Below, one piece after another: positions 1 through 64,000 of a stretch of DNA of 64,000 nt. Each line of letters opens with the position of its first letter. The first letter of the stretch is position 1. A program made the position numbers and the translations under genes. The DNA comes from Thuidium tamariscinum (taxonomy: Eukaryota > Streptophyta > Bryopsida > Hypnales > Thuidiaceae): positions 37,963,682-38,027,681 of the forward strand of contig OX344749.2 in the NCBI GenBank assembly GCA_947034885.2, written 5' to 3'. Below the pieces are notes generated by a model. The model had not been told where the DNA came from. It worked only from the letters and a program-made list of their open reading frames with translations, and did no database searches.

Positions 1-3000
1 TTACATTCAAATGTAATAATGGGAAATAACATCCAAAATGTCTCCAAATATTGAAATAAAAAGTCCAATTTTAGTATCAAATGTGAAAAGATTCCAAACA
101 TCATTTCTAAAAAAACAAATACATCTTTATATCATTTCTATGTGACAACAAATGACATTTACTTTATAATTGACCAAAAAATGATGGAAAAAATTCCACA
201 TAAGCACATCTATTTTCATGTATATTTTAGGTGCTTAGATTGGCACATTGAAGAAATGTTTTGTCTAACTAGGCTACTTTTATCCATTTGCACGTGAACA
301 ATATGTTAGGACTTTATTTTTGTTATTTCTATTCATAAAAAGAGATTATACAATGGTGTGCAATTGTTGAAAGGTTCAAAAATTACAAATGGAAAGAAAA
401 TGATATCAATTTTACCCTTTAAATGACCAATTGTACGTTTCCTATAAATTCTTGCAATCAAATTAAAAATTCATCACAAATGTTTTTATGTGAATTTTCA
501 TTTGAAACCATCAACTATTAATTTTTTTTAAATTGAACAGCAAAGATGGAGTTTTGAATTTTGAAATTGGAAATTTGGTGTACTTGCAAGGGATTGTGTA
601 AGATACAAATGTTAATTTGAGAAAAAAATTTAACTTTGTTTTTCACTATGCCAAGAAAACTAAAGGATTGAAATAGGAAGTGTCAACCTTCGTTGTAAGT
701 CATTGTACATCATTGTTTGAAATAGATATATGGATCTTGTTGACAACAAATGAGGCCTTTGGGCTATATTTATTATTGACTATATAAGCTTGTGACAATG
801 ACAATGACAATGACAATGATAAACAAGGTCAACAAACTATATTGTTGAATATTAATTGACAAAGTTGTTTTTCTTTTCTTGACAAAATGATCAAATTCCA
901 CGTTTATTTAGGCATTAAATGCCTAAAAGCACCCAAAATGATAATGAAGATGATGTCAACTCCCAAAGGGTGCACTATACAGGAAGTTTGTTGATCACAT
1001 GTGAACAAGCCTCTATTATTTTGGGGCTATGTAGGTGTTTTTTGAAGATTTATTGGGGGCTTACTTTACCTAAATCTCTAAACTAAAGGATGTTTATTTC
1101 ATGTATCCTATCTTTTAGTTAAAAAAAATTGAGTGTCAATTTTTTATATCCTATATTCGTTATAAATACAACATTGATAGTAGAAAGTCATACAAACAAT
1201 CGACATACAAACAATTATAGTGTAATCCTAAATGGTGTGATTTGCAAACTATATTCACAATAATATAAAATCATAGTAATTGCAAAAGCTAATACCAAAG
1301 TTTGTACCAATGAAGCAATGAAGCAAAAACTAGTACCATAAGAAAACAATGCACAAAATTACTAAACAAGTTTGGGTTTACATGGCTCAAAGCAATGCAC
1401 AAAATTGTGGTGTATGTGTTAACAATCACATAACACATACCATTCACAAAAGTTTCAAAAAATGAAGAGTATGCCTTGTCCAAGAGTCCCAATTTCAAAT
1501 GCAACAAGATACTAAAGAACTCCAAACTAAGGCCAAAATGATGCTTGGACTTGCACATTAAAACAACACAACATCAATGAGGGAAGCACATATGAATCAC
1601 TAGAACAAAAATTGCATGCAAGAGGGAAGCACACATGAATGACTGCTAAAAGAATTTGAAATCTCTCAAGCAAATTTGAAAAACCTCCACCACTGTAAAC
1701 AAAAACCCTAATGTCCAGAAAACTTCATTGACTGCTCAATCACCCATTCACCCTACCACTCAATCATTGACTAAACTAACGGAAGTCTCCGGCCAGAATA
1801 TCATTCATTCATCCAGATTTAAATTTAATTGCCTATACAACATGTATATGGAATTCTAGTCGACCCTTAGTAAACCATAAATTTTTATACCTCTATGAAT
1901 TTAGTGTATAACTCATGGATTTATACTATCCTAAGTATACTATGGAAAGTTCAAATTTTTGGAAGGGAATTTTGGTGGTGCTACTTTAGAAAAAAGAAAT
2001 TGATAAAATTTAGCATTTTTGTATATCCTTCATTATTTATAAAGTTTAAAAGCCTATTATATATATACTAATTTACTTTGAATAATTGTATAAAATTTAG
2101 GTTCAAGGCAATTAAAATTACCCTTCATTAATTTGCATGTTGACATCAAAAAAACGGGAAGTGCACCCCCTAGATGTCAACTTGTTTATGTTTTCGAAAA
2201 TAATTTGGATAAAATTATCAAATTTAAATAAAAATCATCCAAATATGTATATAAAAGGATAGAAATACCCTTGTAATAAGAATAGAATTTTTGGGGCAGA
2301 AAAGGTTACTTTTATCAAGTGAAAGATAGACATTTATTTTGAAATGGTTGAATTCGGCCTCATGGTGCCAAAAAAAAGGACTCAATTGTATTATATTATC
2401 ATAGACTAGATCATAGATCATTACTATGTAAACTACAATTAAATCCATCATCCACATTGTTGATTTACCATATACATAAATTTTACTTTTACACAATATA
2501 GTAAACATCTTGTATACTAATCTACAAAATTAGGTTGCTCCTCACAAATTTCTTGACATTTGACACTGTATAAATATTTATTGTATATTATTGTAAAAAA
2601 ATGCACTACTTTTGAATTAAATATTGTTGTAGATTGTAACTCATAAATCTCCATGGGTATAAATAGAAATATTTCTGAAAGTATTTAAAGACTTTGATAA
2701 CTTGTAAAGTAAATTTCTTGGATTATCCTAAAGCTTAATTATACAAAGCAACTTAGCTATACTAAATAGTAAGAATAGGTTTGTCTTATCCTAATAAAGT
2801 TCCTTTACAAGCCATCAAAGTCAACGGATATTTCTACATATGAATATTGACCAATGATATTTTCATTTATATACATAGAGGTTTATAAGTCGTTATTTCT
2901 ACAAAATCTAATTCACAAGTAGTGTATTTATTTTTTTGTATAACAACAATGAATATTCATATAGTATCAAATGTAGAGAAATTAGTGAAGAGGTAATCTA

Positions 3001-5400
3001 GTTTTAGTATATTGTGTATAGTAAAAGTGAAGTATAAGAAGTGAAAATGTAACAAGAGTCATGACTTAGTTTACCACCTATGGTACCAAATCATGAAATT
3101 ATTCACAATGTGTAGTAAAATTGGTTGAAAGTTCAAGTTAAATTAGTGTTTAAGGGAAGCAATCCATTTCTGACCACTTAAGCAATTGAGCATATCTCAA
3201 GTGTGCATATGTTGAGGGAAAAAAATTTCCATACATAAAAATATTATTGGAAAGGATTCCATATTTTTCAAATTTTATTTTTCAAAAAGTTGAATTCATC
3301 CCACTTTGATCATATAGGTCTTCTTATTTTTTAACTATGGGTTGATTGCAAAATTAACCCAGGATTGATTTCAATTTCAAGAGACTTGTAGACAATTACA
3401 ATGTACGACAATTATCTTAGAAACTACATCATAATTAATCACTATTCACCTTTACTGTACCAAAAGATAGCATCCTATATTGCTACAATGGGGGTAAAAT
3501 TAGGAATGGATTGCTTTATTTATAGTGAACTTGGCTCATGATTTCAATGAAATTGGTAGAACCTATTGCTAAATTAGTTGGTAAAATCATCAAACTAATT
3601 TTGTAATTTTGAGAATTCATTTCTAAATAGTAGAATAGAATGAAGGCATACTTACATGCTCACCCAGTGGGCAAGTACAATGCATATTCAAGCAATAAGA
3701 CAAAAGAAGCTCCAACAATTGTCTTACTAGGGTAGATAAGTGGGAATGGAGGATGAAAAGTTTCACTAATTCTTGTGGACAATTTCATTGATGAAGACTT
3801 GTCAATCTTGTGAAAATCTAATACACGTGCTTTATTAATCATGTCCCTCTCCACCTAAGCACCATTCCACATGAAAAGTGCAAAGACTATTTTCCTTTGT
3901 AGCACTCTTTTTGAAGTTTTTTTGCTTATTGATATATCTAAGGAGGCCCCAAAACTACACTAAATAGGGATTTTAAGGGGGCCTATATTAATAAATCAAC
4001 ATTTCATACTATATAAATATATACTTTGGTTGTACATCAACAAAAACTAAAGTGTCAAAAAATTTTACATCATGTTTCAAACATCTAGAGTTTTCCATAA
4101 GAAGTCTTTTTAATTTTTTGGTCCACTTAATCCCTAAGTTGATCAAGACTCATTTGTAGAATTGACAATTTTGGAAAAATCAACATAAAGTACTATTTGG
4201 AAGAATGTTTTGGAATTGAGGTGCAAATAAAAGTTGTTGACTTTGAGCTGTAGACTCTATCCATATAGTTCAATTCACCAATGCTATCACCAATATTTTT
4301 CTATAAATTTGGAAAGCAAAAATTCAAATTCTTTTAGAATTCAATTACAAGCAATATACTATCATTTTTTGAGAAAAATTTGTTGGAATGGATTTGAAAT
4401 GAAGTTTTCTTGACATGGTGATTTTTGGAATTTTTTTGTTCTTTGATTCTATGACCTCATATCTGTAATTCCAAATGTGAACTAGAGTCAATGCAAATCA
4501 ACCACTTGACAAACTTCTACATTTGTAATTTTAAGAAAATATGTACTTTGGTAACACCACATCCAACCTATGGATAGGCCAAAAACTTCATAAAGTGTCT
4601 TTAAGAATTAGGATGACTTTCATCCAAGTTGTAATGAAGAAAAAAATCTGAATTTCAATTTGTACATCATCCAGAAAGTAGACATTAAAGCACAACGAGG
4701 TTAAAACCCCTACCATATGTGTAGGTCTATTTCAACAAGTTCATTGAAAAATGTTTTACTTTTCTTAGTTCAACAATTCAACAAGTAAATAGGAATTTTT
4801 TCATTTTTGATACTTTATGAGGACACTCCTAATTTTGGATTGATTCTTTCTATTTATGCATAAAGGAATTTCTTTTTGTAATTTTTCTCAAGAATAATTT
4901 TTTTCAAATTTTTAGAAATAGTTGTAAATAATTTAAAAAATTTTAACGTCTTCCAAATTTTCCCAAGTTAATTTCGAAATTGACTAGAGCATTCCTAGGA
5001 AGTGTAAGATATGGCCACAAACTAGGTATTTGGCCAGGCCCGGCCAAATAAATTGCCCAACGACATGCACGGTGAAGCAAAAAAGAAAGGCCAGGCCAAG
5101 CCAAATTTGATGATGGCTCAACTAAATGGAGAGAATTTGGCCAAGCTCAGTGTACTTTTTTTTGTATTTAATTCCTACTTTCAAGATGCTTTAGAATTGA
5201 AAAAGGGTTTGTGTTGTTGGAATTCATGATGTGGCACCCTAAAATGTGAAGTAGTCTATTCCCCGTACTTGTTCACCACATTGAAGTGGGGCAAGTTAAT
5301 TTGGCTGGGAGTGAGCTTCCTCAATGGCTTGGCAAGTGGTCCCTGCCCGTGCCTCTCTTTTCCGCAATCCATGGGGATGCTCTTACATGTAAGTTATGGT
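1..5400. other. AT-rich gene-poor stretch
   Basis: No gene is visible on either strand. Open frames are under 95 codons, AT-biased, without splice-consistent extension or recognisable motifs. Seen: a short microsatellite at 794-817 and, near 2325-2390, a segment resembling the inner part of the foldback arms at 38.8 and 40.25 kb (shared words around GACATTTATTTTGAAATGG). The rest looks like old degraded intergenic DNA. Confidence 0.6.
794..817. repeat. Hexanucleotide microsatellite (GACAAT)4
   Basis: Four perfect copies of GACAAT in tandem, followed by a decayed fifth copy. Confidence 0.9.
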
Positions 5401-5537
5401 ATTCAGTGTAGATGTTTTTAACTACAGTACCTAACGTAACTTACTTGAAAATAATTTTTTTGGTGAAACCAACCCAAACTATCCATTCCAGCCTATCCAT
5501 TCCATGTGTCAGCGAGCCAGGCACTTCCAAGTGCTGA

Positions 5538-5556
5538 CACGTGTTCACGACGTGGC
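5538..5556. promoter_or_regulatory. G-box / ABRE-like ACGT motif pair without a gene
   Basis: CACGTG at 5538-5543 and ACGTGGC at 5550-5556 match the plant G-box and ABRE cores bound by bZIP factors. They sit beside a short hairpin (GTGTCAGC ... GCTGACAC) in a locally GC-richer patch, 5480-5580. No gene start lies nearby on either strand, so a regulatory role is only a guess; chance or a promoter relic is equally possible. Confidence 0.2.
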
Positions 5557-5924
5557 ATCACCTTTTCCCATCAGTGTACTTTACTTCCCAAGAATTTAGC
5601 CAGTTGTAAGGTTGAGGCAGCAGTAACCGATCATTTAACTTAACCCTTAAACAACGCCCAAGCCATTTTCTGGTTGATGAACTTCAAGGAATCTTTCTAT
5701 GTAGGACAGAATTGCAATCATTCATCCTTGAAATTAGGGGTGGAAAAGGAAGATCTTCTACAGTGCTTTGACTTCCAATGTGTGTTTTTAGATTTTTTTG
5801 AACCAATGATTCCCACGGTATCAAAATTCTTCAATTCCACAACCACCAGCTCATCATTTAGGGGTTAAGCAATTTCAGAGCAAATTGTGCATAGTATGTG
5901 GTGGTGGAAATCTTTCTCATGTAG

Positions 5925-6216
5925 TTATTGAAGGAAATTTGGAGATTAATTTTTTTTTTGAATTTTATTCCTGAAACTAAAATTACTATGAATTTTGGGA
6001 AATAGAAGTACATTTTACTAGTAGCCAATGTTTAGAATCTTCCAATTCTCATCATTCAAGAATTATTTTTCTGCTCATTATTTCCTACTACCTATGCTCA
6101 CTAATTTTGGACATGTGTCAGAACTTGGTTAGTCTCAACCTTGAAGAGGAAAAAGAAAATCCAAGCTTTGGTTGGAATTTGTTTTGGATTGGATTGGAAA
6201 TACTGCACTTCTACAA
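5925..6216. mobile_element. Family C repeat fragment, abutted by a family D element
   Basis: This stretch shares its order of words with the family C copies at 15.5, 21.6, 41.6, 44.2 and 47.3 kb (AATTACTATGAATTTTGG ... CTTCCAATTCT ... TCAAGAATTATTT ... CATGTGTC ... CAACCTTG ... TTGGTTGGAATTTG). It stops where the family D element begins, and the expected right end is not seen beyond that element. Confidence 0.5.
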
Positions 6217-6487
6217 CATTAGAGGGGATTTGAGGCCTCCAAAGGGCCATTTTGAGGCTGTTCCGCAAAACTGTTCCCATAACTGCTGGGCCAGCATTTA
6301 TCAAAATAAATAAATAAATAAAATTTGGGAACCTGAAATATGAAAAAAATAAAAAAAATTCAAAATAAAAAAAATTTAATGACATGGTACTCTCTCGACC
6401 ACATAGGATTTATATTCACGTGGCAGAAACTATGTTCCCATAGTTTGGGAACTGCAGTCTTGCAATGGCCTCAAAAATCCTCTAATG
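6217..6487. mobile_element. Family D miniature inverted-repeat element, copy 1
   Basis: About 270 bp with inverted ends: the left reads CATTAGAGGGGATTTGAGGCC, and the right read backwards begins CATTAGAGGATTTTTGAGGCC. The interior carries a second pair of related words (TTCCCATAACTG and TTCCCATAGTTTGG) and an A-rich centre. A second copy at 34820-35099 has the same ends in the other orientation. No coding capacity. The superfamily is not certain; TA-type flanks are compatible with the boundaries. Confidence 0.65.
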
Positions 6488-6592
6488 ATACAATCGTAGA
6501 CATTGTTGTCAACATAAAAACATGAGTTACTACATTGGGTGTCACCTAAAATTTGACACTTAAGACACGGGTTTCTTATAGTAATTAGAGGA

Positions 6593-6692
6593 AAAATAGG
6601 GAAAACACTATGTGCACTTTTTTAGGTTGATTAATTTGCCCCATATATATTGTGGAACAGAATGATTAGCACTGAGCAATTCTAACAAGATA
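6593..6692. repeat. Dispersed repeat shared with 31200-31290
   Basis: The words AAAACACTATGTGCACTTTTTTAGG ... GGAACAGAATGATTAGCACTGAGCAA recur in the same order and orientation at about 31205-31290 with scattered changes. Ends were not resolved. Confidence 0.5.
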
Positions 6693-6831
6693 CTATATGT
6701 GGTACAAGAAACCATATATATAATCCAATAGATGCTAGGATTGAATCCTAACATTTCATCAGTCAAGACATTTATCTAGATGTGACATGCCATTGACATC
6801 CCTAGCTAAACTAATGTACTATACAAACAAC

Positions 6832-7085
6832 TAATTATACAAGCCTTGGAAATATTCTTCATTTTTGGATTCTCATAAAATATCTTTGTGGCCAAAGTTG
6901 TACTTCACAAGGAATTTGAATTAAAAAAATCATGATTTGAAGTATAAAATGACAAACAATTAATTATACAAGCCTTGGAAATATTCTTCATTTTTGGATT
7001 CTCATAAAATATCTTCATGGCCAAAGTTGCACTTTGCAAGGAAATTAAATTTAAAAAATTATAATTTAAAGCATAAATGATAAAA
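6832..7085. repeat. Two-copy tandem duplication, 129-bp unit
   Basis: The unit starting TAATTATACAAGCCTTGG occurs at 6832 and again at 6961, a period of 129 bp. The copies agree over nearly their whole length with a few substitutions and small gaps, so this is a fairly recent local duplication. Confidence 0.85.
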
Positions 7086-7540
7086 AGCAAAAGAAATTTA
7101 TACCACTTACCTCTACAAGTTTTTTGACATCATTGATCACCAAAAAGTTGAAACCCCTCTCTACTAGTAGTTTTGCATTTTTTAATGGCCCACTTCCAAA
7201 TTTCACCACATCATAGATGATGAATTCCATTTTAGACCACCTTATTGACAAGTCTAACATCTTCTAGCCTTGCTTTGCTATCATCTCATCTTGTTGCTTC
7301 AACTTCTCTTGTTGTTTCTTGATGTTCATCTCTTCATTTATAAATTTAGTTCTTTGGCTCTTCAATTTCTAGTCTTGCCTATAGAACTTCTTGCACTGTC
7401 TCGTTAATTTCTTATCTTGTCTTTGTATCATCTTATGCCATCTTTGTAACTTCTTATCTTGCCCCTTTAACTTCTTCCCCTATCTCTTCAACTTCTTTTC
7501 TTGCCTCTTTAGCTTTGGATCAAAGATAATCTTTACTAAC
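7066..7540 (-). pseudogene. Decayed coiled-coil protein gene fragment
   Basis: On the minus strand the 7540-7265 part reads as Lys/Gln-rich short repeats (units like RQDKKLTRQCKKF and KKQQEKLKQQDEM) broken by several stops. It is followed by a continuous frame of about 50 residues, starting MLDLSIRWSKMEFIIYD and ending near KKLVE at about 7110, just before a GTAAGTGG that would serve as a splice donor. The DNA shows a 21-24 base pattern (AAGTT with AGACAAGATAAG). Seen: repeats, stops, open tail. Inferred: the 3' part of a former coiled-coil gene. No family recognised. Confidence 0.35.
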
Positions 7541-7790
7541 TAACTTAGACATACATCATTGAATAGACAATTCAACATTTAGCATTCAAATGTCATTTTA
7601 AGATTTAAACCTTATTAGGTTCAAATCCAATTCCATACATACAAAATATGAGACCATTTTACAACTTCATGACATCTAGAAGGTACAACTATGATCCAAA
7701 ATGGGAGTGCCATGTAGGATTTGGATCATTATGAATACAAACTTTTGTCACTAATGTATACCTCAATTCATGAACTTTCTAAGCCAAATA

Positions 7791-8398
7791 AGGTGGGTAC
7801 ATCTAAAAGCGCTACTTTTTGGGCTGTAGATTATTTGAAAGCTGAATATGGAGTAGGGTATGGAGAAAATAGAAGACATGTGCTGGAAAGGAACACATGA
7901 ACAATGACCTTTCTAAAATCAGCAAATCCTAGAGCACAGTAGGGGTGTGAAGTTTTGAAAGTAGGGTGACTAAAACAGCTCATAGGTTGCACTGTAAAAG
8001 ACGAGTTATGAACCTAAGGACATTCTTACAAAGTGTCAGAAGAAAAATAAAAGTGGCTATTATCACATTCTCCAAGTCTAAAAAGTAATTGATCTCTGAA
8101 ATTCTAAAAACACTTTAATACAACTAACTTCTTCTTGGAAACCGGAATTAAGTACTCATAAGTAGTTTTTATTTTCTATTCTAGTATTTTTTTAAATTTT
8201 CTTTCAAACAGTCCACCCATCACTTGATCTTTCTTCATGAAGTACCTTTCTATGACCTTAATTGTAGTGTAAGTGCAGCAATACCACCTGAAACCACCAT
8301 TCCCACTCAGTTTCCATTTAGAATACATTTACAATCCATTTTAAGACTGATTTTAGAGTGCGCTTTAAGGCACTGCGCGATTTTGGGTGTACCCACCT
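7791..8398. mobile_element. Family A element, copy A0 (TA-flanked)
   Basis: The left end AGGTGGGTACATCTAAAAGC and the right end, which read backwards is AGGTGGGTACACCCAAAATC, form a terminal inverted repeat. TA flanks both sides (7789-7790 and 8399-8400). At 608 bp it is longer than the 272-bp copies at 39.4 and 42.0 kb; its interior differs, so it is either a composite or a separate subfamily. No transposase. It lies about 370 bp beyond the stop codon of the xylulokinase gene. Confidence 0.7.
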
Positions 8399-8767
8399 TA
8401 CCCAAAAAAACAACATGCTAAGTTCAAAATTGGGCTTCCCAGACTTTTCAGGGTTGATTCATAACCAAAATTCAATGCTTCAAAATACTTATTTCTGGCA
8501 CGATTATGCCAAATTCAACCATTAAATCTTTAAAATCACACCATCTTGTCCTACCATCAAATTTTCCTCTAAACCGCAAATTCCATTCACAGTCTGCTGG
8601 ATTATAGAGTCAAAACATGAGGCTTACAAACTCAATAAATTAAATGCATTTGCAGGCATAGCAAATTCTTGACTGATGGAGTGGCTGATACTACCGCTCG
8701 TATATGTCCCCAAAAAATATGTACATATTTACATATCATTGACAAAGAGCAAGAAGACTAATTAATT

Positions 8768-13818
<5,051 letters not shown>

Positions 13819-14280
13819 GTTCCGCTTCTGTTGCAATTTCGCCCAAAGTTGAAGAAGCATGCGAGATCAAACCATGAGAGAGTTGGAAAGTATGGCTATG
13901 GTCGAATTCCACCATCCAAGGGCGTCAGATGTCGATCGTACCAAGGAACTAACTTAACTTAAGCCAAGCAAGGGCATCGGAAGAGAAGAGAGACTTGATT
14001 CAGCCGAGGATTGATGGGGATAACGTCGTGCCCAACAAACTAAACAAAAAGCCGAATCGAATTCAGAATTCACATGGATTACGAATCGAACTGCCAGTTG
14101 CTCTGCAGTACACTGCGACTGGTGTGTGGCGTCTTCTTGTCGTGCTAATTGATAAGTAAGTCAGATTCTGTAGAGGCAAAGTGGAATCGGTCGGGGGGGA
14201 CTTTTGGAGGATTTTTGGAGTAGCTGAAAGCGACTAGCGACAGAGGCCGCTTTGGGAAGTTAAAGAAATGATTGACTCTC
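13819..14280 (-). promoter_or_regulatory. Probable promoter and 5' leader of the xylulokinase gene
   Basis: Upstream of the minus-strand start the base composition stays gene-like to about 14270 and then drops abruptly to AT-rich repeat DNA. No TATA box or transcription start could be fixed. The boundary is inferred from composition and position. Confidence 0.35.
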
Positions 14281-14476
14281 TTAAAACTATTCTAAATTTA
14301 TATTTTTAAAAGCCTCAATGATATGTTTGTGTAGATATATCATAAGAAACTAGTGTGACATGTGTCATTGCCACGGTATAATAAGGTAAAAAAGGAAAAG
14401 TAATTTGTCATTTTTTAATTCATAATAACTCATAAAAAGTGTGAAATTCAATATTTGTTGTTGGAATGTTCCAAAA

Positions 14477-14860
14477 CAAAGGTTTGCACACCCTTCTTTG
14501 CAAAGAGCTTTCCAACAATCTCTGGAATGTAACCATGGGATGCACGATTATGGAGATCTTTCTATAACAAACAAAATAAATTCATATGAGGTTTAGATTC
14601 TAGAATTGTTATTTGAAATTGACCTTCTCATCGTTCAATTTTCATTGGTTCAATTTCCATTTGGTTCTCAATTTTTGGTTCTCAATGTTCAATTGAAGTT
14701 TGTTATAAATTAAATATTGGTTTATTTATTTTATATCTATACCTTAAATTAGGTTGTTTGTTTTGTTTTGTTGAGATCTCCAAGACTGTACATTCTCTAG
14801 TCATGTTCCTAGTACTATCAGAAAGCTCTTAGCAAAGAGGCATTTCATGGGCTTTGTTTC
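14477..14860. mobile_element. Inverted-repeat element with arms of about 100 bp
   Basis: The left arm, about 14477-14577, read backwards gives GAGATCTCC-like, GTGCAT, ACATTCC, AAAGCTCTTTGCAAAGAAG and related words. These match, with changes, the right arm at about 14752-14860 (TTGAGATCTCCAAGACTGTA, AGAAAGCTCTTAGCAAAGAG). A further copy of the right arm lies at 15111-15240 and a left-type copy at about 21450-21570. It is non-coding. Confidence 0.5.
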
Positions 14861-15110
14861 ATGGTATTCTAACTCATGGAAGAAAAATTATTGAATTTTG
14901 AAATTTTATAAATTATAAACATTAGAAAATTACTTTTATTTTTACTTTGGTTAAAGCAATGGCACAAAATAGACTACATTAGTCAAAACTAAGCAACATG
15001 TGAAGTGTGACTTGTGTACTATATATAATATGTTTCAATTTTTCACAACTATTTTTATTTTATATATATATATAAAGTTATAATCCATTCATCCATTACC
15101 AACCTTTAAG

Positions 15111-15240
15111 ATAGGTTGTTTGTTTGTTTGTTTTGTTTGTTACGTTGAGATCTCGTGGACCATGCATTTCCTAGTCACATTCTTCGCACCATCAGAAAGC
15201 TCTCAATAAGGAAGGGTGCATAGGCTTTGCTTTGTGATGT
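15111..15240. repeat. Second copy of the 14752-14860 repeat arm
   Basis: TAGGTTGTTTGTTTG, GTTGAGATCTCGTGGAC and CATCAGAAAGCTCTCAAT match 14751-14860 in order. The spacing between copies is about 360 bp. A TA microsatellite lies just before it at about 15060-15072. Confidence 0.55.
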
Positions 15241-15512
15241 ACCAATACTTGGTAAGAAAGTTATGAATTTTTAGTTATTTTTGGTTTTAATAAAAAATTT
15301 AAATGCTTTATCATTAATTTTAGTTGTGGCAACAATAGAGGGTACACTAATAAAAAATGAACAATTGATGTGTGCAGATACATGTCTTCAAGATTGCCAA
15401 TAACAATACAATATACATCACTGATTGGACAACTTATACCAAAGGATTGGACTCTTTGTTACTGAGTTTGTAATGCCTTCATTACAAATAGAGGGAAATT
15501 GAATCACTGAGA

Positions 15513-15932
15513 TATAGTAGAAGGACCCATAACTGATCAAACAAGCAATTTTGGTCATGATCTAAGGTAGGGCAAGGCAAAACAAATATCTCTCAAGTAC
15601 ATCGATAGAAATGATGGGGATTGTAAAAAAATTGGTAGTTTTATCTCTTGAATTGAAATTACTATAAATTTTGAAAGGCAAAAGTTGGCCTTGACCCATG
15701 TCCAATATCTAAAGTCATCCAATTCTGATAATTCAATAACTACTTTCCTACTCATTGAATCCTACTTTCTTGCTCACTTATGTGCCATTAACTTATCGGT
15801 CCAAACTTTGAAAAAGTATAGAAATACACATTCCAAGGAGAAAATGAAAATCCATTCCAATCTTGGATGGAAATAGGGTACCCTTTTGATTGTTGATGGA
15901 ATCCTGGTTAGTAATGGGTCCCTTTACCATAG
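15513..15932. mobile_element. Family C element, copy C1
   Basis: Left end ATAGTAGAAGGACCCATAAC; the right end read backwards is ATGGTAAAGGGACCCATTAC, an imperfect terminal inverted repeat. The interior words (CTTGAATTGAAATTACTAT, GGCCTTGACCCATG, CATTCCAATCTTGG) recur in opposite orientation at 21.6, 41.6 and 44.2 kb. About 420 bp, no transposase, so a non-autonomous DNA element is inferred. Confidence 0.6.
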
Positions 15933-15999
15933 TTGCAACTGTGAACCTTGTAATTATCACATTTACTTTTTATAATCTTAAACATGTAGGAATCACTTT

Positions 16000-18900
16000 A
16001 GGAGATGTCAAAGTTAGCCTACAAGAGAAAAGTACAATAAGACTTTGAAGTTCCATTCCAAAACTCCACAACAATCTACAAAGGGAGTATTTATTTTGTA
16101 GAAAGAATACTTGCAGTGTGCGCAATTTGGTGACAATCCCACAAATTGCAGAGCAAGAATCGTAATGTCCATATCTCTATTTCTTTATATGAATGTATCC
16201 AAACTTTATGCATTTATTTTTTCTACTTGTAGTAGTGGATTTCAAATGGTCATTTCCATTGATGAAAAGCGAAGAGTACATGAAAATGGAGCCCATAATT
16301 ATCATGGAGATTATTTCATGGTAATTCTCCAAAGAAGAATCAACACCATAGTACACTAGTTATATCGATTGTCCAAAAATTTGAATAAATGATAAGGAAT
16401 CATCAAATATGGTCCTCTCAAAGTCCAAAGTTACCTGTGAGGCATAAAAAAAATACATTTACATTTACACTAATTGCAAGGTGCCTTGTCTAGACAACTA
16501 GACATAGAGAAAAATAATGGAGTGAAATATTAGAAGTGCTATTATAGCGTCTGCTAAGATTTACCTAAACCTACTTCAACCTCATGCTATTTCAAGACCA
16601 CTATACTAATGCTACAATGAACGCACTTAAAGTTCTTGTCTGAATTGAAAGACTTTGCGTTCAAAGACAAAAATAACAATACAAATAGCAACAAAGAAGT
16701 GTTTTATATGGAGCCACGATAGGACAAGCCTTGCAAATTGGACAAGCATCCTCTAGAAGAATAGACACAAGGGCTTGGGTAGAGAAAGGGAACATGAGAA
16801 CTTTCCAAGTAGAGTAGTAGACATCATGATCAGAAGAGGAAGGACCAACAACAACAATTCTTGCATGCACAAACTAAAGTTAGTGATGAATAACAAGTCA
16901 AATTGGAAAACTCTGTAAGTTAAGTTGGCCTACAAGACAACTAAAGACTTGAAACAATCACTAAAATATATAGCAAATTGACAATTAAAAAAATGATTTC
17001 TATATCAGCAACTTACAAAGTACCTTTCAATAATATCCCAATTAACGAAAAGTACAATGCACATATCAAAGGGAACCAAATACTTATAAGGAATTCATGC
17101 CAAAGTAGTTGTTGATTCATGTACTCAAAACTAACAACCCGATTCATGTTAGATTTTTCATAAACCAAATGGGCACCTAAAAGCCTTTCTACAATGCTTG
17201 GATATTTGTAAGACCCGTCTCTAATGCAAAACTTGGGAGCAATCAATGCTTTAAATCACAAACTCCAATATATAGAAGGAAATATGGTCAACATGTTTCA
17301 GAGATGTCATACCACCATACCTAACATGAGTATTAGAATCACGAGCTCAGCTTCCAAAGTGAAAGAACAAGACAACGTAAACCCAACAATTTTAGGGTCG
17401 TTACAAGAAACATTTACCAGTTTTGGCTCAAAATGGCCTTTTTCCATGAGTCCTGTGACTTTTGGAATAATTTTTTTTAAATAAAATAAAATATGGATAA
17501 TTTGAAGAGCAATGAGAATATTATGTCTCTTGAAATTCAGACCTAAGAAAATTGACCTCTAAAAGTTATGCACAAAAAAAGGACAATGGAAAATACAATG
17601 AAAATAGACACTTTTTCTTTGATTTTTTAAAAACAGTAAAAAAATTCAAAAAAACAAAATAAAAAAATTTATTTTTCCTAACTTAAAGATTCTGCTTTTT
17701 CAATAAATTTCATCTTCAAAAAAAATATTTTGTGTTTTGTACAAGTGTACCTTGGTAGTGCACTTTGAGCACATGTGGAAGTTGGACAGTTTAATATTTT
17801 CAAAAATTATTTTTAGGGATTGTGTAACTATACTACAGGTCGAAGAATGCCAATTTTTAGCTCAAAATTTGCTTTTTTGGGTAAAAAATAGGACTAAAAC
17901 CCCCCAAAATGGCCAAAGTAGGCACCCAATTGGGGGCAGTTTAAAAATAGTAAAATAATTTTGAAAAAATTGAAAAAATTACACAACATGTAAAACTTTT
18001 GTGTGCACCTTCATTCCAAATTTCAAGTCAAAAAAACAAAATATGAAAAATTTATGAGCAAAAAACTACATGATAAAGGTCAAGGAAACAAAAAAAAAGA
18101 TAAATGTTTCTTGCAATCACCCTTTATAGAAGTTTTCTTTTTTAGCAACAAAAGCCATACACAATGAGCCCGTGATGCTTGCTCTAACAAGTCAAAAAAC
18201 AAACCAACAATTGCTTTCAGTGCCCAATCTATCTATAACGTATACACAACAATGTGCACTGCTACATAGGGCCACTCTTATTACTTGACTCATGTACTAG
18301 CAAGATTAAACAAAATGAGAAAAAAAAATTTAGAATGATTCTTGCACAAATCAAAGTGCAGGGCTCTTTGTTATTTCAACTTATGAAATCTCAAGTGGTC
18401 CTAAAAAATTCCAATAATTTCCAAGCAATTAAATTCCTTAGAAAATATTACCTTTTATCTATCACCCCAATGCTAAAAAGCAAAGATGAGTTGAAGGTGA
18501 GCCCATGCATAGTTGCCTCCAAGCACAAACAAACAATGCAAATTTTTTTGCATTTTTGTCACCCTAGTACCCTCCATGCCTGTAAACATTGCTTACAAAG
18601 AATATTAAACAAATAGGTATCACAAATAACATCCACAATCTTGAGGAATGTTTGGCAGTGAACTACTAAAGGATTAATTATTCTATGAAGAATGTAGTAG
18701 TCAACGTGAAGACTCTAATAGAAAGTATCAAATAAAGAGCATATGTAGATTTTTGAGGTTGTATAGATTCAATTGACCTTTGCCGAAGTTCAAGTATCTA
18801 TGGTAAGATCCCTCATTTCGATAGCATAAATTCATAAAAGCATTTCCAAGCATTGACTTGTCCATGCAAATAGAAAAACTCCACACCAAAAAATTTTAAA

Positions 18901-20045
18901 AAGCATTTAGCTCATGTTCATAATGTAACAGAATACATGGCTACAATGAAGGAAATACATTAGGAAGTCAAAATCTAAAAATCCTTGCAAAACCAAACAA
19001 AGCCCAACAAGACATCTAACAAAGAAACAATTGCCACTTCTTGAATCATCTAGCACAATAGATCAAGTAGACAAACCTAATTGTGACATGTATCTGTAAC
19101 CAACACAACAAAATATTGCATGACTAATACACACTATATTTGATAATGTATACCATCCTTCAACACTAGATTTTGTGTCTACTAAGTCATCTATCTATAA
19201 TACTTTGAACCCTTATAAAATTTGTGTTTTGTATCCAAATTAATACACTTTTCAAAGCATTGGAATATTGTTTAATTTGTTCACAAGAATATAAAAAATT
19301 AACCATCCATGTAGTAGAAACTATGCTCTACGCTAAAAATGTGACTTAAGTGTAGTTACCTTTTGCCATCATTTAGATTAATCAATATTGACTATAGTTG
19401 TAATAGAGAAAAAAAATTGTTTGGTTTCTCTCTTAGCATGGATGTCATCTCCTTGTCAAGCCTTGCAACATTCATCTAATTGATTCTTAATACAGGAATC
19501 TCTAGAACTTTCTATTGTAAAATTACACTCAAAACCTTAACCCCCTCTTCAAAATACTTCACTCTACACACACCTACCAATAAAGACCAAGATTTCCCAC
19601 AACCTAAACCTAGCCAACCTAGAATTCTAACTAACACCATCTTCAAAAACACCCTAAAAAATTGAAAGATAAAACCAAACCAACATAATTGTTCAAAATT
19701 CATGTGAAAAAACACTCCTCCCAGCTCTATAACAATCCAAATTTGGCATTCATACAAGAAAGAAAAAAGGAACTGCATTTGTCTCACAAATGGAATGGAA
19801 TTGCACTTGCACTCACCTTCGTCTTGGCATGGATCTATTCTCATTGCAACACAATTGCATGCCATGCTTATTGCTAAAAGTTAGTTGAAAGAGCTCCACC
19901 AAGCTCTGCGGATTCCTAAAATCCATCTAAGGAGGAACCACCTATTCCTAACTAAAGACCTAAACCCAACTCATAAGCCAAGGCTAGAAGAGATTCCCAA
20001 TCAAAGCTTGGAATGTATTTTTCAAGGTTGGAACTACTAAGGTCA
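16000..20045. other. AT-rich gene-poor stretch
   Basis: No gene supported. The longest plus frame is 120 codons at 18254 and the longest minus frame 117 codons at 19512. Both lack motifs, homology that I recognise, or neighbouring exons, and their composition is that of the surrounding DNA. Confidence 0.55.
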
Positions 20046-20049
20046 TGCA

Positions 20050-20203
20050 CACTACAAGAAATTGGGGATATAAATGACTTGTCCATAGTGACTGTACCAA
20101 CAACAATGACTGCAAAATGACTACAAAATGATTGTTTTGTAGTCATTGTTGTTGGTGTAATCATTGTGGACAAGTCATTTATACCCTCATTTTTTTTGTA
20201 GTG
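20050..20203. mobile_element. CACTA-type miniature hairpin element
   Basis: Starts CACTACAAGAAATTGGGG and ends as its inverse (TTTTTTTTGTAGTG). The arms pair over about 60 bp (ATGACTTGTCCATAGTGAC against the inverse around 20140-20180). CACTACAAGAAA is a common terminus of plant CACTA transposons. Length 154 bp, no coding. A clear 3-bp target duplication is not seen. Confidence 0.7.
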
Positions 20204-21449
20204 ATGATACATGTTCCAAAGTGTCATAAAGTGTACTAAAAGTACTAATTAAGAAAGTAGTCTCTTAAATGATTTGAATTAGAAGAGTCTAAACATTGAC
20301 TATGGGTTCACAATACTTTTTGGCTTCCAAAAATCATAGTAATTTTAATTTTGGAAAAAAAATTATGAAAAATTTGCAATCCCTATATTTCCTATCTTTC
20401 TACATAAGAAAAATTTGCATAGTCTCATACCCTTCATAATTTGTTCTAGAATTGCTTAAGTGATCAAGTGTAGATGGTTCTACCTTAAAGCCTAAACTCG
20501 CGAGCTAGTGTGCTACCAAGTAGGAAAATCTCCAAAGTCATGCATCTTGAAAACACACCTGCATAGCAAAAACTCACCAAATGTCAATCACGAGCGACTC
20601 TCTAAATTCACTGTAATCAAAAAAATTTGGAAAATTGGACAAGAATTTTGCACTAAACCCTAGAAATTTATCACATAAGCATCACCACCGCCATTAAATA
20701 AAAATAAATAAAAAGAATAAAAAGAAAAAGGGCAATTTGGACCTAGTATAGTTTGTTTTTTTCATGCACAATTTATCACCAATTGGATACATCCCAGAGA
20801 CATAGGGTATTGTTGGATATTTTGTGAAAAAAAATTCATTTTTTTGGATCAATAGCTACAATTGATTACTAAGGTAGGCGAACCCAATACCAACCATTGA
20901 CCTAATACCACTCAAATGTCGAACCTGATTAATTTTAGAGAATATTCATAAAAATAGTAAATGTCTTAGCTTCACAATATGTGAAGTTAAGCCATGTACT
21001 ACTATTAATAATAGATTTTCACTGTAGAATCAATGATGGCCCTACATTTTGGTGGTATTAGGTCAACAATGGGTATTGGGTTTGCCTACCTTATTGTATT
21101 GTTTTGAAGCTTGAAAGTTGTTGCCACAATATAATGAAATAAAAATAAAAGTTTTTTTTAAATTTTTTTAATCACAGAAACTTCAAAAGTCAATGTATTT
21201 GGGGCAAGGGTTATCTCTAGGTTGACCCTTTAGGAAAATGTTGAATTCTTTTTTTTTTTGCCACATGATGAAATTTGCACATTTTGAATTCATATTTGCA
21301 ATTAGAGTCTTCAAATTAGGCTTGGGGGAGGGATGTTCAAGGTAAATTTTTTAAATACAAAATAAGTTTTTTTTTTTAACATCATTCCTAGAATGATTTG
21401 GAGGGGCCAAAAAAGTGGACCAATTCACCCCAACTATATTTTGTGCCAT

Positions 21450-21570
21450 GAGTAAAAATGCTATGAAACAAAGCCTAAGCACCATTGCTTATGGAGGGCT
21501 TGGTCATGGTACCTAGATTGTGACCTAGATATGCATAGTTCTTGAGATCTTACTCTTAGAAACAAAACAA
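21450..21570. repeat. Inverted copy of the 14.75-kb repeat arm
   Basis: ATGAAACAAAGCCTAAGC ... TTCTTGAGATCTTACTC ... AACAAAACAAAAAGCCT matches the reverse complement of 14751-14865 with many differences. Confidence 0.4.
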
Positions 21571-21622
21571 AACAAAAAGCCTCATTTATTAAAGGTAAAC
21601 ATAGGAAATTTAACATAGGTAT

Positions 21623-22025
21623 TGTAGAGGGGGCCCATTACTAACTAACACTCCATTAATAATTAATAGGGTACTATATTTCCAACTAGGGTTGGAATGG
21701 ATTTCTATTTTTTCCTTGGAGTGAATGTTTTTGTACTTTTTAAACGTTTTGTCTAATAAGTTAATGACATTAAATAAACAAGAAAATAGAAGCAATAAGC
21801 AAGAATGTAGTTATTGAATGATCTAAATTGGATGACTCTAGATGTCCATCATGGGTCAAGGCCAACTTTTGGCTTTCAAAATTCATAGTAATTTCAATTT
21901 AAGACATAGAATTACCAAAAGAATTGCAATCTCCATCAGTTTTGTCAGTGTCCTTCTAAAATGTTTGTTATCCCTTACACTATTCTAGATCATGTCCGGA
22001 TGTGCTTATTTTCTTGATTACAGGT
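21623..22025. mobile_element. Family C element, copy C2
   Basis: Left end TGTAGAGGGGGCCCATTACT resembles the right end of C1 in reverse. It carries the same interior in opposite orientation to C1 (GTTGGAATGGATTTCTATT, GGGTCAAGGCCAACTTTTGG, AAATTCATAGTAATTTCAAT). The right end, near the GATCATGTCCGGATG words, is less certain. Confidence 0.55.
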
Positions 22026-22503
22026 TTGTTTGCTATATCACCTAGTTTCAACATAAATATTATTGAGTATCACCCAAGTATTGAGGAACTAGAATAAACC
22101 ACCATTGACTAGATGCTTCCAATCACCAAATACTAAAACAATGAACACTACATTGGCACTAGACAACATTGGGTTCTTGTGAACAAAACAATTGAAAGGC
22201 AAAATCTAATCACCATATAGTCATTGCACATTGTATAGTGAAGGGTTGTAGTATTTATCTCAAGAAATTCAAGTTTATTATGTTTAACCTCTAAATGACA
22301 AGCATGAAACCATATGGAGCTCTTAGTTGCCTTTCACACTGGTGTGTACGATTGCCCACCTCACTTCTACGTAAAATAAGTATGTCAAATGCAACAAAAG
22401 TCAATACAAAATTGTGCCCACAATTAAAATTATGACTTCAATAGTGTAAGCTTGATGTTGTGTTCAAAGAATCTAGGCTTCCCTAAAAATATGAGTTCAT
22501 TAA

Positions 22504-23449
22504 CCCCTAAAGAACCAAGCTGCATTTTTTGGCAACATAGTGATTTTGGGTAGCTCACTACAAATGGAGTTTTCAATTTTTTTCTTTCAAATTTTCACAC
22601 AATGTCTGCCCAAGGAGTGGCTTTAAGGCCCAACAATTTTCATAGCTTTTGAATACATGGTTAAAAAGTTATGGCATGATATATCACTTTGTTTGCTCAG
22701 CGGGCAATTTGGGCAAAAAGAAAACTTCTTTAAAAATGATTTTTTTAAGAATTTTTTTTTGAAATTGGTTTATTAGATTTTTATCTAAGTGGAAAGCTTT
22801 GAATCTTTTCATTTCAATCAATGAGTCAAAAGTTATGAGAGTTTTAGTTTGGGGTAGTGTGTGGCTAATTATAGAATCTCTACACTACAAAAAAAGTTTG
22901 AAATTCTTTATTTAATGCAATTTTTAATATTTTTGGAAAAAAATAAAAGCAGTAGGTAAAGATTTTTTATTAAAATTTTTTAACCAATTGAGATTGGCAT
23001 TTTTCAATTCCATAAATTAATTGTTTATAATTTTGTATTTTAGCTCATTTTCTACTTCTTTCTACTCACTATTTTTTTCCTATATGTTGTACAGTTCCAA
23101 ATGATTTGAAATTTTTTGAGCATGTAGACAACTTGCCTTTAAGGATGAATTCAAGGAGTTGCAAGCAACTTGAACTTTTTTTCTTACAAATGTGACCTTG
23201 TGAAGTGAAGCTGCCCGGATTTTCGTAGTGGTAAAAAAAGGCTTTTTGTAGCTTCAAACACTAAAATCTTGCAATCTACGTGGTGGAAAATTCTGAAATT
23301 TTTTCCTCATCCTTTCATAGAATCTTACTACAAGATCTAACGATTATATGTGTCAAAAAACAATTTTTTTTTCTAAGTTTTGGAACATGTATTAGAAATG
23401 GCAGTTTTGGAGTGGTTTTAGTGAAAACATAGTCATGATCTTTTAGAGG
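22504..23449. mobile_element. Family B element B1: piggyBac-like, TTAA-flanked
   Basis: Exact TTAA on both sides (22500-22503 and 23450-23453). Left end CCCCTAAAGAACCAAGC; right end read backwards CCTCTAAAAGATCATGAC. The interior is the same as B2 at 40602-41548 in opposite orientation (for example GCCCAACAATTTTCATAGC here, its inverse near 41425). 946 bp, no open frame of note. A TTAA duplication with ends beginning CCC is the hallmark of the piggyBac superfamily; Kolobok also uses TTAA. Non-autonomous. Confidence 0.7.
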
Positions 23450-23784
23450 TTAATTGACACTAATTTTTGCTCTACATCATGGCACATGGTCTTAAGTGCC
23501 CTGCTTTAAAAACCCGGATGATAAGCAACATTTCTCCCTTCATCAACCACAAATTGACTTGCGCATTGTTTAAAGGTTAAGATGCAACAAAATTTGCAGG
23601 AAAAAGCCTTTTTATGAAAAGAATTTCAAGTGAATCTTGACATGGCATTGAATAATCATGCCAATTTTGAGAGCTTGCAAATTCCTATTGTGTTGTCAAA
23701 GAGAATTTGAATTTCCTCTGTGCGCTGATTGGCAACTGTCTGCTGCTCCAAAATGAAAAAAAAAACTAATTAATTAAATTAAAT

Positions 23785-24064
23785 TAAATCAATGCTTGGC
23801 TGGGCCTCCACGGGTCTGTCCATCCATTTGGCACAGACGGTGTCCAGCGTGGCCCACCCAGCCAGAAAACCCAAAACCCAAATCGCACCCAAACCCAGCT
23901 CTCTCTCCCGAATTCCCAATTGCCCTCGCAGCAATTTGTCCCTCTTTGCCTTGTTCAATCGCTTCTCCACCATCGCCACCCTCCTCTGAAACCCACGAAT
24001 TCGAATCCCACACTTCGTCCATGGCTAGACGTGCGCATTAGACAACTCTTAGTGAATTGCTGCA
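23785..24064 (+). promoter_or_regulatory. Probable promoter/5' leader of the RH50-type gene, with a short uORF
   Basis: At about 23790 the sequence changes from AT-rich repeat DNA to a C-rich leader, the boundary expected at a gene's 5' end. A 6-codon upstream frame (MARRAH, stop) runs from 24021 to 24041 and ends 23 bases before the main ATG at 24065. The reading frame of the main ATG is closed upstream by a TGA at 24053. The transcription start cannot be fixed. Confidence 0.45.
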
Positions 24065-27000
24065 ATGCAGTGCGTAGCATGTTCTGGTATGCTCCAGCCA
24101 CAATGTCCGTCAAATTCTCTCTCCTCCTTGTTCTGGAATGACGTTACCATTTTAAGGATTGAGTCAAAGCGTGCGCCGGTGCAGAGAATCTGGCATTTGA
24201 CACAGGCTGTGGCGCATGGAGCTCGTGGGAGAGGCTCCCATGGTAGAGGTAACAGCAACTGGGGTTCCGGGACCTTGTCCAAGGATTTTCGTGGAGAATC
24301 TTTTGGTAGAGAAGATTATAGTTCGAGAAAAGAAGGGCAAGGGCAAGACCGAGGCCGAGGTTCAGGGGGAAGCTACAGAGGCAATGGAGGTTCTAGGGGC
24401 AGTTACAGAGGCAATCGAGGTTCAGGGGGAAGTTACCGAGGCAACAGGGGTGCACGAGGTTCAGGAAATGGTACTACGAGAGGAAGAGGAAATGGTTCCA
24501 CGAGGTATGACGAGCTTCGTCGATTAGCGGAGAAGCGGATGCACGATGGTGCTTTTCAGATTTTGGACGAAGAGACGGGCGAGAAGGCGATTGTGTGGGG
24601 AGTCGAGGATGCGGAGTCTTGGCCGAAGCCTACTGCGGAGGATTTGAATTGGAAACCTACAACAATGGCGGTGGCTGGCGATGTTTCTGAAGAGGGTTGG
24701 TACAAGGCTATGGAAACGTCCATGGCTGGACCCTCGGGGTCTTTCAGTGTCAAGGGCGTGCGACAAGGCGGTATGATGGTTGCACATTTGAGATTTAGGG
24801 TTTGGGCTTAGGGTTTAAGGTTTCCTCTGTTTTCCTTTGCCTGAAGTTTTGTTAGCCTTACAATTTGATGAGTTCGTTTCATTCTTTCTGTAGTCTTCCA
24901 ATATACCAAAGAGCACAACATTTGCATAATGTATGCAAAATTTTATAATAGAACAAAGTTTGGTTTTCAAATAATTTCTTTAGCACAATTAAATAGATAA
25001 TTTATTTTAGAGATGTACACATAGTGACAGGTGGAAGGAAAGGAAAGGTAAGGAAACTGAGTAAGATTTGAGGAGTCGTTGTTAGGAACAGCGGTCAATA
25101 TAGGAGACGGTATTAGGTCTCTAAAGATATTATTATCTTTACCGCAGGGGTTTACGATGAGGACGAGGACGAGGATGACGAAATGGAGGACACAGATGAC
25201 GACGAGGACGAGGATGAATTTGATGATGATCTACCTGAAGAACCACCCCGAGTTGTCAAAACTGTAAGACCTGCTAGACTTAGGGTTTTCGGCCGGGATT
25301 TCAAACAGAAGGAGGTGCTGAAATTGGAAGCTTCGGAGGAAGTGCATTTTGAATCTTCTCGTGATGGAGCTCTAGCGCAGAGATTGAAATCGGAATTGAG
25401 CGTGAATGATGTGTCAAGCTCTGTTGTTGGTGTTGATAGCACGAGTTCTATCGACGTTGAGCAATCTTGGCCACCTGCTGGCCATCTCTTGACTAACTCG
25501 TCCTCAGATGTAGCTCCTCTCCTTGGAGCAGAGAGTAACACTGAAAAGCGCCCTTTCTCTGATCAGAACAGCTTTTCCAATGAGGAGGATATGGAACAAC
25601 AATGGCCACCAGTGGGAGCCATGTTCTCTGGGGACTCTGGTGCTTCTTCATTATATGGGCATTCATCAGACAGAACAGCAAATTTGGACACAAGTGTGGA
25701 AGCAAGAAGGGGGCCGTTAAGCTTGTCCAAGAACGAGAAAAGTCGAGAGATTGCTTGGAAGGATGAAGAACGAGTTGTTCGGGAGGAAGATTGGAAACGA
25801 GGAGGTATGAATCCTGGGATTATTGACATTGACGAGGCGGAGGAGGAATTGAAAGGTCGAAGAATGGGAGACCGAAAGCCTCACGATCCTGCCCCATTGC
25901 GGTCTAATCTTTTAGATGATCTGAGATTGCAAACACATAAGAGGCTAGGTTCTAAAGTTGAGGTCGAAGATGGGGATAAACTTGTTGCAAAGTCAGAAGG
26001 GGACCATTCGACTGAGGAGGATTCCAGCAACGTGACTGTGCTGAAACCCCGTGGCTTTAGGGACTTGAAAGCTCGCTCTAACTACGACCCTAGCTTGGCA
26101 GCAGAGTTTTTTAGTACCAAGTCCTTCAAGGATGTGGGTGCTTCCGAGGATATCATCGCTGCACTGACGACCCTTCAATTAAGGAGACCTTCTGCAATTC
26201 AGGTGACTGGTGATCAAGTGCCTAGGTCTTAGACCTTTTGCATTGTAAATATTGTAGCCTTAGAGATTAGTGTTGGCATGCTGGCTCTTTAAGCCTTGTT
26301 GCTCCAGAAAGTGGGTGCTTCCATATCTACACGAGTTGAAATACATCATTTAGAATGCTTCAAGGAAGGTAACAAATTGTGTCAATAACAAGAAGAAACC
26401 ATGTCCTACATTTTTTAGCTTTAGAATTTATTTTATTGAGAGTTACTGTAATCGACTATTGGATTTCAAAGTGAACTTTATAATTTTAACTTAGGCACTT
26501 AGAGGTTAATCGCTGATTATGATGTTTGCAGTACACATCGTATAGACAACATTATGGCATGCATTTTGAGACGGTCGTCCAGCCCTGAGACCAATTTGTC
26601 GTAGTATGTACGTGTCATGGAGGTAGTTCATCTTTTATTAAGTGAGTTCAAGACCATTTTGCTTAAGCCATCTGAGTGATGTTTTGCAGGCCATGGCATT
26701 CAAGCCAATTTTGGAAGGACAGAGCTGCATTGTTGTGGATCAAACAGGATCAGGCAAGACTCTGGCCTACTTAGCTCCTCTTGTTCAAATGTTGCGGGCA
26801 GAGGAAGGAAAGAGCCAAACAAAGCAACTGAATAAAAAGTCTCGAGTCCTTGTTTTGGTACCTACAAGCGAGCTTGCAGTCCAGGTTGGTGCTTTTGATC
26901 TTTTTGTGTCTTTTATAGTCACATTATTAGATATAATGAGAGTAAATTAAATGCTTTGGCTTCTCAAAGTAAATTTTCAGGCTACAGTATTAGATGGTGG

Positions 27001-29444
27001 ATGTCATCCCACTTGTCATCCTTACATTGGTTATGCCTGTCACAGGTCCTGGATGTTTGCCGGGCATTTTCAAGGGGCGGGGCCCCGTTCAGGTCCATCG
27101 TATTGACAGGTGGATTCAAATGGAAAACTCAAGTGGAAAGCCTGCAACAAGGTGTTGACGTAGTGGTTGCTACTCCAGGTCGTTTCCTTCAACACCTTGA
27201 GAAAGGTTCCCTCAAGCTTGACAATTTAAAGACGTAAGCCATTGTGCATTCGAGATTCTTATCCCCTCTAAATCATTGTGCATGTCTGTCCTGCATTAAC
27301 CTACTATTAATTATTGATTGCCTGTGCAGCTTCCATCCGATTTTTAAGGTCTAGTTGAATTGTAGCGTTGTTGCAAATATTTGATGTCTGAGGATTATTC
27401 TTACAGTGGAAAGTCTTTAAGGTATGGGCTTGTTCTTCTTCCTTCCCCTCAATACATGACCAACAGTCACTTATTTTTAAACATTACTTACTCATTCGCA
27501 TTTAAGTGTCGTAATGCAGGGTGGTATTGGACGAAGTGGATATTCTGTACGATGACCAAGAATTTGCAGAAGTTTTGCAAACATTAGAGCAGGCAGCATC
27601 AAAGCGTGTGCAGTATGTGCATGTGACAGCAACCCTTCCTGTCGACATACATGACAGCCTTCTTGCAAGATATCCTGATGCCATTCCTCTGATGGGACCA
27701 ACTTTGCATCGCACAGCTGTTGGCCTTCAGGAGGTTGTTATTTCTCACACCAGGACATTGCCATCTTTTGTGACCCTTTATCTGCCAATGCTTGGCTTGC
27801 AGATTGTAGGTCACTGCTTTTGCCTGCTTATTTATAAAAATTCTTGCGACAACCAGTGTTACTAATTTCTTATTATTGTCGTGGTACTTTTCTTTGTGCG
27901 GGAACAGGTGTTGGTGGACTGCAGTGGAGCGGAGGGAGAGGAGAAGACACCCGAAAAAGCCTTCTTGAGCAAGAAGGCCGTGCTCTTACAACTAGTAGAT
28001 CAAAGGCCTGTCTCAAAGACAATTATTTTCTGCAATAAGGTAAAGATATGGCTTTTGATGCTCCACAACTAGTGAAAGATTTTCTTAAATTGTTTGTATA
28101 AATCTACGTGATTAAGTTCATATATTTGTGCATGAAGCTTCTTGTATAAGGATTTGATGCATGGTACGATCAGGGCTGGGAACTTACAGTCGCTCACTTC
28201 TTTTTCTGTGCGCAGATTGAGACATGTAGAGATGTCGAAAATGCACTACAACGCCATGACCGCAGCGGTTCTAAGCTTACAGTGCTTCCGTACCATGCAG
28301 CCCTTTCACAAGAGGCGAGGCAAGAGAGTATGCAGCAGTTTCTGGAATCACAACCGAGCAAGAGTCTGTTTTTAGTCTGTACAGACAGGTACTTGATTGA
28401 TATTCCGCTCACAGAAAGCAATGTCTTGCCTGTTTATGAAGTCGATGCAACTGATGTAAATCAGACTTTGGGTTCTTCTTCACATCAAGGTTTTTAACGG
28501 CTTTGACCTAGGAACAATGTAAGACAATATGATTGATAGTTAGTTCCATAAAAGCGCTTGGAGGATTCTTTGACCCTTGAATTCTTACCAAGAAGCCAAT
28601 GTCCAATCTTCTCGATTAGGGTTTGCACGATCCTTATGGATGTGACTCGTGATATTCTCCGCTAGATATGTTCCAGTGGAGTTCTGACCGAACTGAACCC
28701 GTATCAATTGACATTTATTAGCACGCATATCGTTGGTTCACACGACTTAAAGAAGGGCTTCTTGAAGATAGAGAATACCATTTGCGTCAATTTAAGCATT
28801 TTAGCGTTTGCGTCATTTGTTGTTTTGAAAGTGTGAATTTTTGGAGATTATTAGAGCTCTGTGGAGATCTTTGGGTACAAGAACTAAATCAATAGAGGCC
28901 AAATCTTATCACTATGTACGAATTTCTTTGCAATTTCAAAGTGGGAGGTTGCAGACCGCTATAAGTGACAGTAGACAATCCCATTTCTATTCCAAGATCA
29001 GTGATCATTGACATTTGGGAAGTCATGCTTCTACCACTTGCTATTTGAAGGCCAACTGAGTGTCCGATTAGATGAGTTGATTATAGTAGCATGGTCCTGA
29101 CGGTTTTGGTTATCCTCAGCCTTATCGTTAGTGGCCCTTGAGCAGATGTTTCTGGATAGTGAATTTGCAAGTGACAAAAGAGCTAACAATGATTTGTTGG
29201 TGCCTCCAGAGCTTCTCGGGGATTGGACTCCTTCGATGTTGAGCATGTGGTACTGTTTGACTACCCTCGTGATCCCAGCGAGTATGTGAGACGAGTTGGC
29301 AGGACCGCACGAGGTGCAGGCGGCACGGGAAAGGTGTTCGTTTTCGCTCTTGGGAAACAAGTGGCCATGGCAAGGCGCATCATGGCTCGAAATGAGAAAG
29401 GACAACCAATTCATGATATTCCTGGGAGTGCTTACGAGACTTGA
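24065..29444 (+). CDS. RH50: DEAD-box RNA helicase, RH50-type (DEVD), 8 exons
   Basis: ATP-dependent RNA helicase most like plant RH50, a plastid protein of rRNA maturation. Exons: 24065-24770, 25148-26202, 26690-26884, 27046-27233, 27520-27733, 27908-28039, 28216-28388, 29210-29444; GT-AG introns join an open frame of 965 codons. Order: possible transit peptide (about 1-50), Gly/Arg-rich SYRGNRG repeats (53-144), Asp/Glu tract (239-267), then the helicase core: Q-motif RPSAIQ ending at 587, motif I DQTGSGKT (604-611), Ia PTSELA (645-650), GG at 674-675, Ib TPGR (695-698), II DEVD (719-722), III TAT (751-753), IV IIFCNK (825-830), V TDRASRGLD (886-894), [13 protein letters not shown] (913-923). 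The variant motifs are those of RH50. It is longer than Arabidopsis RH50 (about 780) because of the N-terminal regions. The donor after 27733 (GTTGTT) is weak; reading on gives a frame ending at 27865. Start chosen by an in-frame stop at 24053. Confidence 0.94.
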
Positions 29445-30800
29445 AGTCACATTCTTCAACTGCACACGGTCCTCATTGGCAAGCTCAATGGTATCCCAGA
29501 AGTCGCCATTTCTTGTTGTTTGAGCCTAGTTTTCATTATTAGAAGGAAAAACGAAGTTTTGTATGCTCTTGTGGAAAGGATTCTAATTCACCGAAGATTG
29601 CATTATGTGAGTACTGTATGCAAAAGTTAGAAAGGGTCAAAGTTTTGACTAGTGTGTTTTCTAAATTAATATCTTTGACAATAGGTATGTGTTGATATCG
29701 TATCAATTAAGGGAATGTACACCAGCTGAACAATGACCAAGTGATTCTTTTTAGTTCCTGATTATTTTGGAAGTTCCTATAGACTTTAATATGCACTATA
29801 ATGTCAGTACAGGTAGTTGAGATGCCAAGTGTTCAACATTGAGTGCTTTCAACATTTCAATGGGAGGACCAATGAAAGTGGGGCAAGAGGAGACAAAAGT
29901 GGACCATTCTCAAACACCCATCTTCTCTCAATTTTCTATTAGAGGAAGATGAGTCTCCAATCACAAAGCTCAAATCTGAATTTTCAGCATTGAAAACTAT
30001 TAGGTGACAACTTTCAAGAGGCATGAAGAACTCCATGTTGTCATTCGAGCTTGGTTTTCAATTCCGTGACTTAAGTAAAGATTGGGTTAGGGAATCTTCA
30101 AAAGCTAGGTGAGTTGAGTTCAACAAGTTCTATCTTAAATAAAAATTAAAAAATAACATCTGTCAACCTTAGCATATATCTACTTGTGTGTATCCTCATG
30201 TGCCGGTATGTCAATTCCTTTCTGTCTGGGTTTGGAACAATTTCCAGTTGGGGACAGGGAGAGGTTAGTGCTTGAGAAAGAGGCTACTTCTCTTTCCTGT
30301 AGTATTGATTATATTGTACTAATCGTGTTCTTGACTTGTAGGATTTGCTGAATTGGCAGTGTCGCTGTTACCAGTACAATACGAAATCGTTATTGCTCTT
30401 TGCTACTCAAGAGCAAGGGGTACTTTGTTTACAACTGGAATAAGCTGACATGTACTGCATTTCTCACTCAATACGATAAATTGCAACTCTTTGCAGTTAA
30501 TGTGTCTGCTGTCCGTGCCAGGAGTGCTAGGATACCTCTCATCAAACTCTCAAGATTGGCATACTTAAGGCACCCCTTCAGGCACCTGAAAGGGATGTAA
30601 ATTGAAAGCTGAATGCAACTCATTGTGACCCACTTTAAAAACCGACTCCTATAGATTCTTGCCTACGATGTACAATAATGTGCAGCTTTCGATTTGAAGA
30701 GAGCTTTACGGTCAATTTTGGGCTCTCCTGTTTCTCCATGGCAATGAATAATTATCGATTATATCCAACGCCCTTGTCCAAATGGGAAAATAAAATATAA
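29445..30800 (+). other. 3' region of the RH50-type gene and downstream DNA
   Basis: The first few hundred bases after the stop keep a gene-like composition and probably form the 3' UTR. No AATAAA-type signal or end site can be fixed. A 66-codon frame at 30400 has no features and is taken as chance. No other gene seen. Confidence 0.4.
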
Positions 30801-31199
30801 TGAAAACAAAACCTTTCATCTTTTTCTTCTCTTAAGTGTGATTGTGCGTGCTTATTTTAATAGACCTAAAACATATTTTCACTTCATTGCCCTGCTTCTA
30901 GTTTTCTTTTCAGTGTCGTAAGCAATGAAAACACTTCCTCGCTTCCTCGAGTTACATAATACATGCAATACTTAAGGCTCAAGGCTAGTCTAAGTTGGCG
31001 TTGGGACTACACTGCTTTTAAACAGTTCATGTAGGGTATCTAATTGCTACGGAGTACACATTTTAATGCAATGATGAAATCCCCTCAAGATTTGGAGAAG
31101 ATCTCCCCCAAATAAAATTCTTTCTTAACATGCTGAACCATGGAAAATAGCTGAAAGCCATGGTAGAATGGGTTCCTCCCTGACAGTAGTGTTTTTTGA

Positions 31200-31292
31200 G
31201 AAATCATGAAACACTATATGCGCTTTTTTTAAGGCTGACCAATTTGCTCCAAATATACAGCGGAACAAAATAATTAGCACCGAGCAAGCAAT
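31200..31292. repeat. Dispersed repeat shared with 6593-6692
   Basis: AAACACTATATGCGC, GACCAATTTGCTCCAAATATA and GGAACAAAATAATTAGCACCGAGCAA match the 6.6-kb copy in the same orientation. Confidence 0.5.
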
Positions 31293-31499
31293 ACTCTCTT
31301 AATTAACCGGCTCACTTCAGTTAGACCCAGTTCAATGTTGGAATGTGCTTTGGAAACTTGATGCTCCCGTAGGTGAAATCTTTTGTTTCCATGTCCGACA
31401 CCGGTAATCTCCTCGTTCATGCAATCCTCTTAATCTAGCTTGATCCAATATGATAAGCGTCGTTTTTCCATTCCAAGCGTCCAGTAAACTAAGCTTCCT

Positions 31500-32260
31500 T
31501 TCAAACTCCGAGTCTCATATAATTGGATCTTGAACCCGGGATCTTGAAGAGGTTCGTTCTCACCCGATCGATCGATCGATCAGTGCAACTGTTCCGCGTG
31601 AGAAAGCTTTCTGATCGGCTACTGTAGCTGGTCCTCGCTCGACATGAATGAGTTCAACGTAACGTAAATCAGCTCTTCCAATCCCGCAATTACTCCCAGT
31701 GTGAGTACTGGCCCTGCGCGCGGAGCTTCAAACTGTCGTCGTCACCTGGTGGATCGGAGTGATCGATCTCTAGTTGAGGAGCGAGCGCAAGTTAATTAAT
31801 TACGGCCAAACACTACGTACTGCATGTAGTGTGCGTACAGTCCAGTACAAATGGGAAGGACCAACTACAATTAATTAATATGTATAATTTTCTCCAGATT
31901 CATCAGCCTCCACTTGAAAGATGACTTTGCTGTACCTGGCTCTCCGATCCTGCTGGTTGCCACTCCAGCAACCGCCGAACAATGCAAGTGGAGCTCGACA
32001 TCATCATCATTCTTAGTTAGCTTTCGATTTCGATTTCGATGCAAACCAGGTGGCACGAAGTGACCTTCCAATTCATGCCATCGCCATGGAAACCAGCCGG
32101 CAGTCGATCCAGCCAGGCCACAGCTAGGACAGGACAGGACCAAGGCACGCTCGGGAGGATTGGAACATCATCGATCTAGCTTGAGCTTGGCAGGAGATCG
32201 AAAGCGGATTAACCCTGGAAGGACGGACTAGTCTCCGTGGAAATCATGCTTTTGGAAACC
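31500..32260. other. GC-richer patch without a gene
   Basis: Composition rises and includes short tandem words (GATC repeated four times near 31567, TTTCGA repeats near 32030). A 90-codon minus frame at 31871-32143 has no recognisable motif and no partner exons. It could be a promoter relic, a non-coding transcript or a decayed gene. Confidence 0.3.
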
Positions 32261-32269
32261 GTGGGAATC

Positions 32270-33420
32270 ATCTACTATAAAAAAAATTCAAAAGAACTTA
32301 CTGTACTTATTGGAGACTAAACTTTTGTTCAAAGATGAACAATTGCAATTCTGGCTTACATGCAAGAACTCTCTGTCACTTAGTGTCCGCAGCATCCTTC
32401 CAAGGTTAAATCCATTGGTGGGTGTCTTGAGTGGAATGAGATAAGGTAGGAGGTCTATGTAGTGCTCATGCTCTGAATTAAAGTGTCATGTTACACAAAG
32501 GTACATTTTTCTTTCTCTTTGCATCAACAATGTACAAACAGTGTACATTTTAGGAGGTGGGCATTTTTTTTTTAAAAATCAAATGTCTCCAAAGAGACAA
32601 AGGTGGACATATTTATTGACTATTGCATTTCAACTTCAAAAATCCATAACTAATTTTATAAAGCTCCCAAAGAAATGTGAAACAATGTGGATTTGATACT
32701 GATTCTAATTGTCTTTGAAGGAAAAAAAATTGAAAATTACTTTAAGAATTATAACCTCCCTAAATGAGTTAATTTTGAATCCCTAGATGGATGCTTTGTA
32801 GACCTCCTACCTTATTAATGCATTAAATTGTATAATTTTTACATAAACTACTTATTAAGAGCCATACAAGAGAAGTATTGTACAAGACTACACTAGTATC
32901 TTTCAATAACCACTTTGTCACATTTTACTTCCACATAATAAATATGGTGCAATATTTTGCACACATATTATTTATAAAAAAAAAAAAGTTGTTGAACTTG
33001 CTATCTGTCCACAATGTCTCTTGCAAGTTGAATTTCAAAATTTGAGCACCACAAAGATACCATATACTTGGCTACCTCTTCATCTAACTAAGATAGACAT
33101 ACCTATGTCTATCCATCATGGATCCTCTTTCCAACTACAACCCTTTTAACATTTTATCAAGTCTTTGAGTTCAATGATATATGGACTAATGTAGATAAAA
33201 GGGATCCCTTGGGACAAGGGTCCATAATGGAAAAAGAAGGAGGTTTGTAAAGCACCCATTTAGAAGTTGATAATTAATTTGGGGAGATTAAACTTCTTGA
33301 AGTATTTTTCAATTAAAAAAATTTCAAAAGAAGAATGGAATTGACATTCACCCCAGCTCGTTTCACGTTTGGGGGAGCCCTATAGATAGAATGAGTTATA
33401 AATTTTTGAAGTTGAAGCGC
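32270..33420. other. AT-rich stretch, nothing recognised
   Basis: No gene, RNA or clear repeat structure seen on either strand. Confidence 0.5.
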
Positions 33421-33469
33421 AGGGGTCACTACAAGCATCAATCCATATCCTAAAATATACACCCTTTAC

Positions 33470-33883
33470 ACATCACTAGAGTAACATTGCCAATTACCAC
33501 ACAGAGGAAATTCAAATCCATCTCCGCAACACAATAGGAACTGACAAACTCTCAAACTTGACACGATTATTCAATTCCATGTTAATTCTCTTCCAACAAT
33601 AAATCTGGCAAAATGGGCTCCTCTTCAGGGTTGCAACTTCAATATAACATGCTTGAAATTTCTCAAAAAAATCATTGTTGCCCTTTACCACACATTGTGT
33701 GATGACTGTGTGGCGGTTCACAAAGTTGGAAAATTGTGTGATGGGTGCCTGGTCTTTAGCAATTGTACTGTCCGATATTTGGAAGTATCCAGTCAATGGC
33801 AGGTTTACTCTGGTGCAATGAGAAATTAAACAAAATGTACCTCCGTCAGCGTTAGATAGAGGATGCTTTTCGATCGAGTCCAA
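33470..33883 (-). pseudogene. Receptor-like extracellular domain fragment, copy 1
   Basis: The minus frame 33883-33512 (123 codons) contains GTFCLISHCTRVNLPLTGYF, then a Cys-containing stretch, then NNRVKFESLSVPIV. After a one-base frame change it continues DGFEFPLCGNWQC at about 33515-33480. The pattern (small-residue/Cys start, a hydrophobic strand, then VPIV ... GFEF ... W.C) resembles the galacturonan-binding and C-terminal ectodomain of WAK/LRK10-like receptor kinases. A related sequence lies at 34740-35450 and a shorter piece at 63270-63390. No kinase domain is present. Seen: the repeated pattern and the frame break. The family assignment is tentative. Confidence 0.35.
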
Positions 33884-34739
33884 GAGTGTTATGAACCTTG
33901 TGTTGCATATTTCATGATCATTTCCTTCACGGAATCTTACTTATGGCATTGAAGGTGTTCTCCCAGAGACCCAGACACCAGACCTGTTAACTGTGTTAAG
34001 CATATAAGTTAAGTTAGAACTGGAATCACTCAATCAGCATAATTGCCTCTCATTTAATACAAGTGATTATTGTTTCTCAGAAGTCTGAACCAAGGAACTG
34101 TCACAAACCAAGGAATTGTCACATGAGTTTGAACTTAACCTCCTGACCTCACCCTAACTTAATGATGCAAAAACCTGATAAATCATCTCTCTCAGAGCAT
34201 TGTCATACTTAAAGCATCCGTCTCCACTGCAAAGACAGGAGCAGGGACAGGAAGTTATCAAGATTTTGTTTTTTGTTTTTTTGTTCTTGTTCTTTTTTAA
34301 ACAAATGGAACATGATTTAGAAGTGGAGGGACAGAGGCTGACCCCTCATTCCCTTCCATCAACTTTTCAAAAAAATTGGCCCTATGCAGAAACAGACAAC
34401 AATCCCAACCTGGAATAGTGGACTATTTTGCATTACGAAAGAGAAGGAAAGGAGAAGATTCTAAATGGAGAAAAAAATCATGGAACATAGGGCAGTTCTA
34501 ATTTATTGACCCACATGATAAAGTTTGAGGAGGTATGACAATACAAGGTCTTCAACCAAGCTTGGATTTCTTTTACTATGTATTTGGTGCCTCAACTTCC
34601 AGAAGAGTCTGAGAACTCAAGACTACATGGACCATTCTATGTGGCTCATTTCTTTGGGTAATTTGGATATCTCGCAACCATGGTATTCTCTCACCACCAC
34701 AGGCCTTTGGATTACATAGAGCAAGCTATGAAGGAAGCG

Positions 34740-35455
34740 ATTTTGGGCTCTTAGTAGCCAAGCTGAATAGTTGAAAGTTCAAATTAGAGTTCAACAACAT
34801 CTGCAGGACATTAGAGTAACATTAGGGGATTTTTGATGTCATTGGAAGACTGCGGGTTCCCGGACTGCGGGAACGCAATTTCTGCCACATAAATCCTACA
34901 TGGTCAAGAGAGTGCCACATCGTTTAAAAAATTTTGAAATTTTTTGGGGGGGATTTTTTCATATTTCAAGACCCCCAATTTATTTATTTTTTGAAATTTT
35001 TTGGGTAAATGTTGGCTTGACAACGGCTAGTAGTTACGGGAACAGTTTCGGGAAACAACCCCGAAACGGCCCTTTGGAGGCCTCAAATTCCCTCTAATGC
35101 CTTGCCAATCACTGCACACATCAAATTCGAATCCTTCTCTATATACTACAATAGGTACTTGCAAGCTCTCAAATTCGACATGATTGTTCAATGCCACATT
35201 GAGCTTGACTCCAAAAAAATATATGAAAAAAAGTTTCTTCTTGCAAATTTTGTTGCAACTTGAAAGCAGCATGAATGAAATATTTTGAAAAAAATAACAC
35301 AACCCTTCATTGCATAGAGTGCGGCAACTGTGTGGTGGTCTAATTTCTTGTTCCATTTGCACATTGTAATGTACAATACAGTGTGTGTGCAATGATAGAG
35401 TCTAGTTTTTGGATGTGTCTGGTTAATGGCAGGTTTACCCTACAACCATCTCAAA
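34740..35455 (-). pseudogene. Receptor-like extracellular domain fragment, copy 2, split by an insertion
   Basis: Minus frames here repeat the copy 1 pattern: VNLPLT near 35430 and, further on, LNNHVEFESLQVPIVV, then GFEFDVCSDWQ at about 35135-35105. A family D element (34820-35099) interrupts it just after this point: copy 1 reads TAGAGTAACATTGCCAATT at 33477-33495, and copy 2 has the same bases on either side of the insertion. Frames shift between blocks, so the copy is broken. The role of the intact ancestor is uncertain. Confidence 0.35.
34820..35099. mobile_element. Family D miniature inverted-repeat element, copy 2
   Basis: Left end CATTAGGGGATTTTTGATG; right end read backwards CATTAGAGGGAATTTGAGG. 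Inside, CGGGTTCCCGGACTGCGGGAAC and GGGAACAGTTTCGGGAAAC echo the inner words of copy 1 at 6217-6487, in opposite orientation. Inserted into the receptor-like fragment; comparison with the uninterrupted copy 1 at 33.48 kb brackets the junctions and is compatible with a TA target. Confidence 0.7.
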
Positions 35456-35459
35456 CAAG

Positions 35460-37020
35460 TTTAATTGAACTTGACTTAGGTCCCAAGTTTGAGCAGGTAG
35501 AGGAGATGACTATTAGTATTGTTTGGAGTAAGAGATAGCCTGGCTTCCTCTTGCTAATTTACATAGGTCTTTCATTTTTTTACCTCTCAATTCTTACTCT
35601 TATCTCTTCATTACTAACCTCTTAGCCTAGGTGTTGCTCCTTTGGTTTTTCTTTTAAACCTTTAACGCTTGAGAGTTGGCCTACAATTTTTGATACTCCA
35701 ATGTGTAATACAGTATGCATCACAATGACAATGAAGTGTTAGCATGAATGCCTAACACTACAAAAATTTCCACCAATTGATCATTGTTTGCATCTACAAT
35801 TTTGTACCTACACTTGCATCCCGACAATAAACAACATTAATGAAAAGGATTCGCAATTGTCACAAGCTGCAAATGAGTGAATCAATGAGCTAACCAACCA
35901 TTCACAATTGTCCAACAAAGACCATACTATAGAAATAATAGTAAGTTTGTTGTGCAATTACGGAAAAGCATGTAAGTTGAACACCGGATTCCATTAAGGC
36001 CAAGCATGTTGTATTGTAATAGAATCATAGGCCATTTCTAGCTTTGTTAAGTGTTTAAAGGTTAATGCAATGGTTCTTCCATTTGTTCTAAACAAAATGA
36101 AAGTTATGACTTTTTCTATTGTGAAACAACTTGTGGGCTTTTCATATTTTGCCAAGTTGTACAACCGGAGATGGAAAATAGCAAAGCCAAGAATAAAGAG
36201 TGATCAATATTGGTTGCATAAGGGCATATTTTGTTGAATTGTTCCTTTACTAAGCCATTGACATACTACTTCACATTGGATAATAGTTGCTCTTATCATG
36301 TCAATGCAATAATAGTGAGGCAATTCCAAAAAACATGCACAAAAAAAAACTAATGTTTGTCTGTCTTTATTGCTAAGGTCGTCATTCTTCTTATGGAATC
36401 TATTAAGTTGACCAAATATGAAGAGCATGCAATTTGGCTTACACCAAGAATAGTCATAATTGTCATATCTTTTCAAGCATTGTTATATATGCCAATAAAT
36501 TGGATCTTTCCCTTAGTTTTTGCTGAAACCTTAAACAATTTTGTGGCCATTTTTCAATCAATGAATGACCAAAAAAAATTGTATAGGATAGAAGCGCCAT
36601 TGTTCACTCTTAGAAGTTTGTACCAAAAGGGGAAATCATACTCAATAGCAAGTCACAATTGAATATGTGTCCTTCAAATGCACCGGTGAATCAAAGTGAA
36701 GCATTTGCAAGAAACAATATTCAAAGTCTAGAGTACAAGAATGACAACATGTACTAAATGAGTGGTTTTGCTTTATATGAGATTGGTTTCTTGCTTCAAA
36801 GCATTGTGAGTTGTTGGGGAGGTGCCATGTGTTTGTTTGGAATGTAGGCGATGATGGACAACTCCCTACAAACTTCAAAAAACAATTCTAGAATGGACCT
36901 TCTAAGGTAGCAACATCCATAACCAATATTGTATCCATAACTAGCAAGTAGAGTGCCCTTAAATTGTCTTCAAGAGTACCTTGAAACTATCACCCATTCT
37001 TAATTTTGATTAGTAAACTC
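35460..37020. other. AT-rich stretch, nothing recognised
   Basis: No gene supported. Open frames of 90-101 codons at 36204-36662 on both strands overlap each other and show no motif. Confidence 0.5.
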
Positions 37021-37039
37021 TGAATTTTTTAGATTTTGT

Positions 37040-37300
37040 TGTAAGAATCAAGGTAGGTTTACTAAAGTGTGGTATAGGGTACCCTAGTGAGTTCTTTGAA
37101 AATTCATAGAAATTAGATGTCTTATCCAAATGAGTTGAAAATTCATAGAAATTAGATGCCTTGTCCAATAATCAAAGTCTTTTTTTTTTTGAAAATTCAT
37201 GATTTTCAAATGCTAATACTGCAAAAATATTTTTTCTAGAAAAAGATACCTTTAACACTACTGAATTGCTTATTTTGATGGTTATGGATGTTCATACCTT
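37040..37300. repeat. Family E repeat, copy E1
   Basis: Shares ordered words with copies near 43.6, 50.5 and 58.2 kb (CATAGAAATTA, TGATTTTCA.ATGCTAATA, TTTTTCTAGAAAAAG, CTGAATTGCTTATTT). Within it, GAAAATTCATAGAAATTAGATG occurs twice, about 47 bp apart. The right side ends near ATACCTTAAG. Confidence 0.45.
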
Positions 37301-38595
37301 AAGTCATAAACCAGGGGCCACTTTTCTTGAGTATGGCCTGTGGGTGTGTTTGGAAACCCTACAGGCCTAACCCTCAATTATCCCTGAATTCGGCCATAAT
37401 AGCAGCCAGCTTTCTTTACTAATCCTTCCTTTGTCCCAAGAAATTGCACATGGAAATGTAGGACTTCGAGAGAGAGAGCCTGATCAAAGGTTTCGGCTTT
37501 ATGCGGGGCGGTTTCTGACTCATATCCAGTATCACAAACTTTTGCTGCATCTGCTCAGTGCTCAATGTGGCAGAAAAAACGGCACTCACATTGACCAAGC
37601 CACATCACAAAAAACTGCCAAATGGAAGTTACCCAATGGAGTGACATTTTCCCATTTTGTAGTAAGGTAGAGGGCTCGAAAACAGTTCGGGCATTAAGAA
37701 CCGCCCCTATAACTGGTTGTAGAATGGACATGATGCAGTTTATAAATTGACCTCACGAGTCATTGAATGAAGTGAAGGAAAAAGCATTCTTTGTCGCAAG
37801 AGCCAATCATTGTCTTTGCTTTCCCCATTTTTCTTTAGAATTGCAACTGAACAGTATATGAAGGACCTAGGAACATAAATAGGGACCTAGGACACATCTC
37901 CTTTGAAAATTCACAAGTAATTCAATAATGTTTCAAAAAATATGAAACCACTTGGGCTAGATTTTCCATCAATTTTTCTTGGTCTGAAAAATGAGCTAAA
38001 AATGTTCCCATCTAAAGAAATACTGTAAAAATGCGAACCAGCCCTTAGATGAGCGGTTTATGAGCCTTCTACCATAAAGTTGGCAACCCATTTTTAACCA
38101 CCACCACATTTGCACAGTATAGGTCATTGTGTTTCCAATCAGTTGTGGTTTACATTATAGTTCACATGGAGTTGGATGAGTTGAAGCAGCATAAATGTTC
38201 AAGACGTGTAACTTGCATTGAAAGTATAGAATGATCACAATATGTGCATTGATTTCTTTCAATGATTTGTAACTAGCCTATGAAAAAAAATAGAATGACC
38301 TATATAACAAAAATAAGTTTTACAGAATCTTAAAAAAAAAAATTAGAGTAGTTTCATTTCTGACGGAAAAAAATGTAAAAAAATTTCAAATCTCTTTTGA
38401 TTTAATTTTCTTACACAGGGAATTTTTTCCTTGAACACACCTATCCAGCAAATTTGCCCCAATGCTTAAGTGGTTGGAAATGGGTTGCCATCCCATTCAA
38501 CCTGACTTCCATTTATTAGCCTCTCCTATCAGTTGGCAGTTTGGCAGTTCCGTGCACACACTCACAAGTACTTCAGTAAATCCATATGAATATGA
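37300..38595. other. Intergenic stretch, partly GC-richer, no gene
   Basis: A gene-like patch at 37330-37700 contains a 79-codon plus frame (37431-37670) without recognisable motifs. It may be a degraded exon, but nothing else supports it. The remainder is AT-rich with nothing recognised. Confidence 0.4.
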
Positions 38596-39404
38596 GCCCT
38601 TTTTTTTACTTTTTGAGAAAGTGCCAAGATGGCGATCACTTCAAATTTGGTGAAGCATTGTATTTTTACATTCATCCATCTTTTGGACTTAAAAACACTT
38701 TTTCGTCACATTCATACACTTTTTCATCCAAATTTGGAAACTTCATCCATATTTTAAAGAAAACTAGAAAATTTCTGGCAAAAAAAAGACATTTATTTTG
38801 AAATGGTGCAATCTGGCCACACAGTGCTGGAAAAAAAAAGACTGCATATGATACACTCAATCCTTGCATTTGTGTATAAATCTTGTACTAATTCATATAC
38901 TTTATACAATATCAAAATATTAACATAAACCACTCTGTAACAGGCAAAATGGGAGTAAGCAGTTTTCTTTCTTCCCTTTGTCTTTTGATTCACACCATTC
39001 TCCCCCCCCCCAAAAAAAAAATAATAATCATAATATCAACTAGGTACAATAGCAAAAAGTGGTGGTTGTAATCAAGGGTTTTTTTTGGCAATTTGGTGTG
39101 AAAATTGCACCAAATTTTTGGCTTGGCACCAAGCCTATAAGAAAAAAAACAATAAAATTTTGGATGAAATCACCAATAAACTTTTAAAAAAATTAAATAG
39201 TGGATGAAATCGCCAAATATTGGATGAGAATAAAATGATAGATATGTATTATGTGCTAATATGATATTTTCTATCTAATATATCGATGAATGTTGAGATT
39301 TGGAGCTCCACAATAAAATGAAATATTGCCACTTTAGCACTTCACAGGAAATGAAAAAACAAACCTGATTGTAGTGGCGGTACTCACTTTAGAAAAATTA
39401 TGTA

Positions 39405-39677
39405 AAGTAGGTACACCCAAAAGCGCCATGTTCCTAAAAGCGCCATCTACAATGTGCATACATTTCCAAAATCAGTCATGTTCACAGACTATAGATGGTG
39501 CTTTCAGAAACAAACTTTGACCATTAATAACTTTTGCATACGGTATCCAAATCCTATGTTCTTTGGAGCATTGGAACATGCTTTCACTTGCCAACAAGAT
39601 TGCATGAAAATCTGAACGAGTTAATAATAAGAACTAGACACAATATGAATAAGTGGCACTTTTGGATGTACCCACTT
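39405..39677. mobile_element. Family A element, copy A1 (TA-flanked)
   Basis: Left end AAGTAGGTACACCCAAAAGC; right end read backwards AAGTGGGTACATCCAAAAGT. TA at 39403-39404 and at 39678-39679. 273 bp. The interior TTAATAACTTTTGCATACGG is shared with A2, A4 and, reversed, A3 and A5. It preserves the empty site of the B3 insertion. TA duplication and size fit a Tc1/mariner-type MITE, though the termini match no family I can name. Confidence 0.78.
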
Positions 39678-40350
39678 TATTAAGCATGGATGTATGCCCT
39701 CTGCCTTTTCACTTAAGGTAGTCTACTCATAAAGTGACCATTTAAACCTACCTGACTCATCATTGACAGTATTACATATTTCAAACAACATGTCACTTGT
39801 TCCTAAAGAGGGGTCACATTTAGACCAGAGTCGCCTTGTAGAGCAAACTACCAGCTACCTTACCTTATATCTTACAGCTTGGGGCCATGGGCTCTCCTTG
39901 TGACTTTGCAGGCAGAGTTGCAGGACCGGCCATTGAGCTGCCTCAGTGCCGCACATGAAATCACCAACACTGTCAATATGTATGCAAAGAGTGAACAATT
40001 CCCAACCCACGGCAGCCTGGCATTTCAGAAACTACAGTAAGTAAGCAACATAATACAACCACCTCCATCTGACTGCAGAATATATATAACTTAGCATAAT
40101 TCCATAACAATGGAGACAAATCTGTACACTAATTCTAAGAAGATTTTTTACAACTGTGCATCACCAGTGATGGTTGGAACACTTTACAATCATGGTCCAA
40201 GTGCCAGCTAAAACAGTCACAACCAGCCCTTTGTTTTCCGGCACCATAGGGCCAGATTGCACCATTTCAAAATAAATGTTTTTTTTTCAGATAAAAGTAA
40301 TCTTTTTTTCGCCAGAAATTATTTAGTTTTCATTAAAATATGGATGAAGT

Positions 40351-40526
40351 CACCAAATTTGGATGAAAAAGTGTATGAATATGATGGAAAAGTATTTTTT
40401 AAGTCCAAAAGATAAATGAATGTAGAAATTCAAAGCTTCACCAAATTTAGATGAAAAAGTGTATGAATATGATGGAAAAGTGTTTTTAAGTCCAAAAGAC
40501 AAATGAATGTAGAAATTCAAAGCTTC
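40351..40526. repeat. 88-bp tandem duplication
   Basis: The unit starting CACCAAATTT at 40351 and again at 40439 (ATGAAAAAGTGTATGAATATGATGG in both) differs at a few positions; a third partial start lies at 40526. It lies inside the right arm of the foldback element. Confidence 0.85.
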
Positions 40527-40601
40527 TTCAAATTTGAAGTGATCACCATCTTGGCACTTTCTCAAAAAGTAAAAAAAGAAAATTGGGTCACAACCTGTTA
40601 A

Positions 40602-41548
40602 CCCCTAAACCCCCGGACAGCGTTTTCACCAAAAAAAATGCTCCAAAACTGCCATTTCTAATACAAGAGCAATTTTTTTTTTAAAACACATTTTTGACTC
40701 ATGTAACTGTAGGATCTTGTAGTAAGGTGGTTTGTAAACATGTGGAAAAAATTTCAGAAATTTCCACCATGTAGATTGCAAGATATAAGCATTTGAATTG
40801 ACAAAAACTGTTTTTTTATCCCTGCGAAAATCCGGGCAGCTGCACTTCACAAGGTCACATTTGTGTGAAAAAAAATTCAAAATGGTGGTTACTCTTTGAA
40901 TTCATACTTCAATGCAAGTTGGCTACATTCTCAAAAAAATTCAAACCATTTGGAATTGTACAACATATAGGAAAAAATAAGTAAGTAGAAAGAAGTAAAA
41001 AATGAGCCAAAATACTAAATTGTGAACATTTTATTCATGGAATTGAAAATTTTCAATCCCAATGGTTAAAATGTTGAAATAAACAATCTACACCTTTTGT
41101 TTTTATTTTTTTCCAAAAATATGAAAAATTGAATTAAATGAAGAATTTCAAACTTTTTTTGTACTGTGGAGATTCTGTAACTGGCCGCAAACTACCCCAA
41201 ACTCAAAATCTTCATAACTTTTAACTCATTGATCGGAATGGATTGATTCAAAGCTTCCCATGTCTGTATAAACCTAAAGAATCAATTTGAAATTTCACTT
41301 TTCAAAAAAAAGTTTTTTTGAAAAAGTTTTTTCAGCTGCCCGGGCTGCCCGCCGAGCAAACAAAGTGACATATCATGCCATAACTTTTTATCCACAAAGT
41401 CAAAAGTTATGAAAATTGTTAGGCCTTCAAGCTACTCCTCGGACACACATTGTATCAAAATTTCAAAGAAAAAAAATAAAAACTCCATCCGTAGTGAGCT
41501 GCCCAAAAAATCTATAATCTCAAAAAACGTTGTCCGGGGGTTTAGGGG
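40602..41548. mobile_element. Family B element B2: piggyBac-like, TTAA-flanked, best-preserved ends
   Basis: TTAA on both sides (40598-40601 and 41549-41552). The left end CCCCTAAACCCCCGGACAGC and the right end read backwards, CCCCTAAACCCCCGGACAAC, agree over about 25 bp with a single difference. 947 bp, no coding frame. Same interior as B1 in opposite orientation. The near-identical ends make it the least decayed member in the window. Confidence 0.8.
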
Positions 41549-41586
41549 TTAACATTCAATTACGTCAGGCTTGGTTTAACTTACAA

Positions 41587-41985
41587 TAAGGTAGAACCGC
41601 CATAACCAACTAGCACCTCATAGCCAATCTGTATATTCATGTATTTCCAATCAAGACTAGAATGTTTTGTTTTTCTTCTTTTGCAAAGTTGGAACTAAGA
41701 GTTCATGGTACATGTCCCAAAGTAGAGTGGCAAGAAAGTAGGAAGCAATGAGTGTGAAAGTAGTGTTTTGAATGATCAGAATTATAATAGTTCGGAGATT
41801 GGCTATGGATTTGGTGCACTTTTTGCCTTTCAAAATTAATAGTAATTTCAATTAATGTGATAAAATTACCAAAGTTTGTGCAACCCTCATCATTTCTAAT
41901 GGTGTGCCTTTGAAAATATTTGCTTTGCCTTGCACTATGTCTAGAATATGTCAAATGATCAGTTGCAGGTGAGATGGAGAGCCGA
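41587..41985. mobile_element. Family C element, copy C3
   Basis: Left end AAGGTAGAACCGCCATAACC, with interior words CAAAATTAATAGTAATTTCAAT, GATAAAATTACCAA and TTGCCTTGCACTATGTCTAG as in C1, C2 and C4. The right end near GATCAGTTGCAGGTGAGATG is imprecise. Confidence 0.5.
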
Positions 41986-42047
41986 ATTGCATGTCTTATT
42001 TTACCCTCTTCATACACACCATTCTTTCAAAAAAAAAACTTGTGTTA

Positions 42048-42319
42048 AAGTGGGTACACCTAAAATTACACCTCACCTAAAAGTGCCATCTATAGTTGTT
42101 GTACATTTCTAAATTCCATTATGTACCTATTTGGTTGGAGTGCTTTTAGAAACAGACTTTGAACCTTAATAACTTTTGCATACTGTATCCAAATGCTGCG
42201 TTTTTTGGTGCATTGAAATGTGCTTTCACTTGCCAAGAAGACTATATGAAAATTTGATCAGACCTGTAATAGTTACTAGGCACAATACCAAAAAGTGGCA
42301 CTTTTGGGTGTACCCACCT
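42048..42319. mobile_element. Family A element, copy A2 (TA-flanked)
   Basis: Left end AAGTGGGTACACCTAAAA; right end read backwards AGGTGGGTACACCCAAAAGT. TA at 42046-42047 and 42320-42321. 272 bp, nearly the length of A1 and same orientation; closely similar to A4 at 46764-47024. Confidence 0.78.
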
Positions 42320-42408
42320 TAGATGAGCTCTTGACTGTGCAGCTAAGTTATTTCAAGAGACTGGGTACCTGCAAGAGCATGTTGGAATAACTGAACTTAC
42401 TGTATGTG

Positions 42409-42786
42409 TTACTGAGGACAGTGCTTGTCCGAAACCATGTCTTTCTTTCTTTCAGTCAGTCCCTCCCATACCGTATTTTTCAACGCCTGCCCCAAAGTTT
42501 GAAACTTGCAAATTGAGGTTAAGAGCATTAATGTGAAAACCGTTACACAATAGAGACAGACCACAATTGGAACGGAAATTGCAATTAAAATTGCCATTCC
42601 CGCTGTGCCCCTGTGGTGCCTGAAGCCTGTAACTCCGTCTGATGAGTGGAAGAGACAAGGTGGCGAGCCTGACATGAAAGGAATGTTTGGATCCGGTGCA
42701 CCGTCACTCCCTCCCTCTGTCCCTCCCCTTGACGTGCCCCTGCACATGCTACCTCGAAACTCACACCTCAAGTCCACCACCACCAT
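42409..42786 (-). CDS. Possible small gene, one predicted membrane segment
   Basis: A 125-codon minus frame in a GC-richer island (about 42400-42890) within AT-rich DNA. It starts MVVVDLRCEFRGSM and has a Gly/Ser/Pro-rich middle. One strongly hydrophobic stretch (AILIAISVPIVVCLYCVTVF and following, about residues 64-90) could span a membrane, followed by a basic tail. No family recognised, no partner exons found, and the island could instead be a promoter. An early GAG/GTGTGAG could act as a splice donor, so the frame may be wrong. Confidence 0.22.
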   Translation of the reverse strand: MVVVDLRCEFRGSMCRGTSRGGTEGGSDGAPDPNIPFMSGSPPCLFHSSDGVTGFRHHRGTAGMAILIAISVPIVVCLYCVTVFTLMLLTSICKFQTLGQALKNTVWEGLTERKKDMVSDKHCPQ

Positions 42787-43573
42787 TCAATTAGGAGCGC
42801 CATTTGGGAAACATCACAGGCCCAAGGCTCAGGCAGCCAGCAGTCCAGCACTTGGAAAATGAACTGAATGAAGTCAATGAACAACCCATAAGTTAAGTTA
42901 AGCTACGAGCAATGAACTGGTGGGGAGTAACCGGCATTTAGTTACAAGTTAGCCAGTTGAAATCCACAATTTCCAAATGAAGTTCAAAATTTCAGGAAAA
43001 AACGATCATTTTAGAGAGGAAAAAAAGAATATTTTTTATTTTCTTAAGGCCTAGTCGAGAGTATTTTCCAAGCAACCAGTTGGTGCAAGAAAATGTAGGA
43101 TTTTAGCTAGTTAAGCTAAAATTTCTTCCCGGACTCTGGCTACGAGCTCCTAAAATGGACACTTGCCCTAAATCAAGAGATTTAGTAGGTGCATAGGGAG
43201 AAAATTTGTGTGCACTTGTGAGGAAATGGTCTAGGAAACCAGTAAAATTAGGTTCATATTTTTTTGAGCTTATTTGAATATAATATATATTTTTGAAAAC
43301 AATTGTGTAGATGCACCTATTGCAGACACTAGACTAATACCCAAGTGGCTACAGAAACACCCAAAGGTGACACACTCTAATTTTGAATCCCATGTGGGTG
43401 ATTGGCCATTTCTTGGAAGAATGACAACTTCTTGGAACCACACTTGTTCACTTTAGGACCCCACATAGCTTCTTTGGGTCCACTTGTACTTGGATTAAGG
43501 TTCTTTTTCTAGATGCCCATGAATGATTAGTGTTCAATTTAGGTGCTTCTACCTTATAAGCTAGTCTACGTTA

Positions 43574-43800
43574 AGGTGGAAGCATCCAAAACCGTCAATT
43601 TAAGCAATTCAACATACTTAGATGGAGGCAACTTTTCCTAGAAATAATATTTTTGCAATATCAACAAGTGAAAATCATGAATATTCAAAAAAAAAGATTT
43701 TTTGGATATTGTATGTAATTTTTATGATTTTTCAAAAGTGCTAGCTCTTTAGACCATTGAAACTATCATGTAGATGTATCCACATCTAAATTATGTCTAA
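43574..43800. repeat. Family E repeat, copy E2 (reverse orientation)
   Basis: TTAAGGTGGAAGCATCCAAAA, CAACATACTTAGATGGAGGCAAC and GATATTGTATGTAATTT are the reverse complement, with changes, of the E3 copy at 50.46-50.69 kb. Confidence 0.45.
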
Positions 43801-43861
43801 CTCAGTAGTCAACAAATCAAAGTAAAATAAGTGTCATTTACATGTGTCAACCAATTACAAT

Positions 43862-44073
43862 CACTACAAGAGAAAGGGGTGTTTTAAGTATAGTCCGAGA
43901 GATAACATTTTAAGTAATTACCTTTATAAAAGACTTTAAGTAAAAAATAAGTGTCTTTTTAGTAAAGTTTTACTAGAAAGACACTTATTTCTTACTTAAA
44001 ATCTCTTAAAAAAGTCATTGCTTAAAATGTTATCTCTAGGACTATACTTAAAACACCCCTTTCTCTTGTAGTG
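43862..44073. mobile_element. CACTA-type miniature with AAT target duplication
   Basis: 212 bp. The left end CACTACAAGAGAAAGGGGTG is the exact inverse of the right end (44054-44073), and the arms pair over most of the length (GATAACATTTTAAG, AAGTGTCTTTTTAGTAAA). AAT at 43859-43861 and 44074-44076 is the 3-bp duplication expected for CACTA elements. Non-coding; its transcript would fold into a hairpin. Confidence 0.88.
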
Positions 44074-44191
44074 AATCAAGTATTTGGAAGACACATTAAC
44101 TACAACCTAGTGCAACAATTTGGTGTAGTCTATGCATGGTACAAAAATGAGAACATGGACGCTAATGGGTGTTTCTACCTTATAAGTTGTG

Positions 44192-44745
44192 GTGTGGTAG
44201 AGGGACTCATTCCTAACTAGTGCCCCATCAACAATCAATAGGGTACCACTAGTCCAACTAAGGTTGGAACGGATTTCTATTCTCTCCTTGGAGTGCATAT
44301 TTTTGTACTTTTCAAGTTTGGGACCAATAAATTCATGACACGTAAGTGAGCAAGAAAGCAGGAATCAATGAGTAGAAAAGTAGTTCTTGAATGATCAAAA
44401 TTGAATAACTTGAGGTGTCAGTCAATGGTCAAGCACAACTTTTGTCTTTTCTTTTTTGACACAAAAGAAACATGTTCAATTGCAAGAGAGAAAGGAACAA
44501 ATTGCCAGCGACAAGTGGCCTAGCAAGACCAAACAAAGACACAACTACAAAGAAGGAAAAAAGAACAAACACAACTTTTGTCTTTTAAAATTCATAGTAA
44601 TTTCAATTCAAGAGATAAAATTATATATTTTTTTGGCAATCCTCATCATTTTTATCAATGCACATCTGAAATGTATACTATGCCTTGTACTACCCTAGAT
44701 CAAATAAGCACCGTGCTTATTTGATTAGTTATGGATCCCTCTGCC
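44192..44745. mobile_element. Family C element, copy C4, carrying a nested insertion
   Basis: Left end GGTAGAGGGACTCATTCCTA; right end read backwards GGCAGAGGGATCCATAACTA. The interior agrees with C2 (GGTTGGAACGGATTTCTATT, CTTGGAGTGCATATTTTTGTAC). A 119-bp insertion at 44451-44569 is flanked by a 17-bp direct repeat. Confidence 0.65.
44451..44569. mobile_element. 119-bp insertion with a 17-bp target duplication (SINE-like or retrocopy)
   Basis: The word CACAACTTTTGTCTTTT occurs at 44434-44450 and 44570-44586, directly flanking the insertion; other family C copies carry this site once. Read on the minus strand, the inserted piece ends in AAAAAAG. A long target duplication with an A-rich end suggests LINE-type reverse transcription of a short RNA. 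No A/B box of an RNA polymerase III promoter could be seen. Confidence 0.5.
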
Positions 44746-45046
44746 ACACATTTAAAGAGTTCAAGAGAAATTGGGAAATCCCCTTTGCAATGAAATTCCA
44801 TTTCATTTGTTTCAAAGAAAAAAGGAGAGAAATTATAAATTATACAATTATTTGGGTAACAAAATTATAATTGAAATGCTCTTTAGTGGTGATGAAGTTT
44901 TAGCACTTAATTTTTGTAACTGATCCACAACTGAAGGGGTAATATTCTATCAGGATCTGTAAGCTTATGGTATTTGCACATTAGCAGATTTCCCTTATCA
45001 ATTTATCATACTGTTACAAAAGTTTCTACGGCCTGAGCAATAACTA

Positions 45047-45899
45047 AGGTACGTAGACCCAAAAGCGCCGCTTATTCATATTGTGTCTAGTTCTTATTAT
45101 TAGCTCGTTCAGATTTTCATGCAGTCTTGATGGCAAGTGAAAGCATGTTCCAACGCACCAAAAAACATAGGATTTGGATACCGTATGCAAAAGTTATTAA
45201 CCCTTTAAGGACCGTGGTTGATTTTGGGGTGGGAACAATTTCTTTACATAATTCTTGAAAAATCCCATTTTGTGACCATTCTATGAATGTAATTCTAAAT
45301 CAAATTGTCTGAATTGGTTCTATAGGACAAATCTTTGAATCAAACAAAAAATGGAAGCGATCCAATGGTTCACATCTTTGTAATTAATTTTCAAAGATTA
45401 ATGTGTTGCAAATAGCCTTTGGCAATGGTGCTAAATAGGGTCTGCCACAATTGGGCATAAATTTCACTAAATGCTCTAAAAATTGATCCTAAACCTTCCA
45501 ATTAGTTCTTTCACACATATAAGTAGTCATCTTTTACATTCATTATTTTTTTTTTGTTGCAATATTTCACATATGAAGGGCCAAGCAATTTAAGTTTGGA
45601 TAAGCATAGCTAATGCATTTTTGCATGTATTTCCTTGAAAATGGCTTTGCTTGAAGTGTACAAAGACACTCTAATTGCGTTGTTCTCTAAGTTTTTAGAA
45701 ATGAGATGTTTTATAATTAGTAATAGACAAAAAGTGCAAAAATCAACCCAAAAGTAGTTGACTGGTCCTTAGAGAGTTAATGGTCAAAGTTTGATTCTAA
45801 AAGTGCCATCTACAGTCTGTGAACATGACTGATTTTGAAAATGTATGCACACTGTAGATGACACTTTTAGGAACATGGCACTTTTGGGTTAATATAACT
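45047..45899. mobile_element. Family A element, copy A3, split by a family B element
   Basis: Reverse orientation relative to A1: CTTGATGGCAAGTGAAAGCATG, CGTATGCAAAAGTTATTAA, then the B3 insertion, then TGGTCAAAGTTTG and GTGCCATCTACAG. The left end AGGTACGTAGACCCAAAAGC follows TA; the right end is degraded. Confidence 0.7.
45201..45776. mobile_element. Family B element B3, nested in A3 at a TTAA
   Basis: TTAA at 45197-45200 and 45777-45780. Ends CCCTTTAAGGACCGTGG and, read backwards, CTCTCTAAGGACCAGTC. The same A position in A1 (inverse of 39524-39537) carries a single TTAA, so the insertion duplicated TTAA and changed nothing else. 576 bp; interior unlike B1/B2. Confidence 0.82.
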
Positions 45900-46074
45900 T
45901 GGGTGTTGTCATGGCATCATCAGGCCTGGGCATGATTTGAACTGTTGGGGCAGTTGGGCCTCGGGCGGGATGGCAAGTTATTGTTATCAGGGTTGCCAGG
46001 AGTCTGTGGAGTCAGACATGGCTACATACTTCCGTCCAAGTCTTTTAAATATGCAGGATGTTAAAGCTGTGCGT

Positions 46075-46320
46075 TCAATCCTACCATTGATGGTGGGCCC
46101 AGCAGAGTAAATTTTGGGTTCTTTGGGTAAAAGTGAACAAAGCCCCTTATTTTGGGCTTTGTCTAGGGTATGTTTTAGACCACTCCTAGCTAGTTTGGGG
46201 TCTCTAATTGCAAATATGAATTCTGAATTTGCAATAAAAGAATTTCCCCCAAAAAAAATTCTTGAATTTTTCTTCAAAGTAAATCTACTTGTTGGGCTCA
46301 CCTTCAATGGTAGGATTTAG
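46075..46320. mobile_element. Family I miniature element, copy I1
   Basis: AATCCTACCATTGATGGTGG at the left and, read backwards from the right, AAATCCTACCATTGAAGGTG form the inverted ends. The interior (TTTGGGGTCTCTAATTGCAAATATGAATTC) is shared with I2 and I3. Confidence 0.65.
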
Positions 46321-46340
46321 CACCCAACACATCCTACGAT

Positions 46341-46591
46341 GTTAAATCCTACCATTGAAGTGGATCTAGCAGGTAATTTTGGATTCTCTAGGATAAAAGT
46401 GATAAAAGCTCCCTATTTTGTGCCATGTCGAGGGTAAGTTTGAGGTTTTGCCTAGATAATTTGGAGTCTCAAATTGCAAATATGAATCCAAGATTTGCAA
46501 AAAAGCTTATTTTTCAAAAAAATAAAAAATTCCTGCATTTTCCCAAGGTAAATCCACCCTGCTGGACCCACCTTTGATGGTAGGATTTAAT
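46341..46591. mobile_element. Family I miniature element, copy I2, adjacent to I1
   Basis: Left TTAAATCCTACCATTGAAG and right, read backwards, TTAAATCCTACCATCAAAGG. Same orientation as I1 and about 20 bp from it, so a tandem duplication or two insertions side by side. Confidence 0.65.
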
Positions 46592-46763
46592 GTCCAGCGT
46601 GCAAGATCCAATTGTTTCACTTCACTTGGCATTGGCAAGATGACATTGCTGCATTCTAGAGGCAAATTGGATGATTCATTCTTTTGTTTGCAACTGTCTG
46701 TGAGGATATCATTTGCAAAGAGCATTAAAGAGAAACTGGAAATTTTGGCATCATTTGGTTTGG

Positions 46764-47024
46764 CATAAAATTGCACCTCACCTAAAAGTGTCATCTATAA
46801 TTGTTGTACATTTCTGAATTCCATTATGTACCTATTTGGCTGGAGCGCTTTAAGAAACAGACTTTGAACCTTAATAACTTTTGCATACTGTATCCAAATG
46901 CTGCATTTTTTGGTCCATTGGAACGTGCTTTCACTTGCCAAGAAGACTATATGAAAATTTGATCAGACCAGTAATAGTTACTAGGCACATTACCAAAAAG
47001 TGGCACTTTTAGGTGTACCCACCT
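46764..47024. mobile_element. Family A element, copy A4 (left end truncated)
   Basis: Right end AGGTGTACCCACCT followed by TA at 47025-47026. The body is nearly the same as A2 (ACAGACTTTGAACCTTAATAAC). The left end lacks the GGTGGGTAC part. Confidence 0.7.
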
Positions 47025-47314
47025 TAAGCTTACTGTAAGTTAGAGCTGTGCAAAATGTTTGCAGGGAACTCAGTTGCTGTCTGAGAGAAATTCTGACTCT
47101 TCAACCAGAGGTTTTCATTGTATTCAAGGAGTGGGAAATAAGTTACTCTTGAAACTATTGGAAAAGAAAAAGATTACTTCTGAAAATGAGCTATGAAATC
47201 AAATTCTATCCATTCTAGAGCTTGGAACTTTAACTTGGATCCTACACTCAATTGGTATTCGGATTGACCACATATAGGAAAAAATGGGGGAAAGGCTAAT
47301 GAAATAATTAAGAT

Positions 47315-47615
47315 AAAGCCACCTATAACGGATCAAATAAACAATTCTAGACATGATTTGGTATAATCCAAGGCAAAAAGTGCTCTAGACCTAGAGCCTA
47401 CCTCTAAACTCTTTTAATTTCAATCATTCAAAAACTACTTCCCCACTCAATGCTCACTATTTTCTAGCTCACTATTTTGGGACATGTATCATGTACTTAC
47501 TAGTCCCAACTTTGAAAAGGAGAAAAAAGAACATTCCAACCTTGGTTGAAAGTAAATCAATTTACAAGTTGGTTATGGGGTGCTAATTGAGAATGGGTGG
47601 CTGCACCTTAGTGAG
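47315..47615. mobile_element. Family C element, copy C5 (diverged)
   Basis: Left AAGCCACCTATAACGGATC and right, read backwards, AGGTGCAGCCACCCATTCTC. Interior words CATGATTTGGTATAATC, AAAACTACTTCC and CATTCCAACCTTGG follow the C1 order. Confidence 0.5.
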
Positions 47616-47652
47616 ATCAGAGTCGACATAGAAGAGTTGAACATTCTTTTAA

Positions 47653-47995
47653 CCCCTAAAGGACCAAGTTGCATTTTAGGCAACATAGCAATTTTAGGTA
47701 GCTTACTACGGGTAGAGTTTTTTTGTTTTTGTTTTTAAAATTTTTCATACAATTTATGTCCAAGAAGTAGTTTTAAGGCCCAACAATTTTCACAACTTTT
47801 GATTTCATGGTTTAAATGTTAGTGTATAATATGTGACTTGCAATGCTTAGCAAAAAGCCTAGGTAGCCCGAAAAACTTTTTTTAAATCACTTTTAAAAAA
47901 AATAAAAATTTGAAATTGATTTTTTACATTTATATATACATTAGAAGCTTTGGATCATTCCATTATGATTAATGAGATGAAAGTTATGACAGCAT
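47653..47995. mobile_element. Family B fragment B6 (left end only)
   Basis: TTAA at 47649-47652, then CCCCTAAAGGACCAAGTTGC and about 340 bp matching B1 (GCCCAACAATTTTCACAAC, GATTAATGAGATGAAAGTTATG). The match stops at about 47995, where unrelated hairpin DNA begins. Confidence 0.6.
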
Positions 47996-48246
47996 CCCCA
48001 CCGCATGGCTCAAAATTTGACTGAAAATCAGGCCTCTTGGAAGACTCTCCAACTCTAGCCGGGTTGGTTGATAGTCATTTGTCCCGCTGTTGAATAATGC
48101 AAACAACCCTCTAGAATTTTTTTGATCAAGTTTTCCAATTTACTTTGCCTTAAATTTGAAGCCAAAAAAACACTATTTTTTTTTAATTCCTTGAGATCTC
48201 ACTCTCCTTGCTTGAGGCGATCTTGAAATAATTTTGAATATGTATT

Positions 48247-48460
48247 GGAACAAGGCTCTTTATATCCTTATGGGGTGGAGGGAGGTTCCCCAACCCATGT
48301 GGGATATAAGGATTTGAATTTTCTTGAATTAGAAATTCAAGTTTTTAATTTTCAAAATTCAAAATTTTAATTCCTTGTTCAAACTAGTTCAAATCTTTAT
48401 ACCCCACATAGGTTGGGGCACCTCCCTTTCACCCCATGGGGATATAAGGAGCCTTGTTCC
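48247..48460. repeat. Hairpin repeat with arms of about 75 bp
   Basis: GGAACAAGGCTCTTTATATC at the left is inverted at the right (GGAGCCTTGTTCC). The arms also share GGGGTGGAGGGAGG and CAACCCATGTGGG. AT-rich loop, no coding. Confidence 0.75.
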
Positions 48461-48510
48461 ATTACAAACTCACTTCTTCTTACATCTACATGAAGTGAAA
48501 GTAGTTTGCA

Positions 48511-48900
48511 TGAGAAGTAGAACTTGTTACATCTTATTGGGGTGTAGAGAGATGTCCCAATCCATGTGGGACAAAGGAAAGTATGAACTTAAACACTAGT
48601 AGAATCCCCTGTTTAATGTGACAAGACCTAATTTTTCTTGACGGATTTTGGTAGACATCAAATGTAACAACCCATGTTTTTATGTCAGCATTAATGTTAT
48701 GTAGAATGTTCTTGTTGAGATAAAAACATAAATTGTTACATTTGATGTCTAACAAAATCTCTCAAGAAAAATTAGGTCTTGTCGCATTAAACAGGGGGTT
48801 CTACTAGTGGAAGGAATTCAAAGTTCATACTCTCCTTTTTCCCACATGAATTGGGACACCTCCCGCCACCTCAAGAAGATACAATGAGTTCCACTTCTTA
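48511..48900. repeat. Second hairpin repeat, loop holding a CACTA miniature
   Basis: The left arm TGAGAAGTAGAACTTGTTAC ... GATGTCCCAATCCATGTGGG and the right arm (inverse, ending near CCACTTCTTA) are related to the hairpin at 48247-48460. The CACTA-type element at 48594-48809 sits in the loop. Confidence 0.7.
48594..48809. mobile_element. CACTA-type miniature (CACTAGTAGAA ends)
   Basis: 216 bp. Starts CACTAGTAGAATCCCCTG; the right end read backwards is CACTAGTAGAACCCCCTG. The arms pair over about 90 bp (ACAAGACCTAATTTTTCTTG in both). CACTAGTAGAA is a common plant CACTA terminus. The flanks AAA and GAA give no clean duplication. Confidence 0.8.
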
Positions 48901-49304
48901 TAGAAAATTCAAACCAAGATGAATTTCATTTTTTTATCATTTTGAGGACAAAAAATATCAATTTTTGGAATTCCTTGTAAGCATTCTATATATATATATA
49001 TTGGATGGTCTACAATAGTCATACACCTCGATATCGGAGTCAAAAATACAGTCAAACCTCCTTTCAAGCCTTGGCTAAAACTCAACATTTTTCCATCAGC
49101 TTTGTAAATTTGTTGATGCCCAGCCATTTTCTGAGTCCTATCTTGCATGCAATGGGGTACTCATAATTGTGGGCCCCATTGTTGTGTGACCCAGCTAAAT
49201 ATTAAATTTGAACCATATCTTGCGTTTGTTCTAAAGAATTTAAATTTGTGAGTGGGTATAGAGTCTTTGAAAACCATACCTACCCACAAACTTGAACACC
49301 TTGT

Positions 49305-50140
49305 AACTTTCATCTCATTGATCATAATGGAATGATTTCATCATAATTTATTTAGAAATCTAAAGAATTAGTTTTAAATTTATTATTTTTTAAAAAAAAA
49401 TTTGAAGAAGTTTTTAGGCTGCCTAGGCTATCCATTGAACAAGAAAACCACATATCATGCAATAAATTTTTAACCATGTAATCAAAAGTTATGAAATTTT
49501 TTGGGCCTTGAACCCTAAAGTTCTTTAACTATGTTTTCACAAAAAAAAACCTCCCAAACTGCCATTTCTAACACAAGTACCAAATATTTGGAAAATGTCA
49601 TTTTTGGACATATATATAATTGTAGGATCTTGTAGTATGCTAGTTTGAGAAGACAAGGAAAAAAATTCAGAAATTTCTATGGTATGGATTACAAGATATA
49701 AACATTTGAATTGATCAAAATTCGTTTTTTGGCCCTACAAAAAAACGGGCAACTATACTTTACAAGCTCACATTTGCATGAAATTAAGTCGAAAATGGTA
49801 ATGCTTCTTTGGATCCATTTTGCAAGGCAAGTTGGTGACATGCTTGAAAAGTTTCAAATCATTTGGAATTGTATAACATATAGGAAAAAAATAGTAAGTC
49901 AAAAGAGTTAGAGATGATTTAAAATACTAAATTGTTAAGAATTTATTTGAGAAATTGAAACTTGACAATCCCAATGGTTCAAATGTTGTAATAAACAATC
50001 TACACTCAGTTTTTTTGTTTTTTTCAAAAAATATTAAAAATTGAGTAAAATAAAGGACTTCAAAGTTTATTTTAGAGTAAAGAATCCATAACTACCTGCA
50101 AACTAAAATTCTTCATAATTTTTGACTCATTAATCCCATA
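49305..50140. mobile_element. Family B fragments, reverse orientation, rearranged
   Basis: Two blocks (about 49305-49520 and 49525-50140) match B2 in its orientation: CATATCATGCAATAAATTTTTAACC, ACTGCCATTTCTAACAC, GGATCTTGTAGTA, CATATAGGAAAAA, CCCAATGGTTCAAATGTTG. The block order is rearranged and no TTAA ends are kept, so a broken copy. Confidence 0.6.
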
Positions 50141-50284
50141 AATGCTTTCATTGACATGTATTAGCTATGCTTTCAAGCCCTAAAGTTCCAAATTTTCTCT
50201 CTCAAACAGGATTGAGGAACTTTACATACAAGTAGAGCTTGAGTTCCAAAAAAGATTCAAAGTTTGGAAGCCCAAGTATAAGAG

Positions 50285-50690
50285 AGTAACACCCATTCCC
50301 AAACATGTCCCTTGTAGTGGACTATAGACTCACCCAATTGTATATGTAGAGTTCCGTTAATGTGTTTGCTACACGCTCAATTCTAATTGGTTGATGCATT
50401 CTAGGGACACAAATAAATATTTAATTGGCTCACTACTGGTTTTAGCAGGGTTTTGTTTTGGGTGCACCTATTGCACACTTTAAATGGTCTAGGGAGCCAT
50501 CACTTAGTAAAAAGAACATAGAAATTACATACAATGTCCGAAAATTCTATTTCTTTTTTTTGAATATTGATGATTTTCACTCACTAATACTAGGAAAACG
50601 TCATTTTTAGAAAAAGCTGCCTCCAACTATGCTGAATTCCTTATTTGGATGTTTTTTGGGTGCTTCCACTGTAAGATGTTCCCTCTTCAG
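50285..50690. repeat. Family E repeat, copy E3 (long form)
   Basis: CCCTTGTAGTGGACTATAGAC, TTTTGGGTGCACCTATTGC, ATAGAAATTACATACAATGTCC and GCTGAATTCCTTATTTGGATG are shared in order with E4 at 57.7-58.3 kb. Confidence 0.55.
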
Positions 50691-50781
50691 CCTTGCCTTG
50701 CTTGACTTCAATCAATCAAGATGAGTTCTCCCCTAGCCATTGACTGTTTTCATTGGCCTTCTTTTTGGCTTTGAGACGCAA

Positions 50782-51050
50782 GACGTTAAATCAATCCCAC
50801 GAAGGTGCGACAGAGGGGTAGAACGCCGCTCCAGTAGAATAAAACTCATTTTCCTAGGGGTTGATTGAGGTTTGGGGTTTATGTTTTTGTTTTGTTTTTT
50901 GGTTGTGTTCTCGTGTCCCTCGACTATTTTGGGGTCTCTGATGCCAAATATGAACTCAGAATTTGAAAAAAAAAATTTATGCAAAAAATAAAAAAATTCA
51001 GCGTTTACCCTGTGCTAAACTCAGGGACTTCATTGGACTGATTTAACGTC
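50782..51050. mobile_element. Family I miniature element, copy I3
   Basis: Left GACGTTAAATCAATCCCACG and right, read backwards, GACGTTAAATCAGTCCAATG. The interior keeps TTTTGGGGTCTCTGATGCCAAATATGAACTC as in I1 and I2. Confidence 0.65.
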
Positions 51051-51600
51051 ACGCCTTTGAGACCACTGAAATCCCTTGCACCAAGGAGGAGCAATCTCGA
51101 AATCATTGGTTGCCCAAATGCATTGCAACTCCTTTCATTTCCCAAGCCAATTCTTTCAGTTAACTTAGTTAGTTCTGAATGCATCCCAAGTTCCCAACTC
51201 TGTCTATCTGTCTGCCGTTAAGGACTTGCAATTGGTGGCATGTTGGGTTTTTGCACTGTTGATCCCTGGCAGGCACTGCCTTACCTTACATTTAACTTCA
51301 CTTTAACTTCCTGTGGATTCAGTGAGCATGGCAGGTTGCTCGCCTGTTGTTGGACAGGCTGCAGGCTGGCTCAAGGCTTTGACTAGACTAAGATAAAAGG
51401 AGGAGATCGTTGACTGGGGCTCCCTCGGGCCCTGGCCGGGCCCTGCCACCTCCTGACCACACTGGGTAATGATTACCAGTGGCCGGGACAAGCCGGACAA
51501 CTGAAACCCTGTAACTTAACGTACTGCGGGATTACCAACTGAAATTAGGAAGGGACACATGGCCATTAGCAAATACCGGAAGATTGTGACTTTGACTCTA
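51051..51600. other. GC-richer patch without a gene
   Basis: A 65-codon minus frame at 51303-51500 overlaps the GC-rich core, without motif or splice partners. Possibly a promoter remnant. Nothing else seen. Confidence 0.35.
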
Positions 51601-51853
51601 ATTTTGAGACTGCATACTTTGAATCATGATGGACAAACTTCCATCCATAGTACCACACCACATTCCGTCCTTCACATTCTGAAATGATGTCACGGAGGTG
51701 ATCACCCATTTTTTTTAAACAAATGAAACGGAGACTGATCTCTACTCACTCAACCCTGAAACATCTCAATCCTTTTTTGAATTTTTGCATATTTTTGCTT
51801 ACAGCGTTGCACAAATATATCATTTACCAGAATGTAATGAATTTGGTCATTAA

Positions 51854-52709
51854 CCCCTAAATGTCTTGATTTATTGTGAAATGGTCAAACATCATGTCTG
51901 AACTAAATTTGACCTTCTAAATTGTGTTCAAACAACAATATTATATTTTTATTACTTGAAACTAAGAATTGTATATCATTATGAGAAATTTCAATTTGTT
52001 TTGTGAAAAATTATAATTTTAATCATTTTTGTTGCAAAAATTGAACATAAATAAGTAAAAATAGAAAAAACAATTCAAATTATTTGAATTTTTCAGAAGT
52101 GGTACAAGTAGCAATGGAGATTAGTTTGAAAAATTTTCAATTGGTTATTTTATTTTTTACATCCCAAACAGCCACAACAAAGACCTTGAAGTCAAATTCA
52201 ACTATCAAACCAAATTTATCCTTTTATTTAATTGATGTATAAAATTTTGATATTTTTCACTAGTGAAAAAATTCATTTTCTATTTATGCTGTTTTTTTCA
52301 ATAATTTTGATGGAAAAATAGAGTTATTGTGATTTTTTTAAGCTAAAGGTGGAAATAAAATTATATCAATTAGAAAATATATTAGAAAAAATTGTAATTT
52401 TTACTATAAATCAAGGATAGAATGAAAAATATAATTTTATAATTTAAATTCAAATTAAATTTTAAAAAAAGAAAATATGAATTAAAAACACACCATACTG
52501 TGTTATTTGGATTCTAACACATGGAGCTTTCAGTTGCAATAATTCTTTCAATTTTTGACATTTTTCAAAATTTCAAAATGGAATAGGAAGAAAACTTGTC
52601 AAGCTTCATTTTGTTAGTTTAAAATATATACCAATAATGGATATTTTGAAAGTTACAATCAGGGTTGACCAAGGCGCATCCACTTTTTGGATGCGTGGAC
52701 CTTAAAGGA
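51854..52709. mobile_element. Family B element B4 (TTAA-flanked)
   Basis: TTAA at 51850-51853 and 52710-52713. Left end CCCCTAAATGTCTTG; right end read backwards TCCTTTAAGGTCCACGC. 856 bp, strongly AT-rich, interior unlike B1/B2. Confidence 0.65.
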
Positions 52710-53014
52710 TTAAGGAAGGTTATCTTTTCTAGATTTCAAGTATTACATTTGATCAATGAGAAGTTAATTGGATGAAGCAGTGCCTTGAAGCCCTCTCTTC
52801 ATCGTTCAAAATATGGACATTGGAGCACTTCAAGGTTAATCCTTGGATGCTCAAGCCTTTTCATGTATATTTTGATTGTTAGAAAAAGCATTGATTTGTA
52901 GTTATCTCCAATGAAGCAAATTGTGTTTTTTTCCAAATCTAACCGTAAATATGTTTACAAAGCTTGTTTACATTAGAAGGGATTTGAGAGCAAGAGAAGC
53001 ACACTTTAGGACTA

Positions 53015-53027
53015 CCCCCCCCCCCCC
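53015..53027. repeat. Homopolymer of 13 C
   Basis: Thirteen C in a row in otherwise AT-rich DNA. A second C run, followed by A, lies at about 39002-39020. Confidence 0.9.
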
Positions 53028-53039
53028 ATGTATTCCTTG

Positions 53040-54900
53040 TGCTATCCAAAACTGCAAACCAACCCTATTGGCTGAAAATTTTGAATTTTTGAAAATTTTT
53101 TAATCAAAAATTCTAAAACATGTTAAGAAACTTAAAATTGATTCTTGAGAGAGAAAAAATAAAAAAGATATTTTAAAAATAATTTTCATTTATTTTTAAA
53201 TAAATATTTTTTGACATTGCAACATCTTAACCATGTTAGATTGTTGAAGTGGCTTGTTCCTACAATCTAAGAACTCAAAAAAACTCATGGAATTCTAGTG
53301 CCTTCAAATCTCTTCTAATGTTAGTATGCACACCAATTTTGAGTGCAAAATTTCTTAGGAGTTGTGAGAATATACCAAGAGAAATGTGTATTTTCCATTT
53401 TAATATGTTGTCTTTACCTACAATGTTTTAGAAATTTGAATATAAAAGATTTTTGGGATTGGATATAACATGAACAAATACAAAGAGTATTAGCATACTA
53501 AAATGCACTTCTAAAGAACTTAATTTCACATTAAAAAGTATCAAATTTATCACACAATCCACCTTGCAATTATAGAAATGTAATGTTTTTTTATGAGTAG
53601 AAATTGCAGACAGCTTAAAATCAACACTTGCATGTTGTAATTTTCAATGATGAAAATCATGAAAAGGCTTTCAACTTTTTATTGGGACCATTCTCAAAGC
53701 AAATGGATAAATACAATTTCTTAGATCTCAAATCAAGTGAAATTGCCAAGCTTGGCATAAAGTCAAGAAATGAAGTAAAATTGGCAAGCTTTATACTCCA
53801 CTTATAATATATTTACACCTCTAAAGACCTCTCAATAATCAAATATGCACTTTTTTCAATGAAAAATGAAAGTTTTCAATAGTTAATCCTCAAAATTGCT
53901 TATTTTTTTTATAAATAGTTAAAGGAATATAACTACCCACACAAAAATGGGGCTAAAATTATGGCTAAAAATGGACCTACATGGTTGATTGGGCAATTAG
54001 AAGTTAATTCTAGAATGATGTTGGAATCATTGTGGAAATCACCTTTTTTGAAACCATAGAATCATCGGTATTAAGAAAATTAACTCATTTGAAGTCAAAG
54101 TATTATAGAAGATTTCTACTTTGTACCTCTAATTTTGAAGATGAATGATTACATTTTTGTCCTACACAAGAGAAATGCCTTGTCATTCATCAAACACTAT
54201 ACATCTATAATGTCTTTTATCAGTCAAGCAATTCAACCTATTAGTAGTATGGAGAAGTTTAGGAAAACAAATTCCATGTAGAGAAATATATTTCAAATGG
54301 ATTTCATAATTTTTCTTAAAAACTCCTTCTAAAACAAAATTACCATAACTTTTTTTCATCAAGACTCTATTTATCTCATTTTCAATATGTAGGCAAACCT
54401 ATTTCCAACTACATGATGGTTACAAAATCAATGCAAGGCTTTCAATGTACATGTTGTTATCATTGTATGACTTCATTTTACATCTCCTAAACATTTTTGT
54501 TGCTCCCATGGGTCCTATGATACATAAGTTGTCAACTACAATTCACCTCATCAAAAAGTAAACAACCTAAGCTATAATATTGGAAGGCTCATTGGAAATG
54601 GGTGATCTCCTTTATCTTAAAATCTACTCACAAAGTGAACATACACCTCAAAATTGCAAAGGATTGAATTTACTTGTCTACAAATTCTATTAATAAAGGC
54701 ATTCTACTCTTAAAAGCAACTATTTAAGGTTCTTGCTTTTTAGAGAAGCTAAACTCACTAAACCAACTTTCAATGACTTCTTGTAGGAAGAAAAATGGAT
54801 CAAATTGGCATTTGTCTCAAATCATTCTATAATTTTGGAACCTTTGTGAAATTAGTTAGAAATTTTTTGAAGTTGAAATGCAATGGTTACCAAAAGTAGT
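53040..54900. other. AT-rich stretch, nothing recognised
   Basis: Only short chance frames; no repeat structure was seen. Confidence 0.5.
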
Positions 54901-54924
54901 CATGTCTTGAAATGTATACTAATA

Positions 54925-56327
54925 GTACAGTGGGGTACCAATCAAAATGTTGTTTTCGAATTCGTAGTAAGAAAAATTTCAGCATTGCCAACTTTGAAAG
55001 CCTCTCGAGAGCTCAAAAATTGGTATTTTATCATGAAATTTTTATCGCAATATCATCTTTAAGTAAATTATATGTGTGACAAATTTCAAGGCCAAAAAAT
55101 TCACCAAAGAAAAGTTATTCAAAATCTACCAACATGGGTAGTGGTGAGAAACATTTCACTACTTTCAACTTTGACACCTTCTTAAGGAATGATTTTTTTT
55201 TTCTTTTGCCATGAAATTCATGTCATGAAACAATCACTATGTTTTTAATATGTATAAAAAATTTCAAGGTAAAAAACTTTTGTTTTATGAAGATATTTGA
55301 AATCTCCCAACAAGTGTAGTTTTGAGAAATTTTTCACAATTGCCAACTTTGACACCCTCCCAAGTGCTGAAAAATTGGTTTCTTACCATGAATTTTTTTT
55401 GTGAAGTCATCTCTATGTTGATAATATGTGCTACAAATTTCAAGTTTAGATAAATTACCAAAAAGAAGATATACAAAATCTCCCAACAAGTATAGTTGTG
55501 AGAAAATTTTCACTATTGGCGACTTTGACACACTCCCAAGGGCTGAAAATTTGTCTATTTAACATGAATTTTTTTGAATAAGATCAACTTTATGTTGATA
55601 ATATATGTTATAAATTTCAAGTTTAAAACACTTAGCCAAAAAAAGATATTCAAAATCTCTCAACATGTGTAGTTGTAAGGTTGAGTTTTTACATTCGTGT
55701 CAAACTTTGCTCCACAAAATAACACTATACTAAGGGCTCAAAAACTCCTCCTCACAACTACATATGTTGGGAGATTTTGTATATCTTTTTTTTGGTAATT
55801 CATTTGAACTTGAAATTTGTAGCACATATTATCAACATAGAGATGACTTCACAAAAAAAATTCATGGTAAGAAACTAATTTTTCAGCACTTGGTAGGATG
55901 TCAAAGTTGACAATTGTGAAAATTTTCTCAAAACTACACTTGTTGGGAGATTTCAAATATCTTCTTAAAACAAAAGTTTTTTACCTTGAAATTTTTTATA
56001 CATATTAAGAACATAGAGATTGTTTCATGACATGAATTTCATGGCAAAAGAAAAAAAAAATCATTCCTTAGGAAGGTGTCAAAGTTGAAAGTAGTGAAAT
56101 GTTTCTCACCACTATTCATGTTGGTAGATTTTGAATAACTTTTTTTTGGTGAATCTTTTGGCCTTGAAATTTTCATACATATAATTAACTTAAAGATAAT
56201 GTTGTGGTAAAAATTTCGCGGTAAAATACCAATTTTTGAGCTCTCGAGAGGCTTTCAAAGTTGGCAATACTGAAATTTTTCTCACTACGAATTCGAAAAC
56301 GACATTTTGATTGGTACCCCATTGTAC
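54925..56327. mobile_element. Long foldback element of seven ~177-bp units (four forward, three inverted)
   Basis: The ends GTACAGTGGGGTACCAATC and, read backwards from 56327, GTACAATGGGGTACCAATC are inverted, as are the following TTTCGAATTCGTAGT words. The landmark CAACTTTGA (or CGACTTTGA) occurs at 54989, 55166, 55344 and 55520. Its inverse TCAAAGTTG occurs at 55901, 56079 and 56255. The spacing is 176-178 bp throughout. The arms are about 640 and 590 bp, separated by a loop of about 160 bp near 55570-55735. No coding. The whole can fold into a long hairpin if transcribed. The transposon class is unclear; foldback or long-terminal-repeat MULE types are candidates. Confidence 0.8.
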
Positions 56328-56389
56328 ATTGGAAAAAAGTGTGCATTTGTGGCATAATTGCTTTAGAACATAGGTGATTCTAGAGAGAC

Positions 56390-56805
56390 TACCTTAAAGT
56401 TAAACCACATGTAGCTAATTACATAAGCAATTATGGGATGAATTTTGAGCAATACAAGGTGTTTCAATTTTATCTTGTGTAGAAAGATAAGGAAATATAG
56501 AGATTTCAAAATTTTCAAAATTTTATTCACAAAATTAAAATTATTATGAATTTTAGGAGCTAAAAGTGCTCAAAATTCATTGCTAATGTTTGAAAGTCTT
56601 CCAAATTGGGTCATTGAAGAGATACTTTCTTATTTACTATTTCTTGCACTTAAGACATGTGTCTTAACTTTAATTTTAATCTTGAAAAGGAGAATTTTTT
56701 TTTTCCAAGATTCAGGTGGACATTTACTCCAACCTTGGTTGAAAATACATTTAATAGGTTAGTATGGATCCCTAGTTGGAAATGGGTGGTCTAACCTTAA
56801 ACTTA
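56390..56805. mobile_element. Family C element, copy C6 (diverged)
   Basis: ATTATTATGAATTTTAGG, GAAAGTCTTCCAAATTGGGTC, CTTGAAAAGGAGAA and CCAACCTTGGTTGAAAATAC follow the C1/C5 order, and the right side reads GGATCCCTAGTTGGAAATGGG. The left end is uncertain. Confidence 0.45.
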
Positions 56806-57699
56806 TTTTTACATAATCACACTAAATAGTACCAAAGCTTCTACACAAAGTGTTACAAATTATAGTACAACAATTCCTAAAGGCAAGAGGGTGTTTTAGA
56901 AGAAAAATAGTCCAAATTGTCAATTTTTGATGCATTGTTTTAAGAAAGAAGTTATATATGTTTTTTGGAATTCCAACTATGATAAAGTGTATTAAACACA
57001 TAAGATGTTTTGGAGGATCTTTAGAAGATTGCAAGTTCCAAAAATGTAGAACACTTTGGGAACATTGGGAATGCTGCCATATAAATAATCTAATATAATT
57101 GAGAGATTGCTATGTTAGATAATATTATTAATTAATATTTCAATAAATCATAAAATAATTTTTAAACCAATTTTAATTTCTTAAGAAAATTCTATAAAAT
57201 TTAATAAAAATTTAATAAAAATTTAGGCCAATAGTGGATGGTTTATCACATAGGGAAAAATTGCAAGGATTAACCCTCAAACAATCTTCTAGAAGCCTAA
57301 AAAAAATCTAATGAGTAATACAATGTGTTAAAAAATTTCAGCCCATTTGTGTACATGAATTGAAAGATCATAATGTTAGGAGAATGAACAATTTTTTTTC
57401 TAGTCTTACAACACATAGTCAAAAGACTTTGAGCCTTCTTGGAATAAAATTTTTTACTATACAAAAATGATAATTTTGACTATTCAAAAGGTATATGATG
57501 TTAGGTTCACTCATGCAAATTTTAGAAATAAATATGGAGTCTTGCTTATTTTAGATCCTTGTACAATGCAAAGAGATTGTAAAGAAAATTAGTAATACAC
57601 TAGTCATTTTTATAAAAAATATTGTACAATGAGGAATTTTTTAAATTTGAAATTTCAATAGTAAAGAGTTAAAGACAAATATTTGAAATAAGGGAGAAA

Positions 57700-58330
57700 C
57701 ATCCAATACTACACCTATACCTTGTAGTGGATCCTAGATTCATTCAAAATTATCCCTACATTGCAGTGAATATGTTTGCAAAATGTTTAATTGTAATTTG
57801 CTAACACAATTAAGAGCCACATACCAAAATCTAATTGGCTCGCTGTTGATTTTAGTAGCAACGACACTAGAATGTGAGCATAGAAGTTTGATCCTAATAG
57901 CCTTGAGCCTAAATACAAGTAAGTATCCTACACTCATTGAAGGTGTTTATAACATAAATATGTATAATATATGTGTTTAGAACATGAATACACTATTACC
58001 ATTAAGGAGTCTATAATATGGACACCTATATTATAGGTGTATAGAACTCTAGGCTCATAGGCTCATACTTTCTATGCTCACATACTAGCAACCATGATTT
58101 TAGCAGCATTCAAATTTTGGGGCATCTATAGAATAGGTTTAAGTGGTCTAAAGAGCCAACACTTTGAAAAATTATAGAAATTACATACAACATCCAAAAA
58201 ATCTATTTTTTTAATAGTCATGATTTTCATTCGCTAATATTAGAATAATATATTTTTTTAGAAAAAATTGTCTCCAATTATGCTGGATTCCTTATTTGGA
58301 CGTTTTTAGGAGCTTGCACTATATGTGGGA
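57700..58330. repeat. Family E repeat, copy E4, with a nested insertion
   Basis: Matches E3 in order: ACCTTGTAGTGGATCCTAGA, then the insertion at 57861-58094, then AGTGGTCTAAAGAGCCA, ATTACATACAACATCC and GCTGGATTCCTTATTTGG. Confidence 0.55.
57861..58094. mobile_element. 234-bp inverted-repeat insertion within E4
   Basis: Flanked by TGATTTTAGTAGCA (57847-57860) and TGATTTTAGCAGCA (58095-58108), a 14-bp direct repeat with one difference. The undisturbed E3 copy has the site once (near CTGGTTTTAGCAGG). The inner ends pair: CTAGAATGTGAGCATAGAA and, read backwards, CTAGTATGTGAGCATAGAA. Non-coding. Confidence 0.65.
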
Positions 58331-58339
58331 AAAAATTTC

Positions 58340-59300
58340 AAGAACTTTACAAATTGCAAGATAATAGGGATTGAAGTTAGAAAAAATATTATTTGTGAAA
58401 TTGCCTTGATATAGCCAGCAAAGTTTACCTCCTCTTATAGTGTTGTTTTAAAAATAAATTTGTTTTTATTTGACAATTGTATACTATGTTTTAATTATTA
58501 CATACATCTTAGATTTCAAGAGTTGATGACAATTTTAGCAATAGATGTCTAATCTCCTAAATTCCCCCCAAGTTCAAAGCAAGATAAATTCTAATGTGTC
58601 CATCTAATGAGAGTGAAATATCATATTCTCATCAAGTAAATAAATGTTTATACTTTTGTGTCACTATTTGGTGAACATCTAAATTCAAATTGCCTTTGTA
58701 GCTACCTATCCAAAGTTTCAATTGTCCTTGTAAAAGACAATCTGCCATTAGAGGTTAACAAGGTCACCTTCAAAGACACTTTACCAAGCCAAAATCATCA
58801 TTATTACTCTCTACACCTCCAAAATCAATACCTACCTATGTGGAAAATGTAGATTTTAGAACTCATTGCCAAAAATAGTCACACCCAAAGTCCATGTAGA
58901 AAATATGATATTTTAGCATAGTTTGTGAATGTTGCCATCTCTATCATGTTGGATGATTTAAAGGGTAGTAGCAACAAAGAATTAGAAATACGTTATCCAA
59001 TCTAAATATTTGCAACAAGGAAACCTAGCCCACTTGATGAACAAATTTTCATAATGCCAAAGTGGTGACTAAACACATTGTCAATAATATTACAATTAGT
59101 CCAAGGTGCCTCATGTAGGCAAGGCCAAGCTTGCTAGGCTAGACGATTGTTCCAAGATTATTTCACTTGCCCCAACAAGGTTGTTCAACATGACAAATAT
59201 TTATTAAATAGTCAAAATAAAAAAACTAAGTTTTTTAGTGGAACAAATTTTTTGCTTGATTTGGGTTTTTTCAATGGGATAGAGGGAATAGTAAATAGGC
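58340..59300. other. AT-rich stretch, nothing recognised
   Basis: Chance frames of 64-72 codons only. Confidence 0.5.
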
Positions 59301-59308
59301 ATATGATA

Positions 59309-60289
59309 AGGTGGGTACACCCCAAAGGGCTAGACATTTGTCTTGTGCCTAGTTACCATTGTTAATCTATTCAAATTTTCATATAGTCTTGTTGGCAAGT
59401 GAAAGCATTTTCAAATGTATCAAAGAATGTAACATTTGAATACAATATGCAAAAGTTATTAAAGGTCAAAGTTAATTTATGAAAGTATTCCATCCAAATA
59501 CTTAGGTACATAACTAATTTGGGAAATGCACATAGACTGTAGATGGTGCTTTAACCCTTAAAAGACATATCTATAACCATTGTTGTTGAGCCTCATTGTC
59601 CGTAACTTTATTTGATTCCATTTTGGAATTAGATATGTATGAATAATTTTATATTTATTTTTCAGAGATGAAATTACATGTCTTTTGTATTTTATAAAAA
59701 ATTGTTTTTTTATCAAAAAATTTGTAGATAAAGTGAAGAAAAATCACATCAAATGAAAAGTATTTCAAAAAATCTGAAAATTTCACCATGTGTGTACATG
59801 ATAGTGACAAACATCATGGTGCAATCTTAATTCCTTGTGTCCTATGATTAGAATACAATGGACATTAAAAATACATCCAAAGTTCAAATTGCAATAAAAT
59901 GTTCAATATTATGATTTTTTCAAAAATTCCAATTGGAACAGAAACTAGAGAAGATGACCTTTATTTTGTTAGTTGGGCTCAAACTCAAAAAACGTTAATT
60001 TCAAGGAAAAATTACAAAGTTAGAACAAGGAGCAAAATATGCTGAAATAACAAATTTTGCCATCGATTTTCTTACTTACTTCTCATTCATGTGAAGACAA
60101 ACTCTAGCAAGACTATGAATTCAATTAAGTACTCTTCATAACCTTCTTTAAAAGGTCAACAACAAAAAAATGGATGAAAAAACGCTTTTTATCTCTCTCC
60201 AAAGACTCTTTTATTTATCCATATGCTTTAGAATGACGCCGGTGGCATTTAGGGGTTAAGGTCAATTACGCTTTTGGGTGTCCCCATCA
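59309..60289. mobile_element. Family A element, copy A5, split by a family B element
   Basis: TA at 59307-59308, then AGGTGGGTACACCCCAAAGG. The body is in reverse orientation to A1 (TCTTGTTGGCAAGTGAAAGC, ATGCAAAAGTTATTAAAGGTC), then the B5 insertion, then CGCTTTTGGGTGTCCCC at the degraded right end. Confidence 0.68.
59555..60255. mobile_element. Family B element B5, nested in A5 at a TTAA
   Basis: TTAA at 59551-59554 and 60256-60259. Ends CCCTTAAAAGACATATC and, read backwards, CCCCTAAATGCCACCGG. 701 bp, interior unlike B1/B2. The A sequence runs on either side. Confidence 0.72.
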
Positions 60290-61043
60290 GGGTTTTTTTA
60301 AGGCGATAAACAAACTAAAAGCACAAAAAAAAATTCTTCCACACCAAGCCTTTAGAAAAATTTGGAGGAAAAATAATTTTAAAAGCTAGATGTAAATTAT
60401 CAATCACACCCTAGTAGCCACTACCTTAACAAAGACTATTAGGATTTGCCACCCTGTTGCCACCTATCTAGATGTTGATTCAACAACTTTACATTTGCAA
60501 TCGCCTAAAATATACAAAAGTTGGAGATATAGGTATAGATCGTAGCCACATATACAAGGGCACCTTCATCCTATCTCCAGGTTTTGCTACTTCCTTTGAA
60601 GCTACAATTTTCTTGCTCTCAATTTTACTTGACTTTTCCTACCAATTAATTGCAATCTTTGAGGTTTCATTTTTGTTGCACAAACCATTCAAAACTTCAT
60701 GCACATAAATTATGAAGATATTAGACTTTGAAACCCAAGTACATGAATGAGTTGTAGTTCATGTGCATGAACTTGTGAGTCATAGTTTTCATAATTTAAG
60801 TGCATTCCATTTTGCACCACTTAGTTGCCCTATTTTGCACCAATCTAAAAGCTGTAGTTGGCAAAAATATTTTTTGGATTTTTGTTTTGAAGCCATACAA
60901 CTTACACTAATTCCTAACTTGGAGCCAAATATTGCACCAAAAGTAAATTTGAGTGTTGCCTAACCTCAACCACTTACTTCTCACCTAGAGCCCAAATCCA
61001 GATTCCCTTAAAATAAAATAAAACTCACTGGTCCGCATTATAA

Positions 61044-61077
61044 TAGCAAAAAGTGGTGTTTTTTGGGGTGCCCACCT
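61044..61077. mobile_element. Family A solo right-end remnant
   Basis: AGCAAAAAGTGGTGTTTTTTGG followed by GGTGCCCACCTTA matches the right ends of A1, A2 and A4; no left partner nearby. Confidence 0.5.
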
Positions 61078-61179
61078 TACAGTACTATAATAGTTTTTAA
61101 ATTGGAACCAAACAACTACTTTCACTCTAACATATTACTACTACAATCCAAGAGTACAAAATTGTCTGACAGTATCTAC

Positions 61180-62400
61180 CCCAGTGTAGAAGCAGGAGTC
61201 CCCACTGTAGTAAATTCTTGAGTGGCCGTAATAACTGCAATCCTTTCTTCCCCACAGCTGCTTCTCCATCCAAGCTCAACTTGACAACCCTAAAAGAGCT
61301 TCTATTTCTCTCTCTCTCCCCCCACCTCATTTTTATCAACATAATTCCACACACACAATTTTTGCCGAGGGCAATTTCACTACACGGAAAGGAGCCCAGC
61401 AATCATGATGCACGACCACACAAATCAGGTGACCCACCCAATCTCACTGCCATTCGTTCTCATGTTGATCAATCAAAGTGAGCAATGCCATCGTTGCATT
61501 GCGCATCAGATTCCCTCCCTGCAACCATCTTTGTGCTCCCCTTTCTCATCCACAATGATACAAAAACACTATAGCATGCACAGATAATTGCCTGGCGCCC
61601 ACCATCATCACCACTCATGTCCTTGCAAGCGGGGAGGCAGGGATCCAGTTGACAAAATTACAAACACAAAGAGCCCTAAGCTGCAGCTGAAGCTGAGTTT
61701 TTGATGCGATTATGCGAATAACAACAATCACTCCAGGCCGGAAAGAAAAAAGATCCCACCTGCTGTGAAATGATGAATTCCATTTAATTCTGCGGCCCCC
61801 GAGTCCAGAGCAGACGCCAGAGAATCGTAACCCTGGCATCTGGCCGACTCCAACAGCCAGCTCATTCAAAGCTTTCTGACACCCTGCTCGCTACTCTGAA
61901 GTATTAAGATTCACATTACCGGTAATCAAGGCTTACGGAGTCTCCTGCTGAAGCCCCCACTTTGAATTCCGCAGACTTCATCTCCGACGTCGATTGCAAG
62001 CTGTGTTTAAGAATTGCAAACTCTGAAATGGAACCCAAAATTTGTAAAATTGACGAAGAGATTGCAATCGATGGCACTGGCTAACTTAGTCCGGCGGAAG
62101 ATGGAGGTCGAATTGTTTCAATGCACAACCTAAATTTCAGCCCAACCTTTGGAGTCAAGGATTTTCGTAGTTTTCTACGGGTGACAGAGGCCGTTTAGGT
62201 CAGTATGAAAAAGAATCATTTCATCTCCTTACGTCTCACGCAGTCAAAATTATGATAAACCCAAATTTGGAGAGATATTTGCAGAGGATTTCCGTTTAGG
62301 TCAATCATGCTATCACGCAGATCATGGAAGACTAAGTGCTGATCAACCTCCTAATCTATCTCGTAGTCACAATAGACAGTTTCCTTCAATTCTTTGGCCT
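61180..62400. other. Gene-like composition, no gene resolved
   Basis: GC rises above that of the preceding AT-rich region. Minus frames at 61127-61402 and 61615-61869 and plus frames at 61218-61481 overlap each other, without motifs. Parts may be UTR, promoter or first-intron DNA of flanking genes. Confidence 0.35.
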
Positions 62401-62614
62401 ATACGGTTGTTGTCTTGTTGCTTTGCAGGGAAGCCAAGCGAACCTGTCAGGAGGGAAAGTCGAAGGATTTTGGTTTCCCCCTTCAAAACACAGATAGACA
62501 CGGCCGGGAGTCGTGAAGTGCAGTAGGGATTGCCAAACAAGGCTGTTTCTGTAGAGTGATCGCACAATCCGCTGTAGTAGAAAAAAGCTCTTTTACCATA
62601 ACTTAGTTTTCTAT

Positions 62615-63180
62615 TCAGTCATGATCTGCTAGTGGGAGGAAAAGCGTCCCACCCGTCCTGGAGTGCTTGGGCATATTGTATTCCTTCCCCGGATTCCCTC
62701 TGAAGTCTGAAGAGGAGATCATGGTCCGCAAGCAAGCTCTGGCGGCTGCAGTTCCTTGGGGGAGCAAGTAAACTACGTACCTTGCGTGTCGATCTCCGCT
62801 TCGCAATGGACATTGCAGTTTGTAGGAGGCTGTGTCAGTCTCAGACACACCGAAGTGGTAACAGCTTTTGAGTCCCTTCGTTGCAGATCCCATTTCCATA
62901 GATCCCTTCTTTTATAGATCTCTTCTTCGTCATTGAGCTTCTGCCCACCAGGGCTAGAAACTCCAAAGACATTCACGAGTGAAATAGGACCTTCAGGAGC
63001 TTGCTGTAACCATCTTTGATCATTACATTCGCCAATCACACCTGCTTTCATCACTTTCCCGAAAGCTTGCAATAGATCCTCTCTTCATTGAGCTTGTGTT
63101 TCGCATTCAAGTGCCCACCATGGCCAGAAACTCCAAAGACATGTAGTAGGATCTTCAGGAGCTTGCTGAGTCTTTGATCG
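62615..63180 (-). pseudogene. Unrecognised coding stretch with an internal duplication
   Basis: The minus frame 63072-62773 (99 codons) contains ECNDQRWLQQAPEGPISL, NVFGVSSPGGQKLNDEEEIY and KAVTTSVCLRLTQPP, and ends at a good donor (CAAG/GTACGT, 62781-62780). A second frame, 62899-62615, could be part of the same or another transcript. A diverged copy of the block FGVSSPGG ... KLNDEEEIY lies just upstream at about 63175-63075 (FGVSGHGG ... KLNEERIY) with a short deletion, about 155 bp away. Family unknown; the frame shift between copies suggests decay. Confidence 0.28.
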
Positions 63181-63269
63181 TTCCCCTCCTTCAATCACCC
63201 CACCTTATCTCATTTTTTCGAAAGTTTCCAAAAAGCTTCGCAATCATTGAATTTTCAGTGTGCAATCCC

Positions 63270-63392
63270 CAAAGCTTGCAATTGCCCAGAAGCGCAAATT
63301 TGTGGAGTGAGATTGAATCATGGACTTTGAGGGTGCCAACTGTAGTATGTAGGGATTCATTTGAAGGGTGGGATATATCCATCCGAGGGTGA
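63270..63392 (+). pseudogene. Short fragment related to the receptor-like domain copies
   Basis: ATTGAATCATGGACTTTGAG and TGCCAACTGTAGTATGTAGG resemble the inverse of 35145-35195 in copy 2. In protein terms EIESWTLRVPTVVCRDSFEG compares with VEFESLQVPIVV.REGFEF. Only about 40 residues; it stops at 63392, just before the next gene start. Confidence 0.3.
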
Positions 63393-63397
63393 TTAGC

Positions 63398-63682
63398 ATG
63401 GCGGCTGCAGGGGCCAGTTTGCAGCGAGGCGGGAGCAGCAATGGCAGTGGCAGCCGAAGCTCGAGCTCCAGTAGCGCGTGTACGCGCGTGGCGCCCGTCG
63501 TAGGGAACGTCGTGGCGGTGTCACCGGCACACTCGTTGGACTACGACTGCACCGATTGCGGATCCTTCTTGTTTGGACACCGTGGTCGTGTCCGTTCAGC
63601 ATCGCGGCAGCAGGGGCATCATGGGACTCGCAGCAATGGACACCATCACTCGCACCGTAACAGCTTTAGTGAGCCTGCACAG
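63398..63682 (+). CDS. Probable first exon of an unrecognised gene running off the window
   Basis: An ATG at 63398 opens a frame of about 95 codons to a plausible donor (CACAG/GTCTGG, exon end 63682). Visible: MAAAGASLQRGG, a run of serines around residues 17-26, DYDCTDCGSFLFG (about 48-60) with a CxxC pair, and a His/Arg/Ser-rich end. The composition is GC-rich, as at plant gene starts. After 63682 the sequence becomes T-rich and intron-like. No family recognised and no second exon within the window. The 156-codon continuous frame to 63838 would be the alternative if the donor is not used. Confidence 0.45.
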
Positions 63683-64000
63683 GTCTGGCCTTCGGTACCA
63701 TTCTCTTTACTTTCTTGTGGACAAACTTTTGTTTGGAACTTGCCATTGTTGCATTCTACCGGCGTTCTGTTGTTTGGTGTTAGTTCACCTCCATTTCCGC
63801 CACTCTCATCGCTTTCTTCTGCAAAACCGTCAGCTTAAAACTTGCATTGTTGATTCCCTCCTCTCCCTCCTGCGTAAACATTCTAAAACCGCATTCCACA
63901 GACGTTCTGCTGTAGGGATTTTGGGAATTCAGAGTTTGGGATTATACTGGAACGGCTCTCTAGCTCTGTAGTCCATCTGTATCTTGCTGTGATCCATCTA

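Follow-up and report, generated by a model that had tools for sequence, protein, structure and literature searches.

Non-autonomous DNA elements inserted at TTAA in plant-like DNA, probably moved by a piggyBac-type transposase

The stretch of DNA analysed here (the window, 64,000 bp) carries several segments bounded by TTAA, which raises the question of whether they are transposons and, if so, which type of enzyme moved them. The sequence-only reading had proposed a piggyBac-like miniature family with five complete elements of 576-947 bp. All five are present at the coordinates that it gave, with TTAA immediately outside each end:

22504-23449, plus strand: family A element A22, 946 bp, nested in an E-like element (22288-23576), TTAA at 22500-22503 and 23450-23453
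40602-41548, minus strand: family A element A40, 947 bp, TTAA at 40598-40601 and 41549-41552
45201-45776, plus strand: element B, 576 bp, in repeat R2, TTAA at 45197-45200 and 45777-45780
51854-52709, plus strand: element C, 856 bp, TTAA on either side
59555-60255, plus strand: element D, 701 bp, in a second R2 copy, TTAA at 59551-59554 and 60256-60259

The two ends of an element agree, in inverted orientation, at 14 of 14 positions at 40602, 11 of 14 at 45201, 10 of 14 at both 22504 and 59555, and 8 of 14 at 51854, so that the inverted ends are strongest at 40602 and weakest at 51854. Those of A40 extend over 25 bp with one mismatch, for about 12-19 bp in piggyBac elements. As for the term 'miniature', MITEs are usually shorter than 500 bp, and it suits only the group of a 221-bp element described below (E, the only one under 500 bp), not the elements of 576-947 bp.

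Insertion at TTAA is demonstrated by related sites that lack the element, and these were found for B, D and a broken family A element, A49. B and D lie in copies of R2, a repeat of about 270 bp:

39420-39690: R2 copy
42055-42330: R2 copy
46766-47026: R2 copy
45045-45892: R2 copy with B inside
59306-60290: R2 copy with D inside

At the site of B, the four other R2 copies have a single TTAA (39524-39527 in the 39-kb copy, and likewise in the 42-, 46- and 59-kb copies). Once B and one TTAA are removed, the two halves align unbroken to the 39-kb copy (91.2% and 91.7% identity), and also to the 42- and 46-kb copies. D occupies a different place in the 59-kb copy, at which the four sister copies read TAAA, one base off. 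The ends of R2 itself are inverted and close to A(A/G)GTGGGTACACCCAAAAG; TA lies immediately outside the six that are readable, and R2 is probably a separate TA-inserting MITE family.

The third site involves broken copies of family A. The fragments that had been noted at 47653 and 49305 do belong, as broken copies, to the family defined by the interiors of 22504 and 40602:

47653-47992, plus strand: A47, left third of a family A element, TTAA at 47649-47652, flank in common with 41552-41829
49512-50135, minus strand: A49, right two thirds of a family A element, with TCAA (49508-49511) beyond its outer end
49232-49507, minus strand: interior piece of another family A copy, the recipient of A49, the counterpart of its target being an intact internal TTAA at 22623-22626 in A22

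Beyond the right end of A49 come TCAA, a one-base change from TTAA, and then family A interior; the same interior follows an intact TTAA in A22 and A47. Here one family A element has inserted into an internal TTAA of another. A22 is itself nested in an E-like element that has its own TTAA-CC ends. In all three cases with sister sites, the TTAA target has been duplicated, as it is in piggyBac insertion, and the elements were left with TTAA on both sides. For A22, no well-aligned element-free sister site was found in the window, and for C neither such a site nor a second copy was found there; B and D are likewise single-copy within the window.

These sites also bear on the reading that the segments are larger or merely duplicated repeats, next to which TTAA stands by coincidence and which never transposed. 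Flanks aligning between copies beyond the TTAA had been named beforehand as the sign of such a repeat. A22 and A40 are 79.9% identical over 935 columns (69-80% among the family A pairs compared, also given as 72.8-79.9%), and their homology begins exactly at the TTAA (22500 vs 41552), the local alignment stopping 25 bp inside at the other end; the two elements have no abutting flank in common. However, the homology of A40 and A47 does continue past the TTAA into the flank, for about 280 bp, with 72.3% identity over 636 columns including the flank. This flank belongs to R1, a repeat with five diverged copies:

15519-15931: R1 copy
21618-22011: R1 copy
41660-41937: R1 copy
44191-44742: R1 copy
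47370-47539: R1 copy

Two R1 copies directly adjoin a family A element, one at 41552 and one at 47649. A further one lies about 490 bp from A22, in the opposite relative orientation and not abutting it. The pair formed by A40 and A47 may represent one insertion that was later duplicated, and because of their common flank the copies outnumber the insertion events. Beyond that pair, to which it does apply, the larger-repeat reading is contradicted for A, B and D, by the element-free sisters of B, D and A49 and by the unshared flank of A22, and we rejected it as exceedingly improbable.

In addition to the elements noted before, the window contains a smaller group:

5644-5864, plus strand: element E, 221 bp, TTAA on either side
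54004-54222, minus strand: degraded E copy with approximate bounds, 72.4% identity to E over 174 columns
22288-23576, minus strand: E-like outer element, 339 bp without A22 and one TTAA, TTAA on either side, similar to E only near its ends

Together, the elements of types A to E and their pieces cover 6,053 of the 64,000 bases, or 9.5% of the window. The divergence among copies suggests that the activity is old.

Do these elements have ends in common? We tabulated 15 ends, which were gathered with TTAA as a requirement, and the TTAA at those ends is therefore not independent evidence. Ten of them fit CCC(C/T)T(A/T)AA, and all 15 have A at positions 7 and 8. The shared end sequence proposed earlier holds for this core, whereas the longer match running to GGACC (CCCCTAAAGGACC) is restricted to certain ends, for example those at 22504 and 47653, both ends of B and one of C. 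The two ends of A40 (40602-40626 and 41524-41548) depart from their relatives in a matching manner after CCCCTAAA, with CCCCCGGACARCG where 22504 has GAACCAAGCTGC, as if they had changed together.

A chance origin of the TTAA-anchored ends is excluded by simulation. The window has 21 such ends with at most two mismatches from TTAACCCCTAAA; 200 simulated windows averaged 3.15, and none had more than 9. Correctly oriented end pairs number 14, a count in which one end may enter several pairings, whereas 60 simulations gave 0.27 on average and never more than 2. Next to the 914 oriented TTAA sites, the most enriched of the octamers that follow is CCCCTAAA (7 vs 0.05 expected). The longer CCCCTAAAGGACC occurs 21 times at up to three mismatches, for 8.8 in shuffled sequence, and none of 100 shuffles reached as many.

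The base outside the ends matters for a further explanation, namely that the elements are of the Tc1/mariner or PIF/Harbinger type, duplicate TA or TWA, have ends starting with ACCC and fall at TTAA by a chance preference. Read in that way, T-TA-A with ACCC..GGGT ends consists of the same letters as TTAA with CCC..GGG ends, and both superfamilies are among the common sources of plant MITEs in the available text of PMC12550479. A TA duplication of the Stowaway kind would leave the outer base free. Four end octamers, however, have 25 exact matches in the window, and TTAA stands directly before 12 of these, while ATAA, CTAA and GTAA stand before none; the octamers were chosen from TTAA-anchored ends, so that the test is not fully independent. 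With one mismatch allowed, TTAA precedes 19 of 262 occurrences (1.87 expected), CTAA one, and ATAA and GTAA none. With a 3-bp duplication of TTA or TAA, a one-base difference between the two ends would be expected, and nothing in the sister sites requires it. The sole Pfam match with a transposase name, HTH_Tnp_IS630 at 41322-41549 on the plus strand, is weak (E 0.12, below the cut-off); it would point to a group other than piggyBac and lends this explanation some support. Overall, we consider it improbable.

The ends agree in part with those of piggyBac. Such elements are described as starting with CC[C/T]T (PMC2872659) or CCC (PMC10813416), one coral family starting with CCCC (PMC2872659), in the parts of these papers that were available. 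In our table, 13 of the 15 ends start with CC and 10 with CCC, while the strict CC[C/T]T is found at only 4. Of the piggyBac signature claimed for the window, the TTAA target is borne out, and the starts are borne out in part. The sister sites and paired ends together support non-autonomous, TTAA-inserting elements with piggyBac-like termini.

TTAA duplications are produced by both piggyBac and Kolobok (PMC9587614, available in part), and Kolobok had been named as the alternative from the start. The duplications observed here would suit Kolobok elements too, and these are known from chlorophytes and red algae; however, their termini are described in the same source as 5'-RR..YY-3', which does not fit the CC..GG ends of the window, with C at positions 1 and 2 in 14 of 15 ends. 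We therefore disfavour this assignment as very improbable.

Another TTAA-specific superfamily might have mobilised the same non-autonomous elements, either Sola3 or one undescribed in plants. Sola3 duplicates a TTAA target. The superfamily Sola is listed for plants (moss Sola1, Capsicum) in lists from which piggyBac is absent, as far as the available portions of PMC9033089 and PMC10741241 go, and PMC10741241 gives 4-bp duplications for Sola. Set against this, the CCC-type starts agree with the piggyBac ends described in PMC2872659 and PMC10813416, and Sola termini are characterised as very variable in the available part of PMC10741241. No description of Sola3 ends was found in the literature searched, a set that left most subscription papers and Repbase outside its scope. 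A transposase could decide the matter, but none was seen in a Pfam scan of 21 stop-free frames, out of 198 that are non-genic and 55 aa or longer, and no match there reached its cut-off. The scanned frames included 10 of the 25 that overlap the elements or two doubtful pairs, and these ten gave no significant Pfam match. The exact 17-base end pattern matched none of the viral contigs searched. A mover of the Sola3 or of an undescribed type seems to us unlikely, though to be taken seriously.

On balance, we read the elements as old DNA transposons of the cut-and-paste kind, non-autonomous and probably mobilised by a transposase of the piggyBac type. The window holds insertions at TTAA, several interiors with a common end core, and at least one interior in several copies. 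Beyond this, we infer excision and pasting, one common type of enzyme and, in a step from end sequence to enzyme identity, its membership of the piggyBac (DDD) superfamily. A transposase supplied from elsewhere would recognise short inverted ends starting with CCC(C/T)T(A/T)AA; the element would be excised and then joined into a TTAA, resulting in TTAA on either side. This would correspond to piggyBac, which pastes at TTAA by way of a TTAA hairpin (PMC7351741, partial text). The interiors A, B, C, D and E would be different passengers, with ends usable by one transposase or by close relatives. A broader reading, in which a land plant has had an active and prolific TTAA-specific transposase, true piggyBac or undescribed, that spread unrelated non-autonomous families over about 9.5% of the window, appears to us evenly balanced between right and wrong.

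Some further candidates were considered. A pairing of the ends at 57274 and 58754 agrees at just 4 of 14 positions and was excluded from the count. The segment at 32213-32405 (193 bp, flanked by TTAA) has ends CCCTGGAAGGACGG / CCTTGGAAGGATGC, also given as CCCTGGAAGG / CCTTGGAAGG, which are alike at 11 of 14 positions; with these ends and no second copy known it was left out, and it is a possible further member. Single ends without a convincing partner occur at 918, 4127, 20485, 24818, 26509, 36065, 57270 and 58758. The one at 26509, a lone TTAACCTCTAAGTGCC end on the minus strand, lies in an apparent intron of a helicase gene.

This DEAD-box helicase gene (Pfam DEAD, E 2.5e-15) has one exon whose best solved match is DDX28 (35.7 bits), and we take its fragments to resemble plant RH50. 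Its four inter-exon gaps, with approximate bounds, contain 31-39% T. On this gene resemblance and these T-rich gaps we base, in the main, the likely plant origin of the window. In a frame upstream of the helicase domain, a 30-bp tandem unit at 24356-24444 encodes GSYRGN repeats rich in Gly, Arg, Ser and Tyr. The window also contains a xylulose kinase gene, with matches to the solved xylulose kinase 4bc2 (E 1e-33) and to FGGY_N (E 1.9e-05, just under the cut-off). Scans of the window with Rfam at gathering thresholds and for tRNAs gave no match. A large inverted repeat occupies 54925-56327; its arms, about 578 bp long, are 94% identical, a tandem unit of about 176 bp lies between its ends, and these share GTACA(G/A)TGGGGTACCAATCAAAATG. 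An 87-bp tandem unit in two copies (40350-40535, 93% matches) adjoins the element at 40602.

How unusual would such elements be in a plant? The sequence-only reading had considered piggyBac seldom, if ever, described as abundant in land plants, and the literature, seen in part, speaks on both sides. In the available text, piggyBac is absent from plant surveys with six TIR superfamilies (PMC9033089) and with seven superfamilies (PMC10741241). An analysis of five MITE superfamilies in 207 plant genomes (PMC12550479) and a plant MITE review (PMC12595863) contain neither 'piggyBac' nor 'TTAA' in their accessible portions, and in PMC10619864 'piggybacking' is used in another sense. On the other side, PMC8086355 and PMC10813416 state, with no detail in the text available, that piggyBac occurs in plants, PMC10794571 includes PiggyBac among the plant superfamilies that it lists, and a table for the fern Ceratopteris in PMC6890710 gives 1,230 PiggyBac-labelled pieces totalling 122 kb. 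TTAA elements of this kind in a plant are unusual, yet with precedent.

Should the host prove to be a land plant and the enzyme a piggyBac-type one, this superfamily would have to be added to those that shaped plant genomes, and pipelines based on five MITE superfamilies, such as that described in the available part of PMC12550479, would miss or misfile a TTAA class. The question of algal descent or horizontal transfer would then arise, and the system might be a source of a footprint-free transposon adapted to plants. With an enzyme of another type, the novelty would lie in a plant transposase specific for TTAA.

Several known systems, each taken from the part of its source that was available, resemble the elements of the window. 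Stowaway and Tourist (PMC12595863) are likewise non-coding plant elements with inverted ends, but their target is TA or TWA rather than TTAA. Kolobok (PMC9587614) has the same target duplication and differs in its RR..YY ends. Sola (PMC10741241, PMC9033089), reported in mosses and Capsicum, has a duplication of the same length, 4 bp. As for piggyBac/TTAA MITEs such as the CMITE families of corals, and the AmiPB piggyBac elements (PMC2872659), the CMITEs are about 100 bp long with a conserved interior, whereas those here measure 221-947 bp, have unrelated interiors, lie in a plant-like host and have no autonomous partner seen in the window. They nevertheless share TTAA on both sides, short imperfect CCC ends, non-coding interiors and nesting at TTAA, and the coral piggyBac-type ends, CCCTTTAAGCCCTA and CCCCTCAGTGTCCG, are close to those of the window.
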